From: Litchfieldia sinesaloumensis
GTDB lineage: Bacteria > Bacillota > Bacilli > Bacillales > Bacillaceae_L
Direction of reading: 5' to 3'
Length of the DNA: 64,000 nt
NCBI RefSeq assembly: GCF_900156865.1
Contig: NZ_LT732529.1
Span: 142,300 to 206,299, forward strand
Made by a program: the position numbers and the translations under genes. Positions 1 to 64,000 of the stretch are shown one piece after another. Numbering within the stretch: position 1 is the stretch's first letter; each line of letters starts with the position of its first letter. Below the pieces are notes generated by a model. That model worked only from the letters and a program-made list of their open reading frames with translations, made no database searches and was not told the DNA's origin.

Positions 1-1
1 T

Positions 2-124
2 AACCAGGTTACAAAGGATCTAGATTTCTGTGAGGTAGATGATCGTTTGGTTTCGATGGCTTCGATTGAGTTAAATCAATTACTTGCTAGGATTGAAAGA
101 GGAAAAACTAATCAGGGTGAGTAG
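2..124 (+). CDS. Spo0E-like aspartyl-phosphatase, C-terminal end (partial)
   Basis: The frame is open from the window edge and ends in TAG after about 40 codons; the 5' end lies outside. The last residues contain an S-I-E-L-N-x-L-L pattern that resembles the S-x-E-L-D signature of small Spo0E-family phosphatases, which remove phosphate from Spo0A~P and delay sporulation. The Asp of the signature reads Asn here. The fragment is short, so the family call is tentative; it could be another small helical protein. A terminator half-site follows, now separated from its partner by an insertion sequence. Confidence 0.4.
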   Translation, partial: NQVTKDLDFCEVDDRLVSMASIELNQLLARIERGKTNQGE

Positions 125-177
125 AGACCTTGATGACGTACCTATATTAAATACAAAAACCACGATGAATATTAGAG

Positions 178-210
178 TGACCCAGTAAAATGAGACAAGG
201 AAAAAACACC
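178..210. repeat. IS left inverted repeat
   Basis: Thirty-three bases starting TGACCCAGTAAAATG. They match the reverse complement of 1427-1459 at the terminal TGACCC, the AAAATG block and the inner AAAAAACACC. Confidence 0.88.
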
Positions 211-264
211 CCCTGTATCGAATTTAGTTAATAACTAATCGATTTTTATGGAGGGTGTTTTTAT

Positions 265-582
265 ATGGGGAAAAAGGTACATTATCCATCAGAGATTAAA
301 GTAAAAGCAGTAGAAATGAAAAAGAATGGATTTACAAACTCAGAAATTATGAATGAATTGGGGATAAAGAATGTCTCACAAATAAAGACATGGATGCGCT
401 GGGATCGTAATGGTGAAAGCTATCGTTTTGAACAGCCTATTGGAAAACAGTACAGTTATGGAAAAGGTCCAGGAAGCCAGGATGAACTTGAAATAGAACG
501 CAACAAAAATAAGCATCTTCAGATGCAAATTGAAATTTTAAAAAAGTACAAAGAACTCGAAAGGAGCTGGTTCCGCAAGTAG
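265..582 (+). CDS. IS3-family transposase OrfA (HTH)
   Basis: This 105-residue protein has an N-terminal helix-turn-helix of the IS3 OrfA type (about residues 5-45, pattern F-T-N-S-E-I-M-N-E-L-G-I) and a Lys/Glu-rich C-terminal helix that probably acts as a leucine-zipper-like dimerisation segment. OrfA binds the terminal inverted repeats. It starts at ATG after a GGAGGGTG ribosome site. Near its end an A-AAA-AAG heptamer allows a -1 shift into the OrfB frame, so OrfA alone and an OrfAB fusion are both expected products. Confidence 0.9.
   Translation: MGKKVHYPSEIKVKAVEMKKNGFTNSEIMNELGIKNVSQIKTWMRWDRNGESYRFEQPIGKQYSYGKGPGSQDELEIERNKNKHLQMQIEILKKYKELERSWFRK
540..546 (+). other. Programmed -1 frameshift site (A AAA AAG)
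   Basis: Six A then G, in the OrfA reading phase as A|AAA|AAG, is the classic IS3-family slippery heptamer. Slipping back one base places ribosomes at GTA (546-548) in the same phase as OrfB, giving one continuous OrfAB transposase across 265-1427. A Shine-Dalgarno-like AAGGAG at about 561 follows. OrfB's own first possible start (TTG, 591) lies about 24 nt after that site, so frameshifting is the more likely route of expression. Confidence 0.85.
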
Positions 583-590
583 TTATTGAA

Positions 591-1427
591 TTGGTAGAGG
601 AGTTATCAAAAAGATATAAAGTAATTGATATACTCAGTGTTCTAGAAATACCAAAATCTACATTTTATCGTTGGAAAAAGAAATACATTAATCGAGGGCC
701 AAAAAAATTAGAAAAGCTTATAATCGGCCTTTGCGAAGAGACTAAATATCATTATGGACATAGAAAAATTAAAGCTCTTCTAAAACAGCGTTATAACATT
801 AAGGTTAATCGCAAGACTGTACAAGTTATAATGCAAAAGTTCAATCTTCAATGTCAGATTAAAGTAAAAAGACAGAAACATATCAATGGCGAAAGTAATA
901 TTATTGTGGACAACATTCTTAACCGGAACTTTAAGGCAGAAAGACCAAATGAAAAGTGGGTAACTGACATTACATACCTACCATATGGCTCTTCTATGCT
1001 TTATGTATCAACAATAATGGATTTGTATAATAACGAGATAGTCGCTTATACGGTAAGTTCAGTACAAGATACGAATTTTGTATTGAGTACATTGAGAGAG
1101 GCCATAAAAAAGCGAAGACCTAAAAAAGTTCTATTGCACAGTGATCAAGGATCAGTATATACATCCTATGCATATCAAAATTTCGCAAAAGAAAAAGGCA
1201 TTATCACAAGCATGTCCCGTAAAGGAAACTGCCATGATAACGCCGTAATTGAATCCTTTCACTCCTCGCTAAAGTCGGAAGGATTCAAAGACCATAGAAG
1301 ATCTTCTATCACTAATATTAAAGTAATTGAGATTGTGAATCAATATATGTATTACTATAACGAAAAACGAATACAGGCAAAATTAAACTACCTGGCTCCA
1401 ATTGAATATGGACGCCAGGTAGCATAG
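591..1427 (+). CDS. IS3-family transposase OrfB, DDE integrase domain
   Basis: This is the catalytic part of the IS3 transposase, expressed as a fusion with OrfA by frameshifting. It shows an HTH_21-like segment (GHRKIKALLKQ region, residues about 50-90), then an rve integrase core with the DDE triad: Asp in WVTDITYLP, Asp in LLHSDQGSVY, and Glu in the CHDNAVIESFHSSLK block, followed by the usual Y-Y-N-x-x-R-I-Q motif. Length and order are normal for the family. The TAG stop overlaps the first base of the right inverted repeat. No frameshift or stop interrupts it. Confidence 0.93.
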   Translation: MVEELSKRYKVIDILSVLEIPKSTFYRWKKKYINRGPKKLEKLIIGLCEETKYHYGHRKIKALLKQRYNIKVNRKTVQVIMQKFNLQCQIKVKRQKHINGESNIIVDNILNRNFKAERPNEKWVTDITYLPYGSSMLYVSTIMDLYNNEIVAYTVSSVQDTNFVLSTLREAIKKRRPKKVLLHSDQGSVYTSYAYQNFAKEKGIITSMSRKGNCHDNAVIESFHSSLKSEGFKDHRRSSITNIKVIEIVNQYMYYYNEKRIQAKLNYLAPIEYGRQVA

Positions 1428-1459
1428 GTGTTTTTTCTAATTCCCATTTTGGCGGGTCA
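1427..1459. repeat. IS right inverted repeat
   Basis: Thirty-three bases ending GGCGGGTCA, complementary to the left end with a handful of mismatches. The first base is also the last base of the OrfB stop codon. Confidence 0.88.
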
Positions 1460-1505
1460 GTTCATATCATACAGATATCCTATCGTGGTTTTTATTTTTT
1501 TGTGA

Positions 1506-1751
1506 TTAAATAAAACTTCTAAGCCATGCAAAGGCTTCCTCTTCGTCAGGACCATCGATTCTAACAGTGATTGTCTGTCCTTCACGGATTCCTGCTCCCA
1601 TTAGTCCTAAAATACTTTTTGCATTATATGATCTATTTTTAAAATGAAATTCTACATCACTTGTAAATCGACTCAAGTTCTGAACTAATTCACCAGCCGG
1701 CTTTGCATGTAATCCTTCCTTAATAGTTACGGTAATTTCTTTTTCGATCAA
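1506..1751 (-). CDS. HPr-family phosphocarrier protein
   Basis: An 81-residue HPr fold protein. His15 lies in GLHAKPA, the site phosphorylated by PTS enzyme I, and Ser46 lies in AKSILGLMG, the site phosphorylated by HPr kinase. Both landmarks of Gram-positive HPr are therefore present, unlike Crh, which has Gln at position 15. It is divergent from glpK with about 157 bp between the starts. HPr(His-P) activates GlpK in Firmicutes, so the pairing makes sense. It is not next to an enzyme I gene, so it is either a second HPr paralogue or a displaced ptsH. ATG start behind a AAGGAG site. Confidence 0.85.
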   Translation of the reverse strand: MIEKEITVTIKEGLHAKPAGELVQNLSRFTSDVEFHFKNRSYNAKSILGLMGAGIREGQTITVRIDGPDEEEAFAWLRSFI

Positions 1752-1857
1752 ATCATCCCACTCCTTAAAGAGGTAATTTTAATGGACCATTACTACATTT
1801 ATTCTGGAAATGTATTTTTAGACCTAAAATTACAGACCATTTGCAGTAGCGAAAAAT

Positions 1858-1872
1858 ATGTAAGCGTGTTAA
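1858..1872 (+). promoter_or_regulatory. Weak cre-like site before glpK
   Basis: ATGTAAGCGTGTTAA matches the CcpA cre pattern WTGNAANCGNWNNCW at most positions but misses the late W and C. The position, just upstream of glpK, fits catabolite repression; the match itself is weak. Confidence 0.3.
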
Positions 1873-1896
1873 TTTAATGTAATAAGAGAGTTCTAA

Positions 1897-3399
<1,503 letters not shown>

Positions 3400-3447
3400 A
3401 AATTATGCTATTATAGAGATAAGTTAATTATTCGGTAGGAGATTTGG

Positions 3448-3505
3448 AGAGACCGCAGGAGCCATTGTCACGATGTGAACAATGTCTTTTGTGGTCTCTT
3501 TTTTC
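3448..3505 (+). terminator. glpD leader terminator / likely GlpP antitermination target
   Basis: AGAGACCGCA (3448-3457) pairs with TGTGGTCTCT (3490-3499), with an inner CATTGT/ACAATG stem (3463-3468 with 3479-3484) and a T-run from 3499. It sits between the glpK stop and the glpD ribosome site. In B. subtilis the antiterminator GlpP controls a leader terminator at this place. The hairpin is seen; GlpP control is inferred from the family. Confidence 0.75.
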
Positions 3506-3530
3506 TATCACTTTAAAGGAGTGGGGTTTT

Positions 3531-5201
3531 ATGTCACAGTTTTCCAGCTTAGATCGAGATTCAATTTTAGCTGACATGGAAAAGGAAGTTCATGACTTAT
3601 TTATTATAGGTGGTGGGATTACAGGTGCTGGAATTGCACTTGATGCTACTAGCCGTGGTTTGAAAACAACTCTTGTTGAGATGCAGGACTTTGCAGCTGG
3701 AACATCCAGTCGCTCCACTAAACTTGTGCACGGTGGCCTACGCTATTTAAAACAATTTGAAGTAGGTTTAGTAGCCGAGGTAGGTAAAGAAAGAGCTATT
3801 GTTTATGAAAATGGTCCACATGTAACAACCCCAGAGTGGATGCTCTTACCCCTACATAAGGGTGGGACGTTTGGGAAATTTTCAACATCAATTGGCCTTC
3901 GTGTATATGACTTTCTAGCTGGTGTAAAAAGATCAGAGAGACGTTCGATGTTGAATGTGGAGCAAACGCTAGCTAAAGAACCACTCATTAAAAAAGATGG
4001 CCTAAAAGGCGGCGGGTATTATGTAGAGTATCGAACGGACGATGCTCGTTTAACGATTGAGGTCATGAAAAAGGCAGTTGATAAAGGTGCGAAAGCGGTC
4101 AATTATGCCAAGGTGGAATCGTTCATTTATGAAAATGAAAAGGTTAAGGGAGTAAAAGTAGTAGACGTACTAACAGGAAAAGAATATCAAATCTATGCTA
4201 AAAAAATCGTTAATGCTACAGGGCCTTGGGTTGATAAGATGAGGGAAGCAGACTCTTCAAAAAAGGGGAAAGTCCTTCGCTTAACTAAAGGTGTCCACAT
4301 TGTAATTGATCAATCAAAGTTCCCACTAAAACAAGCGGTCTACTACGATACTCCTGATGGACGAATGGTGTTTGCAATTCCTCGAGACGGAAAAACATAC
4401 GTGGGAACGACGGATACATTTTACGACAAAGACACTGCGCATCCAACAGTAACGGTAGAGGACCGAGAGTATTTAATTAAGACAATTAACTATATGTTCC
4501 CAGATGTAGATGTGAAGGATTCTGATATTGAATCAAGCTGGGCTGGTTTACGCCCTTTGATTTATGAAGAAGGAAAAGATCCGTCTGAAATTTCACGTAA
4601 AGATGAAATCTGGGTATCGGATTCAGGTTTGATTACCATAGCAGGTGGAAAATTAACGGGTTATCGCAAAATGGCTGAAATCGTCGTAGACAAAGTAGGG
4701 AAGCTTTTAGAAGAGGAAGGGGAAGCTGTACTCAAACCTTGCCAAACCAAAAATATTCCGATATCAGGTGGAAACGTCGGTGGATCGAAAAAATTTCCAT
4801 TGTTTGTGGAAAGTAAGGTCGAAGAACTAGTGAGTGAATTTCAGCTAACTCATGAAGACGCTGAAAGGCTCACTCGTTTATATGGATCAAATATTGAGTT
4901 GGTAAAAGGAATCATGCAAGACTATAGGGATCAAGCACATAAAACAGCTCTCTCATTACCTGTACTTGCGGCTTTGGAATATGGAATTCAATATGAAATG
5001 GTGACAAAGCCAATTGACTTCCTCATTCGACGTACAGGAGCAATGTTTTTTAATATAGCATGGGTTAACAAATGGAAAGAAGAGATTGTTGCTTATATGG
5101 CTGTAAAGTTTAATTGGACTGAAGATGAAAAGCGAGGTTACGAAGCCGAAGTCGAATCCTATATCAAAGTAGCGACCGAGGCCAGTGAAAGGGACATGTA
5201 A
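3531..5201 (+). CDS. glpD: Aerobic glycerol-3-phosphate dehydrogenase
   Basis: GlpD oxidises glycerol-3-phosphate to dihydroxyacetone phosphate at the membrane and passes electrons to menaquinone. The FAD-binding dinucleotide fold [10 protein letters not shown] lies at about residues 25-35, followed by the [17 protein letters not shown] block typical of the family and an ATGPWVD motif mid-protein. A C-terminal DAO_C-like domain carries the [13 protein letters not shown] stretch. I chose ATG 3531, preceded by AAAGGAGTGG, giving 556 aa, the normal length; the longer upstream frame runs through the leader hairpin and is not credible. It follows glpK and is probably controlled by leader antitermination. 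Confidence 0.97.
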
Positions 5202-5213
5202 TTTGTATGGATT

Positions 5214-5240
5214 CAGGCGGAGTAATTCGCCTGTTTTTTT
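5214..5240 (+). terminator. Terminator after glpD
   Basis: CAGGCG (5214-5219) pairs with CGCCTG (5228-5233), followed by a run of T. Confidence 0.85.
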
Positions 5241-5309
5241 AGTGAGTTGGGGACAAACTGATTTGGATGTATGGCACCGTAGGGATAGTTACAAGGTAGG
5301 GTGTTATTC

Positions 5310-5786
5310 AGGTGCGCATCTGGATAAAATTAGGTAAATGCGAACCAGTAAACCCGAGATGCAGGTACGCATTTGGATAAAATTAGGGAAAAGCGAACCA
5401 GCAAACCCGAAATGCAGGTTCGTATTTGGATAAAATTAGGAAAGAGCGAACCAGTAAACCCGAAATGCAGGTACGTATTTGGATAAAATTAGGAAAAAGC
5501 GAACCAGTAAACCTTAAATGCAGGTACACAAATGGATAAAATTAGGTGAATGCGAACCAGCAAACCCGAAATGCGGGTACGTATTTGGATAAAATTAGGA
5601 AAAAGCGAACCAGTAAACCTTAAATGCAGGTACGCAAATGGATAAAATTAGGTAAATGCGAACCAGCAAACCTTAAATGCAGGTACGCAAATGGATAAAA
5701 TTAGGAGAATGCGAACCAGCAAAGCCAACAACTATCCGCTCACTTTGATAAAATTAGTGGAAACCAAGAGGCAACTGCCAAAATAC
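5310..5786. repeat. Array A: eight 53-bp tandem repeats plus one decayed copy
   Basis: Exact 53-bp periodicity from 5310 to 5733 (eight units) and a degenerate ninth to about 5786. Units begin AGGTACGC, carry TGGATAAAATTAGG in the middle, GCGAACCAGCAAACC next, and end AAATGC. Within a unit GGT(A/T)CGC is complementary to GCGAACC, so each unit can fold as a hairpin with a loop of about 22 nt. The period is not a multiple of three and no open frame uses it. It fills most of the 720-bp gap between glpD and pgcA, where I see no gene. It is related to array B at 21417. Not a CRISPR: no spacers. Confidence 0.92.
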
Positions 5787-5924
5787 AAGCCTGCAACTAC
5801 CTACATAACAATAGATAACAGACAAACTTGAATAAAACATTGGAAATTAACAGGATTTTATATAGAATAAGTAGAAGATAAAACATACAAGTAATATACA
5901 ACTTAAAATGGAGGTTCATCGAAC

Positions 5925-7655
5925 ATGAGCTGGATGGAAAAATATAACCAGTGGCTGAACACGCCCGGGTTAGATGAAGAAATAAAAAATGCGTTGCTTG
6001 AAAAAAAAGACAATCCAAAAGAGCTTGAAGATTGCTTTTACAAAAACCTTGAGTTTGGAACTGGTGGAATGCGTGGGGAAATCGGACCAGGGACAAACCG
6101 CATGAATTTATATACAGTACGGAAAGCATCAGCGGGGCTTGCTGCTTTTATTGAGTCTTTCGGGGAAGAGGCAAAACGTCGTGGAGTTGCGATTGCTTAT
6201 GACTCTCGTCACAAATCACCTGAATTTGCTATGGAGGCAGCGAAAACCCTTGCCTCACGTGGAATTCAAACGTATGTATTTGATGAACTTCGACCAACAC
6301 CAGAACTATCTTATGCTGTTCGTCATTTAAACGCATTCTCTGGAATTGTAGTAACAGCTAGCCATAATCCACCAGAATATAATGGTTACAAGGTATATGG
6401 TTCTGATGGTGGACAACTACCACCTGAGGCTGCTGATACAGTGATTGAAAAAGTAAATGCAATCGAACACGAGTTAGAACTAAAAGTGAGTAGTGAAGAA
6501 GAATTAAAGGCTTCAGGACTTATTAAAATGATTGGTGCTGAAATCGATAACGCTTATACAGAAAAGTTAAAAACTATTTCAATTAATCCTGAACTGTCAC
6601 AAGTAGGAGTTAAAGTTGTCTTTACACCGCTTCACGGAACAGCAAACAAGCCAGTTCGTAATGGATTAAAAGCATTTGGATATGAGAATGTAACAGTAGT
6701 AAAAGAACAGGAACTACCAGATCCGAACTTCTCTACTGTAAAGTCACCAAACCCTGAAGAACACGCAGCATTCGAATTAGCAATTGCTGAAGGTAAAAAG
6801 ATTGACGCAGACATACTAATTGGAACAGATCCCGATGCAGATCGTTTAGGTGTAGCTGTTAAGGATAACAGCGGTGAATATGTTGTATTAACAGGAAACC
6901 AAACGGGGGCAATTCTGCTGCATTACATTTTATCTGAAAAGAAAAAGAAAGGTATTCTTCCGGATAATGGAATCGTGCTAAAGACAATTGTTACGTCCGA
7001 AATAGGACGAGAAATTGCTACATCATTTGGACTTGATACGGTCGATACATTGACTGGATTTAAATTTATCGGTGAAAAAATTAAGCAATACGAACAAACT
7101 GGAGAATACAAATTCCAATTTGGCTACGAAGAAAGCTATGGATACTTAATTGGAGACTTTGCTCGAGATAAGGATGCTGTTCAAGCGGCACTTTTAGCAG
7201 TAGAAGTTTGCGCTTATTATAAGAACAAAGGTATGACTATGTATGAAGGTCTAATGGAAATTTTCGAGAAGTATGGCTATTATCGTGAAGGTCTTGAATC
7301 CTTAACTCTAAAAGGGAAGGAAGGCGCAGAGCAAATTAATAATCTTCTTGCTAGCTTCCGAAGTGAGCCACTAACAGTTGTTGCGGGTCGCAAGATAAAT
7401 CTCATCGAAGATTATAAAGAAAGTATTCGTACTCATATTGAAGAAGGCAAAAAAGAGGAAATTACGCTTCCAAAATCAAATGTCTTAAAGTATTTCTTAG
7501 AAGATGGTTCATGGTTCTGTTTACGTCCTTCTGGCACAGAGCCAAAAGTGAAATTCTATTTTGGAGTTAAAGGAAATTCTCTAGAAGACAGTCAAAATGT
7601 CTTAAATAGCATTTCATCAGATGTTATGGAACAAGTTCATTCTATTTTAAAATAA
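5925..7655 (+). CDS. pgcA: Alpha-phosphoglucomutase
   Basis: This 576-aa phosphohexomutase interconverts glucose-1-phosphate and glucose-6-phosphate, feeding UDP-glucose for teichoic acid and glycolipid synthesis. All four family loops are visible: phosphoserine Ser146 in [13 protein letters not shown], metal loop [10 protein letters not shown] near 300, sugar loop GYEESYG near 400, and phosphate loop [13 protein letters not shown] near 533. The ATG start follows TGGAGGTTC. Position downstream of glpD matches the B. subtilis order glpD-pgcA (yhxB). The gene is monocistronic, closed by a strong palindromic terminator. Confidence 0.95.
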
Positions 7656-7684
7656 AAACAGGACCCGCGGGTCCTGTTTTTTCA
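7655..7684 (+). terminator. Terminator after pgcA
   Basis: Perfect 18-bp palindrome CAGGACCCGCGGGTCCTG (7659-7676) with flanking A and T runs; could also serve the convergent yhdB. Confidence 0.9.
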
Positions 7685-7701
7685 ATAAAGGCAATCCCCA
7701 C

Positions 7702-7941
7702 TTACATATGTGCGGCTAGCTCCTCCATACTTTCTGTCGATGCATGGTCTATATAGCGGAGTAAAGAATATAACTGTCGTTCAATAACGGAATAGTCTTT
7801 TTCAAAATTATAGGCATGTAAAAAATGTTCGATTTTTTTGGAAAGAAAATCATCCTTTGTCCGAACCATCAAAATAAGTAGGTTGTCCCACTGTGATCTA
7901 TGCGTGTAATAAAGCGCTTTGTCGTAATCTACACTATTCAC
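7702..7941 (-). CDS. yhdB: YhdB-like protein
   Basis: A 79-residue soluble protein. The opening (DYDKALYYTHRSQWDNLLILM) and HFLHAYNFEK stretch resemble the small Bacillus YhdB family as I recall it, and the position between pgcA and spoVR matches the B. subtilis yhd order. No catalytic motif or membrane segment is seen and its function is not known to me. ATG start behind AAGGAGGG. It converges on pgcA and is divergent from the yhdC-like gene. Confidence 0.75.
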   Translation of the reverse strand: MNSVDYDKALYYTHRSQWDNLLILMVRTKDDFLSKKIEHFLHAYNFEKDYSVIERQLYSLLRYIDHASTESMEELAAHM

Positions 7942-8143
7942 TGCTTTTTCCCTCCTTTAAGGAGTTGATTATAGTTTGTGGAGAAATGCTGTTTTTTCTC
8001 GCTGTAAATCTTGGGCAAGAATCCAATACAAATTTGAATAGTAAGCAGAACTGAAAATGCATTAGAACTGGTAAAAATAAAATGACTAATCTCTAATGAA
8101 AAAGCGCAAAATACAAGTGATTTTTACATAGGAGGTAATAACC

Positions 8144-8500
8144 GTGGAAAAACGAATGTTAATTTCAATTTTGTGTACCATGTTTCTTTTTCTGGGTGGT
8201 CCATCGGTAGGTGCACAGCAGAAACCACCACAAAAACCACCACAACAGGAACAACAGCTTCCAACAGATTATGAAAAATGGGGCAGGATTGCGGTTGAAT
8301 TAGCAAAAATGAATTATGTGGACAGCAAGATAAGCGATTATCAATATAAGGGAAGAGAGAACCTAACAGATACGCAATCGAAGGATACATTTGAGTTAAA
8401 AGTTCAAACAAAAGATCGCACATTTACAGCGAAGGTAATGATTTTGTTTAATCCCCAAACAGATTCCCTTTTATCGTTAAGCATTGAAGAAGTTAAATAA
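8144..8500 (+). CDS. yhdC: Secreted DUF3889-type protein, YhdC-like
   Basis: A 118-residue protein with a clear N-terminal signal (hydrophobic residues about 5-20, cleavage probable after VGA-Q), a Pro/Gln-rich linker (about 25-40), then a small domain with DYEKWGRIAVELAKMNY and VDSKISDYQYKGREN. This domain looks like the DUF3889 family found in Bacillus exported proteins; function unknown. Start GTG 8144 lies 6 nt after GGAGGT, which is why I prefer it to the ATG at 8156. Neighbour order yhdB-yhdC-spoVR fits B. subtilis. It ends in its own terminator. Confidence 0.8.
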   Translation: MEKRMLISILCTMFLFLGGPSVGAQQKPPQKPPQQEQQLPTDYEKWGRIAVELAKMNYVDSKISDYQYKGRENLTDTQSKDTFELKVQTKDRTFTAKVMILFNPQTDSLLSLSIEEVK

Positions 8501-8503
8501 TCC

Positions 8504-8529
8504 AAAAGCCACTATTTTGTGGCTTTTTT
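8504..8529 (+). terminator. Terminator after yhdC-like gene
   Basis: AAAGCCAC pairs with GTGGCTTT around ATTTT, followed by T-run. Confidence 0.85.
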
Positions 8530-8620
8530 CGTTAAATCCACGTAACAAACAAAATCCCCTTTCATCATTTTGACAAACTCCTCATAAATTGTGATAAGGA
8601 CGAAAAGGGGGAGATCAACT

Positions 8621-10033
8621 GTGAGAGATTCAGACCGCCAGGCACTCGAGTATGCAATCGATGAAATTACAGAAATTGCAGAAGGCTTTGGACTTGATTT
8701 TTATCCAATGAGATACGAAATATGTCCTGCTGATATAATTTATACATTCGGTGCTTATGGGATGCCTACTCGTTTTTCACATTGGAGTTTTGGAAAGCAA
8801 TTTTATCGAATGAAACTCCAGTATGATTTAGGGTTAAGTAAAATTTATGAACTTGTTATTAATTCAGATCCATGTTATGCCTTTTTGCTTGATTCCAATT
8901 CCCTCATCCAAAACAAATTAATTGTTGCCCACGTACTTGCTCACTGTGACTTTTTCAAAAATAACTTTCGTTTTAGTAATACAAAACGAGATATGGTTGA
9001 AAGCATGGCTGCAACTGCTGAGCGCGTAAAGCATTATGAGCATTTATATGGAAAGCTTGAAGTTGAGACATTCCTGGATGCGGTATTAGCTATTCAAGAG
9101 CATATTGACCCATCTCTCATGAGGCCAAAACTGTCTTGGAGTCTTGGGGATGATGAAGAGGAAGAGGTAAAGAGAAAGGCAACTCCATACGATGATTTAT
9201 GGAATATGGATAGCAAGCCTAACAATGAAAAGCCAGTTCCCCGTAAGAAAAAGAAATTTCCACCCCAGCCTGAAAAAGACATACTATTATTCATTGAACA
9301 ATATAGTCGTGAACTAGAGGACTGGCAGCGTGACATTTTAACAATGATGCGTGAGGAAATGTTATATTTTTGGCCGCAACTTGAAACAAAAATTATGAAC
9401 GAAGGCTGGGCTTCGTATTGGCACCAGCGTATTATACGAGAGATGGATTTAACTTCTGATGAAGCTATTGAGTTTGCAAAGCTTAATGCAGGAGTCGTTC
9501 AACCATCAAAAACTAGCATTAACCCATATTACCTTGGCTTAAAAATCTTCGAGGATATTGAGGAACGCTACGACAATCCAACGAAAGAAATGATGGAGCG
9601 GGGCGTAAAACCAGGGTCAGGTCGCGATAAAATCTTTGAAGTACGTGAAGTAGAATCGGATATTTCATTCATTCGAAATTATTTAACAAGGGATCTAGTT
9701 TATCGGGAAGATATGTATCTGTTCCAAAAGCAAGGTCGTGATTATAAAATTATAGATAAGCAATGGGAACAGGTTCGGGACCAGCTTGTGAATATGCGTG
9801 TCAATGGAGGCTTTCCTTATATCACGGTGAATGACGGCGATTATTTGAAAAGCGGAGAACTCTACTTAAAGCATTGGTACGAAGATATTGAGCTGGATTT
9901 AAAATACCTTGAAAAAGTACTCCCATACATCTATCAACTATGGGGCAGACCAGTACACATGGAAACCGTTTTAGAAAATAAAACCGTTGTATTTACGTAT
10001 GATGGAAAAACAGTGCACAGGAAGTATATATGA
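8621..10033 (+). CDS. spoVR: Stage V sporulation protein R
   Basis: SpoVR is needed for proper spore cortex formation in B. subtilis; its biochemical activity is not established. The protein (470 aa, usual length about 468) shows the very conserved stretches [45 protein letters not shown] and the WASYWHQRI region of the family. I take GTG 8621 ([20 protein letters not shown]) behind AAGGGGGAG, because the alignment with known SpoVR starts here; an earlier in-frame start would add about ten unconserved residues. An acidic/basic low-complexity linker (about residues 172-215) is the least conserved part. Mother-cell expression is expected from the family; I could not define a clean sigma-E promoter. 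Confidence 0.95.
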
Positions 10034-10040
10034 AATATGA

Positions 10041-10076
10041 GAAGCTACCTAGTCGGGTAGCTTCTTCCTTTTTTTA
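10041..10076 (+). terminator. Terminator after spoVR
   Basis: GAAGCTACC pairs with GGTAGCTTC, followed by a T-rich run. Confidence 0.88.
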
Positions 10077-10166
10077 AAAATCTCTGAAAAATAGTGAGTT
10101 TCTTCACTGAGCATAAATGGAAATTAAGCTAAAATAAGTTTTAATCTAAAGGGAGGGGATAGATAG

Positions 10167-10523
10167 GTGGAAAAAAATAAACTACCAATTGTGTACTCAT
10201 GCTCAGGGTGTTCATCAGCTGCACAAACAGCCAATACAATTGCGATAAGAATGGACCGAGAACATGTAGCTGAAATGTCCTGTATTGCGGGTGTTGGAGG
10301 GGATGTTAAACCTCTTGTTAAAACGGCAAAATCAGGTCGTGACATTATTGCGATTGATGGTTGCCCACTAGCTTGCAGTAAGCATATTCTTGCAAGACAC
10401 AATCTTGAAGCAAAACACCATTTTGACTTAACAAATTTTAATGTGCCCAAAAAGCAACATGTAGATCCGGATCCGCAACTTACGAAAAAAGTATATCATC
10501 AGATTTTAGAGTTAATGCAATAA
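10167..10523 (+). CDS. DGC-domain putative zinc-binding protein
   Basis: A 118-residue protein of the DGC family (named for a conserved Asp-Gly-Cys). The sequence shows YSCSGCSS near residue 11, a Cys in EMSCIAGVGGD, and IDGCPLACSK near residue 72: five to six cysteines in the family arrangement, suited to bind a metal ion. Function is unknown; it has been proposed as zinc-binding only from the cysteines. Start GTG 10167 behind GGGAGGGG. It stands alone between spoVR and a universal stress protein gene. Confidence 0.82.
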   Translation: MEKNKLPIVYSCSGCSSAAQTANTIAIRMDREHVAEMSCIAGVGGDVKPLVKTAKSGRDIIAIDGCPLACSKHILARHNLEAKHHFDLTNFNVPKKQHVDPDPQLTKKVYHQILELMQ

Positions 10524-10531
10524 TGTTTAAT

Positions 10532-10584
10532 AAGAAAAGGCTGAATTGAAACTAGTAACGTAAGTGACATTATAGCCTTTTCTT
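10532..10584 (+). terminator. Inverted repeat, possible terminator
   Basis: AAGAAAAGGCT (10532-10542) is exactly complementary to AGCCTTTTCTT (10574-10584). The loop is long (31 nt) and no strong T-run follows, so termination is uncertain. Confidence 0.5.
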
Positions 10585-10637
10585 CACCCAATTTTTATAA
10601 ACCTTTCCGTTTATCGTATATTTGCCTGCCGAAACAG

Positions 10638-10663
10638 TGATACAATATATGAAAACGCTTTAA
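10638..10663 (+). promoter_or_regulatory. Extended -10 promoter overlapped downstream by a cre-like site
   Basis: TGATACAAT (10638-10646) is an extended -10 element. Immediately after it ATGAAAACGCTTTAA (10649-10663) matches the CcpA cre pattern with one mismatch (A for C). This placement would repress the usp gene at ATG 10710. Both elements are read directly; regulation is inferred. Confidence 0.5.
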
Positions 10664-10709
10664 TATATAAACGTGAATCTTTCCTTAGTTAAACTTTAAA
10701 GGGAGGTTA

Positions 10710-11132
10710 ATGATGTACAACAAAATCCTATTAGCCACTGATGGTTCTGAGCATTCTAGGCGAGCAGCTGAACATGCAGTAATGCTTGCAAGCGGAAATT
10801 CCCATACAACAATTGTAATTGTATACGTAGTTGATCCTAATAAAGTTAAATCCGATATATTAGAAAACTGGAATGGGCCGGATATTGGTGATAAAAGAAG
10901 ACTTCGGTTGAGAGAAACTGAACGGATTTTGAAGAAAACAAGAGCGTCCTATGAAATAAACATTCTTCATGGTGAACCAGGACCTACTATTGTCAATTAT
11001 GCGAATAAAAATCAGTTTGATCTCGTCATCGTAGGTAGTAGAGGGTTAAATGTCCTCCAGGAGTTTGTATTAGGAAGTGTCAGTCATAAAGTAGCTAAGC
11101 GTGCCAATTGCCCCGTATTAATCGTAAAATAA
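10710..11132 (+). CDS. Universal stress protein, UspA family
   Basis: A 140-residue cytosolic UspA fold protein. It has the first-strand Asp in LLATDGSEHSRRA and the ATP-binding pattern G-x2-G-x9-G-S in GSRGLNVLQEFVLGSVS (about residues 109-125), ending with the family's CPVLIVK strand. Such proteins bind ATP/AMP and modulate stress survival; some sit beside SulP transporters, as here. Two ATG codons occur in tandem; the first is given, the second (10713) fits the GGGAGG spacing equally well. Confidence 0.92.
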   Translation: MMYNKILLATDGSEHSRRAAEHAVMLASGNSHTTIVIVYVVDPNKVKSDILENWNGPDIGDKRRLRLRETERILKKTRASYEINILHGEPGPTIVNYANKNQFDLVIVGSRGLNVLQEFVLGSVSHKVAKRANCPVLIVK

Positions 11133-11141
11133 ATAAAGAAC

Positions 11142-11171
11142 AGAGAGGTAGATGACTTTAACTACCTCTCT
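11142..11171. terminator. Hairpin after usp gene
   Basis: AGAGAGGTAG (11142-11151) pairs perfectly with CTACCTCTCT (11162-11171). No T-run follows on the plus strand, so strength is uncertain. Confidence 0.6.
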
Positions 11172-11374
11172 CTCCGTTAGCATCTACGCTTCGAAATGAT
11201 TAGTCAGTCAATATTTAGAGCAATCCTCTCAAGCCATTACCAATCGCCCTTAAGAAATAACTGCGGCCTAAAAAATACCACTACAAATAGATGGTGTTTA
11301 CCATTCTATACTGAAAACGAAAGATAAGAAGAGTATTTTTAAGATAACATAAATTGTTTACGATTACATGAGGT

Positions 11375-11403
11375 TTCACAAAAGTGAACCAATCCAGTAT
11401 ACT
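11375..11403 (+). promoter_or_regulatory. Sigma-A promoter for the SulP gene
   Basis: TTCACA (11375-11380), 17-nt spacer, TATACT (11398-11403). The gene-free stretch from the usp hairpin to this promoter (11172-11374) shows no other convincing feature. Confidence 0.65.
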
Positions 11404-11426
11404 ATGATTTGTTCACGACGGACCCG

Positions 11427-11474
11427 ACTTTCATGAGAGTTGAAAGTCATAATGAAAATAGATAGGCGAGAGCC
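11427..11474 (+). promoter_or_regulatory. Structured leader of the SulP gene (two hairpins)
   Basis: In the transcribed leader, GACTTTCA and TGAAAGTC form one hairpin (about 11427-11449) and AGGC-GAGA-GCCT forms a tight GAGA-tetraloop hairpin (11463-11474). The latter is followed by an A-rich stretch and the ribosome site. No T-run follows, so this is not a simple terminator. Could be an RNA element or protein-binding site; I do not recognise a named riboswitch. Confidence 0.4.
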
Positions 11475-11502
11475 TAAGAAAAACAAAGAAAGAGGTGCTA
11501 AA

Positions 11503-12981
11503 TTGAATTTATCAACATATAAAACTGAATGGTTTGGCAATGTCCGAGGAGATATTTTGGCAGGAATTGTTGTAGCACTCGCACTCATTCCAGAAGCAAT
11601 CGCTTTTTCATTAATTGCAGGGGTTGATCCAAAGATTGGATTATACGCCTCATTTTGTATTGCCGTAACAATTGCATTTGTTGGGGGAAGACCTGGCATG
11701 ATATCCGCAGCTACAGGTGCGACGGCATTGTTAATGGTAACTTTGGTTGCAGAACATGGCCTCCAATATTTACTTGCTGCGACGATTTTAACCGGAATTA
11801 TACAAATTGTTATGGGTGTGTTAAAGCTAGGTAGACTCATGAAATTTGTCCCACGATCCGTTATGACTGGTTTCGTGAACTCTCTTGCCATCCTTATTTT
11901 TGTTGCTCAATTGCCGCATTTTGTAGGAGAATCATGGCAAATGTATGCGATGGTAGCTGGAGCTTTAGCCATTATTTACATCTTCCCACGTTTAACAAAG
12001 GCTGTTCCATCGCCACTAGTTGCGATTATTGTTATGACGATAATTGCCATAATAACCAATAGTGGAGTACGTACCATTGGAGATATGGGTGAACTTCCGT
12101 CAACATTACCGATCTTTTTACTTCCTGATATTCCATTGAATTTTGAAACATTAAAAATTATTTTTCCTTATTCTTTATCAATTGCGATTGTTGGTTTAGT
12201 TGAGTCGTTATTAACTGCTTCTATCGTAGATGATATGACTGACACAGAAAGTGATAAAAACAAGGAAGCACGTGGTCAAGGAATTGCCAATATCGTCTCT
12301 GGTTTCTTCGGATCAATGGCAGGTTGTGCGATGATTGGTCAATCAGTGATTAACGTTAAATCAGGAGGCCGTGGAAGACTTTCAGCATTTGTAGCTGGTG
12401 TGTTCTTAATGGTGTTAATACTAGTATTACAAGACTTCTTAGTCCTGATTCCTATGGCAGCCCTTGTTGGGGTAATGATTATGGTTTGTATTGGAACATT
12501 TGACTGGTCTTCATTACGAACACTTCATAGAGTTCCGATTACGGATACGATTGTTATGATTGTAACTGTTATTACAGTTTTACAAACTCATGACCTCTCA
12601 AAAGGTGTTTTAGTTGGTATTCTTTTAAGTGCAATCTTTTTTGCTGCTAAAATCTCAAAAGTAAAGGTAACGAGCCTATCAGCAAAGGCTTCACATAAGA
12701 AAGTGTATCACGTTTCAGGACAACTGTTCTTTGCATCAGTAACTGATTTTGTTGATAGCTTTGATTTCAAAGAAGACGTCAAAGAAATTGATTTAGATCT
12801 ATCAAATGCTCACCTTTGGGATGACTCTGCGGTTGGGGCGATTGATAAGGTCGTTATAAAATATCATCAAAATGGCACCAAAGTAAACATTAAAGGATTA
12901 AATACAGAAAGTAATAAATTAGTTGAAAAACTAGCTGTATATAAGTCTCCGGCTGCTCTTGATAAAGCAGTAAACCAATAA
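11503..12981 (+). CDS. SulP-family anion permease with STAS domain
   Basis: An integral membrane transporter of the SLC26/SulP family, about 10-12 membrane segments (residues about 15-395) followed by a short cytoplasmic STAS domain (about 405-490, with [21 protein letters not shown]). The opening [31 protein letters not shown] is the SulP signature and closely resembles B. subtilis YbaR. Substrate is probably sulfate, bicarbonate or another anion; the sequence does not decide. I choose TTG 11503 because AGAGGTG precedes it and family members start [13 protein letters not shown]; an ATG 51 nt upstream would sit within the structured leader. Confidence 0.9.
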
Positions 12982-12990
12982 GATAAAACG

Positions 12991-13019
12991 ACACGCTGTT
13001 GTATGGAGCGTGTTTTTTT
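12991..13019 (+). terminator. Terminator after SulP gene
   Basis: ACACGCT pairs with AGCGTGT, followed by seven T. Confidence 0.88.
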
Positions 13020-13096
13020 GTCTAGTAAGAAAGGAATAGGACATAATAAAAGGTAACTTCAAAAATTTTACAGTTTTAATAATTGGGGTGCCTTTT

Positions 13097-13627
13097 GTGA
13101 ATGCAATCTATGGATTCGTTTGGCTACTAGCGCTATTTGTTTGGGGCGATTGGAGAAATCCAAAAAAGTACTACTCAACTTATCTCTTCTTTCTATTAGG
13201 TGATTTTTTATATCTCTATTTTTTCTCAGATTATTATCCGATGTGGAGTTATGCCCCTCAGGGCTTTGATGAGGACATCGGACTTACAAACACACATGTT
13301 GTTTTATCAATAATGGCAATTAAATATCCTGCAACCATTCTAATTTTTTTGGGAAGATATCCTGGGGATCAATCATGGGTTAAACAGTTGATTTATATCT
13401 TAATGTGGAGTTCTATTTACGGAATCAATGAGGCTTTGGATTTATTCTTTGGTCTAATAACCTATGACAATGGCTGGAGTATTTGGTGGTCAGTGTTATT
13501 TAATTTCGTCATGTTCTCAATACTACGATTACATTTTGTGCGACCATTACGTGCCTGGGTAGCTTCCTCTATTTTTATTCTCATTCTTTGGCATGTCTTT
13601 GATGTGCCGTCTTCGGTGTTCCGATAA
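13097..13627 (+). CDS. CBO0543-family membrane protein
   Basis: A 176-residue protein with about five hydrophobic segments. The stretch WGDWRNPKKYYSTYLFFLLGDFLYL, followed by NGWSIWWSVLFNFVMFSILRLH, resembles the CBO0543 family of small Firmicute membrane proteins of unknown function. Start GTG 13097 is chosen with GGGGTG upstream; a GTG nine nt earlier is possible. It has no clear partner: SulP upstream is terminated, and the next gene is convergent. Confidence 0.8.
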   Translation: MNAIYGFVWLLALFVWGDWRNPKKYYSTYLFFLLGDFLYLYFFSDYYPMWSYAPQGFDEDIGLTNTHVVLSIMAIKYPATILIFLGRYPGDQSWVKQLIYILMWSSIYGINEALDLFFGLITYDNGWSIWWSVLFNFVMFSILRLHFVRPLRAWVASSIFILILWHVFDVPSSVFR

Positions 13628-13704
13628 AGTTATAAAGATAGAGAGGGGTTCTACGAGGAACTTAGTAAAAAACAAAAGTTGTATAAAAAGGTGAAATGAA
13701 TTTT

Positions 13705-13740
13705 AAAGGTTGCTGGTCTTATTCAGCAACCTTTTCTTTT
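13705..13740. terminator. Terminator between convergent membrane-protein genes
   Basis: AAAGGTTGCTG (13705-13715) pairs with CAGCAACCTTT (13724-13734), with A and T runs outside; usable from both strands. Confidence 0.85.
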
Positions 13741-13747
13741 TATGTAA

Positions 13748-14233
13748 TTATCCGAGAGCATCCGATTTACTAAAGGTCAGGATAATTTTCCTTAAGATAA
13801 AACCAATAATTAATCCTGGAATTACACACATCATCGGGAAAAAGACAGGTCCAAATGTGACACCGAAAAACGTGGCCTTGGGTGATACCATTAAACCAAC
13901 CGTTACAGAATAAGCACAGAAAGCAAATGGTAAAAAGGAATAAGGTGCTTTACCACCGCCTGCTTCTTTAAATGCATCCCACATAGCGAAAAAATAAAGA
14001 CATGGATAGAACATAAGCCATCCATAGTTAATAGATGTAAGTGCTCGCTCTGTTTCACCTAAGAAACTAAGCATAATTCCTTCATTAAAATTTGCGCAGG
14101 TATTAACCAAGAACTCTAAGAAAATAAATGTGAGACCCTTTAAATATTGCTTGTTTAATAATTGTCCGAACCCCGGCAATGCAATGCTCCAAAATATGCG
14201 TTCAATTGCTTTCACATTCGTGTTATTCACCAC
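13748..14233 (-). CDS. Conserved integral membrane protein, unknown function
   Basis: A 161-residue protein with roughly four membrane segments. The N-terminal AIERIFWSIALPGFGQLLNKQYLKG followed by a hydrophobic helix is reminiscent of TM2-like proteins (Pro-Gly-x-Gly-Gln turn). I cannot assign a function. The start is uncertain: two GTG codons occur in tandem at 14228-14233 with only a weak GAAG site upstream, and a later GTG is possible. The neighbour upstream on the same strand is the holin-like gene, separated by a terminator. Confidence 0.75.
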   Translation of the reverse strand: MVNNTNVKAIERIFWSIALPGFGQLLNKQYLKGLTFIFLEFLVNTCANFNEGIMLSFLGETERALTSINYGWLMFYPCLYFFAMWDAFKEAGGGKAPYSFLPFAFCAYSVTVGLMVSPKATFFGVTFGPVFFPMMCVIPGLIIGFILRKIILTFSKSDALG

Positions 14234-14295
14234 ACTTCAATTTCGATATCTATATTTTCTTATATTTCCCAGTTTATTATTCATGGAAAATCAAT

Positions 14296-14327
14296 GTAAA
14301 AAAAGCATCTGCACTAAGCAGATACCT
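14296..14327 (-). terminator. Terminator after holin-like gene
   Basis: On the minus strand GTATCTGC pairs with GCAGATGC across TTAGT, followed by a run of T. Confidence 0.85.
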
Positions 14328-14336
14328 TTTACGATA

Positions 14337-14987
14337 TTACATATGTTCATTTGGAGGTACTGGCATACCATGAATGGAACTTCTTTCGATTGACTTATTG
14401 GGCGAATGAGATTCGTGCATTGGGTGTGATTGCTGATTCGGATAATCATCTACCTCGGATGGAACCTGGGTAGGCTGAACCTCATGAGCTTGTGTGCCAA
14501 TGTTGTCAGTTGTATGAGTTACATAATCCTGAGGAGGGCTTTGAGTTGAGTAATCCTGGACAGTCTGATCCGAGTATTCATAATAACCATGTTGAACTTG
14601 GTTTGTTTGAGTATGATTTCCTTGGGATGTATTTTGATTATATTCTTGCGGTTGTTGTGGATACCCCTGATATTGCTGCGTATTAAAACTTGATGGATGC
14701 TCATTGGACTGATTCTGTTGAGGCATTCCTTGTTGGCTAGTAGGTTGCTGACTCTGCAGTTGTTCTACAATTTGACCTACTGCTTCTGCTGGTGTGTCTG
14801 GGATTTTATCAAAAAAACCTTTACCTTTGTCAGGGTTTGAAATAATCCCCATTGTTGCCAGAATCCCAAAAATAGCAGTTACATATGTTTCCCAAGTCGT
14901 TAAATCAATTTGCAGACCTAAGTCTTTAAATACCATATATAAAATCGATACAAGAGAGACCCATAATCCATAGTTTTTCCATTTCAT
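14337..14987 (-). CDS. Holin-like (phi LC3 type) protein with Gln/Asn-rich tail
   Basis: The first 65 residues (MKWKNYGLWVSLVSILYMVF, a second hydrophobic helix, then GIISNPDKGKGF) follow the pattern of phi-LC3-type phage holins: two membrane helices and a ...NPxxKG turn. The remaining 150 residues form a low-complexity tail very rich in Gln, Pro, Asn, Ser and His (about residues 75-216). No lysin or other phage gene is adjacent, so this is probably a chromosomal holin-like protein rather than prophage lysis machinery. ATG start follows AAAGGGG. The role of the tail is unknown; it would be cytoplasmic or surface-exposed depending on topology. Confidence 0.72.
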   Translation of the reverse strand: MKWKNYGLWVSLVSILYMVFKDLGLQIDLTTWETYVTAIFGILATMGIISNPDKGKGFFDKIPDTPAEAVGQIVEQLQSQQPTSQQGMPQQNQSNEHPSSFNTQQYQGYPQQPQEYNQNTSQGNHTQTNQVQHGYYEYSDQTVQDYSTQSPPQDYVTHTTDNIGTQAHEVQPTQVPSEVDDYPNQQSHPMHESHSPNKSIERSSIHGMPVPPNEHM

Positions 14988-15091
14988 AAGCTGATAACCC
15001 CTTTCGGTAGTCTCCTGAGTATCTTATTCTGTTCCTTTAAAAAAGGTTACCAGCTTGAGGTAGGTTGTACCAAATTCCATGGAAAATCTGT

Positions 15092-15907
15092 TTAGTTCTC
15101 GGGTTGCACATCCTGCATTCTTTCTAGGATTCGTCTTTTTCGGTATAACATATTACCAGTCTCTGTAAGGTCTTGAATCATTGAACGATTTGAAATCGCC
15201 CCGAAAATAATTCCCGCAATCGGAATCATTTGAAAGAGCTTTTTCCAACCAAATTGATCTCGATAAGTGTAGACAACCTCACGCCAACCTTGCAGTTGGG
15301 ACATCATCTCATTAGAAGAACTTCTCCCTTGATAAAAAGAGGATAGTTCTTTTAAGATGGCTTGCTTACCAACGATATCTGCAGATGAAAACTGCAAGCA
15401 TTTAATTATAAAAATCCGCTCATTTTTATCTTTTGGATCGAATCCATGTATAATGGCTATTTCTTGTAGTGTTTTTAACGACATACTTAATATTGCGGGG
15501 ATATCGACAGCAAGTGTAAAAATACCTCCGACACCAGTAGTGGCACCTTGGAGGGTAGCAACCTTGGTCCATTTTTCTGCATGCTCTTGACTTGCTTCAA
15601 TCATGGCTTGAACGGGTATTTTCTCAATATCTGAGATGCTTTCAATGGTGGTATTTGTCTTCTTTTCAACGAGATTTAAAATTGCTTTTTCCTGAACAAG
15701 ATATTTACCACCAGTTTGAAGATAGCTACCAATTTCATCAAGTAATACTCCAATTTTGTCATGAATGAATTTCGGAGTTAGCTTATCGAGAATCTTGAAT
15801 GGAAGACGACCAATCCGCTCCCAGAACCATAATCCACTTTGTTCTTTTTCCCAAGCTTCGATTCTTTTTAATTCAATTTCAAGTATTTCTTTAGACTCCA
15901 TTTGCAT
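15092..15907 (-). CDS. EcsC-family protein
   Basis: A 271-residue protein resembling the EcsC family (B. subtilis EcsC is encoded with the EcsAB ABC transporter). Visible landmarks are an amphipathic N-terminus, a central ATLQGATTGVGGIFTLAVDIPAI segment with Gly-rich hydrophobic helix, and a C-terminal QMIPIAGIIFGAISNRSMIQDLTETG segment. Biochemical function is not known. No ecsAB genes are adjacent. ATG 15905-15907 is chosen with AGAAAGAGGT upstream; a second ATG two codons on is possible. It lies upstream of, and on the same strand as, the holin-like gene. Confidence 0.85.
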   Translation of the reverse strand: MQMESKEILEIELKRIEAWEKEQSGLWFWERIGRLPFKILDKLTPKFIHDKIGVLLDEIGSYLQTGGKYLVQEKAILNLVEKKTNTTIESISDIEKIPVQAMIEASQEHAEKWTKVATLQGATTGVGGIFTLAVDIPAILSMSLKTLQEIAIIHGFDPKDKNERIFIIKCLQFSSADIVGKQAILKELSSFYQGRSSSNEMMSQLQGWREVVYTYRDQFGWKKLFQMIPIAGIIFGAISNRSMIQDLTETGNMLYRKRRILERMQDVQPEN

Positions 15908-16004
15908 ACCTCTTTCTCATTATTGCTTAATGTGTATTACGTATGTAATGTAAAATAGTTTCATTTGAACTTCAGGAAACGCTCCCTATTCCTTAGCACA
16001 AAAA

Positions 16005-16013
16005 TGGTATAAT
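16005..16013 (+). promoter_or_regulatory. Extended -10 promoter for the crcB pair
   Basis: TGGTATAAT is a perfect extended -10 (TG-n-TATAAT). The expected transcription start is near 16020. I found no fluoride (crcB-motif) riboswitch in the short leader. Confidence 0.62.
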
Positions 16014-16043
16014 AATTTAATCAGATAAAGGACAGTGATTGCA

Positions 16044-16427
16044 ATGAAAATACTGTTTGTAATGCTAGGTGGATTTTTTGGAGCTATAAGCCGTTATTTA
16101 CTAGGTGTGTGGATCATTATGCCTACAGGCTTCCCAATTGGAACTTTAACTGTAAATTTGATTGGTTGTTTTATTCTGGGATGGTTATTAACCTTTATAG
16201 CTACTCTCAGAAAAGTTAATCCGATGATTACATTATTTTTTGGAACTGGATTTTTAGGATCATTTACTACATTCTCCACATTCTCTGTAGAAGTGATTCA
16301 ACTGATTGAAGATCAGAAGATAGGATACGCTGCTCTTTATATGATGTTAAGTCTATTTGTAGGATTAATACTTTCTTACATAGGGTATCGAGTAGCTATT
16401 ACACGAAAATTAGGTGAAAAATCATGA
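16044..16427 (+). CDS. crcB: Fluoride ion channel CrcB/FluC, first subunit
   Basis: A 127-residue four-helix membrane protein that exports fluoride. It has GGFFGAISRYLLG at the N-terminus, the GTLTVNLIGCFILG helix with the pore Asn, and the phenylalanine box GTGFLGSFTTFSTFSVE. It forms a pair with the next gene, overlapping by ATGA; in B. subtilis the homologous yhdU/yhdV pair would form a heterodimer of opposite topologies. Start ATG 16044 is preferred to GTG 16035 because AAAGGA lies too close to the GTG. Confidence 0.92.
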   Translation: MKILFVMLGGFFGAISRYLLGVWIIMPTGFPIGTLTVNLIGCFILGWLLTFIATLRKVNPMITLFFGTGFLGSFTTFSTFSVEVIQLIEDQKIGYAALYMMLSLFVGLILSYIGYRVAITRKLGEKS

Positions 16428-16783
16428 TGATATTGGTGGGGATAGGCGGTGCATTAGGTGCAGCAAGTAGATATTTAGCAGGAGTATGGATTGCTAGGAA
16501 AACCCGAAGCACATTCCCATATTCGACTTTCTACATAAATATTGCTGGCTCATTTTTATTAGGGATTATAATAGGATTGAAGTTAAATCAAGATATTTCA
16601 GAATGGAGTTGGTTGTTGTTAGGAGTAGGTTTCTGCGGTGCATTTACCACGTTTTCAACGTTCGGGTATGAAGTCATTCAATTAATGATTACTCACCAAA
16701 CTAGGAGAGCCTTTGTGTACATAGTAGCAACAACTGCAATATCCATCATTTCATCATATATAGGTATCCAAGTCCTCATATAA
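16424..16783 (+). CDS. crcB: Fluoride ion channel CrcB/FluC, second subunit
   Basis: A 119-residue protein of four membrane helices with GGALGAASRYLAG, STFYINIAGSFLLG (pore Asn) and GFCGAFTTFSTFGYE. Together with the upstream copy it probably makes a heterodimeric dual-topology Fluc channel. Translation is coupled: its ATG overlaps the upstream TGA. Two ATG codons occur in tandem at the start. Confidence 0.92.
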   Translation: MMILVGIGGALGAASRYLAGVWIARKTRSTFPYSTFYINIAGSFLLGIIIGLKLNQDISEWSWLLLGVGFCGAFTTFSTFGYEVIQLMITHQTRRAFVYIVATTAISIISSYIGIQVLI

Positions 16784-16817
16784 AAAGCCAGGAGAATATT
16801 CTATACTCCTGGCTTTT
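16782..16817. terminator. Bidirectional terminator between crcB and flavoprotein gene
   Basis: AAAGCCAGGAG pairs with CTCCTGGCTTT with A and T runs on the outside; serves both convergent genes. Confidence 0.88.
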
Positions 16818-16833
16818 GGCGTGCGTGGATTTA

Positions 16834-17397
16834 TTATTTTTTTAATACGTCATGGTCAACATAACGTTCACCATTGATTTCGCTGATTACATTTATTGCT
16901 ACTTTAGCGCCGTCACCAGCTGTGATGATGGTATGAACACTTACACCAGCACATGTTCCGGCAGCCCAAATACCTTCTACATTTGTTTTTCCTGCTGTAT
17001 CAACATCCAGAACCGTTTTAATACGTGGCTCGGTTCCTTCTTTTGTAGCCACACCAGATGCGGCAGCAACATCAGTTAAAGCACCTGTTGCAAAAATCAC
17101 GTGTTGTCCTTCGTACCCACCATTTTCAGTTACTACTTTAATACCGTTTTCAGTTTTCTCAACAGAAGTAACAGCCTGTTGAACAACCTCAGCTCCGAAT
17201 TTAGCAGCTTGCTTTTGGCCGATTTCAACTAGTTCTGGTCCTTCGATTTCCATTACGCCATAATGGTTTTCAACCCATGCACGTTTTGTCATACCTTTGT
17301 CACTATCTAAAAGTAATGTTTTCTTTCCAGCCTTAGCGGTAAATAAAGCAGCACTCGCACCAGCTGGACCTGCTCCAATAATTACAACATCAAACAT
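16834..17397 (-). CDS. Short FAD-dependent oxidoreductase, thioredoxin-reductase-like
   Basis: A 187-residue flavoprotein. The N-terminus VVIIGAGPAGASAALFTAKAG is an FAD Rossmann motif, HVIFATGA is the mid-chain ATG motif, and NVEGIWAAGTCAG matches the C-terminal FAD-binding GD motif region of thioredoxin-reductase-like proteins (D replaced by T-C). The central NAD(P)H domain and the redox CxxC of thioredoxin reductase are both absent; the protein goes from FAD half to FAD half directly. Reaction and electron partner cannot be told. ATG start with AAGGAG upstream. Not part of an operon. Confidence 0.82.
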   Translation of the reverse strand: MFDVVIIGAGPAGASAALFTAKAGKKTLLLDSDKGMTKRAWVENHYGVMEIEGPELVEIGQKQAAKFGAEVVQQAVTSVEKTENGIKVVTENGGYEGQHVIFATGALTDVAAASGVATKEGTEPRIKTVLDVDTAGKTNVEGIWAAGTCAGVSVHTIITAGDGAKVAINVISEINGERYVDHDVLKK

Positions 17398-17596
17398 AGA
17401 CTACAACTCCTTATGTAAAATACTATTCAATGATAATTATACCCATTAAAGAGTTGACAATCTAATCATCTGCTTAAAAAACGATTTAATAGGGAGGAGG
17501 TCCTCAAATAAAAATTTTTTCATTTAGGCATTTTTGGAAGGATTTTCTATGGTTGAGTCCGAATATAAAGAAAAGTTAGAAATAATAGAATATTAA

Positions 17597-17616
17597 ATGA
17601 ATGAGTATTCATTCAT
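17597..17616. promoter_or_regulatory. FadR/TetR-type operator upstream of yhgE
   Basis: ATGAATGAGTATTCATTCAT is a 20-bp palindrome; flanking bases extend the arms (AAATGAATGA / TCATTCATTT). Its reverse strand fits the B. subtilis FadR consensus WTGAATGAMTANTCATTCAW as I recall it. It lies 40 bp before the yhgE start. FadR binding, or binding of the TetR-type YhgD that accompanies yhgE in B. subtilis, is inference. Confidence 0.7.
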
Positions 17617-17656
17617 TTCTTTGTTTCTAACAAAAATGAATAAAGGGGGTTACTAA

Positions 17657-20449
17657 ATGAATGCCTTTAAACTATTTAAGGCAGACCTAGCAAGAATTGC
17701 ACAAAAGAAGACAGTATTATTTTCAGTTATTGCGGTATTGCTAGTTCCAATTGTGTACGCAGCAATACTACTATCGGCAAAATGGTCACCGTATGACAAT
17801 CTGTCTAACTTGCCAGTTGCTGTCGTCAACCTGGACAAGGGTGCTGTCTCTGGCGGCGAACCTATTAATGTAGGGGAAGATCTTGTTGCTAATATGAAGG
17901 AATCAATGACGTTAGGATTCCAATTTGTTAGCCAAGAACAAGCCCAAAAAGGGTTGGAACATCAAGATTACTATATGGTAATCGAAATCCCTGAGGACTT
18001 TTCAGAAAAGATTACAACTGTTTTAGATGAAAATCCTCAAATACCAGAATTGCGTTATATCCAAAATGAAGGCCTTAACTTTATGGCCGCCCAGGTGACA
18101 AATAGCGCAACAGTGACAATTCGTGAACAACTCGGTAATACCATTACTGAAACCTATGCAAAAAATCTGTTCACTCAATTAGGTGAAATTGCAAGCGGTT
18201 TCAAGAGTGCTTCAGATGGTTCTGAGCAAATCCATTCTGGATCAACAGAACTACATGATGGAACTAGTACAATGCTAGAGTCCTTACAGGAAAAGGCACC
18301 AGATATTGATAGGCTAGCTGCTGGTGCAGAGGAGCTTGAAGCGGGGACTGGGGAGTTATTAAGTAGTTTAACAGGTAAAAAAGGTGATATTGCAAAATTA
18401 GCTGCAGGTGCAAAAGCAGCAAATGATGGTACAGCTGAAATCCTTAGTAACTTAAAAGGGAAGTCTGGTGATATCGCAACACTTGCCAAAGGTTCAAAAG
18501 ATTTGGAAGCAGGAACAAAAGAAATACTGACCAACCTAACTGGAAAACAGCCTGATATATCAAGACTTGCTGAAGGGGCTGCCTCAATAGATTCAGGAGC
18601 AGCGACTATTTTAGGTAGATTAGATGGAAGTGCTGAAAATATTGCTGCACTTGCTGCAGGCTCAAAGGAACTTTCTGCCGGTGTGCAGAGTTTATTAGAC
18701 CAAATTGAAGGCGGTTCTGATAAAATAACTGAGCTTCATCAGGGTGCTTTGGCTTTAGAAAATAGTGGCCCAGTGTTAAAGGGCGGGGCTAAGCAGGTGT
18801 TAGATGGCTTGCAAGAGATTCAATTGAGCGTTGATGGAAAATTGCTACCAGGAGTTCAGGGCTTAAAAGCTGGGGTTGGCGAACTTCGAAATCGTGTAGA
18901 TAGTGAGCTAGCAGTAGGTTCAAAAAAGTTAGCAGATGGATTAGAAGCATACTCTAAGCATCCACTTCTTGCAGCAGACCCACTATTTGCAGCATTAGTT
19001 CAGGGAAGTAAGGATATTAATGCTGGAATTAATGAAGTAATTACCGGCATTGACACTAGATTAACACCAGGAATAGATACACTTGAAAAAGGGATCTATG
19101 AAAAAGGAAATCCAGAAACTCTAAAAAACGGCATCGATGCCCTAGTTGCTGGGCAGTCAACATTATATACAAAAGTGGATAAGGAGCTAGTTCCAGGATT
19201 TACGAGTTTGGCTGATGGTACAACACTACTAGATGCTTCCTGGAAAAAGATGCTGACAGAAATTCCTGTGATGAATAAAGGAGCAAAAACGATTGCTGCT
19301 GGTAACGAAACCGTTAACGAAGGCTGGCAAGCTCTTACTGCTGGGGTAACGGAATTGAAAACTGGTACTTCTCAGATTAGTGTAGGTACTGCAGATGTTA
19401 ATAATGGGTGGAAGGCACTCACTGCGGGTGCTACAGAGTTAAATGCGGGTTCTGCAAAAATAGCTGCTGGTAACCAAACAGTTAACACTGGTTGGCAGAC
19501 GTTAACAGGTGGAGTAACTGAACTTCATGCTGGTACATCCCAAATCGCAGCAGGGAATGCGGATGTTAATAAGGGCTGGCAACAACTTTCTGTAGGAGCA
19601 GCTCAAATCCACGGTGGAGTTCAGCAAGTAAGTGATGGCACCCAAACTGTTAAAACTGGCTGGGGTGATTTAACAGAAGGTGCTACACAGATTAATGATG
19701 GAGTAGGTAAAATTAAGGATGGTAGTGAGGAATTGGCTAGTGGGCTTGGTGATGGTGCTGAAAAGACAAGCGCTATCAATGCTGGTGATTCAAATATTGA
19801 AATGTTCTCATCACCGGTAAAAACTGTTGGCGAAAAAGTAAATAGCTATCAGTATTATCGAGATTCAACAGCACCATACATTATTTCACTTGCACTGTTC
19901 GTGGGTATGCTTATCCTGTCCTTTATTATTGACTTTAAAAAGCCAGCGAACGATCCATCTTCATGGATTAGCTGGTTTGCAAGTAAGTATTTGCAACTTT
20001 CAGTATATGCAATCGGACAGGCATTACTAGTTTCTATATTTGTTTTACTATTCCTAAGATTACAGGTAGGAAGTGCAATTTCGTTCATGTTATTTACCGT
20101 TTTTGTGAGTATGACATTCATGACAATCATTTTCTTCCTAGTAACATTAGCAGGAAATCTTGGCAGATTTTTAGGGTTAGTCTTTATCGTGCTTCAACTC
20201 TCAATCACTGGAGCAAACCTTCCAATTGAGATGCTTCCAGAAGGCTTACGTAACCTTAGCAAGTTTTTACCGCTAACCTATTCAAATGCTGGATTTAAGT
20301 CGATTATATCTCTTAATGATGTCAGTATGATGTGGGCGAATATTGGAATCCTGTTCATTTACTTTGCTATCTTTATAGCATTGGCCGTAGGTGTATTTTT
20401 ACTAAGTGGTAAAAGACAAGAAGAAAATGATATGACCTATTCAGGTTAA
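17657..20449 (+). CDS. yhgE: YhgE/Pip-domain membrane protein
   Basis: A 930-residue integral membrane protein. One N-terminal membrane helix (about 20-42) is followed by a conserved extracytoplasmic domain (SNLPVAVVNLDKGA..), then a very long Ala/Gly/Thr-rich region of short helical pseudo-repeats (about 180-690, e.g. repeating L-x-A-G-x-x-E-L and N-x-G-W-x-x-L-T), and finally an ABC-2-like domain with about five helices (about 735-920). The YhgE/Pip family includes phage-infection protein Pip; physiological role is unclear, sometimes export. It is longer than B. subtilis YhgE (about 775 aa), the extra length being in the repeats. A palindromic operator sits upstream. ATG behind AAAGGGGG. 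Confidence 0.9.
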   Translation: MNAFKLFKADLARIAQKKTVLFSVIAVLLVPIVYAAILLSAKWSPYDNLSNLPVAVVNLDKGAVSGGEPINVGEDLVANMKESMTLGFQFVSQEQAQKGLEHQDYYMVIEIPEDFSEKITTVLDENPQIPELRYIQNEGLNFMAAQVTNSATVTIREQLGNTITETYAKNLFTQLGEIASGFKSASDGSEQIHSGSTELHDGTSTMLESLQEKAPDIDRLAAGAEELEAGTGELLSSLTGKKGDIAKLAAGAKAANDGTAEILSNLKGKSGDIATLAKGSKDLEAGTKEILTNLTGKQPDISRLAEGAASIDSGAATILGRLDGSAENIAALAAGSKELSAGVQSLLDQIEGGSDKITELHQGALALENSGPVLKGGAKQVLDGLQEIQLSVDGKLLPGVQGLKAGVGELRNRVDSELAVGSKKLADGLEAYSKHPLLAADPLFAALVQGSKDINAGINEVITGIDTRLTPGIDTLEKGIYEKGNPETLKNGIDALVAGQSTLYTKVDKELVPGFTSLADGTTLLDASWKKMLTEIPVMNKGAKTIAAGNETVNEGWQALTAGVTELKTGTSQISVGTADVNNGWKALTAGATELNAGSAKIAAGNQTVNTGWQTLTGGVTELHAGTSQIAAGNADVNKGWQQLSVGAAQIHGGVQQVSDGTQTVKTGWGDLTEGATQINDGVGKIKDGSEELASGLGDGAEKTSAINAGDSNIEMFSSPVKTVGEKVNSYQYYRDSTAPYIISLALFVGMLILSFIIDFKKPANDPSSWISWFASKYLQLSVYAIGQALLVSIFVLLFLRLQVGSAISFMLFTVFVSMTFMTIIFFLVTLAGNLGRFLGLVFIVLQLSITGANLPIEMLPEGLRNLSKFLPLTYSNAGFKSIISLNDVSMMWANIGILFIYFAIFIALAVGVFLLSGKRQEENDMTYSG

Positions 20450-20455
20450 CTCTGA

Positions 20456-20494
20456 GACCCGAGATCCCTCACAATGAGGGAGTCGGGTTTTTTC
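20456..20494 (+). terminator. Terminator after yhgE
   Basis: ACCCGAGATCCCTC pairs with GAGGGAGTCGGGT (one bulge), followed by T-run. Confidence 0.88.
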
Positions 20495-20571
20495 TATACA
20501 AAACGCACCTCTGGATAATCTTTTTATAAATATCTAATACTACGTGTATCTTGAGGTCAGGGGGATTTAAA

Positions 20572-21318
20572 GTGATTACGAATGAAATCATATCAATCTT
20601 AGAAAGTAAAATACAGTTTATTGAAAGAGGCGATAAAGCGATTTATTTAGTGGGGCCAATTGAGTTACCAGTAAATTTAGATGGAGAAACAGTTGTTTTT
20701 AAATGGTATTGCTGGCTTCTTTGTAGTGAGGTGACCATTGATACAAATCGTATTATTGAGAAACTATCATCATCCAACCTTGCTGAAATGCAACAATCAA
20801 GTGTTTTGGTATATGGTGATTTTGAACAGGCAGACGAAGCGCTAATCAGAATGCACAGTATCTGTCATACTGGTGATATTTTTGGAAGCAAACGTTGTGA
20901 TTGTGGTTATCAATTGAAACATTCAATGAAGATCATTGTGGAGCATGGGGCAGGAGCTTTATTTTACCTTGCAAATCATGAAGGGCGAGGAATTGGCTTG
21001 TTCAGTAAGGCAATGGCGTATATCCTGCAGGAAAATGGGCTTGATACAGTGGAAGCAAACCTCCAACTAGGGTTTAAGGACGACGCTAGGAATTACGATG
21101 ATGCAATTCGAGTATTAAAAACGTTACGAACAAAACCTGTTTCCTTAATAACGAATAATCCTAAGAAGATTGACGCGTTAAAAAATGCTGGATTGAATGT
21201 TTCAGAGCGAATGCCAATCTGGGGAGATGTGTCAGAATTCAATCAAAAATATTTAAAGACCAAGGTAGAGCGAGCTGGTCACTTAGTTGAAATGGCACAG
21301 GACGAACAACCACTATAG
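20572..21318 (+). CDS. GTP cyclohydrolase II (stand-alone RibA-type)
   Basis: GTP cyclohydrolase II opens GTP to 2,5-diamino-6-ribosylamino-pyrimidinone 5'-phosphate, the first step of riboflavin synthesis. The zinc ligands are Cys98, Cys109 and Cys111 (CHTGDIFGSKRCDCG), followed by the signature HEGRGIGL and the D-D-A-R-x-Y region. Most Bacillus have a bifunctional RibBA; this 248-aa protein lacks the DHBP synthase half. No rib gene or FMN riboswitch is near, so it may be a paralogue serving another pterin- or flavin-like pathway. Start GTG 20572 behind AGGGGG; the upstream TTG would lie before its own ribosome site. Confidence 0.9.
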   Translation: MITNEIISILESKIQFIERGDKAIYLVGPIELPVNLDGETVVFKWYCWLLCSEVTIDTNRIIEKLSSSNLAEMQQSSVLVYGDFEQADEALIRMHSICHTGDIFGSKRCDCGYQLKHSMKIIVEHGAGALFYLANHEGRGIGLFSKAMAYILQENGLDTVEANLQLGFKDDARNYDDAIRVLKTLRTKPVSLITNNPKKIDALKNAGLNVSERMPIWGDVSEFNQKYLKTKVERAGHLVEMAQDEQPL

Positions 21319-21416
21319 GCTCGTGTCTGGGAAGAATTAGCTAGATGTGAACTAGAGCATCGAAAAGGGTTCGGTCAAGGAATAATTTTGGGAGTAAATC
21401 CGCAAAAGCTCATAAG

Positions 21417-21950
21417 AGGTTCACGTATGTAAGAAATCAGGGGATTGCGAACCCGCAAGTCCACTTAATAGGTTTGAATATGTAAGAAATTAGGGAACGC
21501 TGAACCCGCAAAGGCTCTTAACAGGTTCGCACATGGAAGAAATTAGGGAACACCGACCCCGCAAAGGCTCTTAACAGGTTCGCATATGGAAGAAATTAGG
21601 TAACGCCGACCCCGCAAAGGCTCTTAACAGGTTCGCAAGTGGAAGAAATTAGGTAACACCGAACTCGCAAAGGTTCTTAACAGGTTCGCATATGGAAGAA
21701 ATTAGGGAACACCGAACTCGCAAAGGCTCTTAACAGGTTCGCATATGGAAGAAATCAGGGAACAATGAACCCGCAAAGGCTCTTAACAGGTTCGCATATG
21801 GAAGAAATTGGGTAACACTGAACCCGCAAGCCCGCTTAACAGGTTCGCACATGGAGTAAATCAGGAAACACCGACCCGCAATGACCCAAAAGAATTTAGC
21901 ACATGAAATAAATTAGGTAACTACAACCCTACAAACACTAAAAAGGGGTC
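21417..21950. repeat. Array B: eight 53-bp tandem repeats plus decayed copies
   Basis: Exact 53-bp periodicity from 21417 to 21840 (eight units); one recognisable ninth starts at 21841 and remnants go on to about 21950. Units begin AGGTTCGCA, contain TGGAAGAAATTAGG, then CCGAACCCGCAAAGG and end CTCTTAAC. GGTTCG and CGAACC within a unit can pair. The scaffold (AGGT-CGCA, TGGA, AAATTAGG, CGAACC, GCAAA at the same offsets) is shared with array A 16 kb away, showing a common origin. The 700-bp gap from 21319 to 22024 contains no credible gene. Confidence 0.92.
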
Positions 21951-22024
21951 CGCAGCTGAATATTAATCAGGAGTGCGAACCCAAACCCTATTATCACTAA
22001 TAATCATAACTAATTACATTCCAA

Positions 22025-22396
22025 TTAGGAATCATAAGGAAAGTTATCACCTTCGTAATTCTTAAATGGCGGGAGAAACTGTATGACAATTACTACAGGC
22101 AACAAGTAACCAATCAATGCTTCAATAATAGCTACAGCCCTTGATACCCCAAATGGCGTTACATCTCCATACCCAACTGATAAAAGGGTAATTGCACTAA
22201 AATATAAGGAGCGGGTCACCATGTCGATGGACTGCTCCTGGTGCGACTCAGAGGCATAATGATCATGAACAGATCCTAGATCAAGTATATCTAAAAAAAT
22301 ATATATAACTGCAAATGTTAATAATGTATTAAGATAGACAACGATGAAAATTAATCCACGATACAGAGTTTTCTTGCGGTGTATGAATGATTTCAT
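22025..22396 (-). CDS. Two-transmembrane potassium channel
   Basis: A 123-residue membrane protein of the Ion_trans_2 type. Two hydrophobic helices (about residues 12-38 and 85-105) flank a pore loop with SVGYGDVTPFG, the K+-selectivity signature (T-x-G-Y-G-D with Ser-Val at the first places). No RCK or other regulatory domain follows, so it resembles a minimal KcsA-like channel that works as a tetramer. ATG start; ribosome site is weak (AGGGATGTG). Neighbour on the same strand upstream is a large membrane protein with its own 130-bp spacer. Confidence 0.9.
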   Translation of the reverse strand: MKSFIHRKKTLYRGLIFIVVYLNTLLTFAVIYIFLDILDLGSVHDHYASESHQEQSIDMVTRSLYFSAITLLSVGYGDVTPFGVSRAVAIIEALIGYLLPVVIVIQFLPPFKNYEGDNFPYDS

Positions 22397-22525
22397 ATAA
22401 AACTCACATCCCTTACAGGCGTCCTTTATATATGTATATTAAGAAGTCAGTAGAATAGACTAGCCTTCCAATATCCTTGTGAAATGAAAAAACTCGGCAA
22501 ATTTGCCGAGTAATGCTGCCCCATG

Positions 22526-23602
22526 CTATTGAGGTAAATCGTTCATTTTAGACTGATTTAATGCTTGGAAGAATGCTTCTTTATCATCTGCAGTGACATA
22601 CATCTTAGTAATCTTCTTTCTCTTGCCAAATGGGAGATAGGCAAATATAGGTTCTGCTAATTCAATTTCGAATTGTGGATCTTCTTCAAAAAGATCTGGA
22701 AGGGTAATTGAAAAACTCTCCTTTTCTTTTTCTCTAGTCTTTTTATCTGTAACGGATGCTTGCACAGATTTGATGTTGTCTAAATTAACTTCAATTTCAC
22801 GTCGAATACCGACCTGTGCAAAAAGCTTATTGTCTTTTAAGACAATAGGTGAAAGACGTACAGCTTGGTAATCTGCAACAATCCAGAGTAGTGCATATAG
22901 ATCCAAAATGGTTATAATCCATGCGGCAGTATGACCCCAGAAATGAGCAATTAAAAAGTGAATTCCAATTACCTCAATGACCATTGCATGTACAAGCATG
23001 ATAAACAAACCGAAGTATCCAGACTTTGTATGAATTGTGAATACATGCGAGCCTGCTTTATTCTCCCATTTCTTCTTCCAAACAAAGAATGCATAATAGA
23101 AAATGGTGAAATCGTAAACAAGAAAATCAATAAGTTTTTTCTTCCCAAATGTTTTATACAAAGCGTTACGCATTGTAGAAGGGTAATAAAAACAGTTTTC
23201 TTTTTGTTCTTTGTAATTACGAATAAGTATTGGAATTTTACGTAGTAATAAGCTGGCAAGATATAATTCAATTACAATAAAAACTGCCTCGACTAATAAA
23301 ATTCCGTACTTAGCGTACTTAAAAATATCACTGTTATGATGTGGAACAATGAAATAAGAAAACCAAAAGCCGGCGATAACTACAGGAAGAAGTGTAATTA
23401 AAGAGAGACGGTTGCGTACCACTAGCAAATAGAAAAAGAGTGGTAATACAATAGTTAAATCAAACATGGAGGCGAGTATCAGTGTATCCGTTATTGGCTC
23501 GAATGGCTGAACCACCATAATGGTATAATTTGAGCTCAAGATTAACAGTGCTACTATTAGAAACAGATAAATTGATTTGTTCTTTTTGAGTGAAAGCACC
23601 AT
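22526..23602 (-). CDS. Conserved integral membrane protein, unknown function
   Basis: A 358-residue protein with about seven hydrophobic helices up to residue 245, followed by a soluble C-terminal domain (RREIEVNLDNIKSVQASV ... FLPYGKRKKI-like strands) that could fold as a PH-like beta domain. Bacillus homologues of this kind often carry the label beta-carotene 15,15'-monooxygenase, which nothing in the sequence supports. ATG start behind AAGGGGGAT. The adjoining MarR regulator gene upstream suggests possible joint control. Confidence 0.78.
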   Translation of the reverse strand: MVLSLKKNKSIYLFLIVALLILSSNYTIMVVQPFEPITDTLILASMFDLTIVLPLFFYLLVVRNRLSLITLLPVVIAGFWFSYFIVPHHNSDIFKYAKYGILLVEAVFIVIELYLASLLLRKIPILIRNYKEQKENCFYYPSTMRNALYKTFGKKKLIDFLVYDFTIFYYAFFVWKKKWENKAGSHVFTIHTKSGYFGLFIMLVHAMVIEVIGIHFLIAHFWGHTAAWIITILDLYALLWIVADYQAVRLSPIVLKDNKLFAQVGIRREIEVNLDNIKSVQASVTDKKTREKEKESFSITLPDLFEEDPQFEIELAEPIFAYLPFGKRKKITKMYVTADDKEAFFQALNQSKMNDLPQ

Positions 23603-23624
23603 GGGACATCCCCCTTAATTTTGT

Positions 23625-23810
23625 TTAGTACACGGATTTGAAGTGGATACCAAAAGTAGTGGAAAAGGATATGAACAATAATCGAACCGAAGTTCCTACA
23701 TGTAAAAATGAAAACCCCGTCAAATCTTTTGTCTCGCTTGCAGAGATATAAAATATTGCCAGTATACAAATGATACTGGTCAAAAGGACTAGGCTACGAA
23801 CCATTTTCAT
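23625..23810 (-). CDS. Possible small membrane protein
   Basis: A 61-codon frame with one N-terminal hydrophobic helix (MVRSLVLLTSIICILAIFYIS) starting inside the 3' end of the MarR gene (17-nt overlap) and ending 23 nt before the next gene. The arrangement marR - small membrane protein - large membrane protein could be an operon. There is no clear ribosome site, only possible translational coupling. I do not recognise a family. Confidence 0.35.
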   Translation of the reverse strand: MKMVRSLVLLTSIICILAIFYISASETKDLTGFSFLHVGTSVRLLFISFSTTFGIHFKSVY

Positions 23811-24240
23811 CGGAAGTAATTATTATCGTATGCAGTTTTCTAACGATAGTTTGGAACTGTATCATTTCCTCTTCAGTTAGTTTTGAGTAATATTTCTCCA
23901 TAATTACTTGATCGATTTTTTCACTTTCCTTATACATTTCTTTCCCCTTCGAACCAAGAGATATGAGAATTTCACGTCTGTTATTAGGATTAATTTCTCT
24001 TTTAATGTACTGTTCACTTTCTAATTTGTTTAAGAGCTGGCTGGTAGCACTGGCTGATATCTTCATGAGCTGCGCTAATTCATTTACCGTAATCGTTCCT
24101 GCTTGGTAGACATGGTGTAAGACAATTGATTGTTTGGTGGTAATGTCATATTGGAAGATGGCTTCAAATTCCTTGAGCAAAAGTGCATTGACCTCATCGA
24201 GAAGAGTAAAAGTTTCTTTCATATATGCTGTTGTATCCAT
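23794..24240 (-). CDS. MarR-family transcriptional regulator
   Basis: A 148-residue winged-helix repressor. The DNA-binding part is TVNELAQLMKISASATSQLLNKLESEQYIKRE (about residues 50-82) followed by the wing NPNNRREILISLGSKG. ATG 24240 lies 8 nt after AAAGGAGGG and gives the usual length; an earlier in-frame start would include the ribosome site. A palindrome over its own transcription start suggests autorepression. Probable targets are itself and the downstream membrane protein genes. Confidence 0.9.
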   Translation of the reverse strand: MDTTAYMKETFTLLDEVNALLLKEFEAIFQYDITTKQSIVLHHVYQAGTITVNELAQLMKISASATSQLLNKLESEQYIKREINPNNRREILISLGSKGKEMYKESEKIDQVIMEKYYSKLTEEEMIQFQTIVRKLHTIIITSDENGS

Positions 24241-24275
24241 ATTACACCCTCCTTTAATGTTAATATCAATAAACA

Positions 24276-24291
24276 TTTAAGTTACCTTAAA
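24276..24291. promoter_or_regulatory. MarR operator (palindrome)
   Basis: TTTAAG-TTAC-CTTAAA, perfect 6-bp arms. It overlaps the transcription start expected from the promoter at 24295-24323, a typical repressor position. Confidence 0.6.
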
Positions 24292-24294
24292 TAT

Positions 24295-24323
24295 ATTATA
24301 AAATTAAACGTTTTCCTTGGCAA
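24295..24323 (-). promoter_or_regulatory. Sigma-A promoter of the marR gene
   Basis: On the minus strand TTGCCA, 17-nt spacer, TATAAT: a near-consensus vegetative promoter. Confidence 0.75.
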
Positions 24324-24325
24324 CA

Positions 24326-24352
24326 AAAAAAGGCGGCTTTTGCCACCTTTTT
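24326..24352 (-). terminator. Terminator after pit
   Basis: On the minus strand AAGGTGGC pairs with GCCGCCTT across AAAA, followed by a T-run. The stem begins at the pit stop codon. Confidence 0.82.
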
Positions 24353-25349
24353 AAAAAAATAGGTTGATGATTTGAAAAATGATTCCAGCTAATAATGCTG
24401 AAATAGGAAGCGTAATCACCCAAGTGAGAACGATTTTACGAGCGACCCCCCACTTAACCCCTTTAATCCGCTGTGCGGAGCCTACGCCCATGATAGCAGA
24501 TGAGATAACATGAGTTGTGCTAACTGGTAAATGAATGTACGTCGCTCCAAATATGATGAGAGCAGAAGACAAATCTGCTGCCGCTCCATTTATAGGACGG
24601 ATTTTCATAATTTTACCGCCAACTGTTTTAATAATTTTCCAACCACCAATTGAAGTACCAAGCCCCATGGCAGTTGCAGCGGCAATTCGTACCCATAACG
24701 GAACATCAGTAGAGGTGGTGAATCCTCCAGCTATTAATGCCATCGTCATAATCCCCATTGCTTTTTGAGCATCATTTGTTCCATGGGTAAATGCCTGAAG
24801 TGAGGCAGTGAAAATTTGAAAAATCCTAAAGCCCTTATTTGTTTTATATAGTGTTGAGTTACGAAAGATGACCTTAAATAGACTCATCATTATAAATCCA
24901 ACTGCTAATGCAATAAAAGGGGAAAGAATAAGTGCTTGTATGATTTTTATAAAGCCACTGTAGTTTAATATCCCAAATCCAGCAGCGGAGATAGCCGCCC
25001 CTGCTATTGAACCAATTAAGGCGTGAGATGAGCTACTAGGAATACCGTAATACCAAGTTAACAGGTTCCAAGCTATTGCCGAAAGGAGCGCCGCCAAAAT
25101 AACAACAGTTCCATTTTCAATTGCGAACGGATCTACAATGTCTTTAGTGATAGTTTTGGCTACACCTGTAAAAGTTATCGCGCCGATAAAGTTCATTGAA
25201 GCAGCTAAAATAATAGCAACTCTTGGCTTAAGCGCCTTAGTCGATACACTGGTTGCAATCGCATTAGCTGTATCATGAAAACCATTAATAAAATCAAATG
25301 CTAGGGCAAAGAAAATAATTAAAATGGTGAGTAATAGTAAAGTATCCAT
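24351..25349 (-). CDS. pit: PiT-family inorganic phosphate transporter
   Basis: A 332-residue membrane protein of the PiT family, driven by cation symport. The duplicated signature is visible: FDFINGFHDTANAIATSVSTKAL near the N-terminus and FTHGTNDAQKAMGIM in the middle, each with the G-x-N-D/H-D-x-x-N pattern, and about ten helices. It lies 17 bp after the DUF47 gene, the ykaA-pit arrangement of B. subtilis. ATG start; the operon ends in a terminator. Confidence 0.95.
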   Translation of the reverse strand: MDTLLLLTILIIFFALAFDFINGFHDTANAIATSVSTKALKPRVAIILAASMNFIGAITFTGVAKTITKDIVDPFAIENGTVVILAALLSAIAWNLLTWYYGIPSSSSHALIGSIAGAAISAAGFGILNYSGFIKIIQALILSPFIALAVGFIMMSLFKVIFRNSTLYKTNKGFRIFQIFTASLQAFTHGTNDAQKAMGIMTMALIAGGFTTSTDVPLWVRIAAATAMGLGTSIGGWKIIKTVGGKIMKIRPINGAAADLSSALIIFGATYIHLPVSTTHVISSAIMGVGSAQRIKGVKWGVARKIVLTWVITLPISALLAGIIFQIINLFF

Positions 25350-25366
25350 GCTAGTATGATTCTCCC

Positions 25367-25987
25367 TTAGGCGTTTCTCATAATAATCGTTTCAAGTGTA
25401 TCTGCAACGTCTTCACAGGAATCTGATACGCCTTCGAGAATCTCGTATATCTCCTTAATTTGAATAATTTTTATAGGATCAGTTACATTTTGAAAAAGTT
25501 GTTTTAATGAAATACGAAAAATCTCATCACATTGCGATTCATAGTCATTGATTTTAATCGTATGTTGCCGTATCTCTAATAGCTTTTTTGAAGACAGAAG
25601 CTCAATTGCTTTAATAATTTCGATTGTGCTTTTATGAATGTGGTCAGCGTAAGAATTCATATATTCATCAGTTTCTGTCAACGAGTAAATTTCAAAGCGT
25701 TCCGCACATTGCTCCATTCCGTCCAAAACATCATCCATCTTGATGGCTAAATGTAAGATGTCCTCCCGTTCAATTGGAGTAATGAATGATTTATTTAACT
25801 CAGTTATTAAGCCATGGATTATTTTGTCCCCCTTCTTTTCATAGTTCTTCATTTCAAATGAAAATTCTTTCAGGTTAGAGACATTTTTAATTTTAAACTG
25901 AACAAAATAATCAGCTGCTTCTTTTAAATTTACGGAAATGGATGATAGTGCGTCAAAAAAAACATCTTTTTTCTTGTTTCCAAACAT
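25367..25987 (-). CDS. ykaA: DUF47 / PhoU-like protein
   Basis: A 206-residue all-helical protein of the DUF47 family, related to PhoU. It shows repeated E/D-x-x-D metal-type motifs (EREDILHLAIKMDDVLDGME; EGVSDSCEDVADTLE). Such proteins are encoded directly before PiT transporters and are thought to modulate phosphate uptake. Here it is co-transcribed with pit. ATG behind TGGAGGAT. Divergent from the 26.2-29.7 kb operon with a 200-bp shared upstream region. Confidence 0.92.
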   Translation of the reverse strand: MFGNKKKDVFFDALSSISVNLKEAADYFVQFKIKNVSNLKEFSFEMKNYEKKGDKIIHGLITELNKSFITPIEREDILHLAIKMDDVLDGMEQCAERFEIYSLTETDEYMNSYADHIHKSTIEIIKAIELLSSKKLLEIRQHTIKINDYESQCDEIFRISLKQLFQNVTDPIKIIQIKEIYEILEGVSDSCEDVADTLETIIMRNA

Positions 25988-26103
25988 AGTGTTTAATCCT
26001 CCAGCAAAAATAACTTAACACACGATTGAATTTCAAAATGTTCACATGTGTTTAGGTGTAAAACTTATTGTTTTAGTATCTATAGAAAATTCAGGGAATA
26101 TAC

Positions 26104-26131
26104 TTGAAATTTATCTATTATCGTGTAAAAT
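26104..26131 (+). promoter_or_regulatory. Promoter of the DUF3419 operon
   Basis: TTGAAA (26104-26109), 16-nt spacer, TAAAAT (26126-26131). The -10 lies inside the first palindromic operator. Confidence 0.55.
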
Positions 26132-26136
26132 TACAC
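26123..26136. promoter_or_regulatory. Palindromic operator O1 of the DUF3419 operon
   Basis: GTGTAAAATTACAC: arms GTGTAA / TTACAC with a 2-bp centre. It covers the proposed -10 box, so a bound protein would repress. No regulator gene adjoins. Confidence 0.65.
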
Positions 26137-26149
26137 TAAAGAGAAAATG

Positions 26150-26163
26150 GTGTAATTTTACAC
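26150..26163. promoter_or_regulatory. Palindromic operator O2 of the DUF3419 operon
   Basis: GTGTAATTTTACAC is the exact reverse complement of O1, centred 27 bp downstream; both are followed by TAAAG. A further half-site GTGTAA lies at 26181-26186, just before the first start codon. Confidence 0.65.
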
Positions 26164-26188
26164 TAAAGGAATTGGCTGGTGTGTAAAG

Positions 26189-26926
26189 ATGTTAACTATA
26201 GAAATTTTGAACACTAGGGATGAACAATCAAAAACAAAAAAAGAAATCATTTCACTAGCAAGAAGGGTCAGCCAGATTGGGGAAAAGTACGTACACTCAA
26301 AACTTGAAATTTACGACCAAGTCATTTGCCTACGACGAAATCAAAAGCTATTGGCCGCTCAATTCGTTCAAAGCTTTGAACAGAATGGAGACTTTTTTGT
26401 ATACTTTGGACCTTTGTTTTCAAGAATGAGCTGTTTTCTTGAATTGTTTATGCAGTATTTATTTGTGGTAATGGCCGATAATCAAGAACGAAGAATTCAC
26501 CTACTTGCTGAAATTGAGAATCCAGAAGTGCTTTTGCTGTTTAAAGCCTTGTTTGAGGATAGGGCTTATCCAAAATTTATCAATTGTCCTGTCCCAAATG
26601 AAATAAAGGAAAAGGTTCATATTTTTTCAGAGAACCTCTCCCATATTCATGACCTTGATAGTGATCGTTTAACCTCAAAATCCATTGATTCGCTTTATCA
26701 AAAGCAGTCTATTCATAAAGAAATAGAGAATTGGTTGTATTCAAGAAAAATTGATTTATCACAATGTATGAATGTTGTACTGTACGCGACTATTCCGGAT
26801 ACACCAGATTTGCGCAAAGATTTCATTATGGAGCTAGAGCATGGAAGACAAAGGTTGGGGAATTGGAAGGATAGGAAAAACGAAGTGTTAGCTTTATTTG
26901 AAGGAGGAATCGTAAGTAATGTCTGA
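26189..26926 (+). CDS. Unknown protein, first gene of DUF3419/HDO operon
   Basis: A 245-residue soluble protein that I do not recognise. The N-terminal third alternates strands and helices (VICLRRNQKLLAAQFVQSF, then GDFFVYFGPLFSR) in a way that could be a diverged GNAT-like fold, but no acyl-CoA loop is clear. The C-terminal third is helical and charged. It overlaps the next gene by 8 nt, so translation is coupled. ATG start; upstream ribosome site is weak (AAAGGAATTGG is 15 nt off). Its fixed place in the operon suggests a role in the same pathway. Confidence 0.82.
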   Translation: MLTIEILNTRDEQSKTKKEIISLARRVSQIGEKYVHSKLEIYDQVICLRRNQKLLAAQFVQSFEQNGDFFVYFGPLFSRMSCFLELFMQYLFVVMADNQERRIHLLAEIENPEVLLLFKALFEDRAYPKFINCPVPNEIKEKVHIFSENLSHIHDLDSDRLTSKSIDSLYQKQSIHKEIENWLYSRKIDLSQCMNVVLYATIPDTPDLRKDFIMELEHGRQRLGNWKDRKNEVLALFEGGIVSNV

Positions 26927-27992
26927 GATTTTTTTTTCACAGATTAGGGAAGATAGCTTAGTAGAAAGAGAGATTTCAAGTTTAGTGATACCTAAGAAAG
27001 TTCTTGTAATTGGCTCTGGTGGCTGTACAGCTTTTTCCATTTTGGATGATTCGGTTGACCAGGTTATCTGTGTAGATGTCAATCTCGCCCAATGTGCTTT
27101 AATTGAGTTAAAGAAGGCAGCTATAAAGCGTTTGTCGTTGGATGAATATCTTGCTTTTATCGGTGAAACTCCATGTGAAAATCGGTTAGGAATTTATCAG
27201 GAGTTAGCGAATGAACTTCCTGGTTACGTTCAAGAATTTTGGACGACACGTAATCAAGATCTTGACTTAGGAATTAATCAATGTGGAGTAAATGAACGTT
27301 TTTATCGTTTTATAGGAGAATCTATTTGCCGGAATATATACGATGAAACCGTTTGGAATGAATTATTTGCTGCAAAAAGTCTAGAGGAACAGCATGCATT
27401 TTATCATCAGTATTTAACCACTATCGAATGGAGAACAGTTGCCCAACTATTATTGAGTAAAACGACACATCTTCAATTCTTTCCTGCGTTCATGTTTGCT
27501 AATGCACGTGAGAACGATTTTGGGAATTTCTTTTTGAGCCAGTTTGAGAAGGAAGTAAAAACAAAACCGATTCACTCTAATTATTTTCTAAGCCAAATCT
27601 TGTTTTCTACCTATTTGTATGAACAGAACGAGGGTGTTCCGTTTTACCTAACTGAAGAAGGATATGTAGCAGCCAAAAGAAATATTACTAAACTTGTAAT
27701 CCATCCATTGAGTATTCAGGAGCTACTATTTAAGGAAGGTTCCATTGATGCTTTTTATTTGTCTAATGTATTTGACTGGGCAGATGAGAAAGGAAAAGAA
27801 GCGATTTGTAACGGGATATTACGCTCAAAATCTGAGAATGCAGTCGTATTGTTTCGAAACATGCTTAGTACGAGTCAACTGCCATCTAGTTTTATGAGTA
27901 AATTCAGCATTAATGAAGAATTATCTAGACGGTGTGAAAAGCTAGAGAGATCCATGTTATATCAAAAAATCACAGTAGGGAAGTTTCTATGA
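26919..27992 (+). CDS. DUF3419 family, BtaA-like SAM 3-amino-3-carboxypropyl transferase
   Basis: A 357-residue protein with the features of DUF3419/BtaA enzymes, which transfer the 3-amino-3-carboxypropyl group of S-adenosylmethionine (BtaA makes the head group of betaine lipids from diacylglycerol). The SAM loop is VLVIGSGGCTAFSIL (about 28-42), followed by VDVNLAQCALIELKKAAIKRL (about 51-71), the D-x-N-x-x-Q-x-x-L-x-E-L-K motif of the family, and a C-terminal block IDAFYLSNVFDWADEK. No BtaB methyltransferase is present, so the acceptor need not be diacylglycerol. It overlaps its neighbours on both sides (8 nt and ATGA). ATG behind GAAGGAGGAA. Family call is good; product is inference. Confidence 0.82.
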   Translation: MSEIFFSQIREDSLVEREISSLVIPKKVLVIGSGGCTAFSILDDSVDQVICVDVNLAQCALIELKKAAIKRLSLDEYLAFIGETPCENRLGIYQELANELPGYVQEFWTTRNQDLDLGINQCGVNERFYRFIGESICRNIYDETVWNELFAAKSLEEQHAFYHQYLTTIEWRTVAQLLLSKTTHLQFFPAFMFANARENDFGNFFLSQFEKEVKTKPIHSNYFLSQILFSTYLYEQNEGVPFYLTEEGYVAAKRNITKLVIHPLSIQELLFKEGSIDAFYLSNVFDWADEKGKEAICNGILRSKSENAVVLFRNMLSTSQLPSSFMSKFSINEELSRRCEKLERSMLYQKITVGKFL

Positions 27993-29029
27993 CCTATCAA
28001 TTTTTAGAACTTGATGAATCATTTGAGGAACAATTATTACGTTTAGCTTCAAGAACAAATACAGGTAGCGATCTCTTTTATGTTGACCGCTCACCTCATT
28101 TTTTTCGATTATCAGATGAATTCGGAATGACAAAGCATTTCGGGTTATTTAGGGAAAATGAACTAATCGGGTGTGTCGCGGTAAGTCAGCAACAGCGGGT
28201 AATTGATGGTACTTGTGAAAGAGTATTTTACTTAAATGATTTAAGGCTACACCCAGATTACCATCGGACGTTTGCCTATTATCGTCTTGCAGAAAATTTA
28301 CTATCATTCTATCGAAATGAAGATACCGTAAAATGGATGTTTTCAACGGTTCTTGACAGTAACACAAATAAATCATCGATGATAAAGGGAAATCAGCTCC
28401 TTCCAGGAGGTGTTGAAATTGGCAAGACTACACATATTGGTGTCCCGATGTTCATGAATTACCGAAAACACAAACAAAAGTCATACAACGAACATTTAAG
28501 TGTTATTGAGATTGACGGGGAAGAGGCTTGGCAGGTTTATCAAAAACGAATGACGTTTAAATCATTTGCCCCATGTGATAAGGACCTTTTTATGAAAGAA
28601 AATGGTGTGTTTTTAGTCATAAGAAATGATAGGAAAGAAGACCTGGCGGTGTGTAAGCTTGTGGACCAAAGTGATGCTAGGAAACTTCGGCTCTCTGACA
28701 AACTTCCAATCGCGTTTAAATTGGTGAATTTTCTTTGTAGGGGTGTTGTTTGCCCACCATTACCAGATAAAGGAGACCTTTTTCGTCATGGTTACATGGC
28801 GTATTTCATGGCCAAGGAAAACCCACTACGTTATCGAGATGAATTTATTGCTTATATACAAAAAACTTATAAGCATCGATTCACATATTTATTTTACGGG
28901 GCCAGTGCAGAGGATAGCCAACGTTACCGAAGCAATCTATTAACGATTAAACTTTCATCAACGACGTATGCTTATGGAGATATTCCAATAAGTCTTGCAA
29001 TGGATTTTCATGAATTAACACTAATTTAA
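27989..29029 (+). CDS. GNAT-like acyltransferase (extended)
   Basis: A 346-residue protein. The first half looks like a GNAT domain: GLFRENELIGCVAVS strand pair, then VFYLNDLRLHPDYHRTFAYYRLAENLL, matching the beta4/alpha3 motif A region that binds acyl-CoA, though the usual Q/R-x-x-G-x-G/A loop is degenerate (Y-H-R-T-F-A-Y). The second half (about 170-346) may be a second, decayed GNAT repeat. ATG overlaps the upstream TGA (ATGA), so it is co-translated with the DUF3419 gene. Substrate unknown; N- or O-acylation of the DUF3419 product is a plausible guess. Confidence 0.72.
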   Translation: MTYQFLELDESFEEQLLRLASRTNTGSDLFYVDRSPHFFRLSDEFGMTKHFGLFRENELIGCVAVSQQQRVIDGTCERVFYLNDLRLHPDYHRTFAYYRLAENLLSFYRNEDTVKWMFSTVLDSNTNKSSMIKGNQLLPGGVEIGKTTHIGVPMFMNYRKHKQKSYNEHLSVIEIDGEEAWQVYQKRMTFKSFAPCDKDLFMKENGVFLVIRNDRKEDLAVCKLVDQSDARKLRLSDKLPIAFKLVNFLCRGVVCPPLPDKGDLFRHGYMAYFMAKENPLRYRDEFIAYIQKTYKHRFTYLFYGASAEDSQRYRSNLLTIKLSSTTYAYGDIPISLAMDFHELTLI

Positions 29030-29042
29030 GGAGGAAGTATCA

Positions 29043-29723
29043 ATGGAGAAATTTATCGAGCTTAAGAAAGTGACAGACAGTCTATTTGGTGAAAAAAAGA
29101 TTGAAGAACATCCATTATTTACAGCAATGAAAAATAAGGAGTTTTCTGAAGAACAACAAAAGAAAATTGCCCTTCAAATTTATCATGTGGTTCTTTACTT
29201 CCCTCGTTTTTTATCGGCAATTTTAACAAATATGCCAGATTATAGAATGAGAATGCCGCTGGTGGAGAATTTATTTGAAGAGCATGGGAAAATGAATGAA
29301 AAATATGTTCATAGTCAGACGTACAAGCAATTTTTAAAGGGAATTGGGATTACTGAACAGGAAATTAACGAAAGTGAGCCAAGTATTCCGGTCATTGCAT
29401 ACAATCGAGCTATAACTGATTTATGTCTCCACTATCCCTACTTAGAGGGATTAGCAGCACTTGGAGTGATTGAAGAAATTGTTGCAAGGGTTTCACCATT
29501 GGTAGGAAAATTTGCAAAGAATACCTATGGGAGTGAGAACCAATCGCTTATTCATTTCACCGACCATGAGGTGCTTGATGTTCAACATGCCAATGAAATA
29601 TATGAAGTAGTGGCCCTAGGTTATGAAGGAGATCAAAAACGGATGATTGAAACAGGTTTGAAATTTGGTATGTATTATCACTCAAGAATGTACACTGACA
29701 TCCTTGAAGATGTTCGTAACTAA
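29043..29723 (+). CDS. Heme-oxygenase-like diiron oxidase (HDO) family protein
   Basis: A 226-residue all-helical protein of the TenA/PqqC/heme-oxygenase-like superfamily. Ligands of the diiron (HDO) branch, as in CADD or UndA, are visible: Glu and His in NLFEEHG ... KYVHSQ, Glu in the YLEGLAALGVIEE helix, and H-x3-D-x2-H in HEVLDVQH. HDO enzymes carry out O2-dependent C-C or C-N bond chemistry on amino acids or fatty acids. It is 13 nt after the GNAT gene behind AAGGAGGAAG and ends the operon. The ligand set argues for a metal oxidase rather than TenA or PqqC. Substrate unknown. Confidence 0.82.
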   Translation: MEKFIELKKVTDSLFGEKKIEEHPLFTAMKNKEFSEEQQKKIALQIYHVVLYFPRFLSAILTNMPDYRMRMPLVENLFEEHGKMNEKYVHSQTYKQFLKGIGITEQEINESEPSIPVIAYNRAITDLCLHYPYLEGLAALGVIEEIVARVSPLVGKFAKNTYGSENQSLIHFTDHEVLDVQHANEIYEVVALGYEGDQKRMIETGLKFGMYYHSRMYTDILEDVRN

Positions 29724-29803
29724 ATGGTAAAAAAATATATTAACTGGTATCCCCCTAAAAAATAATCCCATTCGAATTCATATATATAGTGCTATTTTAT
29801 CAA

Positions 29804-29915
29804 AGTTTTTGATGTCTAGCTCCAGGCGCCATCGGCTCTCGGGTCTAAGCCAATCGCTTCGGAAGGTTGGGCTTGTCTTATGCTTGTCGCCGATAAGCAG
29901 GCGCATTCCGCATTT
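29804..29915. repeat. Dispersed intergenic repeat R, copy 1
   Basis: Starts AGTTTTTGATGTCTAGCTC, continues AGGCGCCATCGGCTC and CAATCGCTTCGGAAGG, and ends near GCAGGCGC. It shares these blocks with 49509-49640. It is more GC-rich than its flanks and contains internal inverted repeats. It forms the upstream region of the class A PBP gene, whose ribosome site follows directly. I recognise this type from many Bacillus intergenic regions. Confidence 0.75.
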
Positions 29916-29934
29916 CTATCAGGAGGGCATTTGA

Positions 29935-31974
29935 ATGGGAAAGAACTTCATGAAGACTTTGTCCGAGGTTGGGAAAGTAAAAATCATACTGTTGATTGGT
30001 TTGCTATTTATTTTATTTGTTGCAATCGGAATGAACTTGTATATCAATTCTCGTGATGTAAGTGCATTAAATAATCCATTGCCAGAGCCAACTATTATTT
30101 ATGATAAAAATGGGGAGATTGCCAGCAAAGTTTCAGGAACTAAAATTGAAGCTGTCCGGTACGAAAATATCCCACCACATGTGGTCAATGCTATTATCGC
30201 CATAGAAGACCGTCGATTTTATAAACATCCGGGTGTTGATTATATTGGTATTTTTCGTGCTCTATTTCGGAACATAAAAGCGGGCGGGATTGTTGAGGGT
30301 GGAAGTACGATTACCCAGCAATTAACAAAGAATGTCTTTCTAACACATGAGCAAACACTGAAGCGAAAAATAGATGAATTCTTCATTGCTCAAAAAATAG
30401 AGCGTACATTTTCAAAAGAAAAAATCATGGAAATGTATCTCAACCAAATCTATTTTGGTGAAGGCGCATGGGGGATTAAAAATGCTGCTAGAACCTACTT
30501 TGGAAAAGAGGTTCATGACTTAACCGTAAGTGAAGGGGCGATTCTTGCTGGGTTAATTAAGGCTCCTTCGTCCATGAATCCTTTAATAGATATGGAAAAG
30601 TCGTTTAATCGAAGAGACCTTGTATTAGCGATGATGGAGGAACAAGGCTTCCTTACTTCAGCTCAAGTGAAAGATGCAAAGGAACAGGAAATTGTATTCA
30701 AAGGGCGCCAACTTGATCCATACAAAGGAAAGTATCCTTATTATGTTGATTATATAATTGAAGAGGCTATTGAGAACTATGGACTCACCCAAAATGAAGT
30801 ATTATCTGGTGGCTTGGAAATTTATACAGAGCTTGATCCTCATATGCAAGAATCGATGGAAAATGTGTATAAAAACGATAGTCTTTTTCCGGAGAGTACA
30901 TCTGATCAATTACTTCAGAGTGGTGCTATTTTAGTAGATCCAAAGACTGGCGGGGTAAGTGCGCTAGTGGGAGGACGTGGTGACCATGTATTTCGTGGCT
31001 TTAATCGTGCGACTCAGTTAAAGAGACAGCCAGGTTCTACCATTAAACCACTGTCTGTGTATACGCCTGCATTGGAACATGGTTATAGTATTTATGATGT
31101 CCTACCGGATACACCGATGAGCTTCAATGGCTACGAGCCTAAAAATGTGTCTGGAAACTTTAAAGGCAGTGTAACAATCTATGATGCAGTGAGGAATTCA
31201 GATAATGTTCCAGCGGTATGGCTGTTAAATGAAATTGGACTTAAAACAGGTATTGATGCTGTCAATAAATTTGGTCTTCCGATTACAGAAACGGATCATA
31301 ACCTAACTCTTGCTCTCGGAGGTTTGGATGGGGGGGTGGCCCCGATTCACATGGCAGAAGCTTATACAACATTTCCAAATGAGGGAAGTAAGACGAAGGC
31401 ACATGCCATTTCAAAAATTGTTGATACAAGTGGAGAGGTCATTGCTGAATGGAATGAAGAACCTGAACAAATTACGAGCCCTGAAGTTGCAAAAAGAATG
31501 ACATTTTTACTCAAGGGAGCGGTTGAAAATGGAACTGGCCGCCATGCAAGAATTGAAGGTAGAGAAGTTGCTGGGAAGACTGGTTCAACTCAGGTCACTA
31601 TCGATGGAATAAATGGATCAAAGGATATATGGATGGTTGGATATACACCTGAGTTAGTAGGTGCAGTATGGCTTGGATATGATAAAACAGATGCAAATCA
31701 TTATGTAACAACTTCCAGTTCAACAGCTGCAACTATTTTTAAAGAAATCATGCAGCAGTCCTTAAGTAATACTCCAGCTAGTTCATTCAATCTCCCAGCC
31801 TATCAGCCTCCTGTTCAAAAGAAGGAGAATGTGCGGAAACAGAACAATGGTAGGGAAGAAAGGGATGATAAGAAAGGGCAGAAAGAGAAGTGGAAAGAGG
31901 AAAGAAAGAAACAGAAAGAAGCAGAAAAAAGGCGTAAAAAGGAAGAAAAAAAGAGAAAAAAAGACGATGACTAA
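29935..31974 (+). CDS. pbpF: Class A penicillin-binding protein (PbpF-like)
   Basis: A 679-residue bifunctional peptidoglycan synthase anchored by an N-terminal helix (about 16-38). The glycosyltransferase domain has catalytic Glu91 in AIEDRRFYKHPGVD and GGSTITQQLTKN; the transpeptidase has Ser368 in PGSTIKPL (SxxK), an S-D-N motif in VRNSDNVPAVW and KTGST near 547. After residue about 630 a highly charged Lys/Glu/Arg tail follows. Size and arrangement match the PBP1A/2C group; B. subtilis PbpF is the nearest by context (yhgE neighbourhood) but paralogue identity is not certain. ATG behind AGGAGGG. Confidence 0.9.
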   Translation: MGKNFMKTLSEVGKVKIILLIGLLFILFVAIGMNLYINSRDVSALNNPLPEPTIIYDKNGEIASKVSGTKIEAVRYENIPPHVVNAIIAIEDRRFYKHPGVDYIGIFRALFRNIKAGGIVEGGSTITQQLTKNVFLTHEQTLKRKIDEFFIAQKIERTFSKEKIMEMYLNQIYFGEGAWGIKNAARTYFGKEVHDLTVSEGAILAGLIKAPSSMNPLIDMEKSFNRRDLVLAMMEEQGFLTSAQVKDAKEQEIVFKGRQLDPYKGKYPYYVDYIIEEAIENYGLTQNEVLSGGLEIYTELDPHMQESMENVYKNDSLFPESTSDQLLQSGAILVDPKTGGVSALVGGRGDHVFRGFNRATQLKRQPGSTIKPLSVYTPALEHGYSIYDVLPDTPMSFNGYEPKNVSGNFKGSVTIYDAVRNSDNVPAVWLLNEIGLKTGIDAVNKFGLPITETDHNLTLALGGLDGGVAPIHMAEAYTTFPNEGSKTKAHAISKIVDTSGEVIAEWNEEPEQITSPEVAKRMTFLLKGAVENGTGRHARIEGREVAGKTGSTQVTIDGINGSKDIWMVGYTPELVGAVWLGYDKTDANHYVTTSSSTAATIFKEIMQQSLSNTPASSFNLPAYQPPVQKKENVRKQNNGREERDDKKGQKEKWKEERKKQKEAEKRRKKEEKKRKKDDD

Positions 31975-31975
31975 A

Positions 31976-32014
31976 AAGGAGGTTCCCAACATAGGGAACC
32001 TCCTCTTTGTTTGC
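31976..32014 (+). terminator. Terminator after pbpF-like gene
   Basis: AGGAGGTTCCC pairs with GGGAACCTCCT, followed by CTTTGTTT. Confidence 0.85.
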
Positions 32015-32153
32015 ATAGAATTACACACATAAGATTAACTAATGAGAGTCGATAATGAAAAAAATATTTATTATAAATTAGTTGTATAGTATTGTAAAAC
32101 TAGGAATATTTTGTGTGATAAAAGACCTAATATATTTGAAAGTGTTGGTGCGA

Positions 32154-32663
32154 ATGAAAAAAGGTTTGCTATTTGTATTAGCATATGGAGTAATTATTCT
32201 ATTATTAATTGGGATTGGATTCTTCTATTCTAAGCTTTTTGTACCCACCACGAACGTAAGCATTGATAATAACAAAGAGAAATCAGAGTTTACCCAAAGT
32301 TTTAAAGAAGCTCTAAGAGAGGACAAGGAGCGAACAGAAAAGAAAAAATTAGAAGAAAACAATAACAATAGATGGAATCCATCTCCGACCTTTATTTTAG
32401 TTGCTGTTTCGGTTGGTGCTGTTGCTGATATCGTAATAGTGATCCTTTGGGCACGCCATGAAAACAGAAAGAACCAGGACATGGGACTAGAAAGCAGACA
32501 ACGAAAAAAAAGAATCACAGATTCCACCATTTTTTGGTGGATAATTGGATTAGGAGTTGTCCAGAAGAGACATGAAAAGTTAGTGGTTGATTGGAGATAC
32601 GTGATAGCCTATATTGTTATCGGCTTTGCTTTAAAGTTCTGGATTTCCAAAGATTTTGTTTAA
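32154..32663 (+). CDS. Membrane protein of unknown function
   Basis: About 169 residues from ATG 32154 (MKKGLLFVLAYGVIILLLIG). One N-terminal helix, a charged Lys/Glu/Asn-rich segment (about 45-75), a second helix (PTFILVAVSVGAVADIVIVILW), a basic stretch, and two short hydrophobic segments near the end. I do not recognise a family. The in-frame sequence extends 24 codons further upstream but lacks a better ribosome site. No operon partner. Confidence 0.6.
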   Translation: MKKGLLFVLAYGVIILLLIGIGFFYSKLFVPTTNVSIDNNKEKSEFTQSFKEALREDKERTEKKKLEENNNNRWNPSPTFILVAVSVGAVADIVIVILWARHENRKNQDMGLESRQRKKRITDSTIFWWIIGLGVVQKRHEKLVVDWRYVIAYIVIGFALKFWISKDFV

Positions 32664-32715
32664 ATAGAAGTAAACGACACCCTTTTACATAAAATTTATA
32701 ATTTTTATAAAAAAG

Positions 32716-32742
32716 TGAAACCTTTTTCAATCAACTATCGTA
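32716..32742 (+). promoter_or_regulatory. Sigma-W promoter of yuaF-floT
   Basis: TGAAAC (32716-32721), 17-nt spacer, CGTA (32739-32742), the typical ECF sigma-W pattern. B. subtilis yuaF-floT is known to belong to the sigma-W regulon. Confidence 0.8.
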
Positions 32743-32789
32743 AATAACATTGTAAAGAGAACTTCAAATGTCGTTTTGGAGGTGAATCT

Positions 32790-33317
32790 GTGGAAATATT
32801 CGGATATGATATCGAAACAGTCTATCTTATTGGCTTAGTTATTAGTGGAATTGGTACCCTACTCTTTATTTTGTTTGGTGATTTTCTTGAGGGAATGTTC
32901 CCAGACAGCTTTTTGAGTCCCACACTTATTTTTTCTTTCCTCACATTTTTGAGTGCGTCAGGTTATATTTTTGAAAAACTGCTTTCCTTTCATAGCATCG
33001 TAATTTTTATAATTTCACTTGTTCTAGCACTTATTTTAGTCACATTACTTAATGTCTTTGTTCTTATTCCACTATCCTCTGCAGAAGAATCAACGGCGTA
33101 CAAGGAAGAGGATTTAAAAGGTAGAATCGGAAGGGTGATTACTTCGATACCGGTTGACGGCTATGGAGAAGTTGTTATTGAAGGAATCAGTGGAACCATT
33201 GCCAAATCGGCCAAAAGCTTTCACAATGAACCTATTCCATATGATGAAAAGGTTCTTGTAATAGATATAAAAGAAGGCGTTGTATACGTCTTGCCTTACC
33301 AAAATATGATTAATTAA
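32790..33317 (+). CDS. yuaF: NfeD-family membrane protein YuaF
   Basis: A 175-residue protein with about three membrane helices (about 12-30, 42-58, 65-95) followed by a soluble OB-fold NfeD domain (LKGRIGRVITSIPVDGYGEVVIEGISG). NfeD proteins partner flotillins; here floT follows after 16 bp, as in B. subtilis. Start GTG 32790 behind GGAGGTG. The sigma-W-type promoter upstream predicts induction by envelope stress. Confidence 0.92.
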   Translation: MEIFGYDIETVYLIGLVISGIGTLLFILFGDFLEGMFPDSFLSPTLIFSFLTFLSASGYIFEKLLSFHSIVIFIISLVLALILVTLLNVFVLIPLSSAEESTAYKEEDLKGRIGRVITSIPVDGYGEVVIEGISGTIAKSAKSFHNEPIPYDEKVLVIDIKEGVVYVLPYQNMIN

Positions 33318-33333
33318 AGGGGGATTTAAAGGT

Positions 33334-34869
33334 ATGACTACTGGAATTTGGATTGTAATTGGAATTGTAGCATTCTTGCTACTAGCACTTATTGGGGTGT
33401 TTGTTACAAAGTACAGAACTGCAGGTCCAGATGAAGCACTCATTGTAACAGGGAGCTACCTTGGTGGGAAAAATGTTCATGTAGATGAAGCTGGGAATCG
33501 AATTAAAATAGTTCGCGGTGGGGGTACATTTGTACTACCGGTATTCCAACAAGCTGAACCACTTAGTCTCCTATCTAGTAAACTAGATGTCTCAACACCT
33601 GAAGTGTATACAGAACAAGGTGTTCCAGTTATGGCTGACGGGACTGCGATTATTAAAATAGGTGGTTCAATTTCAGAAATTGCTACAGCTGCCGAACAGT
33701 TTTTAGGGAAAAGAAAAGAAGACCGAGAAAATGAAGCTAGAGAAGTATTGGAAGGTCACCTTCGTTCGATTCTTGGTTCCATGACTGTAGAAGAGATTTA
33801 TAAAAATCGAGAGAAGTTCTCACAAGAAGTTCAACGAGTTGCGTCTCAAGATTTAGCAAAAATGGGTCTTGTAATCGTTTCGTTCACCATCAAAGATGTG
33901 CGCGATAAGAATGGTTATTTAGATTCACTTGGAAAGCCGAGAATTGCGCAGGTAAAACGTGATGCAGATATTGCAACTGCAGAAGCTGATAAAGAGACAC
34001 GTATTAAACGTGCAGAAGCAGATAAAGAAGCGAAAAAGTCCGAGCTAGAGCGCGCGACTGAAGTGGCTGAAGCAGAAAAAGTTAACCAGCTAAAAATTGC
34101 TGAATACCGTAGAGAGCAAGATATTGCAAAGGCACGTGCTGACCAAGCCTACCATTTAGAAGAAGCAAGAGCGAAACAAGAAGTTACTGAACAGCAAATG
34201 CAAATTCAGATTATAGAAAGACAGAAACAAATTGAGCTAGAAGAGAAAGAGATTTTACGTCGTGAAAAGCAATACGACTCAGAAGTGAAGAAGAAAGCAG
34301 ACGCTGATCGTTACTCTGTCGTTCAAGCAGCAGAAGCAGAAAAAGCAAAGCAGTTGGCAGAAGCCGATGCGAATAAATATCGAATTGAAGCAATGGCGAA
34401 AGCAGAAGCAGAGAAAATCCGTATTGATGGTCTTGCAAAAGCAGAAGCCCAACGTGCACAAGGGGAATCTGAAGCAGATATTATCCGCCTAAAAGGTCTT
34501 GCAGAAGCAGAAGCAAAACAAAAAATTGCAGAAGCCTTCGAGCAATATGGAAGAGCTGCTATCCTCGATATGGTTATTAAGATGCTTCCTCAATATGCGA
34601 AGGAAGTTGCGGCACCATTATCAAATATTGATAAAATTACAGTCGTGGATACTGGTAGCAATGGGGAAAACAGTGGTGCCAATAAGGTTACAGGCTATGC
34701 AACGAACCTAATGTCTACACTTCAAGAATCGTTAAAAGCTTCTTCAGGTATTGATGTAAAAGAAATAATTGAGAATTTGTCTGGTAAAGGCAATGTGAAA
34801 AACAGTATCGACCAATTAACTGATGAATTAGTCCAATCAAGAAAAACTGAATCAACTGAAAAAGAATAA
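33334..34869 (+). CDS. floT: Flotillin-like protein FloT
   Basis: A 511-residue flotillin that scaffolds functional membrane microdomains. An N-terminal hydrophobic helix (about 5-28) is followed by the PHB/SPFH domain (about 30-200, e.g. VSTPEVYTEQGVPVMADG) and a long coiled coil rich in Ala/Glu/Lys (about 215-430, many A-E-A-E-K repeats), then a Gly/Ser-containing C-terminus. Second gene of the yuaF-floT operon, ATG behind AAAGGGGG. Length matches B. subtilis FloT (509 aa). Confidence 0.96.
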   Translation: MTTGIWIVIGIVAFLLLALIGVFVTKYRTAGPDEALIVTGSYLGGKNVHVDEAGNRIKIVRGGGTFVLPVFQQAEPLSLLSSKLDVSTPEVYTEQGVPVMADGTAIIKIGGSISEIATAAEQFLGKRKEDRENEAREVLEGHLRSILGSMTVEEIYKNREKFSQEVQRVASQDLAKMGLVIVSFTIKDVRDKNGYLDSLGKPRIAQVKRDADIATAEADKETRIKRAEADKEAKKSELERATEVAEAEKVNQLKIAEYRREQDIAKARADQAYHLEEARAKQEVTEQQMQIQIIERQKQIELEEKEILRREKQYDSEVKKKADADRYSVVQAAEAEKAKQLAEADANKYRIEAMAKAEAEKIRIDGLAKAEAQRAQGESEADIIRLKGLAEAEAKQKIAEAFEQYGRAAILDMVIKMLPQYAKEVAAPLSNIDKITVVDTGSNGENSGANKVTGYATNLMSTLQESLKASSGIDVKEIIENLSGKGNVKNSIDQLTDELVQSRKTESTEKE

Positions 34870-34879
34870 TTGTCAAAGG

Positions 34880-34917
34880 AGAAGTTAGACCTACACATGG
34901 TTCTAGCTTCTTTTTTG
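34880..34917 (+). terminator. Terminator after floT
   Basis: GAAGTTAGACC pairs with GGTTCTAGCTTC (one bulge), followed by six T. Confidence 0.78.
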
Positions 34918-34958
34918 GGGTATTGGGTAAAATAAACAAAAAAATATGTAACGTAAAG

Positions 34959-34984
34959 TGAACTTTTTACTTACCTTATTCGTA
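34959..34984 (+). promoter_or_regulatory. ECF autoregulatory promoter of sigY
   Basis: TGAACT (34959-34964), 16-nt spacer, CGTA (34981-34984). The -35 resembles the TGAAC element of ECF sigma factors, in the right place for autoregulation of the sigma factor 50 nt downstream. Confidence 0.65.
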
Positions 34985-35031
34985 TTATTAACGAAAATAA
35001 TATCAAATCATCTCGGGGGAGAATTCATTGC

Positions 35032-35595
35032 ATGGATGAAAAGGAACTAATACGTAGTGCAAAGCGTGGTGATTCACTCGCGTTTGCAATGCTTTTTAAG
35101 GAGCATTATCCTTTTTTAGTAAAATATCTTATAAAAGTTACAATGAAACCTGATATAGCCGAAGACCTGGCACAGGAAACAATGATGAAAAGTATGGAAA
35201 AAATTAAAATGTATAATGGCAAAGCAAAATTCTCCTCATGGCTGATAACAATAGCAACGAACTTATACATTGACGAACTCCGAAAGAAGAAACGTGAACA
35301 TAATTATCAGCAACAGGAACAAGCGTTACGAAAAATGAAATGGCAATTTAATAACCTATCGGAGGATTGGAATGACGTCCTTAATGCACTGGGAAGGCTT
35401 TCTGATGAAATTAGAATTCCAATTGTGCTAAAGCATTATTATGGATATTCGTATGAAGAAATAGCTGAAATGCTTCATATCGCCATTGGTACTGTTAAGT
35501 CGAGGATACATAATGGAATCCATACGGTAAGAAAGGAGCTGAGACCAAATGAAGAAAAACAAACTAGTACTGCTAAACAACGAACAACAACATGA
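35032..35595 (+). CDS. sigY: ECF RNA polymerase sigma factor, SigY-like
   Basis: A 187-residue ECF sigma factor. Region 2 is FAMLFKEHYPFLVKYLIKVTMKPDIAEDLAQET plus FSSWLITIATNLYIDELRKKKRE (about 17-90); region 4 is LSDEIRIPIVLKHYYGYSYEEIAEMLHIAIGTVKSRIH (about 123-162). It resembles B. subtilis SigY, and the following genes look like the yxlC/yxlE anti-sigma group, which supports the call. ATG behind CGGGGGAG. An ECF-type promoter precedes it. Its regulon cannot be told from the window. Confidence 0.88.
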   Translation: MDEKELIRSAKRGDSLAFAMLFKEHYPFLVKYLIKVTMKPDIAEDLAQETMMKSMEKIKMYNGKAKFSSWLITIATNLYIDELRKKKREHNYQQQEQALRKMKWQFNNLSEDWNDVLNALGRLSDEIRIPIVLKHYYGYSYEEIAEMLHIAIGTVKSRIHNGIHTVRKELRPNEEKQTSTAKQRTTT

Positions 35596-35902
35596 GGATG
35601 ATCCTGAAACGGTTCAAGAAGTTAAAGAAGCACTTACTAAAATAGACAATCACTATTCGGTTTTCACTCCGGATTTACAAGTGTTTGAACAAATGGTAGC
35701 AGCTGAACAACAGAAACAAAAAAAGAAATTTAGACGTGATTTAACTGCATTTATTTTAATTGCTTTACTTATTATGACAGGCTTAGTTACTGCCTTTTTT
35801 CAACTACCACTAGCATTTATCATCATACAAGGTATTGTAACGATAGGCTTACCACTTTATAGCTACTTTGGTAATAGAAAAAAGGTGATGGGTGTACGAT
35901 GA
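35549..35902 (+). CDS. yxlC: YxlC-like anti-sigma-Y factor
   Basis: A 117-residue protein with a soluble acidic N-terminus (about 1-70) and two hydrophobic helices (about 72-92 and 95-110). It overlaps the sigma factor gene by 47 nt and has its own AAGGAGCTGAG ribosome site. In B. subtilis YxlC binds and inhibits SigY, with YxlD/YxlE also required. Function assigned from position and topology. Confidence 0.75.
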   Translation: MKKNKLVLLNNEQQHEDDPETVQEVKEALTKIDNHYSVFTPDLQVFEQMVAAEQQKQKKKFRRDLTAFILIALLIMTGLVTAFFQLPLAFIIIQGIVTIGLPLYSYFGNRKKVMGVR

Positions 35903-36102
35903 CAACAGAAGATATCCGTATAATTATACCAGTCGTAATTTTAGTACTCATCCAAGGGTTTTGGCTGTTTTTAGATGCGAGAAAAAGGGGACATAATTAT
36001 TGGTTTTGGGGTATTTGGGGCTTGATTCAGACGCCATTGCCAACTATTTTTTATCTCATTTTTGCTAGAAAAATTTATCGTCGTAAAGCAGGTAGGGAAT
36101 GA
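35899..36102 (+). CDS. SigY-operon small membrane protein (YxlE/PLDc_N-like)
   Basis: A 67-residue protein with two helices (IIIPVVILVLIQGFWLFLDA and WFWGIWGLIQTPLPTIFYLIF), the arrangement of the phospholipase-D-nuclease N-terminal (PLDc_N) family to which B. subtilis YxlE belongs. ATG overlaps the upstream TGA. Likely helps hold the sigma factor inactive at the membrane. Confidence 0.7.
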   Translation: MTTEDIRIIIPVVILVLIQGFWLFLDARKRGHNYWFWGIWGLIQTPLPTIFYLIFARKIYRRKAGRE

Positions 36103-36308
36103 TGAGGAATATAGCGAAATATATTGTATTAATGATAGCTATTGTTGGACAAATCATAGGTATTGTTTTTTTGTTCATTGATATATCGAGGGCTTTAACG
36201 TTTTATGCCTTTTATATGGTTGCCATTATTTTATTATTTGCATTGTTAGTTTGGGAACGAAAAAGTGAGAAAAGGGAGGATGATGAAAATGATTATCGTG
36301 ACTACTGA
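36099..36308 (+). CDS. SigY-operon small membrane protein (YxlD-like position)
   Basis: A 69-residue protein with two hydrophobic helices (about 5-28 and 33-52) and an acidic C-terminal tail. Overlaps both neighbours (ATGA upstream). I do not recognise the sequence beyond its place in the sigma-Y operon, where B. subtilis has YxlD. Confidence 0.7.
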   Translation: MMRNIAKYIVLMIAIVGQIIGIVFLFIDISRALTFYAFYMVAIILLFALLVWERKSEKREDDENDYRDY

Positions 36309-36603
36309 TTTTGTACCAGGTAAAGAAATAAAAGAGCTAAAAGGGTTCGTTAGAGGAGGCACCGTTCAGTCGAAGCATATAGGAAGAGACATTATGGCAG
36401 GATTTAAAACAATTGTTGGAGGAGAAATTTCCGATTATACAGAAATGCTAGAAGAGGCAAGGCAAAAAGCGATTGGACGAATGGTGGATGATGCAAAGGC
36501 AAAAGGAGCAAATGCGGTTATCGCGATGCGTCTACAAACATCAGCTGTGATGCAAAATGCATCAGAAATTATTGCATATGGTACAGCAGTTTATGTAGAA
36601 TAA
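36289..36603 (+). CDS. YbjQ / DUF74 family protein
   Basis: A 104-residue protein of the YbjQ family (MIIVTTDFVPGKEIKELKGFVRGG; MVDDAKAKGANAVIAMRLQTS), small pentameric proteins annotated as putative heavy-metal binding; function unproven. ATG 36289 is chosen: GGGAGG is 10 nt upstream and the family starts MIIVTT. An ATG two codons earlier is possible. It overlaps the previous gene and is the last of the sigY operon, where B. subtilis has an ABC transporter (yxlFG) instead. Confidence 0.88.
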   Translation: MIIVTTDFVPGKEIKELKGFVRGGTVQSKHIGRDIMAGFKTIVGGEISDYTEMLEEARQKAIGRMVDDAKAKGANAVIAMRLQTSAVMQNASEIIAYGTAVYVE

Positions 36604-36612
36604 TCCCTTTTC

Positions 36613-36646
36613 AAGCTAGAATAGAAAGCCTATTCTAGCTTTTTTA
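36613..36646 (+). terminator. Terminator after sigY operon
   Basis: AAGCTAGAATA pairs with TATTCTAGCTT, followed by T-run. Confidence 0.88.
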
Positions 36647-36711
36647 TTATAAAAAAGCCTTTCCTATGATAGGATAGACTCATTAAGATAGCAGGGAAGG
36701 TAGGGACCGAG

Positions 36712-37731
36712 ATGAATGATCGCTATTCTCGACAAGAACTTTTTACTCCAATTAGAGCAGAAGGGCAACAGAAAATACGAAATAAGCATGTCCTAATTGT
36801 CGGTGCCGGTGCACTAGGTACGGGAAGTGCAGAAGGGCTTGTTCGGGCAGGTATAGGTAAACTCACTATTGTTGATCGCGATTATGTAGAATGGACAAAT
36901 TTGCAAAGACAACAATTATATAGCGAAGAGGATGCAGCCAATCGTTTACCAAAGGCCGTTGCTGCTAAAAGACGATTGGAAATGATTAACTCTGAGGTGG
37001 AAATTCAGGCACATGTTATGGATGTTTCGATTGAGGAGATTGAAAATATTATTGTAGATATAGACCTAATTATCGATGCTACTGATAATTTTGATATTAG
37101 AATGCTCCTAAATGATGCATCACAAAAATTTAACATACCATGGATTTATGGGGCATGTGTTGGTAGCTATGGGATTAGTTATTGCATTCTGCCAGGACAG
37201 ACACCATGTCTTCATTGCCTGTTAGAAACCGTTCCGATAGGTGGACTGACATGTGACACTGTTGGAATTATTAGCCCCGCTGTTCAAATGGTAGTAGCCT
37301 ATCAGGTAACTGAAGCACTTAAATTATTAGTGGAAGATTATGAAGCGCTTAGAAACAAACTGGTGTCATTTGATTTGTGGAAAAACCAGCACACTGCTAT
37401 TAAGGTCGACAGAGTAAAAAAGGAAGGTTGCCTTTCATGTGGTACCAATCCTACATATCCATATTTGTCATACGAGAACCAAACAAAGTCAGCAGTTCTA
37501 TGTGGAAGGGATTCTGTTCAAATACGACCAAGCGATAAAATTGAAAGAGATTTAGATTCTCTGGCAGAACTTTTATCGGCTCAAGGTGGCAAAATTGAAA
37601 AGAATCCGTATCTCTTATCTTTTACAAAAGACCAAAATCGGATGGTTATCTTCAAAGACGGACGTGTTCTCATACATGGAACAAAGGATATATCAGAAGC
37701 TAAGGGCTTGTATCATCGTTATTTAGGATAA
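36712..37731 (+). CDS. ThiF/MoeB family adenylyltransferase
   Basis: A 339-residue E1-like enzyme that adenylates the C-terminus of a small sulfur carrier (ThiS or MoaD) for thiazole or molybdopterin synthesis. Visible: nucleotide loop GAGALGTGSAEGLVRAGIG (about 31-49), DRDYVEWTNLQRQ arginine finger, IDATDNFDIRMLLND, Zn cysteines (PCLHCL and CLSCG), and catalytic Cys in GGLTCDTVG. A ~80-residue C-terminal extension (LCGRDSVQIRP) is typical of Bacillus ThiF/MoeB. No thi or moa genes adjoin, so the partner is undecided. ATG behind GGAAGG. Confidence 0.9.
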   Translation: MNDRYSRQELFTPIRAEGQQKIRNKHVLIVGAGALGTGSAEGLVRAGIGKLTIVDRDYVEWTNLQRQQLYSEEDAANRLPKAVAAKRRLEMINSEVEIQAHVMDVSIEEIENIIVDIDLIIDATDNFDIRMLLNDASQKFNIPWIYGACVGSYGISYCILPGQTPCLHCLLETVPIGGLTCDTVGIISPAVQMVVAYQVTEALKLLVEDYEALRNKLVSFDLWKNQHTAIKVDRVKKEGCLSCGTNPTYPYLSYENQTKSAVLCGRDSVQIRPSDKIERDLDSLAELLSAQGGKIEKNPYLLSFTKDQNRMVIFKDGRVLIHGTKDISEAKGLYHRYLG

Positions 37732-37839
37732 CTAGTTAATTCCATATTCAGTTCTAAAAAGAACTCCTTCATGTCAGCGAAAACAGATTCACAAAAGATT
37801 CAAACGTTTGACAAAATGTTGCCTTAAAATACGCAAAAG

Positions 37840-37867
37840 TTGATTGAATTTGATGATACTCTATTAT
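37840..37867 (+). promoter_or_regulatory. Promoter before a 27-codon gene
   Basis: TTGATT (37840-37845), 16-nt spacer, TATTAT (37862-37867), 27 nt before the GTG start. Confidence 0.45.
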
Positions 37868-37893
37868 CATAAAAGGATAATGGGGGAATCAAA

Positions 37894-37977
37894 GTGGAAG
37901 AACTATCAATTACATTTAATATTGCAGCATCTTTGGTATTACTATTTTTCATTGGTGCAATAATAATAGAATCCTAA
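37894..37977 (+). CDS. Small hydrophobic membrane peptide (27 aa)
   Basis: GTG start 6 nt after a GGGGGAA ribosome site; 27 codons; TAA stop. The peptide is acidic at the N-terminus (M-E-E-L-S), then a single hydrophobic helix (about residues 8-25) ending E-S. A promoter-like pair stands upstream and a strong palindromic terminator begins immediately after the stop. The whole transcription unit is about 150 bp. Function unknown; similar tiny membrane proteins regulate transporters or enzymes, but nothing here says which. Confidence 0.6.
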   Translation: MEELSITFNIAASLVLLFFIGAIIIES

Positions 37978-37978
37978 A

Positions 37979-38007
37979 AAAAAATCCACGCATGCGTGGA
38001 TTTTTTA
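37979..38007. terminator. Bidirectional terminator (27-aa gene / truncated hemoglobin)
   Basis: ATCCACGCATGCGTGGAT (37984-38001) is a perfect 18-bp palindrome flanked by A and T runs. Confidence 0.9.
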
Positions 38008-38388
38008 GTCTGGCGTATTTACCATGATTCCTGCTACTTGTTGGAGTCGCGCATAGAAGGCTTCAGCTGCATCACCAGTAAGTCCCGTTTCTTCGAATGC
38101 TTCTTTCATACAACGTAGCCATGCTTTAGCACGTGTAGGTGTTACTTCAAAAGGCATATGCCGATATCTCATTGCCGGTGGACCAAATTCATTACTATAC
38201 AATGTTGGGCCACCTAAAAACTGGGTTAAGAACATATATTGTTTTCTTTTAATTTCCTCGATATCTCCTTCGAATAAAGGAGCTAAATCTGAATCAGCAT
38301 ATACTTTAGGGTAAAAAGCCTCAACTAAGTTTTCGATAGCATCGGCTCCACCAATTTCTTCATATAAATTATTCAATTTAAAATCCAT
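38005..38388 (-). CDS. yjbI: Group II truncated hemoglobin
   Basis: A 127-residue 2-on-2 globin. Visible: NLYEEIGGADAIENLVEAFYPKVYAD (A-B helices, Tyr at B10), FLGGPTLYSNEFG loop, the proximal His in RYRHMPFEVT (F8), and Trp in AKAWLRCM (G8), as in the Bacillus YjbI/GlbO group. Such globins bind O2 and NO, often with a peroxidase-like activity. ATG start behind GGTGGTGAAAC (weak). An Fnr-type palindrome 60 bp upstream predicts induction at low oxygen. Confidence 0.92.
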   Translation of the reverse strand: MDFKLNNLYEEIGGADAIENLVEAFYPKVYADSDLAPLFEGDIEEIKRKQYMFLTQFLGGPTLYSNEFGPPAMRYRHMPFEVTPTRAKAWLRCMKEAFEETGLTGDAAEAFYARLQQVAGIMVNTPD

Positions 38389-38421
38389 CGTTTCACCACC
38401 ACTAAATATTATATTATAAGT

Positions 38422-38427
38422 ACTATA
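38422..38427 (-). promoter_or_regulatory. Likely -10 of the truncated hemoglobin gene
   Basis: On the minus strand TATAGT. The transcription start from it would be near 38415, placing the centre of the palindrome at 38449-38464 at -41.5. A second -10 candidate TATAAT lies at 38413-38418. Confidence 0.45.
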
Positions 38428-38448
38428 CCAATACTAAAAACAACAAGG

Positions 38449-38464
38449 TGTGATTTGAATCACA
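38449..38464. promoter_or_regulatory. Fnr/CRP-type box upstream of truncated hemoglobin
   Basis: TGTGATTTGAATCACA: perfect TGTGA-N6-TCACA. Fits the Fnr box of Bacillus (TGTGA-N6-TCACA) and is at the class-II activator distance from a TATAGT -10. The palindrome is seen; Fnr as the regulator is inferred. Confidence 0.7.
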
Positions 38465-38606
38465 ATTATACTTAATCATTCCCATTGATGTGAATGTTTG
38501 CTATTATAAAAATAACCAGAAGAATTTGTGTTAGTGATAGCTATTTCTATTAATACTATCTTAAACAAAAACAAATTTTATTACAATTTAGGAGTGTGAG
38601 TTTTAC

Positions 38607-39875
38607 GTGGACGATTTGCCACTGAGTACCATTATTTTGTTAGTTGTTTTAATCTTTTTATCAGCTTTCTTTTCTGCGAGTGAAACGGCTTTTTCGAGTG
38701 TTAACAGAATACGGCTCAAGAATTATGTAGATGAAAAACGACGTGGAAGTAAGAAAGCATTTTACATTACGGAGCATTTTGACAATGCACTTTCAACAAT
38801 CTTAGTTGGAAATAATATCGTTAATATTGCTGCTGCGTCAATCGCATCTAAAGTTGCTACAGATCTTTTTGGAGGCAATACAGGACTTGTAGTCAGTACA
38901 TTCGTAATGACATTACTCATTTTAATCTTCGGGGAAGTACTTCCAAAGTCATTTGCAAAAGAAAATGCGGAGACCTTTTCGTTACGAGTCTCAGGTATTC
39001 TCTTTTCATTAATGAAGTTACTGACGCCAATTACATATTTATTTGGATTATTGAAGGCAATGGCAGCTAAGCTTATTAAGAGTAATAATGATGCTCCATC
39101 CTTCACTGAAGAGGAACTTAAGGTAATGGTTGATATGAGTGAAGAAGAGGGCGTTATTGATAATAAAGAAAAAGAATTGGTACACCGCTCACTTGATTTT
39201 AACGATATATTAGTTGGAGAAATTTTAACACCTCGAATCGATATGATCGCGGTGGAAGTTAATGATCCTATTGAAAAAATTCGTGATATGTTTTTAGAAG
39301 AACGATTTTCACGTGTCCCAGTGTATGAAGAGAATATTGATAATATCATTGGGATTTTATCAGAACGTGAATTTCTAAGTCTCCTTGTTCAACAAAAGAA
39401 GATTAATGTTCGTTCTATAATCCGTAAACCGTTTTTTGTGGTAGAATCAATGAAAATTTCAACCTTATTGCCTGAGCTTCAAAAAAGTAAGACACATATG
39501 GCAATCGTTGTTGACGAATTTGGTGGAACATCTGGTTTAATTACGCTAGAGGACATAATTGAAGAGATTGTTGGAGAAATCTGGGATGAGCATGATGAAA
39601 AAATTAAGTACATTACTCAAATAGATGAAAATACGTATGAAATAAATGCAGATATGCCACTTGATGACTTTGCAGAGATCATAGGAATTGAAGAACCTGA
39701 AAGTTCACATCATTCTGTTGGTGGATGGATATTTGAGTCCTTTGAGAAGATTCCGGTCATCGGTGACACGTTTGATTATCACCATCTCACCTTAACAGTT
39801 GTAGAAGTCGAAAATCGACGAATAAGAAAAGTGAATGTAGAAGTTAACCAACCAATATTAGATATTGAAGATTAA
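38607..39875 (+). CDS. CNNM/CorC-type Mg2+ efflux protein (MpfA-like)
   Basis: A 422-residue protein with an N-terminal DUF21/CNNM membrane domain (about 1-170; FFSASETAFSSVNRIRLKN), two CBS domains (about 200-325; MTPRIDM-like ILTPRIDMIAVEV and GTSGLITLEDIIEEIVGEI) and a C-terminal CorC_HlyC domain (about 340-420). Bacillus MpfA (YhdP) of this family exports magnesium. Closest paralogue (YhdP or YhdT) cannot be decided. Start GTG 38607 behind TTAGGAGTG. No M-box riboswitch is visible upstream. Confidence 0.9.
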   Translation: MDDLPLSTIILLVVLIFLSAFFSASETAFSSVNRIRLKNYVDEKRRGSKKAFYITEHFDNALSTILVGNNIVNIAAASIASKVATDLFGGNTGLVVSTFVMTLLILIFGEVLPKSFAKENAETFSLRVSGILFSLMKLLTPITYLFGLLKAMAAKLIKSNNDAPSFTEEELKVMVDMSEEEGVIDNKEKELVHRSLDFNDILVGEILTPRIDMIAVEVNDPIEKIRDMFLEERFSRVPVYEENIDNIIGILSEREFLSLLVQQKKINVRSIIRKPFFVVESMKISTLLPELQKSKTHMAIVVDEFGGTSGLITLEDIIEEIVGEIWDEHDEKIKYITQIDENTYEINADMPLDDFAEIIGIEEPESSHHSVGGWIFESFEKIPVIGDTFDYHHLTLTVVEVENRRIRKVNVEVNQPILDIED

Positions 39876-39888
39876 TTATATAACACGA

Positions 39889-39947
39889 GGGGACGGTTCT
39901 TTAAGTAATCCAAAATGGATAACGTAAAAGTGCCGTCCCCTCTTTAG
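39889..39947. terminator. Bidirectional terminator after corC-like gene
   Basis: GAGGGGACGG (39889-39898) pairs exactly with CCGTCCCCTC (39935-39944), loop about 36 nt, T-run after. Same type of stem occurs in many Bacillus genomes. Confidence 0.78.
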
Positions 39948-40337
39948 CTACTGAATAATATCAGCGAGATCTGCAGGAATAGGTATTTTGTCATCAACAT
40001 CATATTTTTTTTCAAATGAATGGTATTCAAAGAGAATCCCTTCCGGTGAGGATACTGATAAGTCTAGAATGTAGTCACCATGATCCCCTTTGGTTTCAAG
40101 ATAAAATGTATTATCATCAATTTTCAGGTGATAAAAGTGATATTGAAACCCTAGAAATTCTTTTGTATCAAAACTCGTGTTCGGGTGGGTCGAAATGTAC
40201 TGAGCTAAATCATCAATTGTGGCCATGGGTTTGTGCAATACAGTATTAATTTTTTCTTTTACAATTTGGGATGTAGTCGAAAATGTTTCCTTTGCCTTCG
40301 TTGTTAAATCCCGAATAAACTGATTAACTTCACTCAA
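39948..40337 (-). CDS. Hypothetical protein
   Basis: A 129-residue soluble protein that I do not recognise. The N-terminal third is helical and Lys-rich; the rest alternates strands (FLGFQYHFYHLKIDDNTFYLETKGDHGDYILDL) and has an acidic C-terminus. No signal or membrane segment. The ATG has AGGAGAGATC upstream. It lies 30 bp downstream of the DUF4025 gene on the same strand and may be co-transcribed with it. Confidence 0.75.
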   Translation of the reverse strand: MSEVNQFIRDLTTKAKETFSTTSQIVKEKINTVLHKPMATIDDLAQYISTHPNTSFDTKEFLGFQYHFYHLKIDDNTFYLETKGDHGDYILDLSVSSPEGILFEYHSFEKKYDVDDKIPIPADLADIIQ

Positions 40338-40368
40338 TCCGGATCTCTCCTAAAAAGGATTTTCTTAG

Positions 40369-40587
40369 TTAAGAATAATAATCCTGGTAGCCCTCGCGTG
40401 GAATTTCGACATTTTTACCTTTAACGTCATCAACTACGGCTTTAATTTCACCTTCCATGTAAGCATCGCTTACTTGTTCATGTGTTGTAGCAAGTCCAGA
40501 TGACAATTGGTCATTCTTGCCGTAGTCCTCGATCTCATACTGCCTACCTGCTAACTCTTCTGTGCCGTTTTGTAATTTATCCTTCAA
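40369..40587 (-). CDS. yozQ: DUF4025 / YozQ-like small protein
   Basis: A 72-residue hydrophilic protein containing SSGLATTHEQVSDAYMEG, the core motif of the YozQ (DUF4025) family of Bacillus. Function unknown; members are small and typical of sporeformers. ATG start behind GGAGGAGAT. Downstream is the hypothetical gene at 39948, upstream an array of 51-bp repeats. Confidence 0.82.
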   Translation of the reverse strand: MKDKLQNGTEELAGRQYEIEDYGKNDQLSSGLATTHEQVSDAYMEGEIKAVVDDVKGKNVEIPREGYQDYYS

Positions 40588-40689
40588 AGTAATCTCCTCC
40601 TACTCATAGTGTCATCATAATTAGTATCCCAACAAAATTTTGTAATAAGTCTAGTTAATAATTGGAACCTTAGACTGTGAAAGGGGTTG

Positions 40690-40803
40690 TTAATCCGGTA
40701 AGCGCTGCATGCCCGTACCAAGTGAGCAGCAAGGATAAAGGTAACGCAAGTAGTGCTGCATACCCGTAGCAAGTGAGAAGTAAAAAAGGTTACGGAAGCA
40801 ATA
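40690..40803. repeat. Array D: two 51-bp repeats
   Basis: Two copies with 51-bp spacing: GCTGCATGCCCGTA at 40704 and GCTGCATACCCGTA at 40755, each followed by CAAGTGAG. The units start GGTAA(C)GC and a third partial start (GGTTACGG) follows. The GGTAACGCAAG start resembles array C at 58180. It fills the gap between the DUF4025 gene and the SASP terminator. Confidence 0.7.
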
Positions 40804-40816
40804 GGGCAATTATAAA

Positions 40817-40851
40817 TAAAAACGAGAGACACCCTTTTGGGGTGCCTCTCT
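40817..40851 (-). terminator. Terminator after sspB-like gene
   Basis: On the minus strand GAGAGGCACCCC pairs with GGGTGTCTCTC, followed by GTTTTTAT. Confidence 0.85.
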
Positions 40852-40872
40852 AGCCATATTATTTAATTGTTA

Positions 40873-41082
40873 TTAACCTTGACGTCCACTCATAGATTGT
40901 TGAGCGAATGATACTAAACGCTTTGTAATTTCTCCACCAACTGATCCGTTTGCGCGAGATGTAGTGTCAGCACCTAAGTTAACACCAAATTCTTGAGCAA
41001 TTTCATACTTCATTTGGTCGATAGCTTGTTCTGCACCTGGTACTAATAATTGGTTACTGTTGTTGCTATTGTTGTTTGCCAT
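40873..41082 (-). CDS. sspB: Alpha/beta-type small acid-soluble spore protein
   Basis: A 69-residue SASP that coats and protects forespore DNA. It has the GPR protease cleavage region ([20 protein letters not shown], residues about 31-50) and the conserved [12 protein letters not shown]. An Asn/Ser-rich N-terminus follows the initiating Met. Position before yheE-yheD matches B. subtilis sspB. ATG behind AAGGAGATG. A sigma-G-type promoter and a hairpin leader lie upstream; paralogue identity within the alpha/beta group is by context only. Confidence 0.93.
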
Positions 41083-41159
41083 TTTCCTTCATCTCCTTAA
41101 ACTGATTTTTTTTGGTGGGTTACTCCGGAATTGCACCAGATATAAGGGTTTCCTTAGCC

Positions 41160-41190
41160 TCTAGGCTAACCCGTTTTATAAACTTTTCTA
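41160..41190 (-). promoter_or_regulatory. Leader hairpin of the SASP gene
   Basis: On the minus strand TTAGCC-TAGA-GGCTAA is a perfect stem-loop, enclosed by GGG...CCC. It sits in a leader of about 150 nt. No T-run follows; effect unknown. Confidence 0.4.
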
Positions 41191-41240
41191 ATGATGTTCG
41201 GTGGTGCTTGGTGAGTTGCTGTTGCTGTGTTTGTACTAAG

Positions 41241-41270
41241 TATTATGTGACGTAAAACGATTTATATTCG
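41241..41270 (-). promoter_or_regulatory. Sigma-G promoter of the SASP gene
   Basis: On the minus strand CGAATA, 17-nt spacer, CATAATA, matching the forespore sigma-G pattern (TGMATR / CATNNTA) with one mismatch. Other than this promoter and the leader hairpin, 41083-41375 shows no gene. Confidence 0.62.
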
Positions 41271-41375
41271 AAAATTTATCTACCAATTAATTCCTTTGAA
41301 ATAGAAAGCATAACAGCCTCGATTCATCAAAAACTATTTGTAATAAATCTTGAATTATGAGTAGGAGAGAAGAGC

Positions 41376-41618
41376 ATGGCTATTTGTCCATTATGTAATG
41401 GCTTTAATAAAGCAAGTTTCTCTTGTGCACAATGTGGAAGTACTCTTGAGGATTCTGGACGCATTATCGATTATTTTGACGACTATAGTGCATATATGCA
41501 AATCGATGACATGAAGAGGATAGATGGTTTTCAAACAACGTTACAAGACAATGAATGTGCTCATTTATTTTATTGTACAAACTGCCATACGGATGAGATC
41601 AAATTTATTAAAGAATAG
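41376..41618 (+). CDS. Small zinc-ribbon-type protein
   Basis: An 80-residue protein with CPLC near residue 4, CAQCG near residue 17 and CTNCH near residue 67, enough cysteines for a zinc ribbon. Between them is an acidic segment with many Asp and Tyr. I do not recognise the family. ATG behind TAGGAGAGAAG. It converges on msmX with a shared terminator. Confidence 0.78.
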   Translation: MAICPLCNGFNKASFSCAQCGSTLEDSGRIIDYFDDYSAYMQIDDMKRIDGFQTTLQDNECAHLFYCTNCHTDEIKFIKE

Positions 41619-41649
41619 GTACCATTGTAACTGCCACTTGGTCCAACAA

Positions 41650-41682
41650 CAAAAAAAGTCGCCCAATGATGGACGACTTTTA
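41650..41682. terminator. Bidirectional terminator (zinc-ribbon gene / msmX)
   Basis: AAAGTCG(C)CC pairs with GG(A)CGACTTT, A and T runs outside. Confidence 0.82.
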
Positions 41683-41696
41683 CTTTTTACTATTAA

Positions 41697-42794
41697 TTAT
41701 CGGATTCTTCGATCAGTTTCTACGTCGAAGAAGTGACACTTGTTCATATCGAACGCTAATTCAATTGTTTCACCTGGTTTTGCTTGAGTACGAGAATCAA
41801 CACGTGCTACAAAGTCAGTTCCAGCTAACTGAGAGTAAAGCATAGTCTCAGCCCCAGTTAATTCAGATACTTCGATATGCGCATTGATTTTTGAACCTTG
41901 AGATGACTCAATGAATACAGGCTCATCATGAATGTCTTCTGGACGGATACCAAGGATTATCTCTTTGTTCAAATAACCTTGCTCACGAAGGACCTTCATT
42001 TTTCCTTCTGGAACCGCAATTTTTACATCACCAATAGTGAATGTACCATCTTTTAGTGTTCCAGGGAAGAAGTTCATTGCAGGTGATCCAATGAAACCAG
42101 CAACGAATACGTTCTCTGGGTTATCATAAACTTCTTTAGGAGCACCGATTTGTTGAATAATACCATCTTTCATAACTACAAGTCTAGTCGCCATTGTCAT
42201 TGCTTCTGTTTGGTCATGTGTTACGTAGATTGTAGTTGTTTGTAAACGTTGGTGAAGCTTAGAAATTTCAGCACGCATTTGTACACGAAGCTTAGCATCA
42301 AGGTTTGATAAAGGCTCATCCATTAAGAATACCTTAGCGTCACGAACAATTGCACGACCTAACGCAACACGCTGACGTTGTCCACCAGATAGAGCTTTAG
42401 GTTTACGATTTAAATACTCTTCTAAGCCTAGAATCTTTGCAGCTTCCTGAACTCGACGATCAATTTCATCTTTCGGGAATTTACGAAGTTTTAGTCCGAA
42501 TGCCATGTTATCATATACACTCATATGTGGATATAGTGCATAGTTTTGGAATACCATTGCGATATCGCGGTCTTTCGGAGCAACATCGTTTACACGTTTG
42601 TTATCAATAAAGAAATCCCCTTGAGAGATCTCCTCTAGACCTGCAATCATACGTAACGTAGTTGATTTACCGCAACCTGATGGACCTACGAATACGATAA
42701 ATTCTTTGTCTTGAATATGAAGGTTAAAATCCTCAACTGCTGTTACTTTATTGTCGTATACTTTATAAATATGATCTAGAACTAATTCTGCCAT
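41697..42794 (-). CDS. msmX: MsmX-type sugar ABC transporter ATPase
   Basis: A 365-residue ATPase shared by several oligosaccharide ABC importers in Bacillus. Walker A GPSGCGKST (about 36), Q-loop, signature LSGGQRQRVALGRA (about 134), Walker B VFLMDEPLSNLDA, and the C-terminal TOBE/regulatory domain of the UgpC/MalK type. ATG behind TAGGAGGAG. A cre-type site lies directly after the promoter, predicting CcpA repression. The PucR-type regulator gene lies upstream, as yxkF does in B. subtilis. Confidence 0.95.
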   Translation of the reverse strand: MAELVLDHIYKVYDNKVTAVEDFNLHIQDKEFIVFVGPSGCGKSTTLRMIAGLEEISQGDFFIDNKRVNDVAPKDRDIAMVFQNYALYPHMSVYDNMAFGLKLRKFPKDEIDRRVQEAAKILGLEEYLNRKPKALSGGQRQRVALGRAIVRDAKVFLMDEPLSNLDAKLRVQMRAEISKLHQRLQTTTIYVTHDQTEAMTMATRLVVMKDGIIQQIGAPKEVYDNPENVFVAGFIGSPAMNFFPGTLKDGTFTIGDVKIAVPEGKMKVLREQGYLNKEIILGIRPEDIHDEPVFIESSQGSKINAHIEVSELTGAETMLYSQLAGTDFVARVDSRTQAKPGETIELAFDMNKCHFFDVETDRRIR

Positions 42795-42810
42795 TTTTTC
42801 TCCTCCTATT

Positions 42811-42825
42811 TTGAAAACGGTTTCG
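42811..42825. promoter_or_regulatory. cre site of msmX
   Basis: TTGAAAACGGTTTCG matches WTGNAANCGNWNNCW except the last base. It lies between the -10 and the start codon, a roadblock position for CcpA. Confidence 0.75.
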
Positions 42826-42833
42826 ATAGTTAA

Positions 42834-42862
42834 AGTTTACTCGAGAGAGAAAAATGCGTAAA
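42834..42862 (-). promoter_or_regulatory. msmX promoter
   Basis: On the minus strand TTTACG, 17-nt spacer, TAAACT. Transcription would start near the edge of the cre site. Confidence 0.5.
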
Positions 42863-42933
42863 TGTGTAAATTGCACAAAACGATGAAAGGGTTTTCGTGC
42901 ATGTCTACGAATGATTAGATATTAGCTCTAAAA

Positions 42934-43833
42934 TTAAAAATGCTCAATAGTCAAAATAGCTAAATAGGTAGTGACAGCGCCGTGAAAATGCTTAATATCA
43001 ATCCCAGTCTTTTCAGTGAATTTTTCTATACGATATTGTAGGCTATTACGGTGCATGTATAGCCGTTTTGCTGCATTTGATACATTTAAATCACTCTCAA
43101 AGAAAACCTTAACCGTTTCAAGTAGCTCAAGGTCATTTTGAAGTTCCTCAGGGATTACATTTTTTAGTTGGTTGCGAAAATTCGTCCCCATCCCCTCTAG
43201 TAATAGAAAAGGGAAAATATCATGTAAACGATAGACTTTCTGTTTATGTAAAAACAGTCTCCCTTTCTGAAACCATTCTTTTTCAGTTTGAAAGAGGCGA
43301 GGTAAATCATTTGAAAGGGGGTATGTCTGTCCAATAAATAAGCGCAAATCTGTATAGAAATCACTAGTCAAAGTGACAGTAATTTCTTCATAAAGAATAT
43401 CATCTATTGTTTCTTCATTTCTCGATTCAATCAGTACGCCACTCGAATCACTTTCCCATAAGAAGATGGTATTCATAGGCAAAAGTGCTTGAATGGCCTC
43501 TTGGAATTCTAACTGGTCTGTTATTGGTTGTTCAGCATGAAATTGAATAAATCTACATTGTGAAAATGAAAATTGATCAATTGCTAGGTTGCCCTGTTGA
43601 TAATACAAAAAGTTATACCAAAAGGCCTGTGAGTCAGTCATATCATTGACATGACTACCGTATGGCGTGAAGAGTGAGGATAGAAGTGATGCTTCTTTCG
43701 TCGAAAGTCGTTCCTTTTTAATCCCAAAAAAGGTTCCTGTATCAACTGAAAACCAAGAGTATAATTTAGTTTTATAAGGTGATTGAGCGGTTACAAAGTC
43801 ATCTTTATAATGGAGTTTTAAATTATCAATCAT
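42934..43833 (-). CDS. PucR/CdaR-type helix-turn-helix regulator
   Basis: A 299-residue protein with a C-terminal PucR-type HTH (LNVSNAAKRLYMHRNSLQYRIEKFTEKTGIDI, about 250-282) and an N-terminal ligand-sensing part of unknown specificity. The same neighbour of msmX in B. subtilis (yxkF) belongs to this family. Upstream of msmX with a 140-bp spacer containing msmX's promoter and cre. ATG behind AAAGGAATT. Whether it controls msmX is not known. Confidence 0.85.
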   Translation of the reverse strand: MIDNLKLHYKDDFVTAQSPYKTKLYSWFSVDTGTFFGIKKERLSTKEASLLSSLFTPYGSHVNDMTDSQAFWYNFLYYQQGNLAIDQFSFSQCRFIQFHAEQPITDQLEFQEAIQALLPMNTIFLWESDSSGVLIESRNEETIDDILYEEITVTLTSDFYTDLRLFIGQTYPLSNDLPRLFQTEKEWFQKGRLFLHKQKVYRLHDIFPFLLLEGMGTNFRNQLKNVIPEELQNDLELLETVKVFFESDLNVSNAAKRLYMHRNSLQYRIEKFTEKTGIDIKHFHGAVTTYLAILTIEHF

Positions 43834-43904
43834 CAGAATTAATTCCTTTCGTAATAAAAAAATCTCCCTCTATTATAACAGAAGGAGAATGTGTCGCTAA
43901 TTGA

Positions 43905-44090
43905 TTATTCTATTACTTCTGGTGGATCTTCTTCGACAAAGTCGCGAGCTTCTTCTATGTTTGTTTTTCCGTGAAAACGATACACGCTTCCACCAGCCAT
44001 TCCTTCATTAATGAAACGGTCAACATCCATGAGAACCTCATCTTTCCCTTCATATTGAAGGTCTTCACGTTCTTTCCCTTTTTTAGACAT
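43905..44090 (-). CDS. Small hydrophilic protein, unknown function
   Basis: A 61-residue, highly charged protein ending in an acidic tail (VEEDPPEVIE). No cysteines or hydrophobic helix. ATG behind CAAAGGAGG with good spacing, so translation is likely. It lies between the yheE gene and the PucR regulator gene on the same strand. The pattern INEGMAGGSVYRFHGKTNIEEA is distinctive, but I do not recognise the family. Confidence 0.72.
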   Translation of the reverse strand: MSKKGKEREDLQYEGKDEVLMDVDRFINEGMAGGSVYRFHGKTNIEEARDFVEEDPPEVIE

Positions 44091-44154
44091 AAAAAAACCT
44101 CCTTTGGTACATAGTGTGTGAAGGAGGCGGAAAAATAATCATCGTAGATATCCA

Positions 44155-44367
44155 TTAATTATCATAAACATGGAAGAGCATTAATTCATGAATTTGTTTT
44201 GTAATGTCATTTATGACGTTTAAATCAGGGTGATCCCCATGCCAGTCAATACTTCCATCCTTATTATATACTCCACTAAATTTTGTTCCTTGGTAGTAAA
44301 AAGAAAAACTCCAGCCAGGAATCTTGCTACTTTTATATAAAGGCTTCCATTGAAAATGTGAGATCAT
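44155..44367 (-). CDS. yheE: YheE-like protein
   Basis: A 70-residue protein beginning MISHFQWKPLYKS and ending IHELMLFHVYDN, as in the small YheE family of Bacillus (DUF5342-type). Function unknown. ATG behind AAGGAG, only 10 nt after the stop of the last ATP-grasp gene, so it ends the yheDCDC-like operon. The same order yheD-yheE occurs in B. subtilis. Confidence 0.85.
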   Translation of the reverse strand: MISHFQWKPLYKSSKIPGWSFSFYYQGTKFSGVYNKDGSIDWHGDHPDLNVINDITKQIHELMLFHVYDN

Positions 44368-44377
44368 TGTAAACTCC

Positions 44378-45577
44378 TTAAGTAGTTATAGTTGCTTTCA
44401 TTATAAGGAGTTTGGTTAAATTTTCAAGCCCTTTTTTACGGATGTGGGTCTCGTCGAATACCATCGGCTTTGAGTTAATCTCGTAAATAAAGAGTCCCCC
44501 GTCAACACTGCGACCAAGGTCAATTGAAAATTCTCCGACAAATTCTTCAATTTGTTTGTTTAATTCTTTTCCAATAATATAGACGAGTCGATTTAAAAGT
44601 GCTTCATCAAACCGTGGACGAACCCTTTCATATGGAATAATAGTGCCACCGTTTGGTACGTGAGTTGTAACTTCGCTTTCACCACTTAATCGAACTCCAA
44701 TTCCGCTGATGGAATGTCCAGTACTGTCATAATCATAATGGCATAATAACCGTAAGTCATACCGTTTTCCATCATATGTGTCGTATGGAATGGCTTTTTG
44801 TAAAATAAAGTCCTCTTGAGCAAATTCTTCATCATTCTTCTCCCAAAATGAAGCGAGAGTTCGATAAATTTGTTTCCCATTTGGTGTTTCCACGATGATT
44901 TTATTTCGTTCCTTTTTTAGCCTGTAAATGCCAATACCTTTGGATCCACTAGCTCTTTTCAAATAAATGTCCTGATGTTTTATTAACATTGATTCTAGGT
45001 CGCTTAATTGCGTAAGTAGAATGGTCTCTGGTAGAAAGGAAATAAGAGATTGATTTCTTTTCAAAATTTGATAAACATTCCATTTGGAAAAGAAGTATGG
45101 ATTAAAAAAGGGAATCCCTTTCATTTTTAAAAAGGAAACCACAGCATTAAAAAGTTGGGTTTCCTCAATTGGGCGATAGGGTATACGGTTATAAACTGTA
45201 GTAGGTAGAGGTACTTCTAGTTTTATCCATTTCATTAACGGTTTATAAAAGGTAAAGCACTGGACAGGGTGTTCCTGTAATGAATGTGGTGTAATAATTA
45301 TTCCTAGTGCACCACGATCTTGTAAAGCTAAAACAATACTTTTTAAGTTTTGTAAGTTACCGATAAATGTATTGTCTGAGGATGGTGCAGTTAAAATTCC
45401 AATTAAAGGTCCAACACGGTTGCCATCTCTATTTACAGGAAAGGGGAGCGAATTGTTTTGCCTGCCCGCCACATAAGTTAAGATAGTATCCTCTTTTCCG
45501 AAAAGAAGGCCTTTTGGCTCTTCACACTGGTACCATTCTCGTCTTGCGATGTTGTAATAAATGGTACACATGTTCAT
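44378..45577 (-). CDS. YheC/YheD-family ATP-grasp protein (copy 4)
   Basis: A 399-residue ATP-grasp protein of the YheC/D spore-coat-associated family. The N-terminal region has GPLIGILTAPSS (the family's entry motif) and NRIPYRPIE; the ATP-grasp part has IYLKRASGSKGIGIYRL (Lys and Gly-rich loop, about 207-223), RYDLRLLCHYD, and metal-binding FIYEINSKP near the C-terminus. The reaction is unknown; ATP-grasp enzymes join a carboxylate to an amine or thiol. ATGA overlap with the upstream copy shows one operon. Confidence 0.9.
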   Translation of the reverse strand: MNMCTIYYNIARREWYQCEEPKGLLFGKEDTILTYVAGRQNNSLPFPVNRDGNRVGPLIGILTAPSSDNTFIGNLQNLKSIVLALQDRGALGIIITPHSLQEHPVQCFTFYKPLMKWIKLEVPLPTTVYNRIPYRPIEETQLFNAVVSFLKMKGIPFFNPYFFSKWNVYQILKRNQSLISFLPETILLTQLSDLESMLIKHQDIYLKRASGSKGIGIYRLKKERNKIIVETPNGKQIYRTLASFWEKNDEEFAQEDFILQKAIPYDTYDGKRYDLRLLCHYDYDSTGHSISGIGVRLSGESEVTTHVPNGGTIIPYERVRPRFDEALLNRLVYIIGKELNKQIEEFVGEFSIDLGRSVDGGLFIYEINSKPMVFDETHIRKKGLENLTKLLIMKATITT

Positions 45578-46932
45578 TTAAATACTTCCTCAGGGGTTTT
45601 GATGGTTGTTTCAGTTAAATAGACAGCATATTGCAATGGAAGCCTGCTAGAGAGTTTATCATATTTTCTGAGCTTTGGATGTGAAAAGATGGAGCGGCCA
45701 GGCTTAGAATTTGCTTCAAAAAGCCAGACACTTCCATTTTTATCTAGCCCTAAATCAAATCCAAGTTCACCAATATGTCCTTTTTGTCTTGAATCGATGA
45801 CCTCACTTAATAACAATGCTGCTTGTTTTAGGGAATCGGCTATTTTTCTGCATTCCTCGATATCATGGAATAGTTCAGTAAGTGTCCGAACAACTCCTCC
45901 GTTATTAAGGTGTGTAGTCACACTTCCTCGCCCAGAGATTTTACCCGCGATTACACTTACTTGCCAAACGCCTTTTTCATCTTTGTTTGTATGAACACGA
46001 AAATCAATTGATTTATGATCATGACGAATCAAATGAATTCCCTGTTGAACGATATAATGTTCCAATCGTTTGTTACGAAAATGAGTGTTGATGAACGATT
46101 CGATGGTAGAGAATCGCTGTAGACGATTATTTCCATTCTCGTCACGGTAACGACAGAAATAAGAGTCCGTTTCTCGGTCAAATAAAACTTGGTATATTCC
46201 TAAACCAAGGCTTCCGTTTGCAGGTTTGATATAGACATGTTGATATTTTGAAAGCATCCGTTCAATCAAGGAAAAGGTTGGATTTTTATGAGTTTCGGGT
46301 AAATACGTTGCAACACGGTGGTCACCCTCTAATAGTTGATGGATTTCCCATTTGTTAAAAAATCCAGGGTTAAACCATGGAATTAAGTATTCTTGATGTA
46401 GACGTTCTTTAATTTCACGTAAGGTTTTATGTTTTTCTGTTCGACGGTTTGGGAGGCGATCATATACAACATTAGGAAATGGAATTTCAATTGTTTCCCA
46501 ACCATTATGACTATGAAATAATCCATGGATTGTACCTTTATCCCAATCAATATGTTTCGCACCAAAAATAAACACATACGCACCGACAACTTTTTCCTGT
46601 GCCAAAAGTTTTGCAAAGAATAAGGTACGTTCTCCAATTGGTCGAATCATCGATTCACTAAATCCAGCAGTGAAAATTCCAACCAAAGGACCGATATACA
46701 TATTCCCATCATGGACAAAAACTTGCGTTGTACTTGTGTAAGGAATTTTTAGAGATTCAAAGATGTCTTCAGATATTTTGAGTTCTTGTTTATCACTCTG
46801 AATGACCTCGCATTCGCAGAAGGAGGTACCAAAATATATATGCTTAATTGTTTTTTTATATTGGATGGTTCTAGGCATATACACTTTTCCGAGTTCCTGT
46901 TTCGTAATAGTGAGTGGTAGTGGTGTTCGCAT
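45574..46932 (-). CDS. yheD: YheC/YheD-family ATP-grasp protein (copy 3, YheD-like)
   Basis: A 452-residue member. An N-terminal extension of about 90 residues precedes GPLVGIFTAGFS; then NRLPNRRTE, YIKPANGSLGLGIYQV (ATP lysine and loop), DFRVHTNKD, GRGSVTTHLNNGG and WLFEANSKPGR (metal ligands). Spore-coat YheD of B. subtilis has the same length (about 453 aa). A fragment of repeat R lies in the short gap upstream. Start ATG with AAGGAGC upstream. Confidence 0.92.
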   Translation of the reverse strand: MRTPLPLTITKQELGKVYMPRTIQYKKTIKHIYFGTSFCECEVIQSDKQELKISEDIFESLKIPYTSTTQVFVHDGNMYIGPLVGIFTAGFSESMIRPIGERTLFFAKLLAQEKVVGAYVFIFGAKHIDWDKGTIHGLFHSHNGWETIEIPFPNVVYDRLPNRRTEKHKTLREIKERLHQEYLIPWFNPGFFNKWEIHQLLEGDHRVATYLPETHKNPTFSLIERMLSKYQHVYIKPANGSLGLGIYQVLFDRETDSYFCRYRDENGNNRLQRFSTIESFINTHFRNKRLEHYIVQQGIHLIRHDHKSIDFRVHTNKDEKGVWQVSVIAGKISGRGSVTTHLNNGGVVRTLTELFHDIEECRKIADSLKQAALLLSEVIDSRQKGHIGELGFDLGLDKNGSVWLFEANSKPGRSIFSHPKLRKYDKLSSRLPLQYAVYLTETTIKTPEEVFK

Positions 46933-46952
46933 TTTTACAGCTCCTTTTTAAT

Positions 46953-46986
46953 GTGTCCAGCTCCGGGGCGCCTTGCACTTTTTTAA
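46953..46986. repeat. Repeat R fragment, copy 3
   Basis: TGTCCAGCTCCGGGGCGCC, matching the 5' part of repeat R, inserted in the 50-bp gap between two ATP-grasp genes. Confidence 0.5.
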
Positions 46987-48062
46987 GTAGAAAGTTTTGA
47001 CTGTAAATAGTGACAATAGTGTAAGGGTGTTGTATAGAGAGTATCTTCAATTGATGGGTCAGTATCTAAAATTACCTTTCTACCAGGTTTTGAATTTGTA
47101 TCTAAGATCCAAAGGGCTCCGTCCTTTGTAAGACCCAAATCTATGCCCATTTCGAATAGAGGTTCGAAGTGTTCTTCTAAAACATTGGGCAGCCTATTAC
47201 TAATTGTATGAATGTTTTCTAAAAGTAATTGCTTATGAGAGATAGACATTTTTTCTGTCCAGGTATGAAAAGAATGAGTCTCACCGCCGCCACCTAAATT
47301 TGAGATAAGGTGACCAGGTAATCCAAGACGAATCCCACGGCCTTGTTCAACCCATTTTCCTTGGCCATTCTTTTGAAGCAAAATCCGGATATCAAATGGG
47401 CGGTTGTCTTCGTCGTGTAGTTGTAAGTATTCTTGTGATAGATACGGCTGTATAGAAACATTGGCATCAAGCCATTTTTTTAAATCACGTCTGGTTGTAA
47501 ACTGTGTTTTATTTAGTTGCTTTGATTCCTTGTAGATAACCTCAACGTAGTTACGGTGTAGAAATAGTCCAATTATGCCTCTTCCCATTGAGCCTTTTTC
47601 AGGTTTAAGGATAAGTTGATGCTTTTTCATCAAGGTTCGTAGAATAGCAGAGGAGGAGTGAGCTTGCTCGGTAAAAGGGATGTAGGGTGAAAGTATTTCA
47701 TCTTGGCACAACACATTGTAAATCTCCCATTTATTTGGAAGACCTTGACCGAGAAATACCGTATCTGGTCGACTTTTCAACCAGTTCATGATGGGTTGAC
47801 TTTTAATAGATAACTCATCACTCGTGTAGAAACATCGATCATATAAAAACGTCGGAATGTCAAATATACATTGTTCCCACTTATTCGTTGTATGGTTGTA
47901 TTGTTCACCGCGGATCATCTCCGAGGATGGTTCAATGGATGTTGGTGTAAATCTATAAAGCTGAATACCTAACTCTGGTGCCCGTTTTGCTATTTCAGTT
48001 GCGTACCCTCTCTCCTGATTTGGGTAAATTGTAACAAAACCCAATGGAATCATAGGACCCAC
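46983..48062 (-). CDS. yheC: YheC/YheD-family ATP-grasp protein (copy 2, YheC-like)
   Basis: A 359-residue member, about the length of B. subtilis YheC (363 aa). It starts directly with PLGFVTIYPNQERGYATE, lacking the N-terminal extension; LILKPEKGSMGRGIIGLF is the ATP lysine/loop, FDIRILLQKNG and WILDTNSKPGR follow. Fifteen bp downstream of copy 1. ATG behind AAGGAGTGG. Confidence 0.92.
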   Translation of the reverse strand: MGPMIPLGFVTIYPNQERGYATEIAKRAPELGIQLYRFTPTSIEPSSEMIRGEQYNHTTNKWEQCIFDIPTFLYDRCFYTSDELSIKSQPIMNWLKSRPDTVFLGQGLPNKWEIYNVLCQDEILSPYIPFTEQAHSSSAILRTLMKKHQLILKPEKGSMGRGIIGLFLHRNYVEVIYKESKQLNKTQFTTRRDLKKWLDANVSIQPYLSQEYLQLHDEDNRPFDIRILLQKNGQGKWVEQGRGIRLGLPGHLISNLGGGGETHSFHTWTEKMSISHKQLLLENIHTISNRLPNVLEEHFEPLFEMGIDLGLTKDGALWILDTNSKPGRKVILDTDPSIEDTLYTTPLHYCHYLQSKLST

Positions 48063-48077
48063 TCCTTTCTTATCAAT

Positions 48078-49436
48078 TTAAGTCAACTCGGAAAGATAGA
48101 CACAATGTTGCAATATTGCTTTTGCACTTGGACGAATTCTAGTCGATACTCCATTCTGTTCTTGGTTTTTTGAAGGTTTTGTATTGACTTCAATAATGGT
48201 TGGTTTGCCATTTTCATCAAGTGCAAGGTCAATCCCAAGTTCAGCAAAAATGCCATCTGCTGTTCCGTCGATAATCTCTGCCACCTCAATTGCTAAATCC
48301 TTTAATAATCTTTTAATATGAGGAATTTGTTTTACTTCAAAGTTCTTTATAAGGACTTCATGAACCTTTTTAATTTCTCCTCCTCTTGCAAGATTAGAAA
48401 CAAATTGGTCTTTTGAAGAAACTCGTGCGACAGCTGAGGTTATTTGCCACTTTTCACTTAATTGTTTTTGACAAAGTAAACGAAAATCCAAGGGCTTTTC
48501 CTCATACAATAGGAGGGGAATACATTGCTGAACAATGAATGTATGTTGTTTCAACCTTGATAAAAGAGACTGAAATAGGGAGGCAAAACTTTGATGAACA
48601 GTCTCAATTTCGCCAGAAAACGTTGTGTAATCTAAAAAGTATGAGTCATCCTCTAGTTTATGAATCCGGAAAATATTTCTCCCCTGACTGCCATGAACAG
48701 GTTTTACAAATACACACTGATAATTCTCAATCATGTCAAAGAGAACATCCTTACCAGTTAAAACAATAGTATCAGGCATATACGTTTGTAAATGTTCATG
48801 TTCCTTTAATATTTCATACACTTCCCACTTATTTAAAAAGTGATCATTAAAATAGGGAATACGGTTAATCTGCAACTCATTTGTAAAGTCAGTAAAACGT
48901 AGGGACTGCTCTCGTTTACGCGAGTGAATCCGATTGTGGACTACTTGTGGGTATGGGACAATCGACTTTTTCCATGTACCATCGAAAAAGACATACCCCA
49001 TGTGATCATAGAATGTATTTAACGAGAATACATAAAAAAGTACTCCAATTTCATTTGCATATTTCGATAATTCCTCGCAAAATTCCTCTATAGAACCTAA
49101 TGATATGCGACTTTTTTGCTCGGAAACATCTGTTAATAAACCGACGACTGGACCAATTTCTAATTTGCTATTTCCTTTTTTTTGAAGAGTAATTGAAAAA
49201 GTCTCAGCTGGAAGCTGTAATTCACGTAGAACACTTTCACTACATTGAATAACAGGTTCGCTCTCATTAATAGATACGATTTCAACGTTAACACTATTCC
49301 TACTGCAGTGTATTTCAATACTCTGTTGTTTTTGTAGGCTTAATTTCTTAAAAATAATTTCACTCATTTTTATTTGAAAGGGGGAGACCTGCTTATTTGT
49401 AACAGGAATTACCTCGATAAGAATTTTTTCCGTCAT
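48078..49436 (-). CDS. YheC/YheD-family ATP-grasp protein (copy 1, YheD-like)
   Basis: A 452-residue member and first gene of the four-copy operon. Extended N-terminus (residues 1-100), then GPVVGLLTDVSEQ, NRIHSRKRE, VFVKPVHGSQGRNIFRI, DFRLLCQKQ and TIIEVNTKPSKN. Parts of the first 100 residues are poorly conserved compared with copy 3. ATG at 49434-49436 with a weak ribosome site. The divergent yheB gene lies beyond repeat R copy 2. Confidence 0.9.
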   Translation of the reverse strand: MTEKILIEVIPVTNKQVSPFQIKMSEIIFKKLSLQKQQSIEIHCSRNSVNVEIVSINESEPVIQCSESVLRELQLPAETFSITLQKKGNSKLEIGPVVGLLTDVSEQKSRISLGSIEEFCEELSKYANEIGVLFYVFSLNTFYDHMGYVFFDGTWKKSIVPYPQVVHNRIHSRKREQSLRFTDFTNELQINRIPYFNDHFLNKWEVYEILKEHEHLQTYMPDTIVLTGKDVLFDMIENYQCVFVKPVHGSQGRNIFRIHKLEDDSYFLDYTTFSGEIETVHQSFASLFQSLLSRLKQHTFIVQQCIPLLLYEEKPLDFRLLCQKQLSEKWQITSAVARVSSKDQFVSNLARGGEIKKVHEVLIKNFEVKQIPHIKRLLKDLAIEVAEIIDGTADGIFAELGIDLALDENGKPTIIEVNTKPSKNQEQNGVSTRIRPSAKAILQHCVYLSELT

Positions 49437-49508
49437 CTCGATAACCTCATTTGCTTAACTTGACGTTCAAACACTATAATTGATAAGGTGATAAAAAATC
49501 TTGAACTT

Positions 49509-49640
49509 AGTTTTTGATGTCTAGCTCTAGGCGCCAACGGCTCGAGGACACTAGTCAATCGCTTCGGAAGGCAAGAACGCCTTCTGTCAGCGCTTATCAT
49601 GTACTCGTTGCCGCTTTGCGGACACCTTGCGCTGTTCTGG
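49509..49640. repeat. Dispersed intergenic repeat R, copy 2
   Basis: Starts AGTTTTTGATGTCTAGCTC, then AGGCGCCAACGGCTCGAGG and CAATCGCTTCGGAAGG, homologous to 29804-29915; the second half diverges (GCCGCTTTGCGG palindrome). It fills the divergent gap between copy 1 and yheB; frames through it are not genes. Confidence 0.75.
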
Positions 49641-49715
49641 TCTGGGCGAAAGCCTGATACCGTATCGTATGAAAAAAACATAAAAACTGTGAGTGAAAAT
49701 TAAAGGGTGAGTTAT

Positions 49716-50852
49716 ATGAATGTATTTTTAATGATTCTATTCATGATGGTAATTGGAGCCATCATAGGGGGAGTAACAAATTCGCTAGCAATCAAAATGC
49801 TATTTCGTCCGTATAAAGCTATATATATTGGCGGAAAACGGCTACCATTTACCCCTGGATTAATTCCAAAACGAAGGGATGAACTCGCTTCTCAGCTGGG
49901 TAGAACCGTTGTTGAGCACCTTCTTACTCCTGAAAGTCTTAAAAAAAAGCTACGAGACGAGAATTTTGTCAACACAATTGAAGGATGGGCGAAGGAAGAA
50001 GTCGAAAAACTTCTCGACACAGAAAAGAACTTCATCGAGCTTACTGCACAAGTTGGGATACATAAATTCGATGATTTGGCAGAGGGAAAACTACTAAATT
50101 TTATTGAAACAAAATATGAAGGCCTGCTAGATGAAATAGGCCAAAAGGAGATTGGAGAGGTCATTCCTGAGGAACTGCTAGAAAAAGTAGAAATGAAGTT
50201 TCCTGGCGTTGCTGAATATATTACTGCAAAAGGCATCGAGTATTTTGAGAGTGAAGAAGGAAAACTTCGACTAAAAAGAATGATAGACGATTTTCTGTCT
50301 ACTCGTGGGATGCTCGGAAATATGGTTCAAATGTTTTTAGGAAACACAAGTCTTATTGATAAAATACAACCTGAGATCATTAAGTTCCTTGGCAACCCAG
50401 GAACGAAGGAACTTTTACAATCATTAATTGAAAGAGAATGGAATAAAGTAAAGGCTTGGGAGGTAAATCAAATTGTTGATCAGGTAGGTTCAGACAAAAT
50501 TCTAACCTTCCTTAGAGAACAAACACTACAAATCATTCCAATCAAAAAATACCTCGGAACTCCGGCCAATGTTGTATTGCTTCCTTATAAGGAACGTATA
50601 CTTAACGATTTTGTCCCTAAAGGAATTGAGGTAGCTGGCGAATTTGTAGCAAATCGTATTGAGAAAATGATGAAGAGTCTTAAGTTAGAAGAGATTGTAA
50701 AAGACCAAGTTGGTACATTTTCTGTGGAACGTCTAGAAGAAATGGTCTTAGGCATATCAAAAAGGGAGTTTAAGATGATTACATACTTAGGTGCTTTACT
50801 AGGTGGTATCATTGGTATCTTTCAAGGGATTATTGCACAACTTTTCCAATAA
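49716..50852 (+). CDS. yheB: DUF445 family protein YheB
   Basis: A 378-residue protein with a hydrophobic helix at each end ([33 protein letters not shown] and [23 protein letters not shown]) and a long helical middle, the DUF445 arrangement of B. subtilis YheB (377 aa). The GxxTNxxAxxxLFxP motif of the family is intact. Function unknown; B. subtilis YheA/B and homologues are linked to membrane and stress. Start ATG 49716 is preferred (AAAGGGTGAG upstream). Confidence 0.93.
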
Positions 50853-50904
50853 GAGTCAGCAAATATACCTTTATTGAATATGTTTAACTTACCGTAAGCT
50901 TTCT

Positions 50905-50990
50905 CAATGTCTTGCCCCTCGAGAACACAACCCAATCCGTCAAGTACTTGTCGGGGCTGTTTCAGACGCTTGCGCTTTTCTATCAGGGAT
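50905..50990. repeat. Repeat fragment (R-like 3' part), copy 4
   Basis: CTTGCCCCTCGAGAACACAA, then GTCGGGGCTG and GACGCTTGCGCTTTTCT; inverted CCCC/GGGG arms. Typical of the 3' half of the dispersed intergenic repeat seen in Bacillus. Between yheB and yheA. Confidence 0.55.
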
Positions 50991-51068
50991 GAATTATTTG
51001 GTAATGTTTGTTATAGTGGAAAAGAACCATTTTGCTCGTAGTAAATCTAGATAAAGGAGGTAGGTAAA

Positions 51069-51425
51069 ATGGGTGTAAATTTATATGATGTTGCGTATGG
51101 TGTTGAGAAGGCGATTCGAGAGAGCGAAGAGTACCAAAAGCTTAAGCAACTTTATGATCAAGTGAATAATGACGAAGGTGCAAAGAAACTTTTTGAAAGC
51201 TTTCGTAACATTCAGTTATCCCTTCAACAAAAACAAATGATGGGTGAAGATATTTCACAAGAAGAGGTAGAACAAGCTCAAAAGCAAGTTGCCCTTGTTC
51301 AACAACATGATACAATTGCACAACTTATGGAAGCAGAACAACGCATGAGCGTAGTTATCGGAGAATTAAACCAAATCATGCTTAAGCCACTTGAAGAATT
51401 ATATGGCAGTATGGATCAACAATAA
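51069..51425 (+). CDS. yheA: YlbF/YmcA-family protein YheA
   Basis: A 118-residue helical protein with the YlbF/YmcA-type pattern (AIRESEEYQKLKQLYDQVNND; FRNIQLSLQQKQMMGEDI). B. subtilis YheA is a paralogue of YmcA and YlbF, which act with RNase Y in mRNA processing; YheA itself has no established role. ATG behind AAAGGAGG. Fixed neighbour of yheB in Bacillus. Confidence 0.92.
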   Translation: MGVNLYDVAYGVEKAIRESEEYQKLKQLYDQVNNDEGAKKLFESFRNIQLSLQQKQMMGEDISQEEVEQAQKQVALVQQHDTIAQLMEAEQRMSVVIGELNQIMLKPLEELYGSMDQQ

Positions 51426-51434
51426 GGACGTGAC

Positions 51435-51471
51435 TAGAACCCTAAGCTTGAATAGCTAGGGTTCTTTTTTA
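51435..51471 (+). terminator. Terminator after yheA
   Basis: AGAACCCTA pairs with TAGGGTTCT, followed by T-run. Confidence 0.88.
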
Positions 51472-51596
51472 TTTCGTCTATTTATGTAAGTGGTACCAGC
51501 GATCGCCCATATTCGGGTAAGTCTTATGTTCTAATCAGTTTCATTTTTTCATAACCATATGTATAGGGACACTCAACTGAAGAAGGAGGACCTGCT

Positions 51597-52460
51597 ATGT
51601 ATAGGTTACTAGCAATAAATGTGGATGGAACATTACTTCGTTCGAATGGTCGGCTTCAAAGCGGTACAAAGGAAGCTATTGATTATGTTCGAGCAAAGGA
51701 AGTTTATGTGACTCTTATAACAAGACGTCATTTCGCATCTACTAAAAAAATTGCGAAGGCATTAAAATTAGATTCATTGCTAATTACACATAATGGAGGA
51801 TTTATTAGCCAAGATTTAGATAATCCTATTTATGTAAAGCGTATTAAAGAAGAGAAAACATTTAATATTGTCCAGGTTTTAGAAAACTTTAAGTGTAGCA
51901 TTCGCCTCCAACACGAGAAGTTTTCAATTGGTAATCGAATGCGGTTCCCAGGTAACCTAATAGCAAAAGCGATGTTTGGCTCTGGAGATCCACTGTTTTA
52001 TCCCATGCAGTTTGTCGATTCATTAGGTGACCATTTAACAGATAATCCTGTTGCGCCACCTAAAATAGAAGTTTTTTCGCAAAGCGAAAATGAGCTTACT
52101 ATTATTAAGGAAACAATACTTGAGCATTTCCGGGACATTCAAGTTTCGATAACAGAGCCACATAAACTAGAAGTTACCCCTTTTGGTGTTTCTAAGTTAA
52201 GTGGATTAAAAGTCTTAGCTAATCAATTAAATATTCCATTACATGAAACAGTTGTTATTGGAGATTCTCTTGATGATATTGAAATAATTGAATCTGCTGG
52301 GTTAGGGGTTGCCATGTGGAATGCCCCAAAAGAAGTAAAGTTTGCAGCTGACTGGATAACGCGCTCTAACAATATGAATGGTGTCTCCTATATGATTAAA
52401 GAGCATTTCAGAAAGCAGCAAAGAATTGAGTTTTTAAATCAAATAAAAATTGGAAAATAA
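51597..52460 (+). CDS. yhaX: HAD-superfamily protein YhaX (motif I Asp changed)
   Basis: A 287-residue Cof-type HAD hydrolase-like protein. The C-terminal GDSLDDIEIIESAGLGVAM (motif IV) and a mid-chain TPFGVSKLSGLKVL (motif III Lys region) are intact. Motif I, normally D-x-D-G-T, reads N-V-D-G-T: the nucleophile position is Asn (residue 8), so phosphatase activity by the standard mechanism is doubtful. B. subtilis yhaX also lies next to hemZ and is sporulation-related. ATG behind GAAGGAGGA. Confidence 0.88.
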   Translation: MYRLLAINVDGTLLRSNGRLQSGTKEAIDYVRAKEVYVTLITRRHFASTKKIAKALKLDSLLITHNGGFISQDLDNPIYVKRIKEEKTFNIVQVLENFKCSIRLQHEKFSIGNRMRFPGNLIAKAMFGSGDPLFYPMQFVDSLGDHLTDNPVAPPKIEVFSQSENELTIIKETILEHFRDIQVSITEPHKLEVTPFGVSKLSGLKVLANQLNIPLHETVVIGDSLDDIEIIESAGLGVAMWNAPKEVKFAADWITRSNNMNGVSYMIKEHFRKQQRIEFLNQIKIGK

Positions 52461-52474
52461 AGTGAGTTTAACTT

Positions 52475-52503
52475 CGCCTCCACTGATAGTGGGGGTTTTT
52501 TAA
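52475..52503 (+). terminator. Terminator after yhaX
   Basis: CCTCCACT-GAT-AGTGGGGG with following T-run (TTTTTTAA). Confidence 0.72.
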
Positions 52504-52597
52504 TGTCAAAATGGCAAACCCAAATTCTCATATTGATTAAAAAACGTACATTCTGTACACTTAAGTCAGTCATTTTTAGAAAAGGTGAGGCAAAAAG

Positions 52598-54112
52598 ATG
52601 CGAATTTTGTTTAATGGGCTAGGGGATGATCGATTTAATCGACCATTACAGCTCATCACGAATTTATTTTACGAAGATAGTGAAGTTTCCAATTCACAAT
52701 TAGAAAATCCTGATCTTATCGTAGACGTTCAATATGAATATAGTAATCCTGTGATTAGCACATATGCCAAACTGACTGATGTAAAGTCTGGCATAGAATA
52801 TGAGGGGAGCTATAGTAAGGAATTTCCGCCATTTGATAATGATAAAGAGCTCTTTAAAAAAATCAAAAATGCTGTATCACATGTATATGTTACAGTCTTG
52901 CAAGATTTTACAGGTGTTATTCAGCCTTGGGGAATGCTCACTGGTATACGACCGACAAAACTTTTACACAAGAAGATTAGAGAGGGTGTATCTCCTGGGT
53001 TTGCTCATAAACAGCTTAAGGAAGATTATTTAATTACCGATGAGAAAATAGAATTAATGCAGCAAATTGTCGACCGTCAGCTTACAATGGTACCCGATTT
53101 ATACCAACTACAAGAGGAAGTAAGTATTTATATTGGCATTCCTTTCTGTCCAACCAAATGTGCGTATTGTACGTTCCCTGCCTATGCAATTAATGGAAGG
53201 CAAGGCTCAGTTCATTCATTTCTGGGTGGGCTTCACTATGAGATGCGAGAAATGGGCCGTTGGCTAAAAGAAAATAATATTAAGATTACAACTGTTTATT
53301 TCGGAGGTGGAACTCCTACTAGCATTTCGGCTGAAGAAATGGATATGTTGTATGAGGAAATGTATCAGTCCTTCCCAGCAGTGGAAAATATTCGTGAAAT
53401 CACTGTCGAAGCGGGAAGACCAGATACAATAACACCAGAAAAACTAGAAGTACTTAAAAAGTGGAATATTGACCGAATTAGTATTAACCCACAGTCCTAT
53501 ATCCAGGAAACGCTAAAAGCGATTGGGCGTCATCACACCGTCGAAGAAACAATTGATAAGTTTCATCTGGCAAGGAACATGGGGATGAATAATATTAATA
53601 TGGATTTAATTATTGGTCTCCCTGGTGAAGGCATAGAGGAATTTAACTACACACTTTCAGAAACAAAAAAACTAATGCCAGAGTCATTAACGGTTCATAC
53701 TCTATCTTTTAAGCGTGCATCAGAGATGACGAGAAATAAGAAAAGGTACAAAGTTGCTGGTCGTGAAGAAGTTATTGATATGATGAACAATGCTTCCTCA
53801 TGGACAAAAGAAAATGGGTATGTACCATATTATTTATACCGAATGAAGAACATTCTTGGAAACTTGGAGAACGTCGGCTATTCACTACCTGGGCAAGAAA
53901 GTATCTACAATATTATGATTATGGAAGAAATGCAAACGATTATTGGGCTTGGATGTGGTGCAGCAAGTAAATTTATCGACCCAGTAACCGGAAAAATAAC
54001 TCAGTTTGCAAATCCTAAGGATCCAAAATCCTACAATGATCATTTTGTTGAATACACAAATAAAAAAATTGATATCTTAAACAATCTATTCGGAGTATCA
54101 AAAGGGGTATAG
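52598..54112 (+). CDS. hemZ: Radical-SAM coproporphyrinogen III oxidase-like protein HemZ
   Basis: A 504-residue radical SAM enzyme of the oxygen-independent coproporphyrinogen oxidase group. The cluster-binding motif is Cys184, Cys188 and Cys191 in CPTKCAYC; TTVYFGGGTPTSIS is the glycine-rich SAM motif. The first ~175 residues are the HemZ-specific N-terminal extension. B. subtilis HemZ (501 aa) lies next to yhaX and acts in anaerobic haem synthesis. ATG behind AAAAGGTGAG. A hairpin overlaps its stop codon. Confidence 0.93.
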   Translation: MRILFNGLGDDRFNRPLQLITNLFYEDSEVSNSQLENPDLIVDVQYEYSNPVISTYAKLTDVKSGIEYEGSYSKEFPPFDNDKELFKKIKNAVSHVYVTVLQDFTGVIQPWGMLTGIRPTKLLHKKIREGVSPGFAHKQLKEDYLITDEKIELMQQIVDRQLTMVPDLYQLQEEVSIYIGIPFCPTKCAYCTFPAYAINGRQGSVHSFLGGLHYEMREMGRWLKENNIKITTVYFGGGTPTSISAEEMDMLYEEMYQSFPAVENIREITVEAGRPDTITPEKLEVLKKWNIDRISINPQSYIQETLKAIGRHHTVEETIDKFHLARNMGMNNINMDLIIGLPGEGIEEFNYTLSETKKLMPESLTVHTLSFKRASEMTRNKKRYKVAGREEVIDMMNNASSWTKENGYVPYYLYRMKNILGNLENVGYSLPGQESIYNIMIMEEMQTIIGLGCGAASKFIDPVTGKITQFANPKDPKSYNDHFVEYTNKKIDILNNLFGVSKGV

Positions 54113-54131
54113 GAAATTATACCTCTTTTTA
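54104..54131 (+). terminator. Terminator after hemZ
   Basis: GGGGTATA (54104-54111) pairs with TATACCTC (54118-54125), one G-U, followed by five T. It overlaps the hemZ stop codon. Confidence 0.68.
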
Positions 54132-54216
54132 TTAACTAAAAAAAAGGATTTTTCTTCTCAATGAGGAAATATTCAAGTACTAGAATTCATAAAGTTTAGA
54201 GACTCCTTAAACACTT

Positions 54217-54231
54217 ATGTAAACGCTTCCT
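54217..54231. promoter_or_regulatory. cre site of the fatty-acid gene cluster
   Basis: ATGTAAACGCTTCCT matches WTGNAANCGNWNNCW at every defined position. It lies 98 bp upstream of the acyl-CoA dehydrogenase start. CcpA repression is expected. Confidence 0.78.
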
Positions 54232-54328
54232 TTTTATTGAGCGATACTTCTACGTACAGATTATCTATTGTTTACCCGACAAGACACATACAAAGATGCG
54301 TAAAACTCTTAACCGAGGAGGGATAAAA

Positions 54329-55468
54329 ATGACGGCACGTTATTTACAGAAAGAACACCATATTTTTCGGGATGCCTTTCGAAAGTTCCTTGAAAAAGAA
54401 GCATACCCCTTTTACAACGATTGGGAAAAAGACGGAATTATTCCCCGTGCCTTCTGGACAAAAATGGGGGAAAACGGCTTTTTATGTCCATGGGTAAACG
54501 AAAAATATGGGGGTCTCGAAGCTGACTTTGGTTATTCAGTAGTTATTAACGAAGAGCTTGAAAGTGTAGGGGCAAGCATGATTGGAATAGGTCTTCATAA
54601 TGATATCGTCGTTCCATATTTGAGTGAGTATGGTACTGAAGACCAAAGACAAAAGTGGTTACCAAAATGTATATCGGGTGAAATGATTACAGCAATCGCG
54701 ATGACAGAACCTGGTGCCGGTTCTGATTTGGCTGGAATTAAAACAACCGCTATAAAAAAAGGTGATCATTATATTGTCAATGGGCAGAAAACCTTTATAA
54801 CAAACGGCATTCACGCTGATTTAGTGGTTGTGGTATGCAAAACCAATCCGAATGAAAAGCATAAAGGGATTAGTTTGTTAGCAATTGAGAGAGATACCCC
54901 AGGTTTTTCAAGAGGTAGAAAGCTAGATAAGGTTGGCCTACATGCTCAAGATACAGCAGAGCTTATTTTTGAGGATGCCATTGTACCAGCGGAAAATCTC
55001 ATTGGTCTTGAAGGAAAGGGCTTCTATTATTTAATGCAACAACTCCAACAAGAACGGTTAATCGTCGCTATTTCAGCTCAAATAGCGGCTGAAACAATGC
55101 TAAACCTCACATTAAAATATGTAAAAGAGCGAGAGGCTTTCGGTCGTTCAATTAGTAAATTCCAACACGTTCAATTTAGACTTGCTGAAATCGCAACTGA
55201 AATTGAGATTGGTAGAACGTTTTTAGACGATTTAATTGAACAACATATAGCAGGAAATGACGTGGTGACGAAGGTTTCGATGGCTAAATGGTGGTTGACT
55301 GATATGGCGAAAAAAGTAGCGGCAGAATGTATGCACCTCCATGGTGGCTATGGATATATGGAAGAATACGAAATTGCTAGAAGGTATCGTGATACACCTG
55401 TATCGGCAATTTATGCGGGTACGAATGAGATAATGAAGTCCATAATTGTGAAAAATATGGGATTATAA
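54329..55468 (+). CDS. Acyl-CoA dehydrogenase (LCAD-type)
   Basis: A 379-residue FAD enzyme making trans-2-enoyl-CoA in beta-oxidation. It has AMTEPGAGSDLAGIKTTA (FAD/substrate loop) and the C-terminal IYAGTNEIMKSIIVKN. At the position of the catalytic Glu of medium/short-chain enzymes the Y-x-G-T pattern has Ala; instead Glu242 stands in LQQERLIVAISAQ, as in long-chain (LCAD/IVD) enzymes, so a long-chain or branched substrate is likely. ATG 54329 behind GAGGAGGG, giving the usual length. Perfect cre upstream. Followed by an acyl-CoA ligase gene after 43 bp. Confidence 0.92.
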   Translation: MTARYLQKEHHIFRDAFRKFLEKEAYPFYNDWEKDGIIPRAFWTKMGENGFLCPWVNEKYGGLEADFGYSVVINEELESVGASMIGIGLHNDIVVPYLSEYGTEDQRQKWLPKCISGEMITAIAMTEPGAGSDLAGIKTTAIKKGDHYIVNGQKTFITNGIHADLVVVVCKTNPNEKHKGISLLAIERDTPGFSRGRKLDKVGLHAQDTAELIFEDAIVPAENLIGLEGKGFYYLMQQLQQERLIVAISAQIAAETMLNLTLKYVKEREAFGRSISKFQHVQFRLAEIATEIEIGRTFLDDLIEQHIAGNDVVTKVSMAKWWLTDMAKKVAAECMHLHGGYGYMEEYEIARRYRDTPVSAIYAGTNEIMKSIIVKNMGL

Positions 55469-55511
55469 GTTAAAAAAGTAAACAACTATTATTGGAGTGG
55501 GGGAATGGAAT

Positions 55512-57131
55512 ATGATGAATGTACCATTGCTAGTTTCTTCAATGCTTGAGCGCGCTGAAAAATATTTTCCTAAAAAAACTGTAATTTCAAGAACATCCAC
55601 CGGAATTGTTACACATACCTATAAGGAGATAGGTGAGCGAACAAGAAGATTATCAAGTGCACTAGAAAAATTAGGTGTAAGCCAAGGTGAGCGTGTTGGA
55701 ACATTAGCTTGGAACCATCATCGACACCTTGAAGCCTATTTTGCGATACCTGGCATTGGAGCAGTTTTGCACACTATCAATATAAGGCTTTCACCAACGC
55801 ATATCACATATATTATTAATCATGCCGAGGATAAGGTTTTGATATTTGATGAAGACCTGCTTCCATTATTAGAAAAAGTAGAAGATCAGCTAAAAACTGT
55901 AAAAGCATTTATCCTCATGACCGATAAAAAGGAACTGCCAGAATCTAGTATCGAAAACCTTTACCATTATGAAAAACTCATCAGTGAAGGAAACCCTTCA
56001 TTTGAGTTTAAGAAAGACCTTGATGAAAATGATCCTATGGGTATGTGTTATACTTCTGCAACTACAGGAAATCCGAAGGGTGTTGTTTATTCTAACCGAG
56101 GAGTAGTATTGCATAGTATGGCACTTGGTCTTGCGGATAGTTCTGGATTATCTGAGAGCGATATTGCGATGCCGGTTGTTCCGATGTTCCATGTGAATGC
56201 CTGGGGATTGCCGTTTGCTGCAGTGTGGTTCGGTACAACACTTGTTATGCCTGGCCCCTATTTTACTCCCAAGGTTTTAGCTGAATTAATAGATTCTAAG
56301 AAGGTTACAATGACAGCGGGTGTACCAACTATCTGGTTGGGACTCCTGAATGAACTGGAACAAGGAACGTATGACACAAGTAGTTTAACCCGCATTTTGT
56401 GTGGAGGATCGGCGGCACCAAAAGGGCTCATTAAAGCATTTGAATCAAAATACAAAATTCCTTTTATCCATGCATATGGGATGACGGAGACGACACCACT
56501 TGTTGTTTTATCTCGTTTAAAAAGCTATCAAAACGATCTATCGGATGAAGAAAAGCTAGAAATCCGTTCAAAACAAGGTTCACTTGTGCCTTTAGTTGAA
56601 ATGAAAGTGGTTGGTGCAAATGGGGAAGTTGCCAATGATGGAAAAGAAATGGGAGAATTATTATTAAGAGGAAATTGGATTGCTGACGAATATTACAAAG
56701 ATGAGCGGACAAACGACGCGTTCCGTGATGGATGGCTCCATACTGGAGATGTTGTCACAATTGATGAAGAAGGAAACGTGAAGATTGTTGATCGAACAAA
56801 GGACTTAATAAAGAGTGGTGGGGAATGGATTTCCTCTGTTGATATTGAAAATGCCCTTATGGCTCATAAGGATGTTTTTGAAGCTGCAGTTATTGCAGTC
56901 CCACATGAGAGATGGCAAGAGCGCCCTGTAGCATGTGTTGTGTTAAAGGATGCTTCCAAAAATCAGACCACTAAGGAGGAACTGTACGAGTTCCTTAAAC
57001 CACAATTTGCAAAATGGTGGTTGCCAGATGATATCGTCTTTATGGATGAAATCCCTAAGACATCAGTCGGGAAATTCTTAAAAAGAGCACTGCGTGATCA
57101 ATTGAAAGAGCATTTATCACAGGTTAAATAA
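55512..57131 (+). CDS. Medium/long-chain fatty-acid-CoA ligase
   Basis: A 539-residue AMP-forming enzyme that activates fatty acids. P-loop YTSATTGNPKGVVYSN (about 178-193), YGMTETTP (A5), GWLHTGDV (A7), DRTKDLIKSGGEWIS (A8) and catalytic Lys in KTSVGKFLKRALR near the end. Second gene of the fatty-acid cluster. ATG 55512 (or 55515) is chosen with GGGGGA upstream; the earlier GTG lies inside that site. Confidence 0.93.
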   Translation: MMNVPLLVSSMLERAEKYFPKKTVISRTSTGIVTHTYKEIGERTRRLSSALEKLGVSQGERVGTLAWNHHRHLEAYFAIPGIGAVLHTINIRLSPTHITYIINHAEDKVLIFDEDLLPLLEKVEDQLKTVKAFILMTDKKELPESSIENLYHYEKLISEGNPSFEFKKDLDENDPMGMCYTSATTGNPKGVVYSNRGVVLHSMALGLADSSGLSESDIAMPVVPMFHVNAWGLPFAAVWFGTTLVMPGPYFTPKVLAELIDSKKVTMTAGVPTIWLGLLNELEQGTYDTSSLTRILCGGSAAPKGLIKAFESKYKIPFIHAYGMTETTPLVVLSRLKSYQNDLSDEEKLEIRSKQGSLVPLVEMKVVGANGEVANDGKEMGELLLRGNWIADEYYKDERTNDAFRDGWLHTGDVVTIDEEGNVKIVDRTKDLIKSGGEWISSVDIENALMAHKDVFEAAVIAVPHERWQERPVACVVLKDASKNQTTKEELYEFLKPQFAKWWLPDDIVFMDEIPKTSVGKFLKRALRDQLKEHLSQVK

Positions 57132-57146
57132 TTTGTATTAGATAAT

Positions 57147-57184
57147 AAGGTCATCCAAAAGTTTTTGGATGACCTTATTTTAAA
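57147..57184 (+). terminator. Terminator after acyl-CoA ligase gene
   Basis: AAGGTCATCCAAAA and TTTTGGATGACCTT are perfect arms around GT, followed by ATTTTAAA. Confidence 0.85.
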
Positions 57185-57197
57185 GAAAACGGTTTCA
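57183..57197. promoter_or_regulatory. cre-like site of the enoyl-CoA hydratase gene
   Basis: AAGAAAACGGTTTCA matches WTGNAANCGNWNNCW with one mismatch (A for T). It overlaps a -35 region (TTTCAT 57193-57198, 17-nt spacer, TATAAT 57216-57221). Confidence 0.6.
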
Positions 57198-57215
57198 TTT
57201 ATATTGATATAATTG

Positions 57216-57221
57216 TATAAT
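57216..57221 (+). promoter_or_regulatory. -10 box of the enoyl-CoA hydratase gene
   Basis: TATAAT, 31 nt before ATG 57252, with a weak -35 TTTCAT 17 nt upstream inside the cre-like site. Confidence 0.5.
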
Positions 57222-57251
57222 ATTAGAAACACCACTTAAGGGGGCTTAATA

Positions 57252-58040
57252 ATGGCAACTGAACAAGTAGAAAAAGTGTTTCTTCAAATGGATGATCGTG
57301 TAGCGTATCTCACACTCAATCGTCCAGAGGCATTAAATTCGATGGATGTTGAAATGTTAAACCAAATTTTACATAGTTTAAAAGAAGTAGCTGCAAACGA
57401 TGCTGTTGACATCCTAGTTTTAGCAGGAACTGGACGTGGATTTTCGGCAGGTGGTGACATCAAAACCATGTTGAGTTCAGCGAATGAACATGCTTTTGAA
57501 CCTGTGATGGAACTTATTTCAGACATAATGAAAACGCTTTATTTGTTACCGAAATTAGTTATAAGTGCAATACATGGACCGGCAGCTGGACTCGGTTTAA
57601 GTTTTGCGTTGGGTGCAGATTATATTATTGCTGATCGCCAATCTCGCTTAGCGATGAATTTTATAGGTATTGGTCTAATCCCGGATGGTGGTGCACATTT
57701 CTTTCTAGAAAAAAGACTTGGTGAAGCAAAAGCGAAGCACCTCATTTGGGAAGGAAAGCAATTATCGCCTGGGGAAGCATTACATATTGGATTAATTGAT
57801 GAAGTAGCTGAGGAAGAACTGCAAACCGCGGTTATTCATAAATTAAAAAAATGGAAAAAGAAACCGATTCTCGCCATGATTCAATCAAAGTCGATCTATA
57901 ACCAAATGCATTTACCAGAACTTGAAAAAATCCTAGAATTAGAAAAACAAGGCCAGCATTTAATGAGAGATACAAAAGACCATAGAGAAGGTATTCAAGC
58001 TTTTCTGGAAAAAAGAAAGCCGATTTTTACAGGTGAATAA
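57252..58040 (+). CDS. yhaR: Enoyl-CoA hydratase/isomerase family protein (YhaR-like)
   Basis: A 262-residue crotonase-fold enzyme. The oxyanion holes are formed by GRGFSAGGDIK and HGPAAGLGLSFALGAD. The two catalytic Glu of true enoyl-CoA hydratases are absent: the first place is Ser (GLGLS), the second Phe (NFIGIG). IGLIPDGGAHFFL carries an Asp as in PaaG/isomerase-type crotonases. So isomerase or another crotonase activity is as likely as hydratase. Adjacent to acd and acs genes, with its own promoter and cre-like site. ATG with AAGGGGG upstream. Confidence 0.9.
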   Translation: MATEQVEKVFLQMDDRVAYLTLNRPEALNSMDVEMLNQILHSLKEVAANDAVDILVLAGTGRGFSAGGDIKTMLSSANEHAFEPVMELISDIMKTLYLLPKLVISAIHGPAAGLGLSFALGADYIIADRQSRLAMNFIGIGLIPDGGAHFFLEKRLGEAKAKHLIWEGKQLSPGEALHIGLIDEVAEEELQTAVIHKLKKWKKKPILAMIQSKSIYNQMHLPELEKILELEKQGQHLMRDTKDHREGIQAFLEKRKPIFTGE

Positions 58041-58046
58041 GAACGG

Positions 58047-58077
58047 AATCCCACTGAGAGCTCAGTGGGATTTTTTA
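58047..58077 (+). terminator. Terminator after yhaR
   Basis: ATCCCACTGAG pairs with CTCAGTGGGAT around AG, followed by T-run. Confidence 0.9.
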
Positions 58078-58179
58078 GTAGATAAAGGCTGTGGTTGAAG
58101 TTAACTAAATTGAACATATGATAGTTAGTGTAACCTACGGGCTGGGTATGTACCTGATTTCTATATTAGTAGAATAAAA

Positions 58180-58353
58180 GGGGAACGCAAGCACCCGATG
58201 CTTGCCCAATCCAAGGTTCACCAGACTCTAAGGGTAACGCAAGCCCCCGTTGCGAACCCGATTCAAGCTCGACCGGGTTCGAAGGGTAACGCAATCGCCT
58301 GATGCGTGCCCAATCCGGTCTTTAACAGACCCTATGGGTAACGCAAGCTTGCC
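58180..58353. repeat. Array C: three 52-bp repeats plus a partial fourth
   Basis: Exact 52-bp units at 58180, 58232 and 58284, and a partial at 58336. Units begin GGG(T/G)AACGCAA and contain C-C-C-A-A-T-C-C or a variant. Internal stems vary between units: GCAAGC/GCTTGC in unit 1, GAACCCG/CGGGTTC in unit 2, GGTCT/AGACC in unit 3. The 370-bp gap 58041-58409 contains nothing else recognisable apart from the two terminators. Confidence 0.88.
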
Positions 58354-58374
58354 ATTATCAGTATTTTTTTCTTC

Positions 58375-58408
58375 TTCAAGAAAAAAGATACCCCAATTGA
58401 GGTACCTA
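58375..58408 (-). terminator. Terminator after yhzD-like gene
   Basis: On the minus strand GGTACCTC-AATT-GGGGTATC, followed by a T-run. Confidence 0.8.
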
Positions 58409-58409
58409 A

Positions 58410-58592
58410 TTAACGATGAAACAGCACTAACTTACCTGCTGAGCTTGTGCAGCGGTGTGTGGTTTCAAGGTAATTCTTTTCTTTAAGGATTCTTTCTCCA
58501 GTTTCCTTTGCTTCCTTTTCGGTCGCAGCCTCAAAAGATTCTTCAAGTAATTTTTCTCCAGTTTTATCAAACACAGTTAATACATAGTTCAA
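58410..58592 (-). CDS. yhzD: Small protein, YhzD-like
   Basis: A 60-residue soluble protein, MNYVLTVFDKTGEKLLEESF followed by a helix (AATEKEAKETGERILKEKNY) and GKLVLFHR at the end. It resembles the small Bacillus protein YhzD in length, layout and neighbourhood (yhaQ/yhaR); the identity is not certain. ATG behind GGGAATTCAAA. Divergent from yhaQ. Confidence 0.7.
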   Translation of the reverse strand: MNYVLTVFDKTGEKLLEESFEAATEKEAKETGERILKEKNYLETTHRCTSSAGKLVLFHR

Positions 58593-58751
58593 TTTGAATT
58601 CCCCTCCACTTGTATAAAGATTCTGATAGTTTGAGTGTAGTGCATTCTTTGTTTTGGTGCAATAAAAACTATTCTACATATGTGTTATCATAATAAGCGA
58701 AACTTTTTCCTATCATAAACGTAAATACTAATTGGAGAAGGAGGAGACGAG

Positions 58752-59651
58752 ATGGCATTACAGCTAGAAAATGTAACAAAACGATTTGGTAGCTTTACAG
58801 CTGTCGATAATCTATCAATTGAAATTCCTGAACGTGAAATGTTTGGTTTTTTGGGGGCCAATGGTGCTGGAAAGACTACTACATTTCGTATGATTTTAGG
58901 ACTGTTAGATGTTAGTGATGGCCGCATCCATTGGGATGGAAAAAAAATTAACTATGATACAAGTCATTTGATCGGGTATCTTCCTGAGGAAAGAGGTCTT
59001 TATCCTAAGATGAAGGTTCGTGATCAGCTTGTGTACTTAGCAAGGCTACGAGGAATGCAAAAACAGGATATTTTAGAACAAATTGACTACTGGCTAGATC
59101 GATTCAAGGTACCTGAATATGCGACTAAGAGAGTTGAGGAATTATCAAAAGGAAACCAGCAGAAAATACAGTTTATTGCTTCTGTTCTACATAAACCAAA
59201 GCTACTAATTCTCGATGAACCATTTAGCGGACTTGACCCTGTAAATGTGGAACTCTTAAAAGAGGCAGTAGTTGAGTTGAAAAATTCCGGAACCTCAATT
59301 GTCTTTTCAAGCCACCGAATGGAACATGTTGAAGAATTATGTGAGCACTTATGTATCATGCATCATGGAAGACCAGTTGTGCATGGCTCATTACGTGATA
59401 TAAAACGTTCTTTTGGAAAGAAGAATGTCATTGTACATGCTGATTTTGATATTAGTCACTTAAAAACGTTAGCAGGGGTGACAAAGGCAAAGGAAACAGC
59501 GGAGGGCCTTCACCTCCAGGTAGAGAGTGAGGATATCTCACAAAAGATCCTCGATTCCATTGCAGGTAAAGGGTTTGTACGAAAGTTTTTATTAGAGGAA
59601 CCATCCTTAAATGATATCTTCATCGAAAAGGTAGGTGCTTCTTATGAATAA
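58752..59651 (+). CDS. yhaQ: ABC transporter ATPase YhaQ
   Basis: A 299-residue ATP-binding subunit of the ABC-2 (NatA-like) type. Walker A GANGAGKTT (about 34-42), signature LSKGNQQK (about 135), Walker B LLILDEPFSGLD, H-loop SSHRMEHVEEL. With the adjacent permease YhaP it forms an exporter; sodium export has been suggested for homologues. ATG behind GGAGAAGGAGGAG. yhaP overlaps its 3' end. Confidence 0.94.
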   Translation: MALQLENVTKRFGSFTAVDNLSIEIPEREMFGFLGANGAGKTTTFRMILGLLDVSDGRIHWDGKKINYDTSHLIGYLPEERGLYPKMKVRDQLVYLARLRGMQKQDILEQIDYWLDRFKVPEYATKRVEELSKGNQQKIQFIASVLHKPKLLILDEPFSGLDPVNVELLKEAVVELKNSGTSIVFSSHRMEHVEELCEHLCIMHHGRPVVHGSLRDIKRSFGKKNVIVHADFDISHLKTLAGVTKAKETAEGLHLQVESEDISQKILDSIAGKGFVRKFLLEEPSLNDIFIEKVGASYE

Positions 59652-60897
59652 GTTCTGGATTATTCTTTTTCACACCTATATCAGTAAATTAAAGACAAAA
59701 TCCTTTATTATCACAACAATTATTACAGCACTTATTGTCTTTGGTCTATCAAATATTCAAACAATTATTGAAAAATTCGATCAGGATGAAGTGAAGCAGG
59801 TTGCTGTTCTAACAGAATCGGATGAACTTTTTCATGCCTATGAACAGTCCTTAACAGCTATGTCTAGTAGTATTGTTATCGAAAAAATGGACGGAACAGA
59901 AGAACAAGCCGAGGAGCGGGTTACATCTGATGAGATAACAGGATATCTCATGTTGACGGAAACGTCTGAAGGACTTCCGCAAGGATCATATAAAGCACTA
60001 TCCATAACTGATTCAGCAGTTACTGACCAATTAGAACAGGCTCTCCAACAATTAAAGGTGACGATTGCGACTACAAAAGCGGGATTAAGCCCCGAACAGA
60101 TTAATGAACTGTATGCACCAGTCCAATTTGACAAGGTGGCTCTGGAGGAACATGCAAAATCTGAGGAAGAGCTTAATCAAGCTCGAGGTTTAGTTTATGT
60201 GCTCTTATTTGTCATTTATTTTGCAGTTATCATGTACGCAAATATGATTGCCATGGAGGTAGCGACTGAAAAATCTTCTCGTGTTATGGAGATCCTCATT
60301 TCAAGTGTATCCCCAATTAAGCAAATGTTTGGGAAAATTCTCGGTATTGCTTTATTGAGCTTAACCCAATTTGCTGTAATCTTGGCGGTAGGATATGGTT
60401 CCTTAAAGCAAAGTATGAGTGGAATGGAAGGGGGATTCTTTGAAGTATTTGGATTTGGAGAGTTGCCTGTTTCAACATTTGTATATGCGGGAGTTTTCTT
60501 TATCCTTGGGTATTTCCTTTTTGCTACGTTAGCTGCATTTTTAGGGTCCTTAGTTAGTCGAATAGAAGACGTGCAACAAATGATTACACCGATGACCCTA
60601 TTGATTATAGCTGCGTTTATGATTGCAATGTTTGGTCTTACAAAACCAGAATCGTCATTTATTACGATTACGTCATATATTCCGTTCTTTGCACCGATGA
60701 TTATGTTCCTTCGTGTCGGTATGTTAACCTTACCTGTATGGGAAATCGCATTATCAATCGGAATACTTGTACTGACCATAACACTTTTAGCAATATTTGG
60801 TGCTAGAGTATATCGTGGAGGGGTTCTAATGTACGGAAAATCTTCCTCCTTTAAAGACATTAAGAAGGCCTTACAACTAACAAAGAATGATAAATAA
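59644..60897 (+). CDS. yhaP: ABC-2 transporter permease YhaP
   Basis: A 417-residue permease, one helix near the N-terminus (about 18-38), an extracytoplasmic domain (about 45-175) and five or six helices in the second half (about 180-395). The motif ATEKSSRVMEILISSVSPIKQMFGKILG marks the NatB/ABC-2 family. Start ATG 59644 overlaps the yhaQ stop by 8 nt; an in-frame GTG three codons earlier is less likely. Confidence 0.93.
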   Translation: MNKFWIILFHTYISKLKTKSFIITTIITALIVFGLSNIQTIIEKFDQDEVKQVAVLTESDELFHAYEQSLTAMSSSIVIEKMDGTEEQAEERVTSDEITGYLMLTETSEGLPQGSYKALSITDSAVTDQLEQALQQLKVTIATTKAGLSPEQINELYAPVQFDKVALEEHAKSEEELNQARGLVYVLLFVIYFAVIMYANMIAMEVATEKSSRVMEILISSVSPIKQMFGKILGIALLSLTQFAVILAVGYGSLKQSMSGMEGGFFEVFGFGELPVSTFVYAGVFFILGYFLFATLAAFLGSLVSRIEDVQQMITPMTLLIIAAFMIAMFGLTKPESSFITITSYIPFFAPMIMFLRVGMLTLPVWEIALSIGILVLTITLLAIFGARVYRGGVLMYGKSSSFKDIKKALQLTKNDK

Positions 60898-60930
60898 ATT
60901 ACCAAAGGACTAGTACTCTAGTTGCCTTAT

Positions 60931-60967
60931 AAACCGAGGGGATGCATTCACCCTCGGTTTTTTTTGT
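60931..60967 (+). terminator. Terminator after yhaP
   Basis: AAACCGAGGG pairs with CCCTCGGTTT, followed by eight T. Confidence 0.9.
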
Positions 60968-61072
60968 GATTCAAAAACCGTAACAATTAAAAAGTTCACA
61001 AACAAGAACGTGCATTCGTATTTTAAAGGTGTTAAAATAATGTAAATGAGACTAAGGATAAGGAGTTGTGTG

Positions 61073-62305
61073 ATGGATTCGATAACTTTTTTACATATCG
61101 CGGATTTACATTTGGACAGTCCTTTTTCAGGATTGGCAAATTTACCATCGAACATTTTTAAACGTGTACAAGAAAGTACTTTTACCTCCTTTACTAGACT
61201 AGTCACTATTGCAATTGAGCAAAAGGTTGATTTTATAATCATCGCAGGTGATATCTTCGATGGAGAAGACCGGAGTTTACGTGCACAATCAAGATTTCGC
61301 CGGGAAATGGAACGTCTTCAAGAACATAATATTGAAGCGTTTGTCACTCACGGTAATCATGACCACCTTGGTGGAAATTGGCCACATTTCGAATGGCCAA
61401 GCAATGTCCATGTATTTCTAAATGAAGATGTTGAGGTACTTCCTTATAAGAAAGATGGACTACATATTGCGAATATATACGGCTTTAGCTATACGAAAAG
61501 GGCTGTACTTGAAAATAAGACTGAATCCTATGTAAAGGTAGAAAATGCACCGTTTCATATTGGTATACTACATGGAAGTAAAGAGGGAGAAAGTGCTCAT
61601 AGCCGCTATGCTCCATTCTTACTATCCGAATTACAGGCAAAAGGTTTCGACTATTGGGCTCTTGGCCATATTCACAAAAGTGAGATTCTTTCTGAGGATC
61701 CACTTATTATTTATCCTGGGAATATTCAGGGACGTCACAAAAAGGAGACAGGTGAAAAGGGTGGTTATCTAGTAAATTTATCGAAAGTTGGGATAGATTA
61801 TACATTTTTTCCAACATCAGATCTTATTTGGGAAGATACCATTATCGATATCACGAATCTTACTAGTTTTGATGAGTTAGTAGATATGTCACTATCTCAT
61901 CTCGAGTACCTTCGCAAGGAAAAGCAGGGCTTGTTTGTAACAATTGAGTATACAGGATTAGGCATCCTTCACGAACAACTCCAGGAAAATGTAATAAAAG
62001 AAGACCTATTATCACTCCTAAACGATGATTTAGTAGGAGAAAATTTTATTTATATTGTCGCCATTAAACAAAATCTACAAATCGACATTGGACGTGAGAA
62101 GTTAAAGCAAGACTCTCACTTTATGAGTGACTTGTTGAAGAACATCGAGACCTATCAGGATTTTGAACAGGCAATACGGTCTCTCCGAAACCATCAAAGC
62201 TTCCGGAGATATGTAGATACATTTACAGGAGAAGAGTTACAGGAGATTCTTCGTGATGCGGAAAATCTGATTCTTCGCGAACTTTATTATTCAAATAGGA
62301 GGTGA
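61073..62305 (+). CDS. yhaO: SbcD-like DNA repair exonuclease YhaO
   Basis: A 410-residue metallophosphoesterase nuclease. Di-metal motifs are in order: HIADLHLDSPF (D-x-H), AGDIFDGED, THGNHDHLGG, LHGSKEG and ALGHIHKSE. The C-terminal ~150 residues form the partner-binding region. It forms a pair with the following SbcC-like ATPase YhaN; such complexes process DNA ends. Start ATG 61073 behind ATAAGGAG; an upstream in-frame start would precede this site. Confidence 0.94.
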   Translation: MDSITFLHIADLHLDSPFSGLANLPSNIFKRVQESTFTSFTRLVTIAIEQKVDFIIIAGDIFDGEDRSLRAQSRFRREMERLQEHNIEAFVTHGNHDHLGGNWPHFEWPSNVHVFLNEDVEVLPYKKDGLHIANIYGFSYTKRAVLENKTESYVKVENAPFHIGILHGSKEGESAHSRYAPFLLSELQAKGFDYWALGHIHKSEILSEDPLIIYPGNIQGRHKKETGEKGGYLVNLSKVGIDYTFFPTSDLIWEDTIIDITNLTSFDELVDMSLSHLEYLRKEKQGLFVTIEYTGLGILHEQLQENVIKEDLLSLLNDDLVGENFIYIVAIKQNLQIDIGREKLKQDSHFMSDLLKNIETYQDFEQAIRSLRNHQSFRRYVDTFTGEELQEILRDAENLILRELYYSNRR

Positions 62306-62309
62306 CGGG

Positions 62310-64000
62310 ATGAAAATTATTGGTATTCAGGTCTATGGCTATGGAAAACTCGAAAATTTAGAATTAGGTAACCTGTCTCCTAATCTTCAACTCTTTTTTG
62401 GACAAAATGAAGCGGGAAAATCAACACTTATGTCTTTTATTCATAGTATCTTATTTGGATTTCCTATGAAACAACAGAATGATCAACGCTATATACCAAA
62501 AACGGGGACAAAATATGGTGGGAAGCTTATCCTCCAAACGAATGAATATGGCACAATTGTAATCGAAAGACTGCCCGGAAAAGCCACAGGTGATGTTTCT
62601 ATTTATTTTCCAGATGGAACGGTAAAAGGGGAAGAATTTATCTCGGAACTCTTCCTAGGAATGGATAAAAGTCTCTATCAGAATGTATATTCCTTTAATA
62701 CACAGGGGCTTCAAGGTGTACATAACTTAAAGAGTGAAGATTTAGGAGGTTTATTATTTTCTGCTGGAACGGTTGGAACAGATGCTTTGCTCGAATTGCA
62801 AACGAAACTATCAAAAGAGATGGACGGTCTCTATAAGCCTAAAGGAAAGAACCCTCCCCTTAATGTGGAACTATTACGGCTTAAGGAGGAACATACAAAA
62901 GTTGCGAAGTGGCAGGAAAAAAACAACGAATACGAGGAATTGCTAGAGGAAAAGAAACGAATTGAAAATGAACTATTATACCTGGATTCTAGAAAACATT
63001 ACATAAAGAATAACATTAATGATTCGGAGAAGTTGCAAACAATTCAACCTTTATTAGAGGAATATCAAACCTTATCAAATCGTTTGAAAACACTACCAGT
63101 TTTTGAACCATTTCCAGAGGATGGACTAAATCGACTAGAACAACTACATGCACAAATAAAGCCATATGAGGCACAATTAGCTTCTTTACATGAGCAGTCT
63201 CTAAAATGGAATAAGCAAAAACAGGCTATCGATTTATCGACAAAATATCTAGAGCTTGAACAGCAAATTACTGAATTAGTTGAAAATAAGAGTTTATTTA
63301 ATGAAAAACAAACAAGATATCAAGCCTTAACAAGAGAAATACAACAGGTAGACGATGAACTAAAACGACTGAGGGATCAAATAGGTTTTTCTTTGTCAGA
63401 AAAAGACATTTTCGTATTGCCACTGAGTATTGCTACTAAGGATGAATTTTCAGAGCTTGTTACTGAAGCAACTAGACATAAACAGCAGAAGCATTACTTA
63501 GATGATAGTTTTTCCCAGGCGAAGGAAGCCTTAGAAACTAGTGAGCAAAAGCTGAAGACGTTACACCAACAAGTTCTGTCAGAGAAAGAACGTAAGCATT
63601 ACGAAAAAATGAAAAATCAGCATTTAGTTCAAGATAGTCTAGTGAAAGATAAGGTATTAATTGAGGAAGAACTAAAAAGAATCGATCAAAAAATACATCG
63701 AGTTTCAACGAAAGAGTCAGATAATAAATCCAAGCTTACTCGCTTGTTTTACGGAGTTAGTGTTGCATTAGTTATTGTATCCATTTATTTTTATCTGTCT
63801 CAAGAATGGCTTACCGGTGTAATTATCACAATCGTGGCTCTTAGTATGCTTCCGATTTCCAAGATAGTAACTTCTAAGATGTCTTCATCCTATATTCAAG
63901 AGCTTCATGATGATAGGGAAAGACTACTGAAAGAACTCCATTCGATACAAGAGGAGTTAACCCAAAGCAATATAAAGGATGACGGAGAAATAGTTAAGAT
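62310..64000 (+). CDS. yhaN: SbcC/Rad50-like ATPase YhaN (5' part, runs off the window)
   Basis: At least 563 residues before the window ends. Walker A FGQNEAGKST near residue 30, followed by the Rad50-type N-lobe (GGKLILQTNE; NTQGLQGVHNLKSEDLGGLLFSAG), then a long coiled coil from about 185. Near residues 476-516 two membrane helices interrupt the coil (LFYGVSVALVIVSIYFYL and GVIITIVALSML), so the arm is probably anchored in the membrane, a feature of the YhaN branch. ATG behind AGGAGGTGA, 4 nt after the yhaO stop; the pair is co-translated. Confidence 0.92.
   Translation, partial: MKIIGIQVYGYGKLENLELGNLSPNLQLFFGQNEAGKSTLMSFIHSILFGFPMKQQNDQRYIPKTGTKYGGKLILQTNEYGTIVIERLPGKATGDVSIYFPDGTVKGEEFISELFLGMDKSLYQNVYSFNTQGLQGVHNLKSEDLGGLLFSAGTVGTDALLELQTKLSKEMDGLYKPKGKNPPLNVELLRLKEEHTKVAKWQEKNNEYEELLEEKKRIENELLYLDSRKHYIKNNINDSEKLQTIQPLLEEYQTLSNRLKTLPVFEPFPEDGLNRLEQLHAQIKPYEAQLASLHEQSLKWNKQKQAIDLSTKYLELEQQITELVENKSLFNEKQTRYQALTREIQQVDDELKRLRDQIGFSLSEKDIFVLPLSIATKDEFSELVTEATRHKQQKHYLDDSFSQAKEALETSEQKLKTLHQQVLSEKERKHYEKMKNQHLVQDSLVKDKVLIEEELKRIDQKIHRVSTKESDNKSKLTRLFYGVSVALVIVSIYFYLSQEWLTGVIITIVALSMLPISKIVTSKMSSSYIQELHDDRERLLKELHSIQEELTQSNIKDDGEIVK

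Follow-up and report, generated by a model that had tools for sequence, protein, structure and literature searches.

A conserved four-gene operon of Bacilli combining DUF3419, GNAT-fold and diiron oxidase genes, probably for an undescribed pathway

The operon and its four proteins

Four genes lie in series on the + strand of the window, by which we mean the whole 64,000-nucleotide stretch of Litchfieldia sinesaloumensis DNA that was analysed. Gene 1 (26189-26926, +) encodes a predicted single GNAT-fold protein of 245 aa, gene 2 (26919-27992, +) a DUF3419 or BtaA-like protein of 357 aa that is presumably a SAM aminocarboxypropyl transferase, gene 3 (27989-29029, +) a predicted tandem GNAT-fold protein of 346 aa, and gene 4 (29043-29723, +) a putative haem-oxygenase-like diiron oxidase (HDO) of 226 aa with a 3H/3C ligand set. 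Successive genes overlap by 8 and 4 nt and are then separated by 13 nt, and a single promoter-like site, TTGAAA-16-nt spacer-TAAAAT (26104-26131, +), stands upstream, which agrees with the first-pass annotation in treating the four as one coupled operon. This site, with 10/12 consensus bases, ranked top of the 16 promoter-like sites in a consensus scan of 25900-29950. Since shuffled sequences held a mean of 14.0 such sites, they are no commoner here than by chance, and the case for this promoter rests on its position.

The assignment of gene 2 to the family of BtaA holds, its match to DUF3419 (PF11899; E 3e-47) scoring 162 bits in a Pfam scan against a curated cut-off of 28.2. GSGGC, D53-x-N55-x-A57-Q58 and E11-D12 are invariant in 13/13 aligned gene 2 sequences, and E11, D12, G35, D53, Q58 and E63 are invariant across 10 DUF3419 proteins from three gene contexts. 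We infer that these six are SAM-site residues; the alignment thus suggests that gene 2 retains the SAM pocket, whose loss the annotation had named as fatal to its proposal. Plasmid-borne DUF3419 proteins from other phyla share just 22-27% identity with gene 2, and at that distance BtaA-type chemistry can only be presumed, which counts as a point against it. In a tree that included rhizobial DUF3419 proteins, gene 2 formed its own clade (support 99/99), separated by long branches. A sequence search for solved structures matching gene 2 found none at E 1, and its top profile match was weak (2yx1, which we take to be MJ0883, a Trm5-like protein; E 0.044, residues 18-118 only). The partner methyltransferase BtaB was absent from the unit and from the nearest neighbours scanned at four loci, two of these neighbours matching no Pfam family, while a methyltransferase lies directly downstream of the DUF3419 gene in 2/3 annotated rhizobial loci. 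With no BtaB in the unit and gene 2 in a separate clade, a classical betaine lipid is an unlikely product, as had been supposed.

Gene 4 matches Haem_oxygenas_2 (PF14518) with E 8.6e-24 and carries H175-x3-D179-x2-H182. The 3H/3C ligands, namely E79 or E80 (the register is unsure), H90, E144, H175, D179 and H182, are invariant in 14/14 gene 4 sequences, consistent with the earlier call of an HDO with a diiron ligand set. It is also the most conserved of the four genes, with dN/dS of 0.07-0.09. Its closest solved relative is CADD (1rcw, 8va9; E 1.2e-20 by profile). Only about a dozen HDOs have been functionally validated, and those characterised mostly use fatty or amino acids (PMC13108848).

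The structure search that had been suggested for the operon's proteins was informative for both genes 1 and 3, each of which is predicted to adopt a GNAT fold. Gene 1 had been described as unrecognised and matches no Pfam family at E 1; its AlphaFold2 model (pLDDT 89.6, pTM 0.89) nevertheless makes the fold identifiable, Foldseek placing NatD top (E 3e-6) and then other GNATs. Gene 3, described as GNAT-like, scores 20.0 bits against Acetyltransf_1, slightly below the cut-off of 20.7, and is modelled as a tandem GNAT (pLDDT 83.8, pTM 0.84) with Foldseek matches to 2i00 (E 1e-13), N-myristoyltransferases and Eis2. No relation between the two that would mark them as duplicates was detected (hhalign probability 0.6). 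GNATs bind acyl-CoA through a loop with the motif R/Q-x-x-G-x-G/A. This usual RxxGxG/A loop is missing from both proteins: an alignment of 13 sequences shows Y-x-GPL-x-S where it usually sits in gene 1, and an alignment of 14 shows T/S-x-A/V at the G-x-G/A position in gene 3. CoA as donor is therefore a guess, and GNAT-fold proteins of this kind may be non-catalytic.

Distribution, neighbourhood and a candidate regulator

The four genes occur together well outside the source genome, colinear in 14 genomes from four families and three orders of Bacilli; the annotation would have been undermined had they never co-occurred elsewhere. The carriers are 8/9 members of the genus and six further genomes (G021, G436, G664, G640, G688 and G655). 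Across the colinear sets, overlaps are 8 or 4 nt at the first junction and 4 or 10 nt at the second, and gaps of 5 to 16 nt precede gene 4 (10 nt at loci L045 and L046; start codons at L045-L048 were partly picked by homology, the mechanical ORFs being longer). In distantly related bacilli the operon lies at unrelated genomic places with its order unchanged. Strong homologues of gene 3 (E < 1e-85) were found in 6/398 genomes of the class and those of gene 4 (E < 1e-100) in 6/396, the six genomes being identical and the next gene 4 match falling to 1e-14. The spread of the operon in Bacilli is patchy, and the four genes are maintained as a unit more than chance would allow. A search of plasmids gave no gene 3 homologue, and no match in viral contigs was confirmed among 115 pattern stretches.

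A link with phosphate supply had been suggested from the PiT genes beside the operon. PitA and its DUF47 partner do adjoin it in 7/7 other loci of the genus, but at none of six loci outside the genus (15-16 kb each), and in G008, which lacks the operon, PiT is still at the same place. As the neighbourhood is not conserved beyond the genus, we reject a PiT-linked phosphate system. Two other candidates were also set aside. Anti-phage defence found no hit in PADLOC-DB for any of the four proteins at E 0.01, and in the oxyvinylglycine (FVG) pathway, considered as a relative, gvgF is a carbamoyltransferase and the part of the source text consulted does not contain 'heme oxygenase' (PMC8064604).

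Two palindromic operators stand upstream of the operon in 8/8 operon-bearing members of the genus. Operator 1, GTGTAAAATTACAC (26123-26136, no strand), overlaps the -10 box, and operator 2, GTGTAATTTTACAC (26150-26163, no strand), also matches GTGTAAWWTTACAC; this box is exact at both positions in all eight genomes, the second copy in G009 (L012) reading GTGTAAAATTACAC. The box had no match in 100 shuffles of the window. The same box precedes an XRE regulator gene far from the operon and lies at most 70 bp upstream of 9/12 close XRE homologues. Operator and close XRE homologue occur together in all eight genus members, with exact matches, and in G021, with one mismatch; G655 also has both, with an exact operator that, however, lies 231 bp ahead of the gene start adopted. 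The operator is absent from four operon loci in genomes without a close XRE homologue, and the regulator is also found in genomes without the operon. From this sequence pattern, the XRE protein is the likely regulator of the operon. It would probably act as a repressor, binding GTGTAAWWTTACAC both where this covers the -10 box and upstream of its own gene.

A proposed pathway and its alternatives

Given that distantly related bacilli keep the four genes in a constant order although the places in the genome are unrelated, the set points to a real, undescribed pathway, probably one in which a small molecule is made from SAM and then oxidised. A literature search found no description of this four-gene operon and no paper joining DUF3419 with 'heme oxygenase-like', so the combination of DUF3419, GNAT-fold and HDO genes appears undescribed, as first proposed. 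We favour, with a probability of roughly 0.55, a dedicated biosynthetic operon whose product is an oxidised, probably acylated, aminocarboxypropyl compound resembling a small amino acid. Gene 2 would transfer the 3-amino-3-carboxypropyl group of SAM to an O or N nucleophile, with methylthioadenosine leaving, to give a non-standard amino acid. The predicted GNAT-fold products of genes 1 and 3 would acylate or aminoacylate this compound, from a donor that need not be CoA, and the HDO would use O2 to oxidise it by desaturation, C-C cleavage or N-oxygenation. These steps are read from the enzyme families; the sequence of transfer, acylation and oxidation is a guess, as are the substrate and the product. 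The unit carries no exporter or resistance gene, and its gene content gives no clue to the substrate.

Other readings were weighed against this one. The acceptor for gene 2 might be diacylglycerol, as for BtaA, or some other lipid, and membership of BtaA's family, together with the resemblance of the tandem GNAT fold of gene 3 to N-myristoyltransferase, speaks for such a head-group pathway. We consider it unlikely, since BtaB is missing from the unit and from the nearest neighbours at the four loci scanned (with the two unassigned neighbours noted above), two of the three rhizobial loci do have their methyltransferase, and gene 2 lies in its own well-supported clade across long branches. In this reading the GNATs would acylate the homoserine nitrogen to give a product like an ornithine lipid, which the HDO would then hydroxylate or desaturate. 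The product could instead be a metallophore, an aminocarboxypropylated amino acid comparable to nicotianamine or staphylopine, bearing an HDO-made N-hydroxyl acylated by a GNAT. Hydroxamate siderophores are indeed made by N-hydroxylation plus GNAT acylation. Nicotianamine-type metallophores are built by SAM aminocarboxypropyl transfer, according to the part of PMC10491745 consulted, but the same part describes their known enzymes as not homologous to BtaA; as the four-gene unit also lacks a transporter, an opine dehydrogenase and a condensation enzyme, we give this reading little credence.

It is very unlikely that the target is macromolecular (tRNA, rRNA or protein) and not a free small molecule. 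RNA can receive aminocarboxypropyl groups (PMC10491745) and the weak partial match of gene 2 to 2yx1 fits this, whereas the patchy spread, with strong gene 3 homologues in so few genomes, is unlike core RNA modification and no RNA-binding domain turned up in the Pfam scan. That the genes travel together by chance or hitch-hiking, with no joint pathway, might be argued from the disruption of genes in 2/8 operon-bearing genus members, gene 1 being split in G011 and gene 2 out of frame close to its start in G010. Against this stand the constant gene order, with comparable overlaps, at loci that are unrelated across three orders, the coincidence of strong gene 3 and gene 4 homologues in the class samples, and dN/dS of 0.07-0.31 in 12/12 comparisons (four genes in three pairs of genus members), which leave a mere passenger set extremely unlikely. 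The chance that gene 4 is a self-sacrificing p-aminobenzoate synthase serving folate, like its nearest solved relative CADD, is close to negligible: the position of the sacrificial Tyr27 is Phe (Ile in one) and that of Lys152 is Val (Ile in one) in 14/14 gene 4 sequences, and gene 4 scores 80 bits against a CADD model cut-off of 200. The absence of these residues contradicts a CADD-type role.

Relation to known systems

The operon that we read as making an oxidised amino acid resembles several known systems only in part. Gene 2 shares the Pfam family and length class of BtaA of bacterial betaine lipid synthesis, and its six presumed SAM-site residues are common to five DUF3419 proteins elsewhere; unlike BtaA systems, the operon has no BtaB partner, and the clade of gene 2 stands apart from rhizobial DUF3419 proteins with a methyltransferase neighbour, which served for the comparison in place of characterised BtaA. 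Gene 4 has the HDO family and 3H/3C ligands of CADD, or 4-aminobenzoate synthase (1rcw, 8va9, 9pj4), without its sacrificial residues. It also weakly matches, by profile (E 1.3e-6), BesC, the 4-chloro-allylglycine synthase (7twa) and an HDO that acts on an amino acid, but scores 38 bits against a BesC model cut-off of 500. Gene 3 matches tandem GNATs (Enterococcus 2i00, N-myristoyltransferase, Eis2) structurally over its full length, although identity is 9-14% among the 50 matches listed and gene 3 lacks the CoA loop motif.

A plasmid of Deefgea piscis (NZ_CP054144.1, L129) carries consecutive genes for a weakly matching FeeM-like protein, an HDO, a DUF3419 protein and SpeD. Here too HDO and DUF3419 genes are adjacent, and this row makes a repeated origin of the pairing probable. 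The cluster differs from the Bacilli operon in gene order and in having SpeD; the similarity of its HDO to gene 4 is no more than marginal (E 0.005), and its first gene has no detectable relation to genes 1 or 3. More tentatively, DUF3419 proteins might be general donors of SAM-derived aminocarboxypropyl (or aminopropyl) groups beyond lipids, their pairing with HDO and GNAT-fold proteins forming a recurrent route to a new class of oxidised natural products of amino-acid type. Such a route would have been put together on two or more occasions, in the Bacilli operon and, with a SAM decarboxylase, on the Deefgea plasmid. If the proposed pathway holds, the role of DUF3419 would extend past betaine lipids and HDOs would gain a new context. 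As the operon is small and has one promoter, the whole unit could be expressed in B. subtilis, making the proposal directly testable.

To our knowledge, the microcin C pathway has no HDO. Its tailoring, with aminocarboxypropyl transfer by MccD, which is not homologous to BtaA, and decarboxylation by MccE, shows SAM as the source of an aminocarboxypropyl or aminopropyl group in the making of a natural product (PMC10491745, in the part consulted). This is the feature it has in common with the proposed pathway, and the Deefgea cluster has SpeD next to its DUF3419 gene.

Operon layout and predicted proteins

Genes 1 to 4 lie in succession on the + strand of the window (26189-26926, 26919-27992, 27989-29029 and 29043-29723), with an overlap of 8 nt between genes 1 and 2, an overlap of 4 nt between genes 2 and 3 and a gap of 13 nt between genes 3 and 4. 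The first-pass annotation of this operon was borne out in the details that we checked, with the exception of gene 1, which it had called unrecognised and which is recognisable from a structure model as a GNAT fold. Since promoter-like sites around the operon are no more frequent than in shuffled sequence, the consensus match TTGAAA-16-TAAAAT at 26104-26131 draws its weight from its position. Elsewhere in the window, four long ORFs follow one another on the - strand (44378-49436); from the ORF list, by eye, we take them to resemble ATP-grasp proteins of the YheC/YheD type.

Gene 2 matches DUF3419 with 162 bits against a Pfam cut-off of 28.2. Gene 2 shares residues E11, D12, G35, D53, Q58 and E63 with five further DUF3419 proteins, which come from two gene contexts other than this operon; the GSGGC motif and A57 are invariant in the operon clade only. 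Searched against the PDB, the gene 2 profile gave only weak matches to SAM-fold enzymes, among them 2yx1 at E 0.044 and spermidine synthase at E 0.11, and these lie within its first 118 residues. In a DUF3419 tree, the 13 operon copies included group as one clade (support 99/99) on a long branch, and the deeper joins are unsure given the tool's warning that long branches meet.

The gene 3 model is a tandem GNAT (pLDDT 83.8) for which Foldseek returned 2i00 as the best match (E 1e-13), followed by N-myristoyltransferases and Eis2, and the gene 1 model is a single GNAT fold (pLDDT 89.6) closest to NatD (E 3e-6). Profile comparison found no relationship between the two. A CoA loop motif is a usual feature of GNAT proteins; it is absent from genes 1 and 3 in alignments of their orthologues, and CoA is therefore not assured as the donor. 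Gene 4 matches the haem-oxygenase-like diiron oxidase (HDO) family in Pfam, and its ligands are invariant in 14/14 orthologues; the first ligand is E79 or E80, as the register relative to the p-aminobenzoate synthase CADD is unsure. A CADD-type role in p-aminobenzoate synthesis is contradicted because the sacrificial residues are missing. According to PMC13108848 (section 4), 3H/4C HDO enzymes carry a glutamate on an auxiliary helix and the substrates of characterised HDOs are predominantly fatty or amino acids; the stretch between the first two ligands of gene 4 appears too short to hold that glutamate.

Distribution and conservation

Gene 2 is present in 8/9 genomes examined from the genus. 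In seven loci of the genus besides the window, genes 1 to 4 stand in order between the PiT phosphate transporter genes and the same penicillin-binding protein gene; gene 1 is broken into two ORFs in genome G011 (L018 7553-8289) and the gene 2 frame is lost near its start in G010 (L016 7088-8160), through either decay or assembly error. In the operon-free genome G008, an HpaB-type monooxygenase gene (L134 2032-3477) occupies the interval from PiT to the penicillin-binding protein gene instead. The same gene order recurs in another family of the order (G021) and in two other orders of the class (G436, G664, G640, G688 and G655). Neither PiT nor the penicillin-binding protein of the genus was found in these six loci (15-16 kb each); at the three loci where adjoining genes were scanned, these are unrelated housekeeping genes or genes without a match. 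Where measurable, the successive spacings are -8 or -4, then -4 or -10, then +5 to +16.

Strong matches to gene 3 (E < 1e-85) occur in 6/398 genomes of a class sample, with two further weak partial matches (E 1.2e-5 and 3.9e-4), and strong matches to gene 4 (E < 1e-100) in 6/396, with 14 more genomes at 1e-14 to 1e-10. The same six genomes account for both sets of strong matches, in two samples that were drawn alike but may not be identical in every genome. Gene 3 was found in 1/7 genomes of the family of G021, in 4/39 of the order of G436 strongly, plus one weakly, and in 1/42 of the order of G655. From these counts, the operon is widespread but patchy. Its GC content departs from the surroundings by no more than about 4 points in the eight loci measured, and dN/dS is 0.07-0.31 in all 12 comparisons, lowest for gene 4.

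A palindrome and its candidate regulator

The palindrome GTGTAAWWTTACAC occurs in two copies upstream of gene 1 in all eight operon-bearing genomes of the genus and in none of 100 shuffles of the window. The first copy in the window overlies the -10 box, which makes repression through it likely. Each of the nine genus genomes carries 2-7 copies; as a control, the reversed pattern is absent from eight of them and occurs once in G008. Outside the operon, 12 of 19 copies were examined, those left out being five extra copies in G010 and two in G012. Eight of the 12, one in each of eight genomes, lie directly upstream of an XRE-type regulator gene (product of 152-159 aa) that adjoins a TauE-type gene (one regulator and one TauE assigned by search, the others by eye), and the remaining four have no neighbour in common. 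The palindrome before the regulator gene apparently serves self-regulation. One such regulator gene (G000:C3:2531709-2532170, in L094) and its homologues in L105-L116 lie near TauE and BioY genes.

A close homologue of the regulator (E 5.6e-41 or better) was found in 12 of 27 chosen genomes, with the box at most 70 bp upstream in nine (once with two mismatches), about 730 bp away in two and absent in one. Beyond the genus, the G021 operon has a box with one mismatch and the G655 operon an exact box, 231 bp upstream of the start used, and both genomes encode a close homologue; G436, G664, G640 and G688 have neither a box at up to two mismatches in the operon loci examined nor a close homologue. 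The regulator gene also occurs in G008, G013, G014, G015, G066, G624, G639 and G157, where the operon was not found or not seen, which argues that the candidate regulator has other duties.

Proposed pathway and other DUF3419 contexts

We believe that the operon most likely encodes a dedicated small-molecule pathway, in which gene 2 would use SAM as the donor of an aminocarboxypropyl group and the GNAT-fold proteins of genes 1 and 3 would add an acyl or aminoacyl moiety; we claim no order of steps. PMC10491745 describes small-molecule pathways with SAM aminocarboxypropyl transfer, among them that of microcin C, in which an aminopropyl group is transferred once decarboxylation has taken place. 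We give lower odds to a lipid pathway, to a metallophore and to modification of a macromolecule.

DUF3419 is rare, scoring above the cut-off in 12/397 genomes of the order and 3/348 of the phylum, and its other contexts differ. Elsewhere in the phylum, at L032 4100-9118 and L033 5869-10902, it is flanked on one side by a gene for a large protein (904-910 aa) whose N-terminal part is a class-III aminotransferase and on the other by an amino-acid dehydrogenase gene of the Glu/Leu type (assigned by Pfam in L032, by eye in L033); no Pfam family matches the C-terminal half of the large L032 protein at 0.001. The dehydrogenase is also present at L034, a locus cut by the contig end. At L073 2270-6114 and L074 6882-10726, the DUF3419 gene is directly preceded, with overlap, by a gene for a 918-aa fusion of HMG-CoA reductase and ecdysteroid-kinase-like parts (Pfam for L073, by eye for L074).

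On a Deefgea piscis plasmid (NZ_CP054144.1, L129 999-3897), four consecutive genes encode a protein that matches FeeM at E 0.0039, which is below the cut-off, then an HDO, a DUF3419 protein and SpeD. The DUF3419 protein is a relative of gene 2 (E 3e-23), the HDO shows only marginal similarity to gene 4 (E 0.005) and the first gene has no detectable relation to genes 1 or 3. This cluster is probably a second, independent assembly of the HDO and DUF3419 pairing; descent of both from one old cluster is possible. With a SAM decarboxylase in the row, it may be an aminopropyl version of the same idea. The nearest plasmid relatives of its HDO (~38%), from Pseudomonas and Agarilytica, are preceded by GNAT-annotated or unnamed genes, with no annotated DUF3419 in the stretches read. 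By annotation, an acetyltransferase/GNAT gene directly precedes the HDO gene on a Pseudomonas coronafaciens plasmid (L131 3114-8171), together with CoA-ligase-like, flavodoxin and EamA genes, and on an Agarilytica plasmid (L132 4380-5681). In btaAB, a methyltransferase gene lies directly downstream of the DUF3419 gene, likewise in two of the three annotated rhizobial plasmid loci, the third having none and a fourth record, without annotation, standing outside the count.
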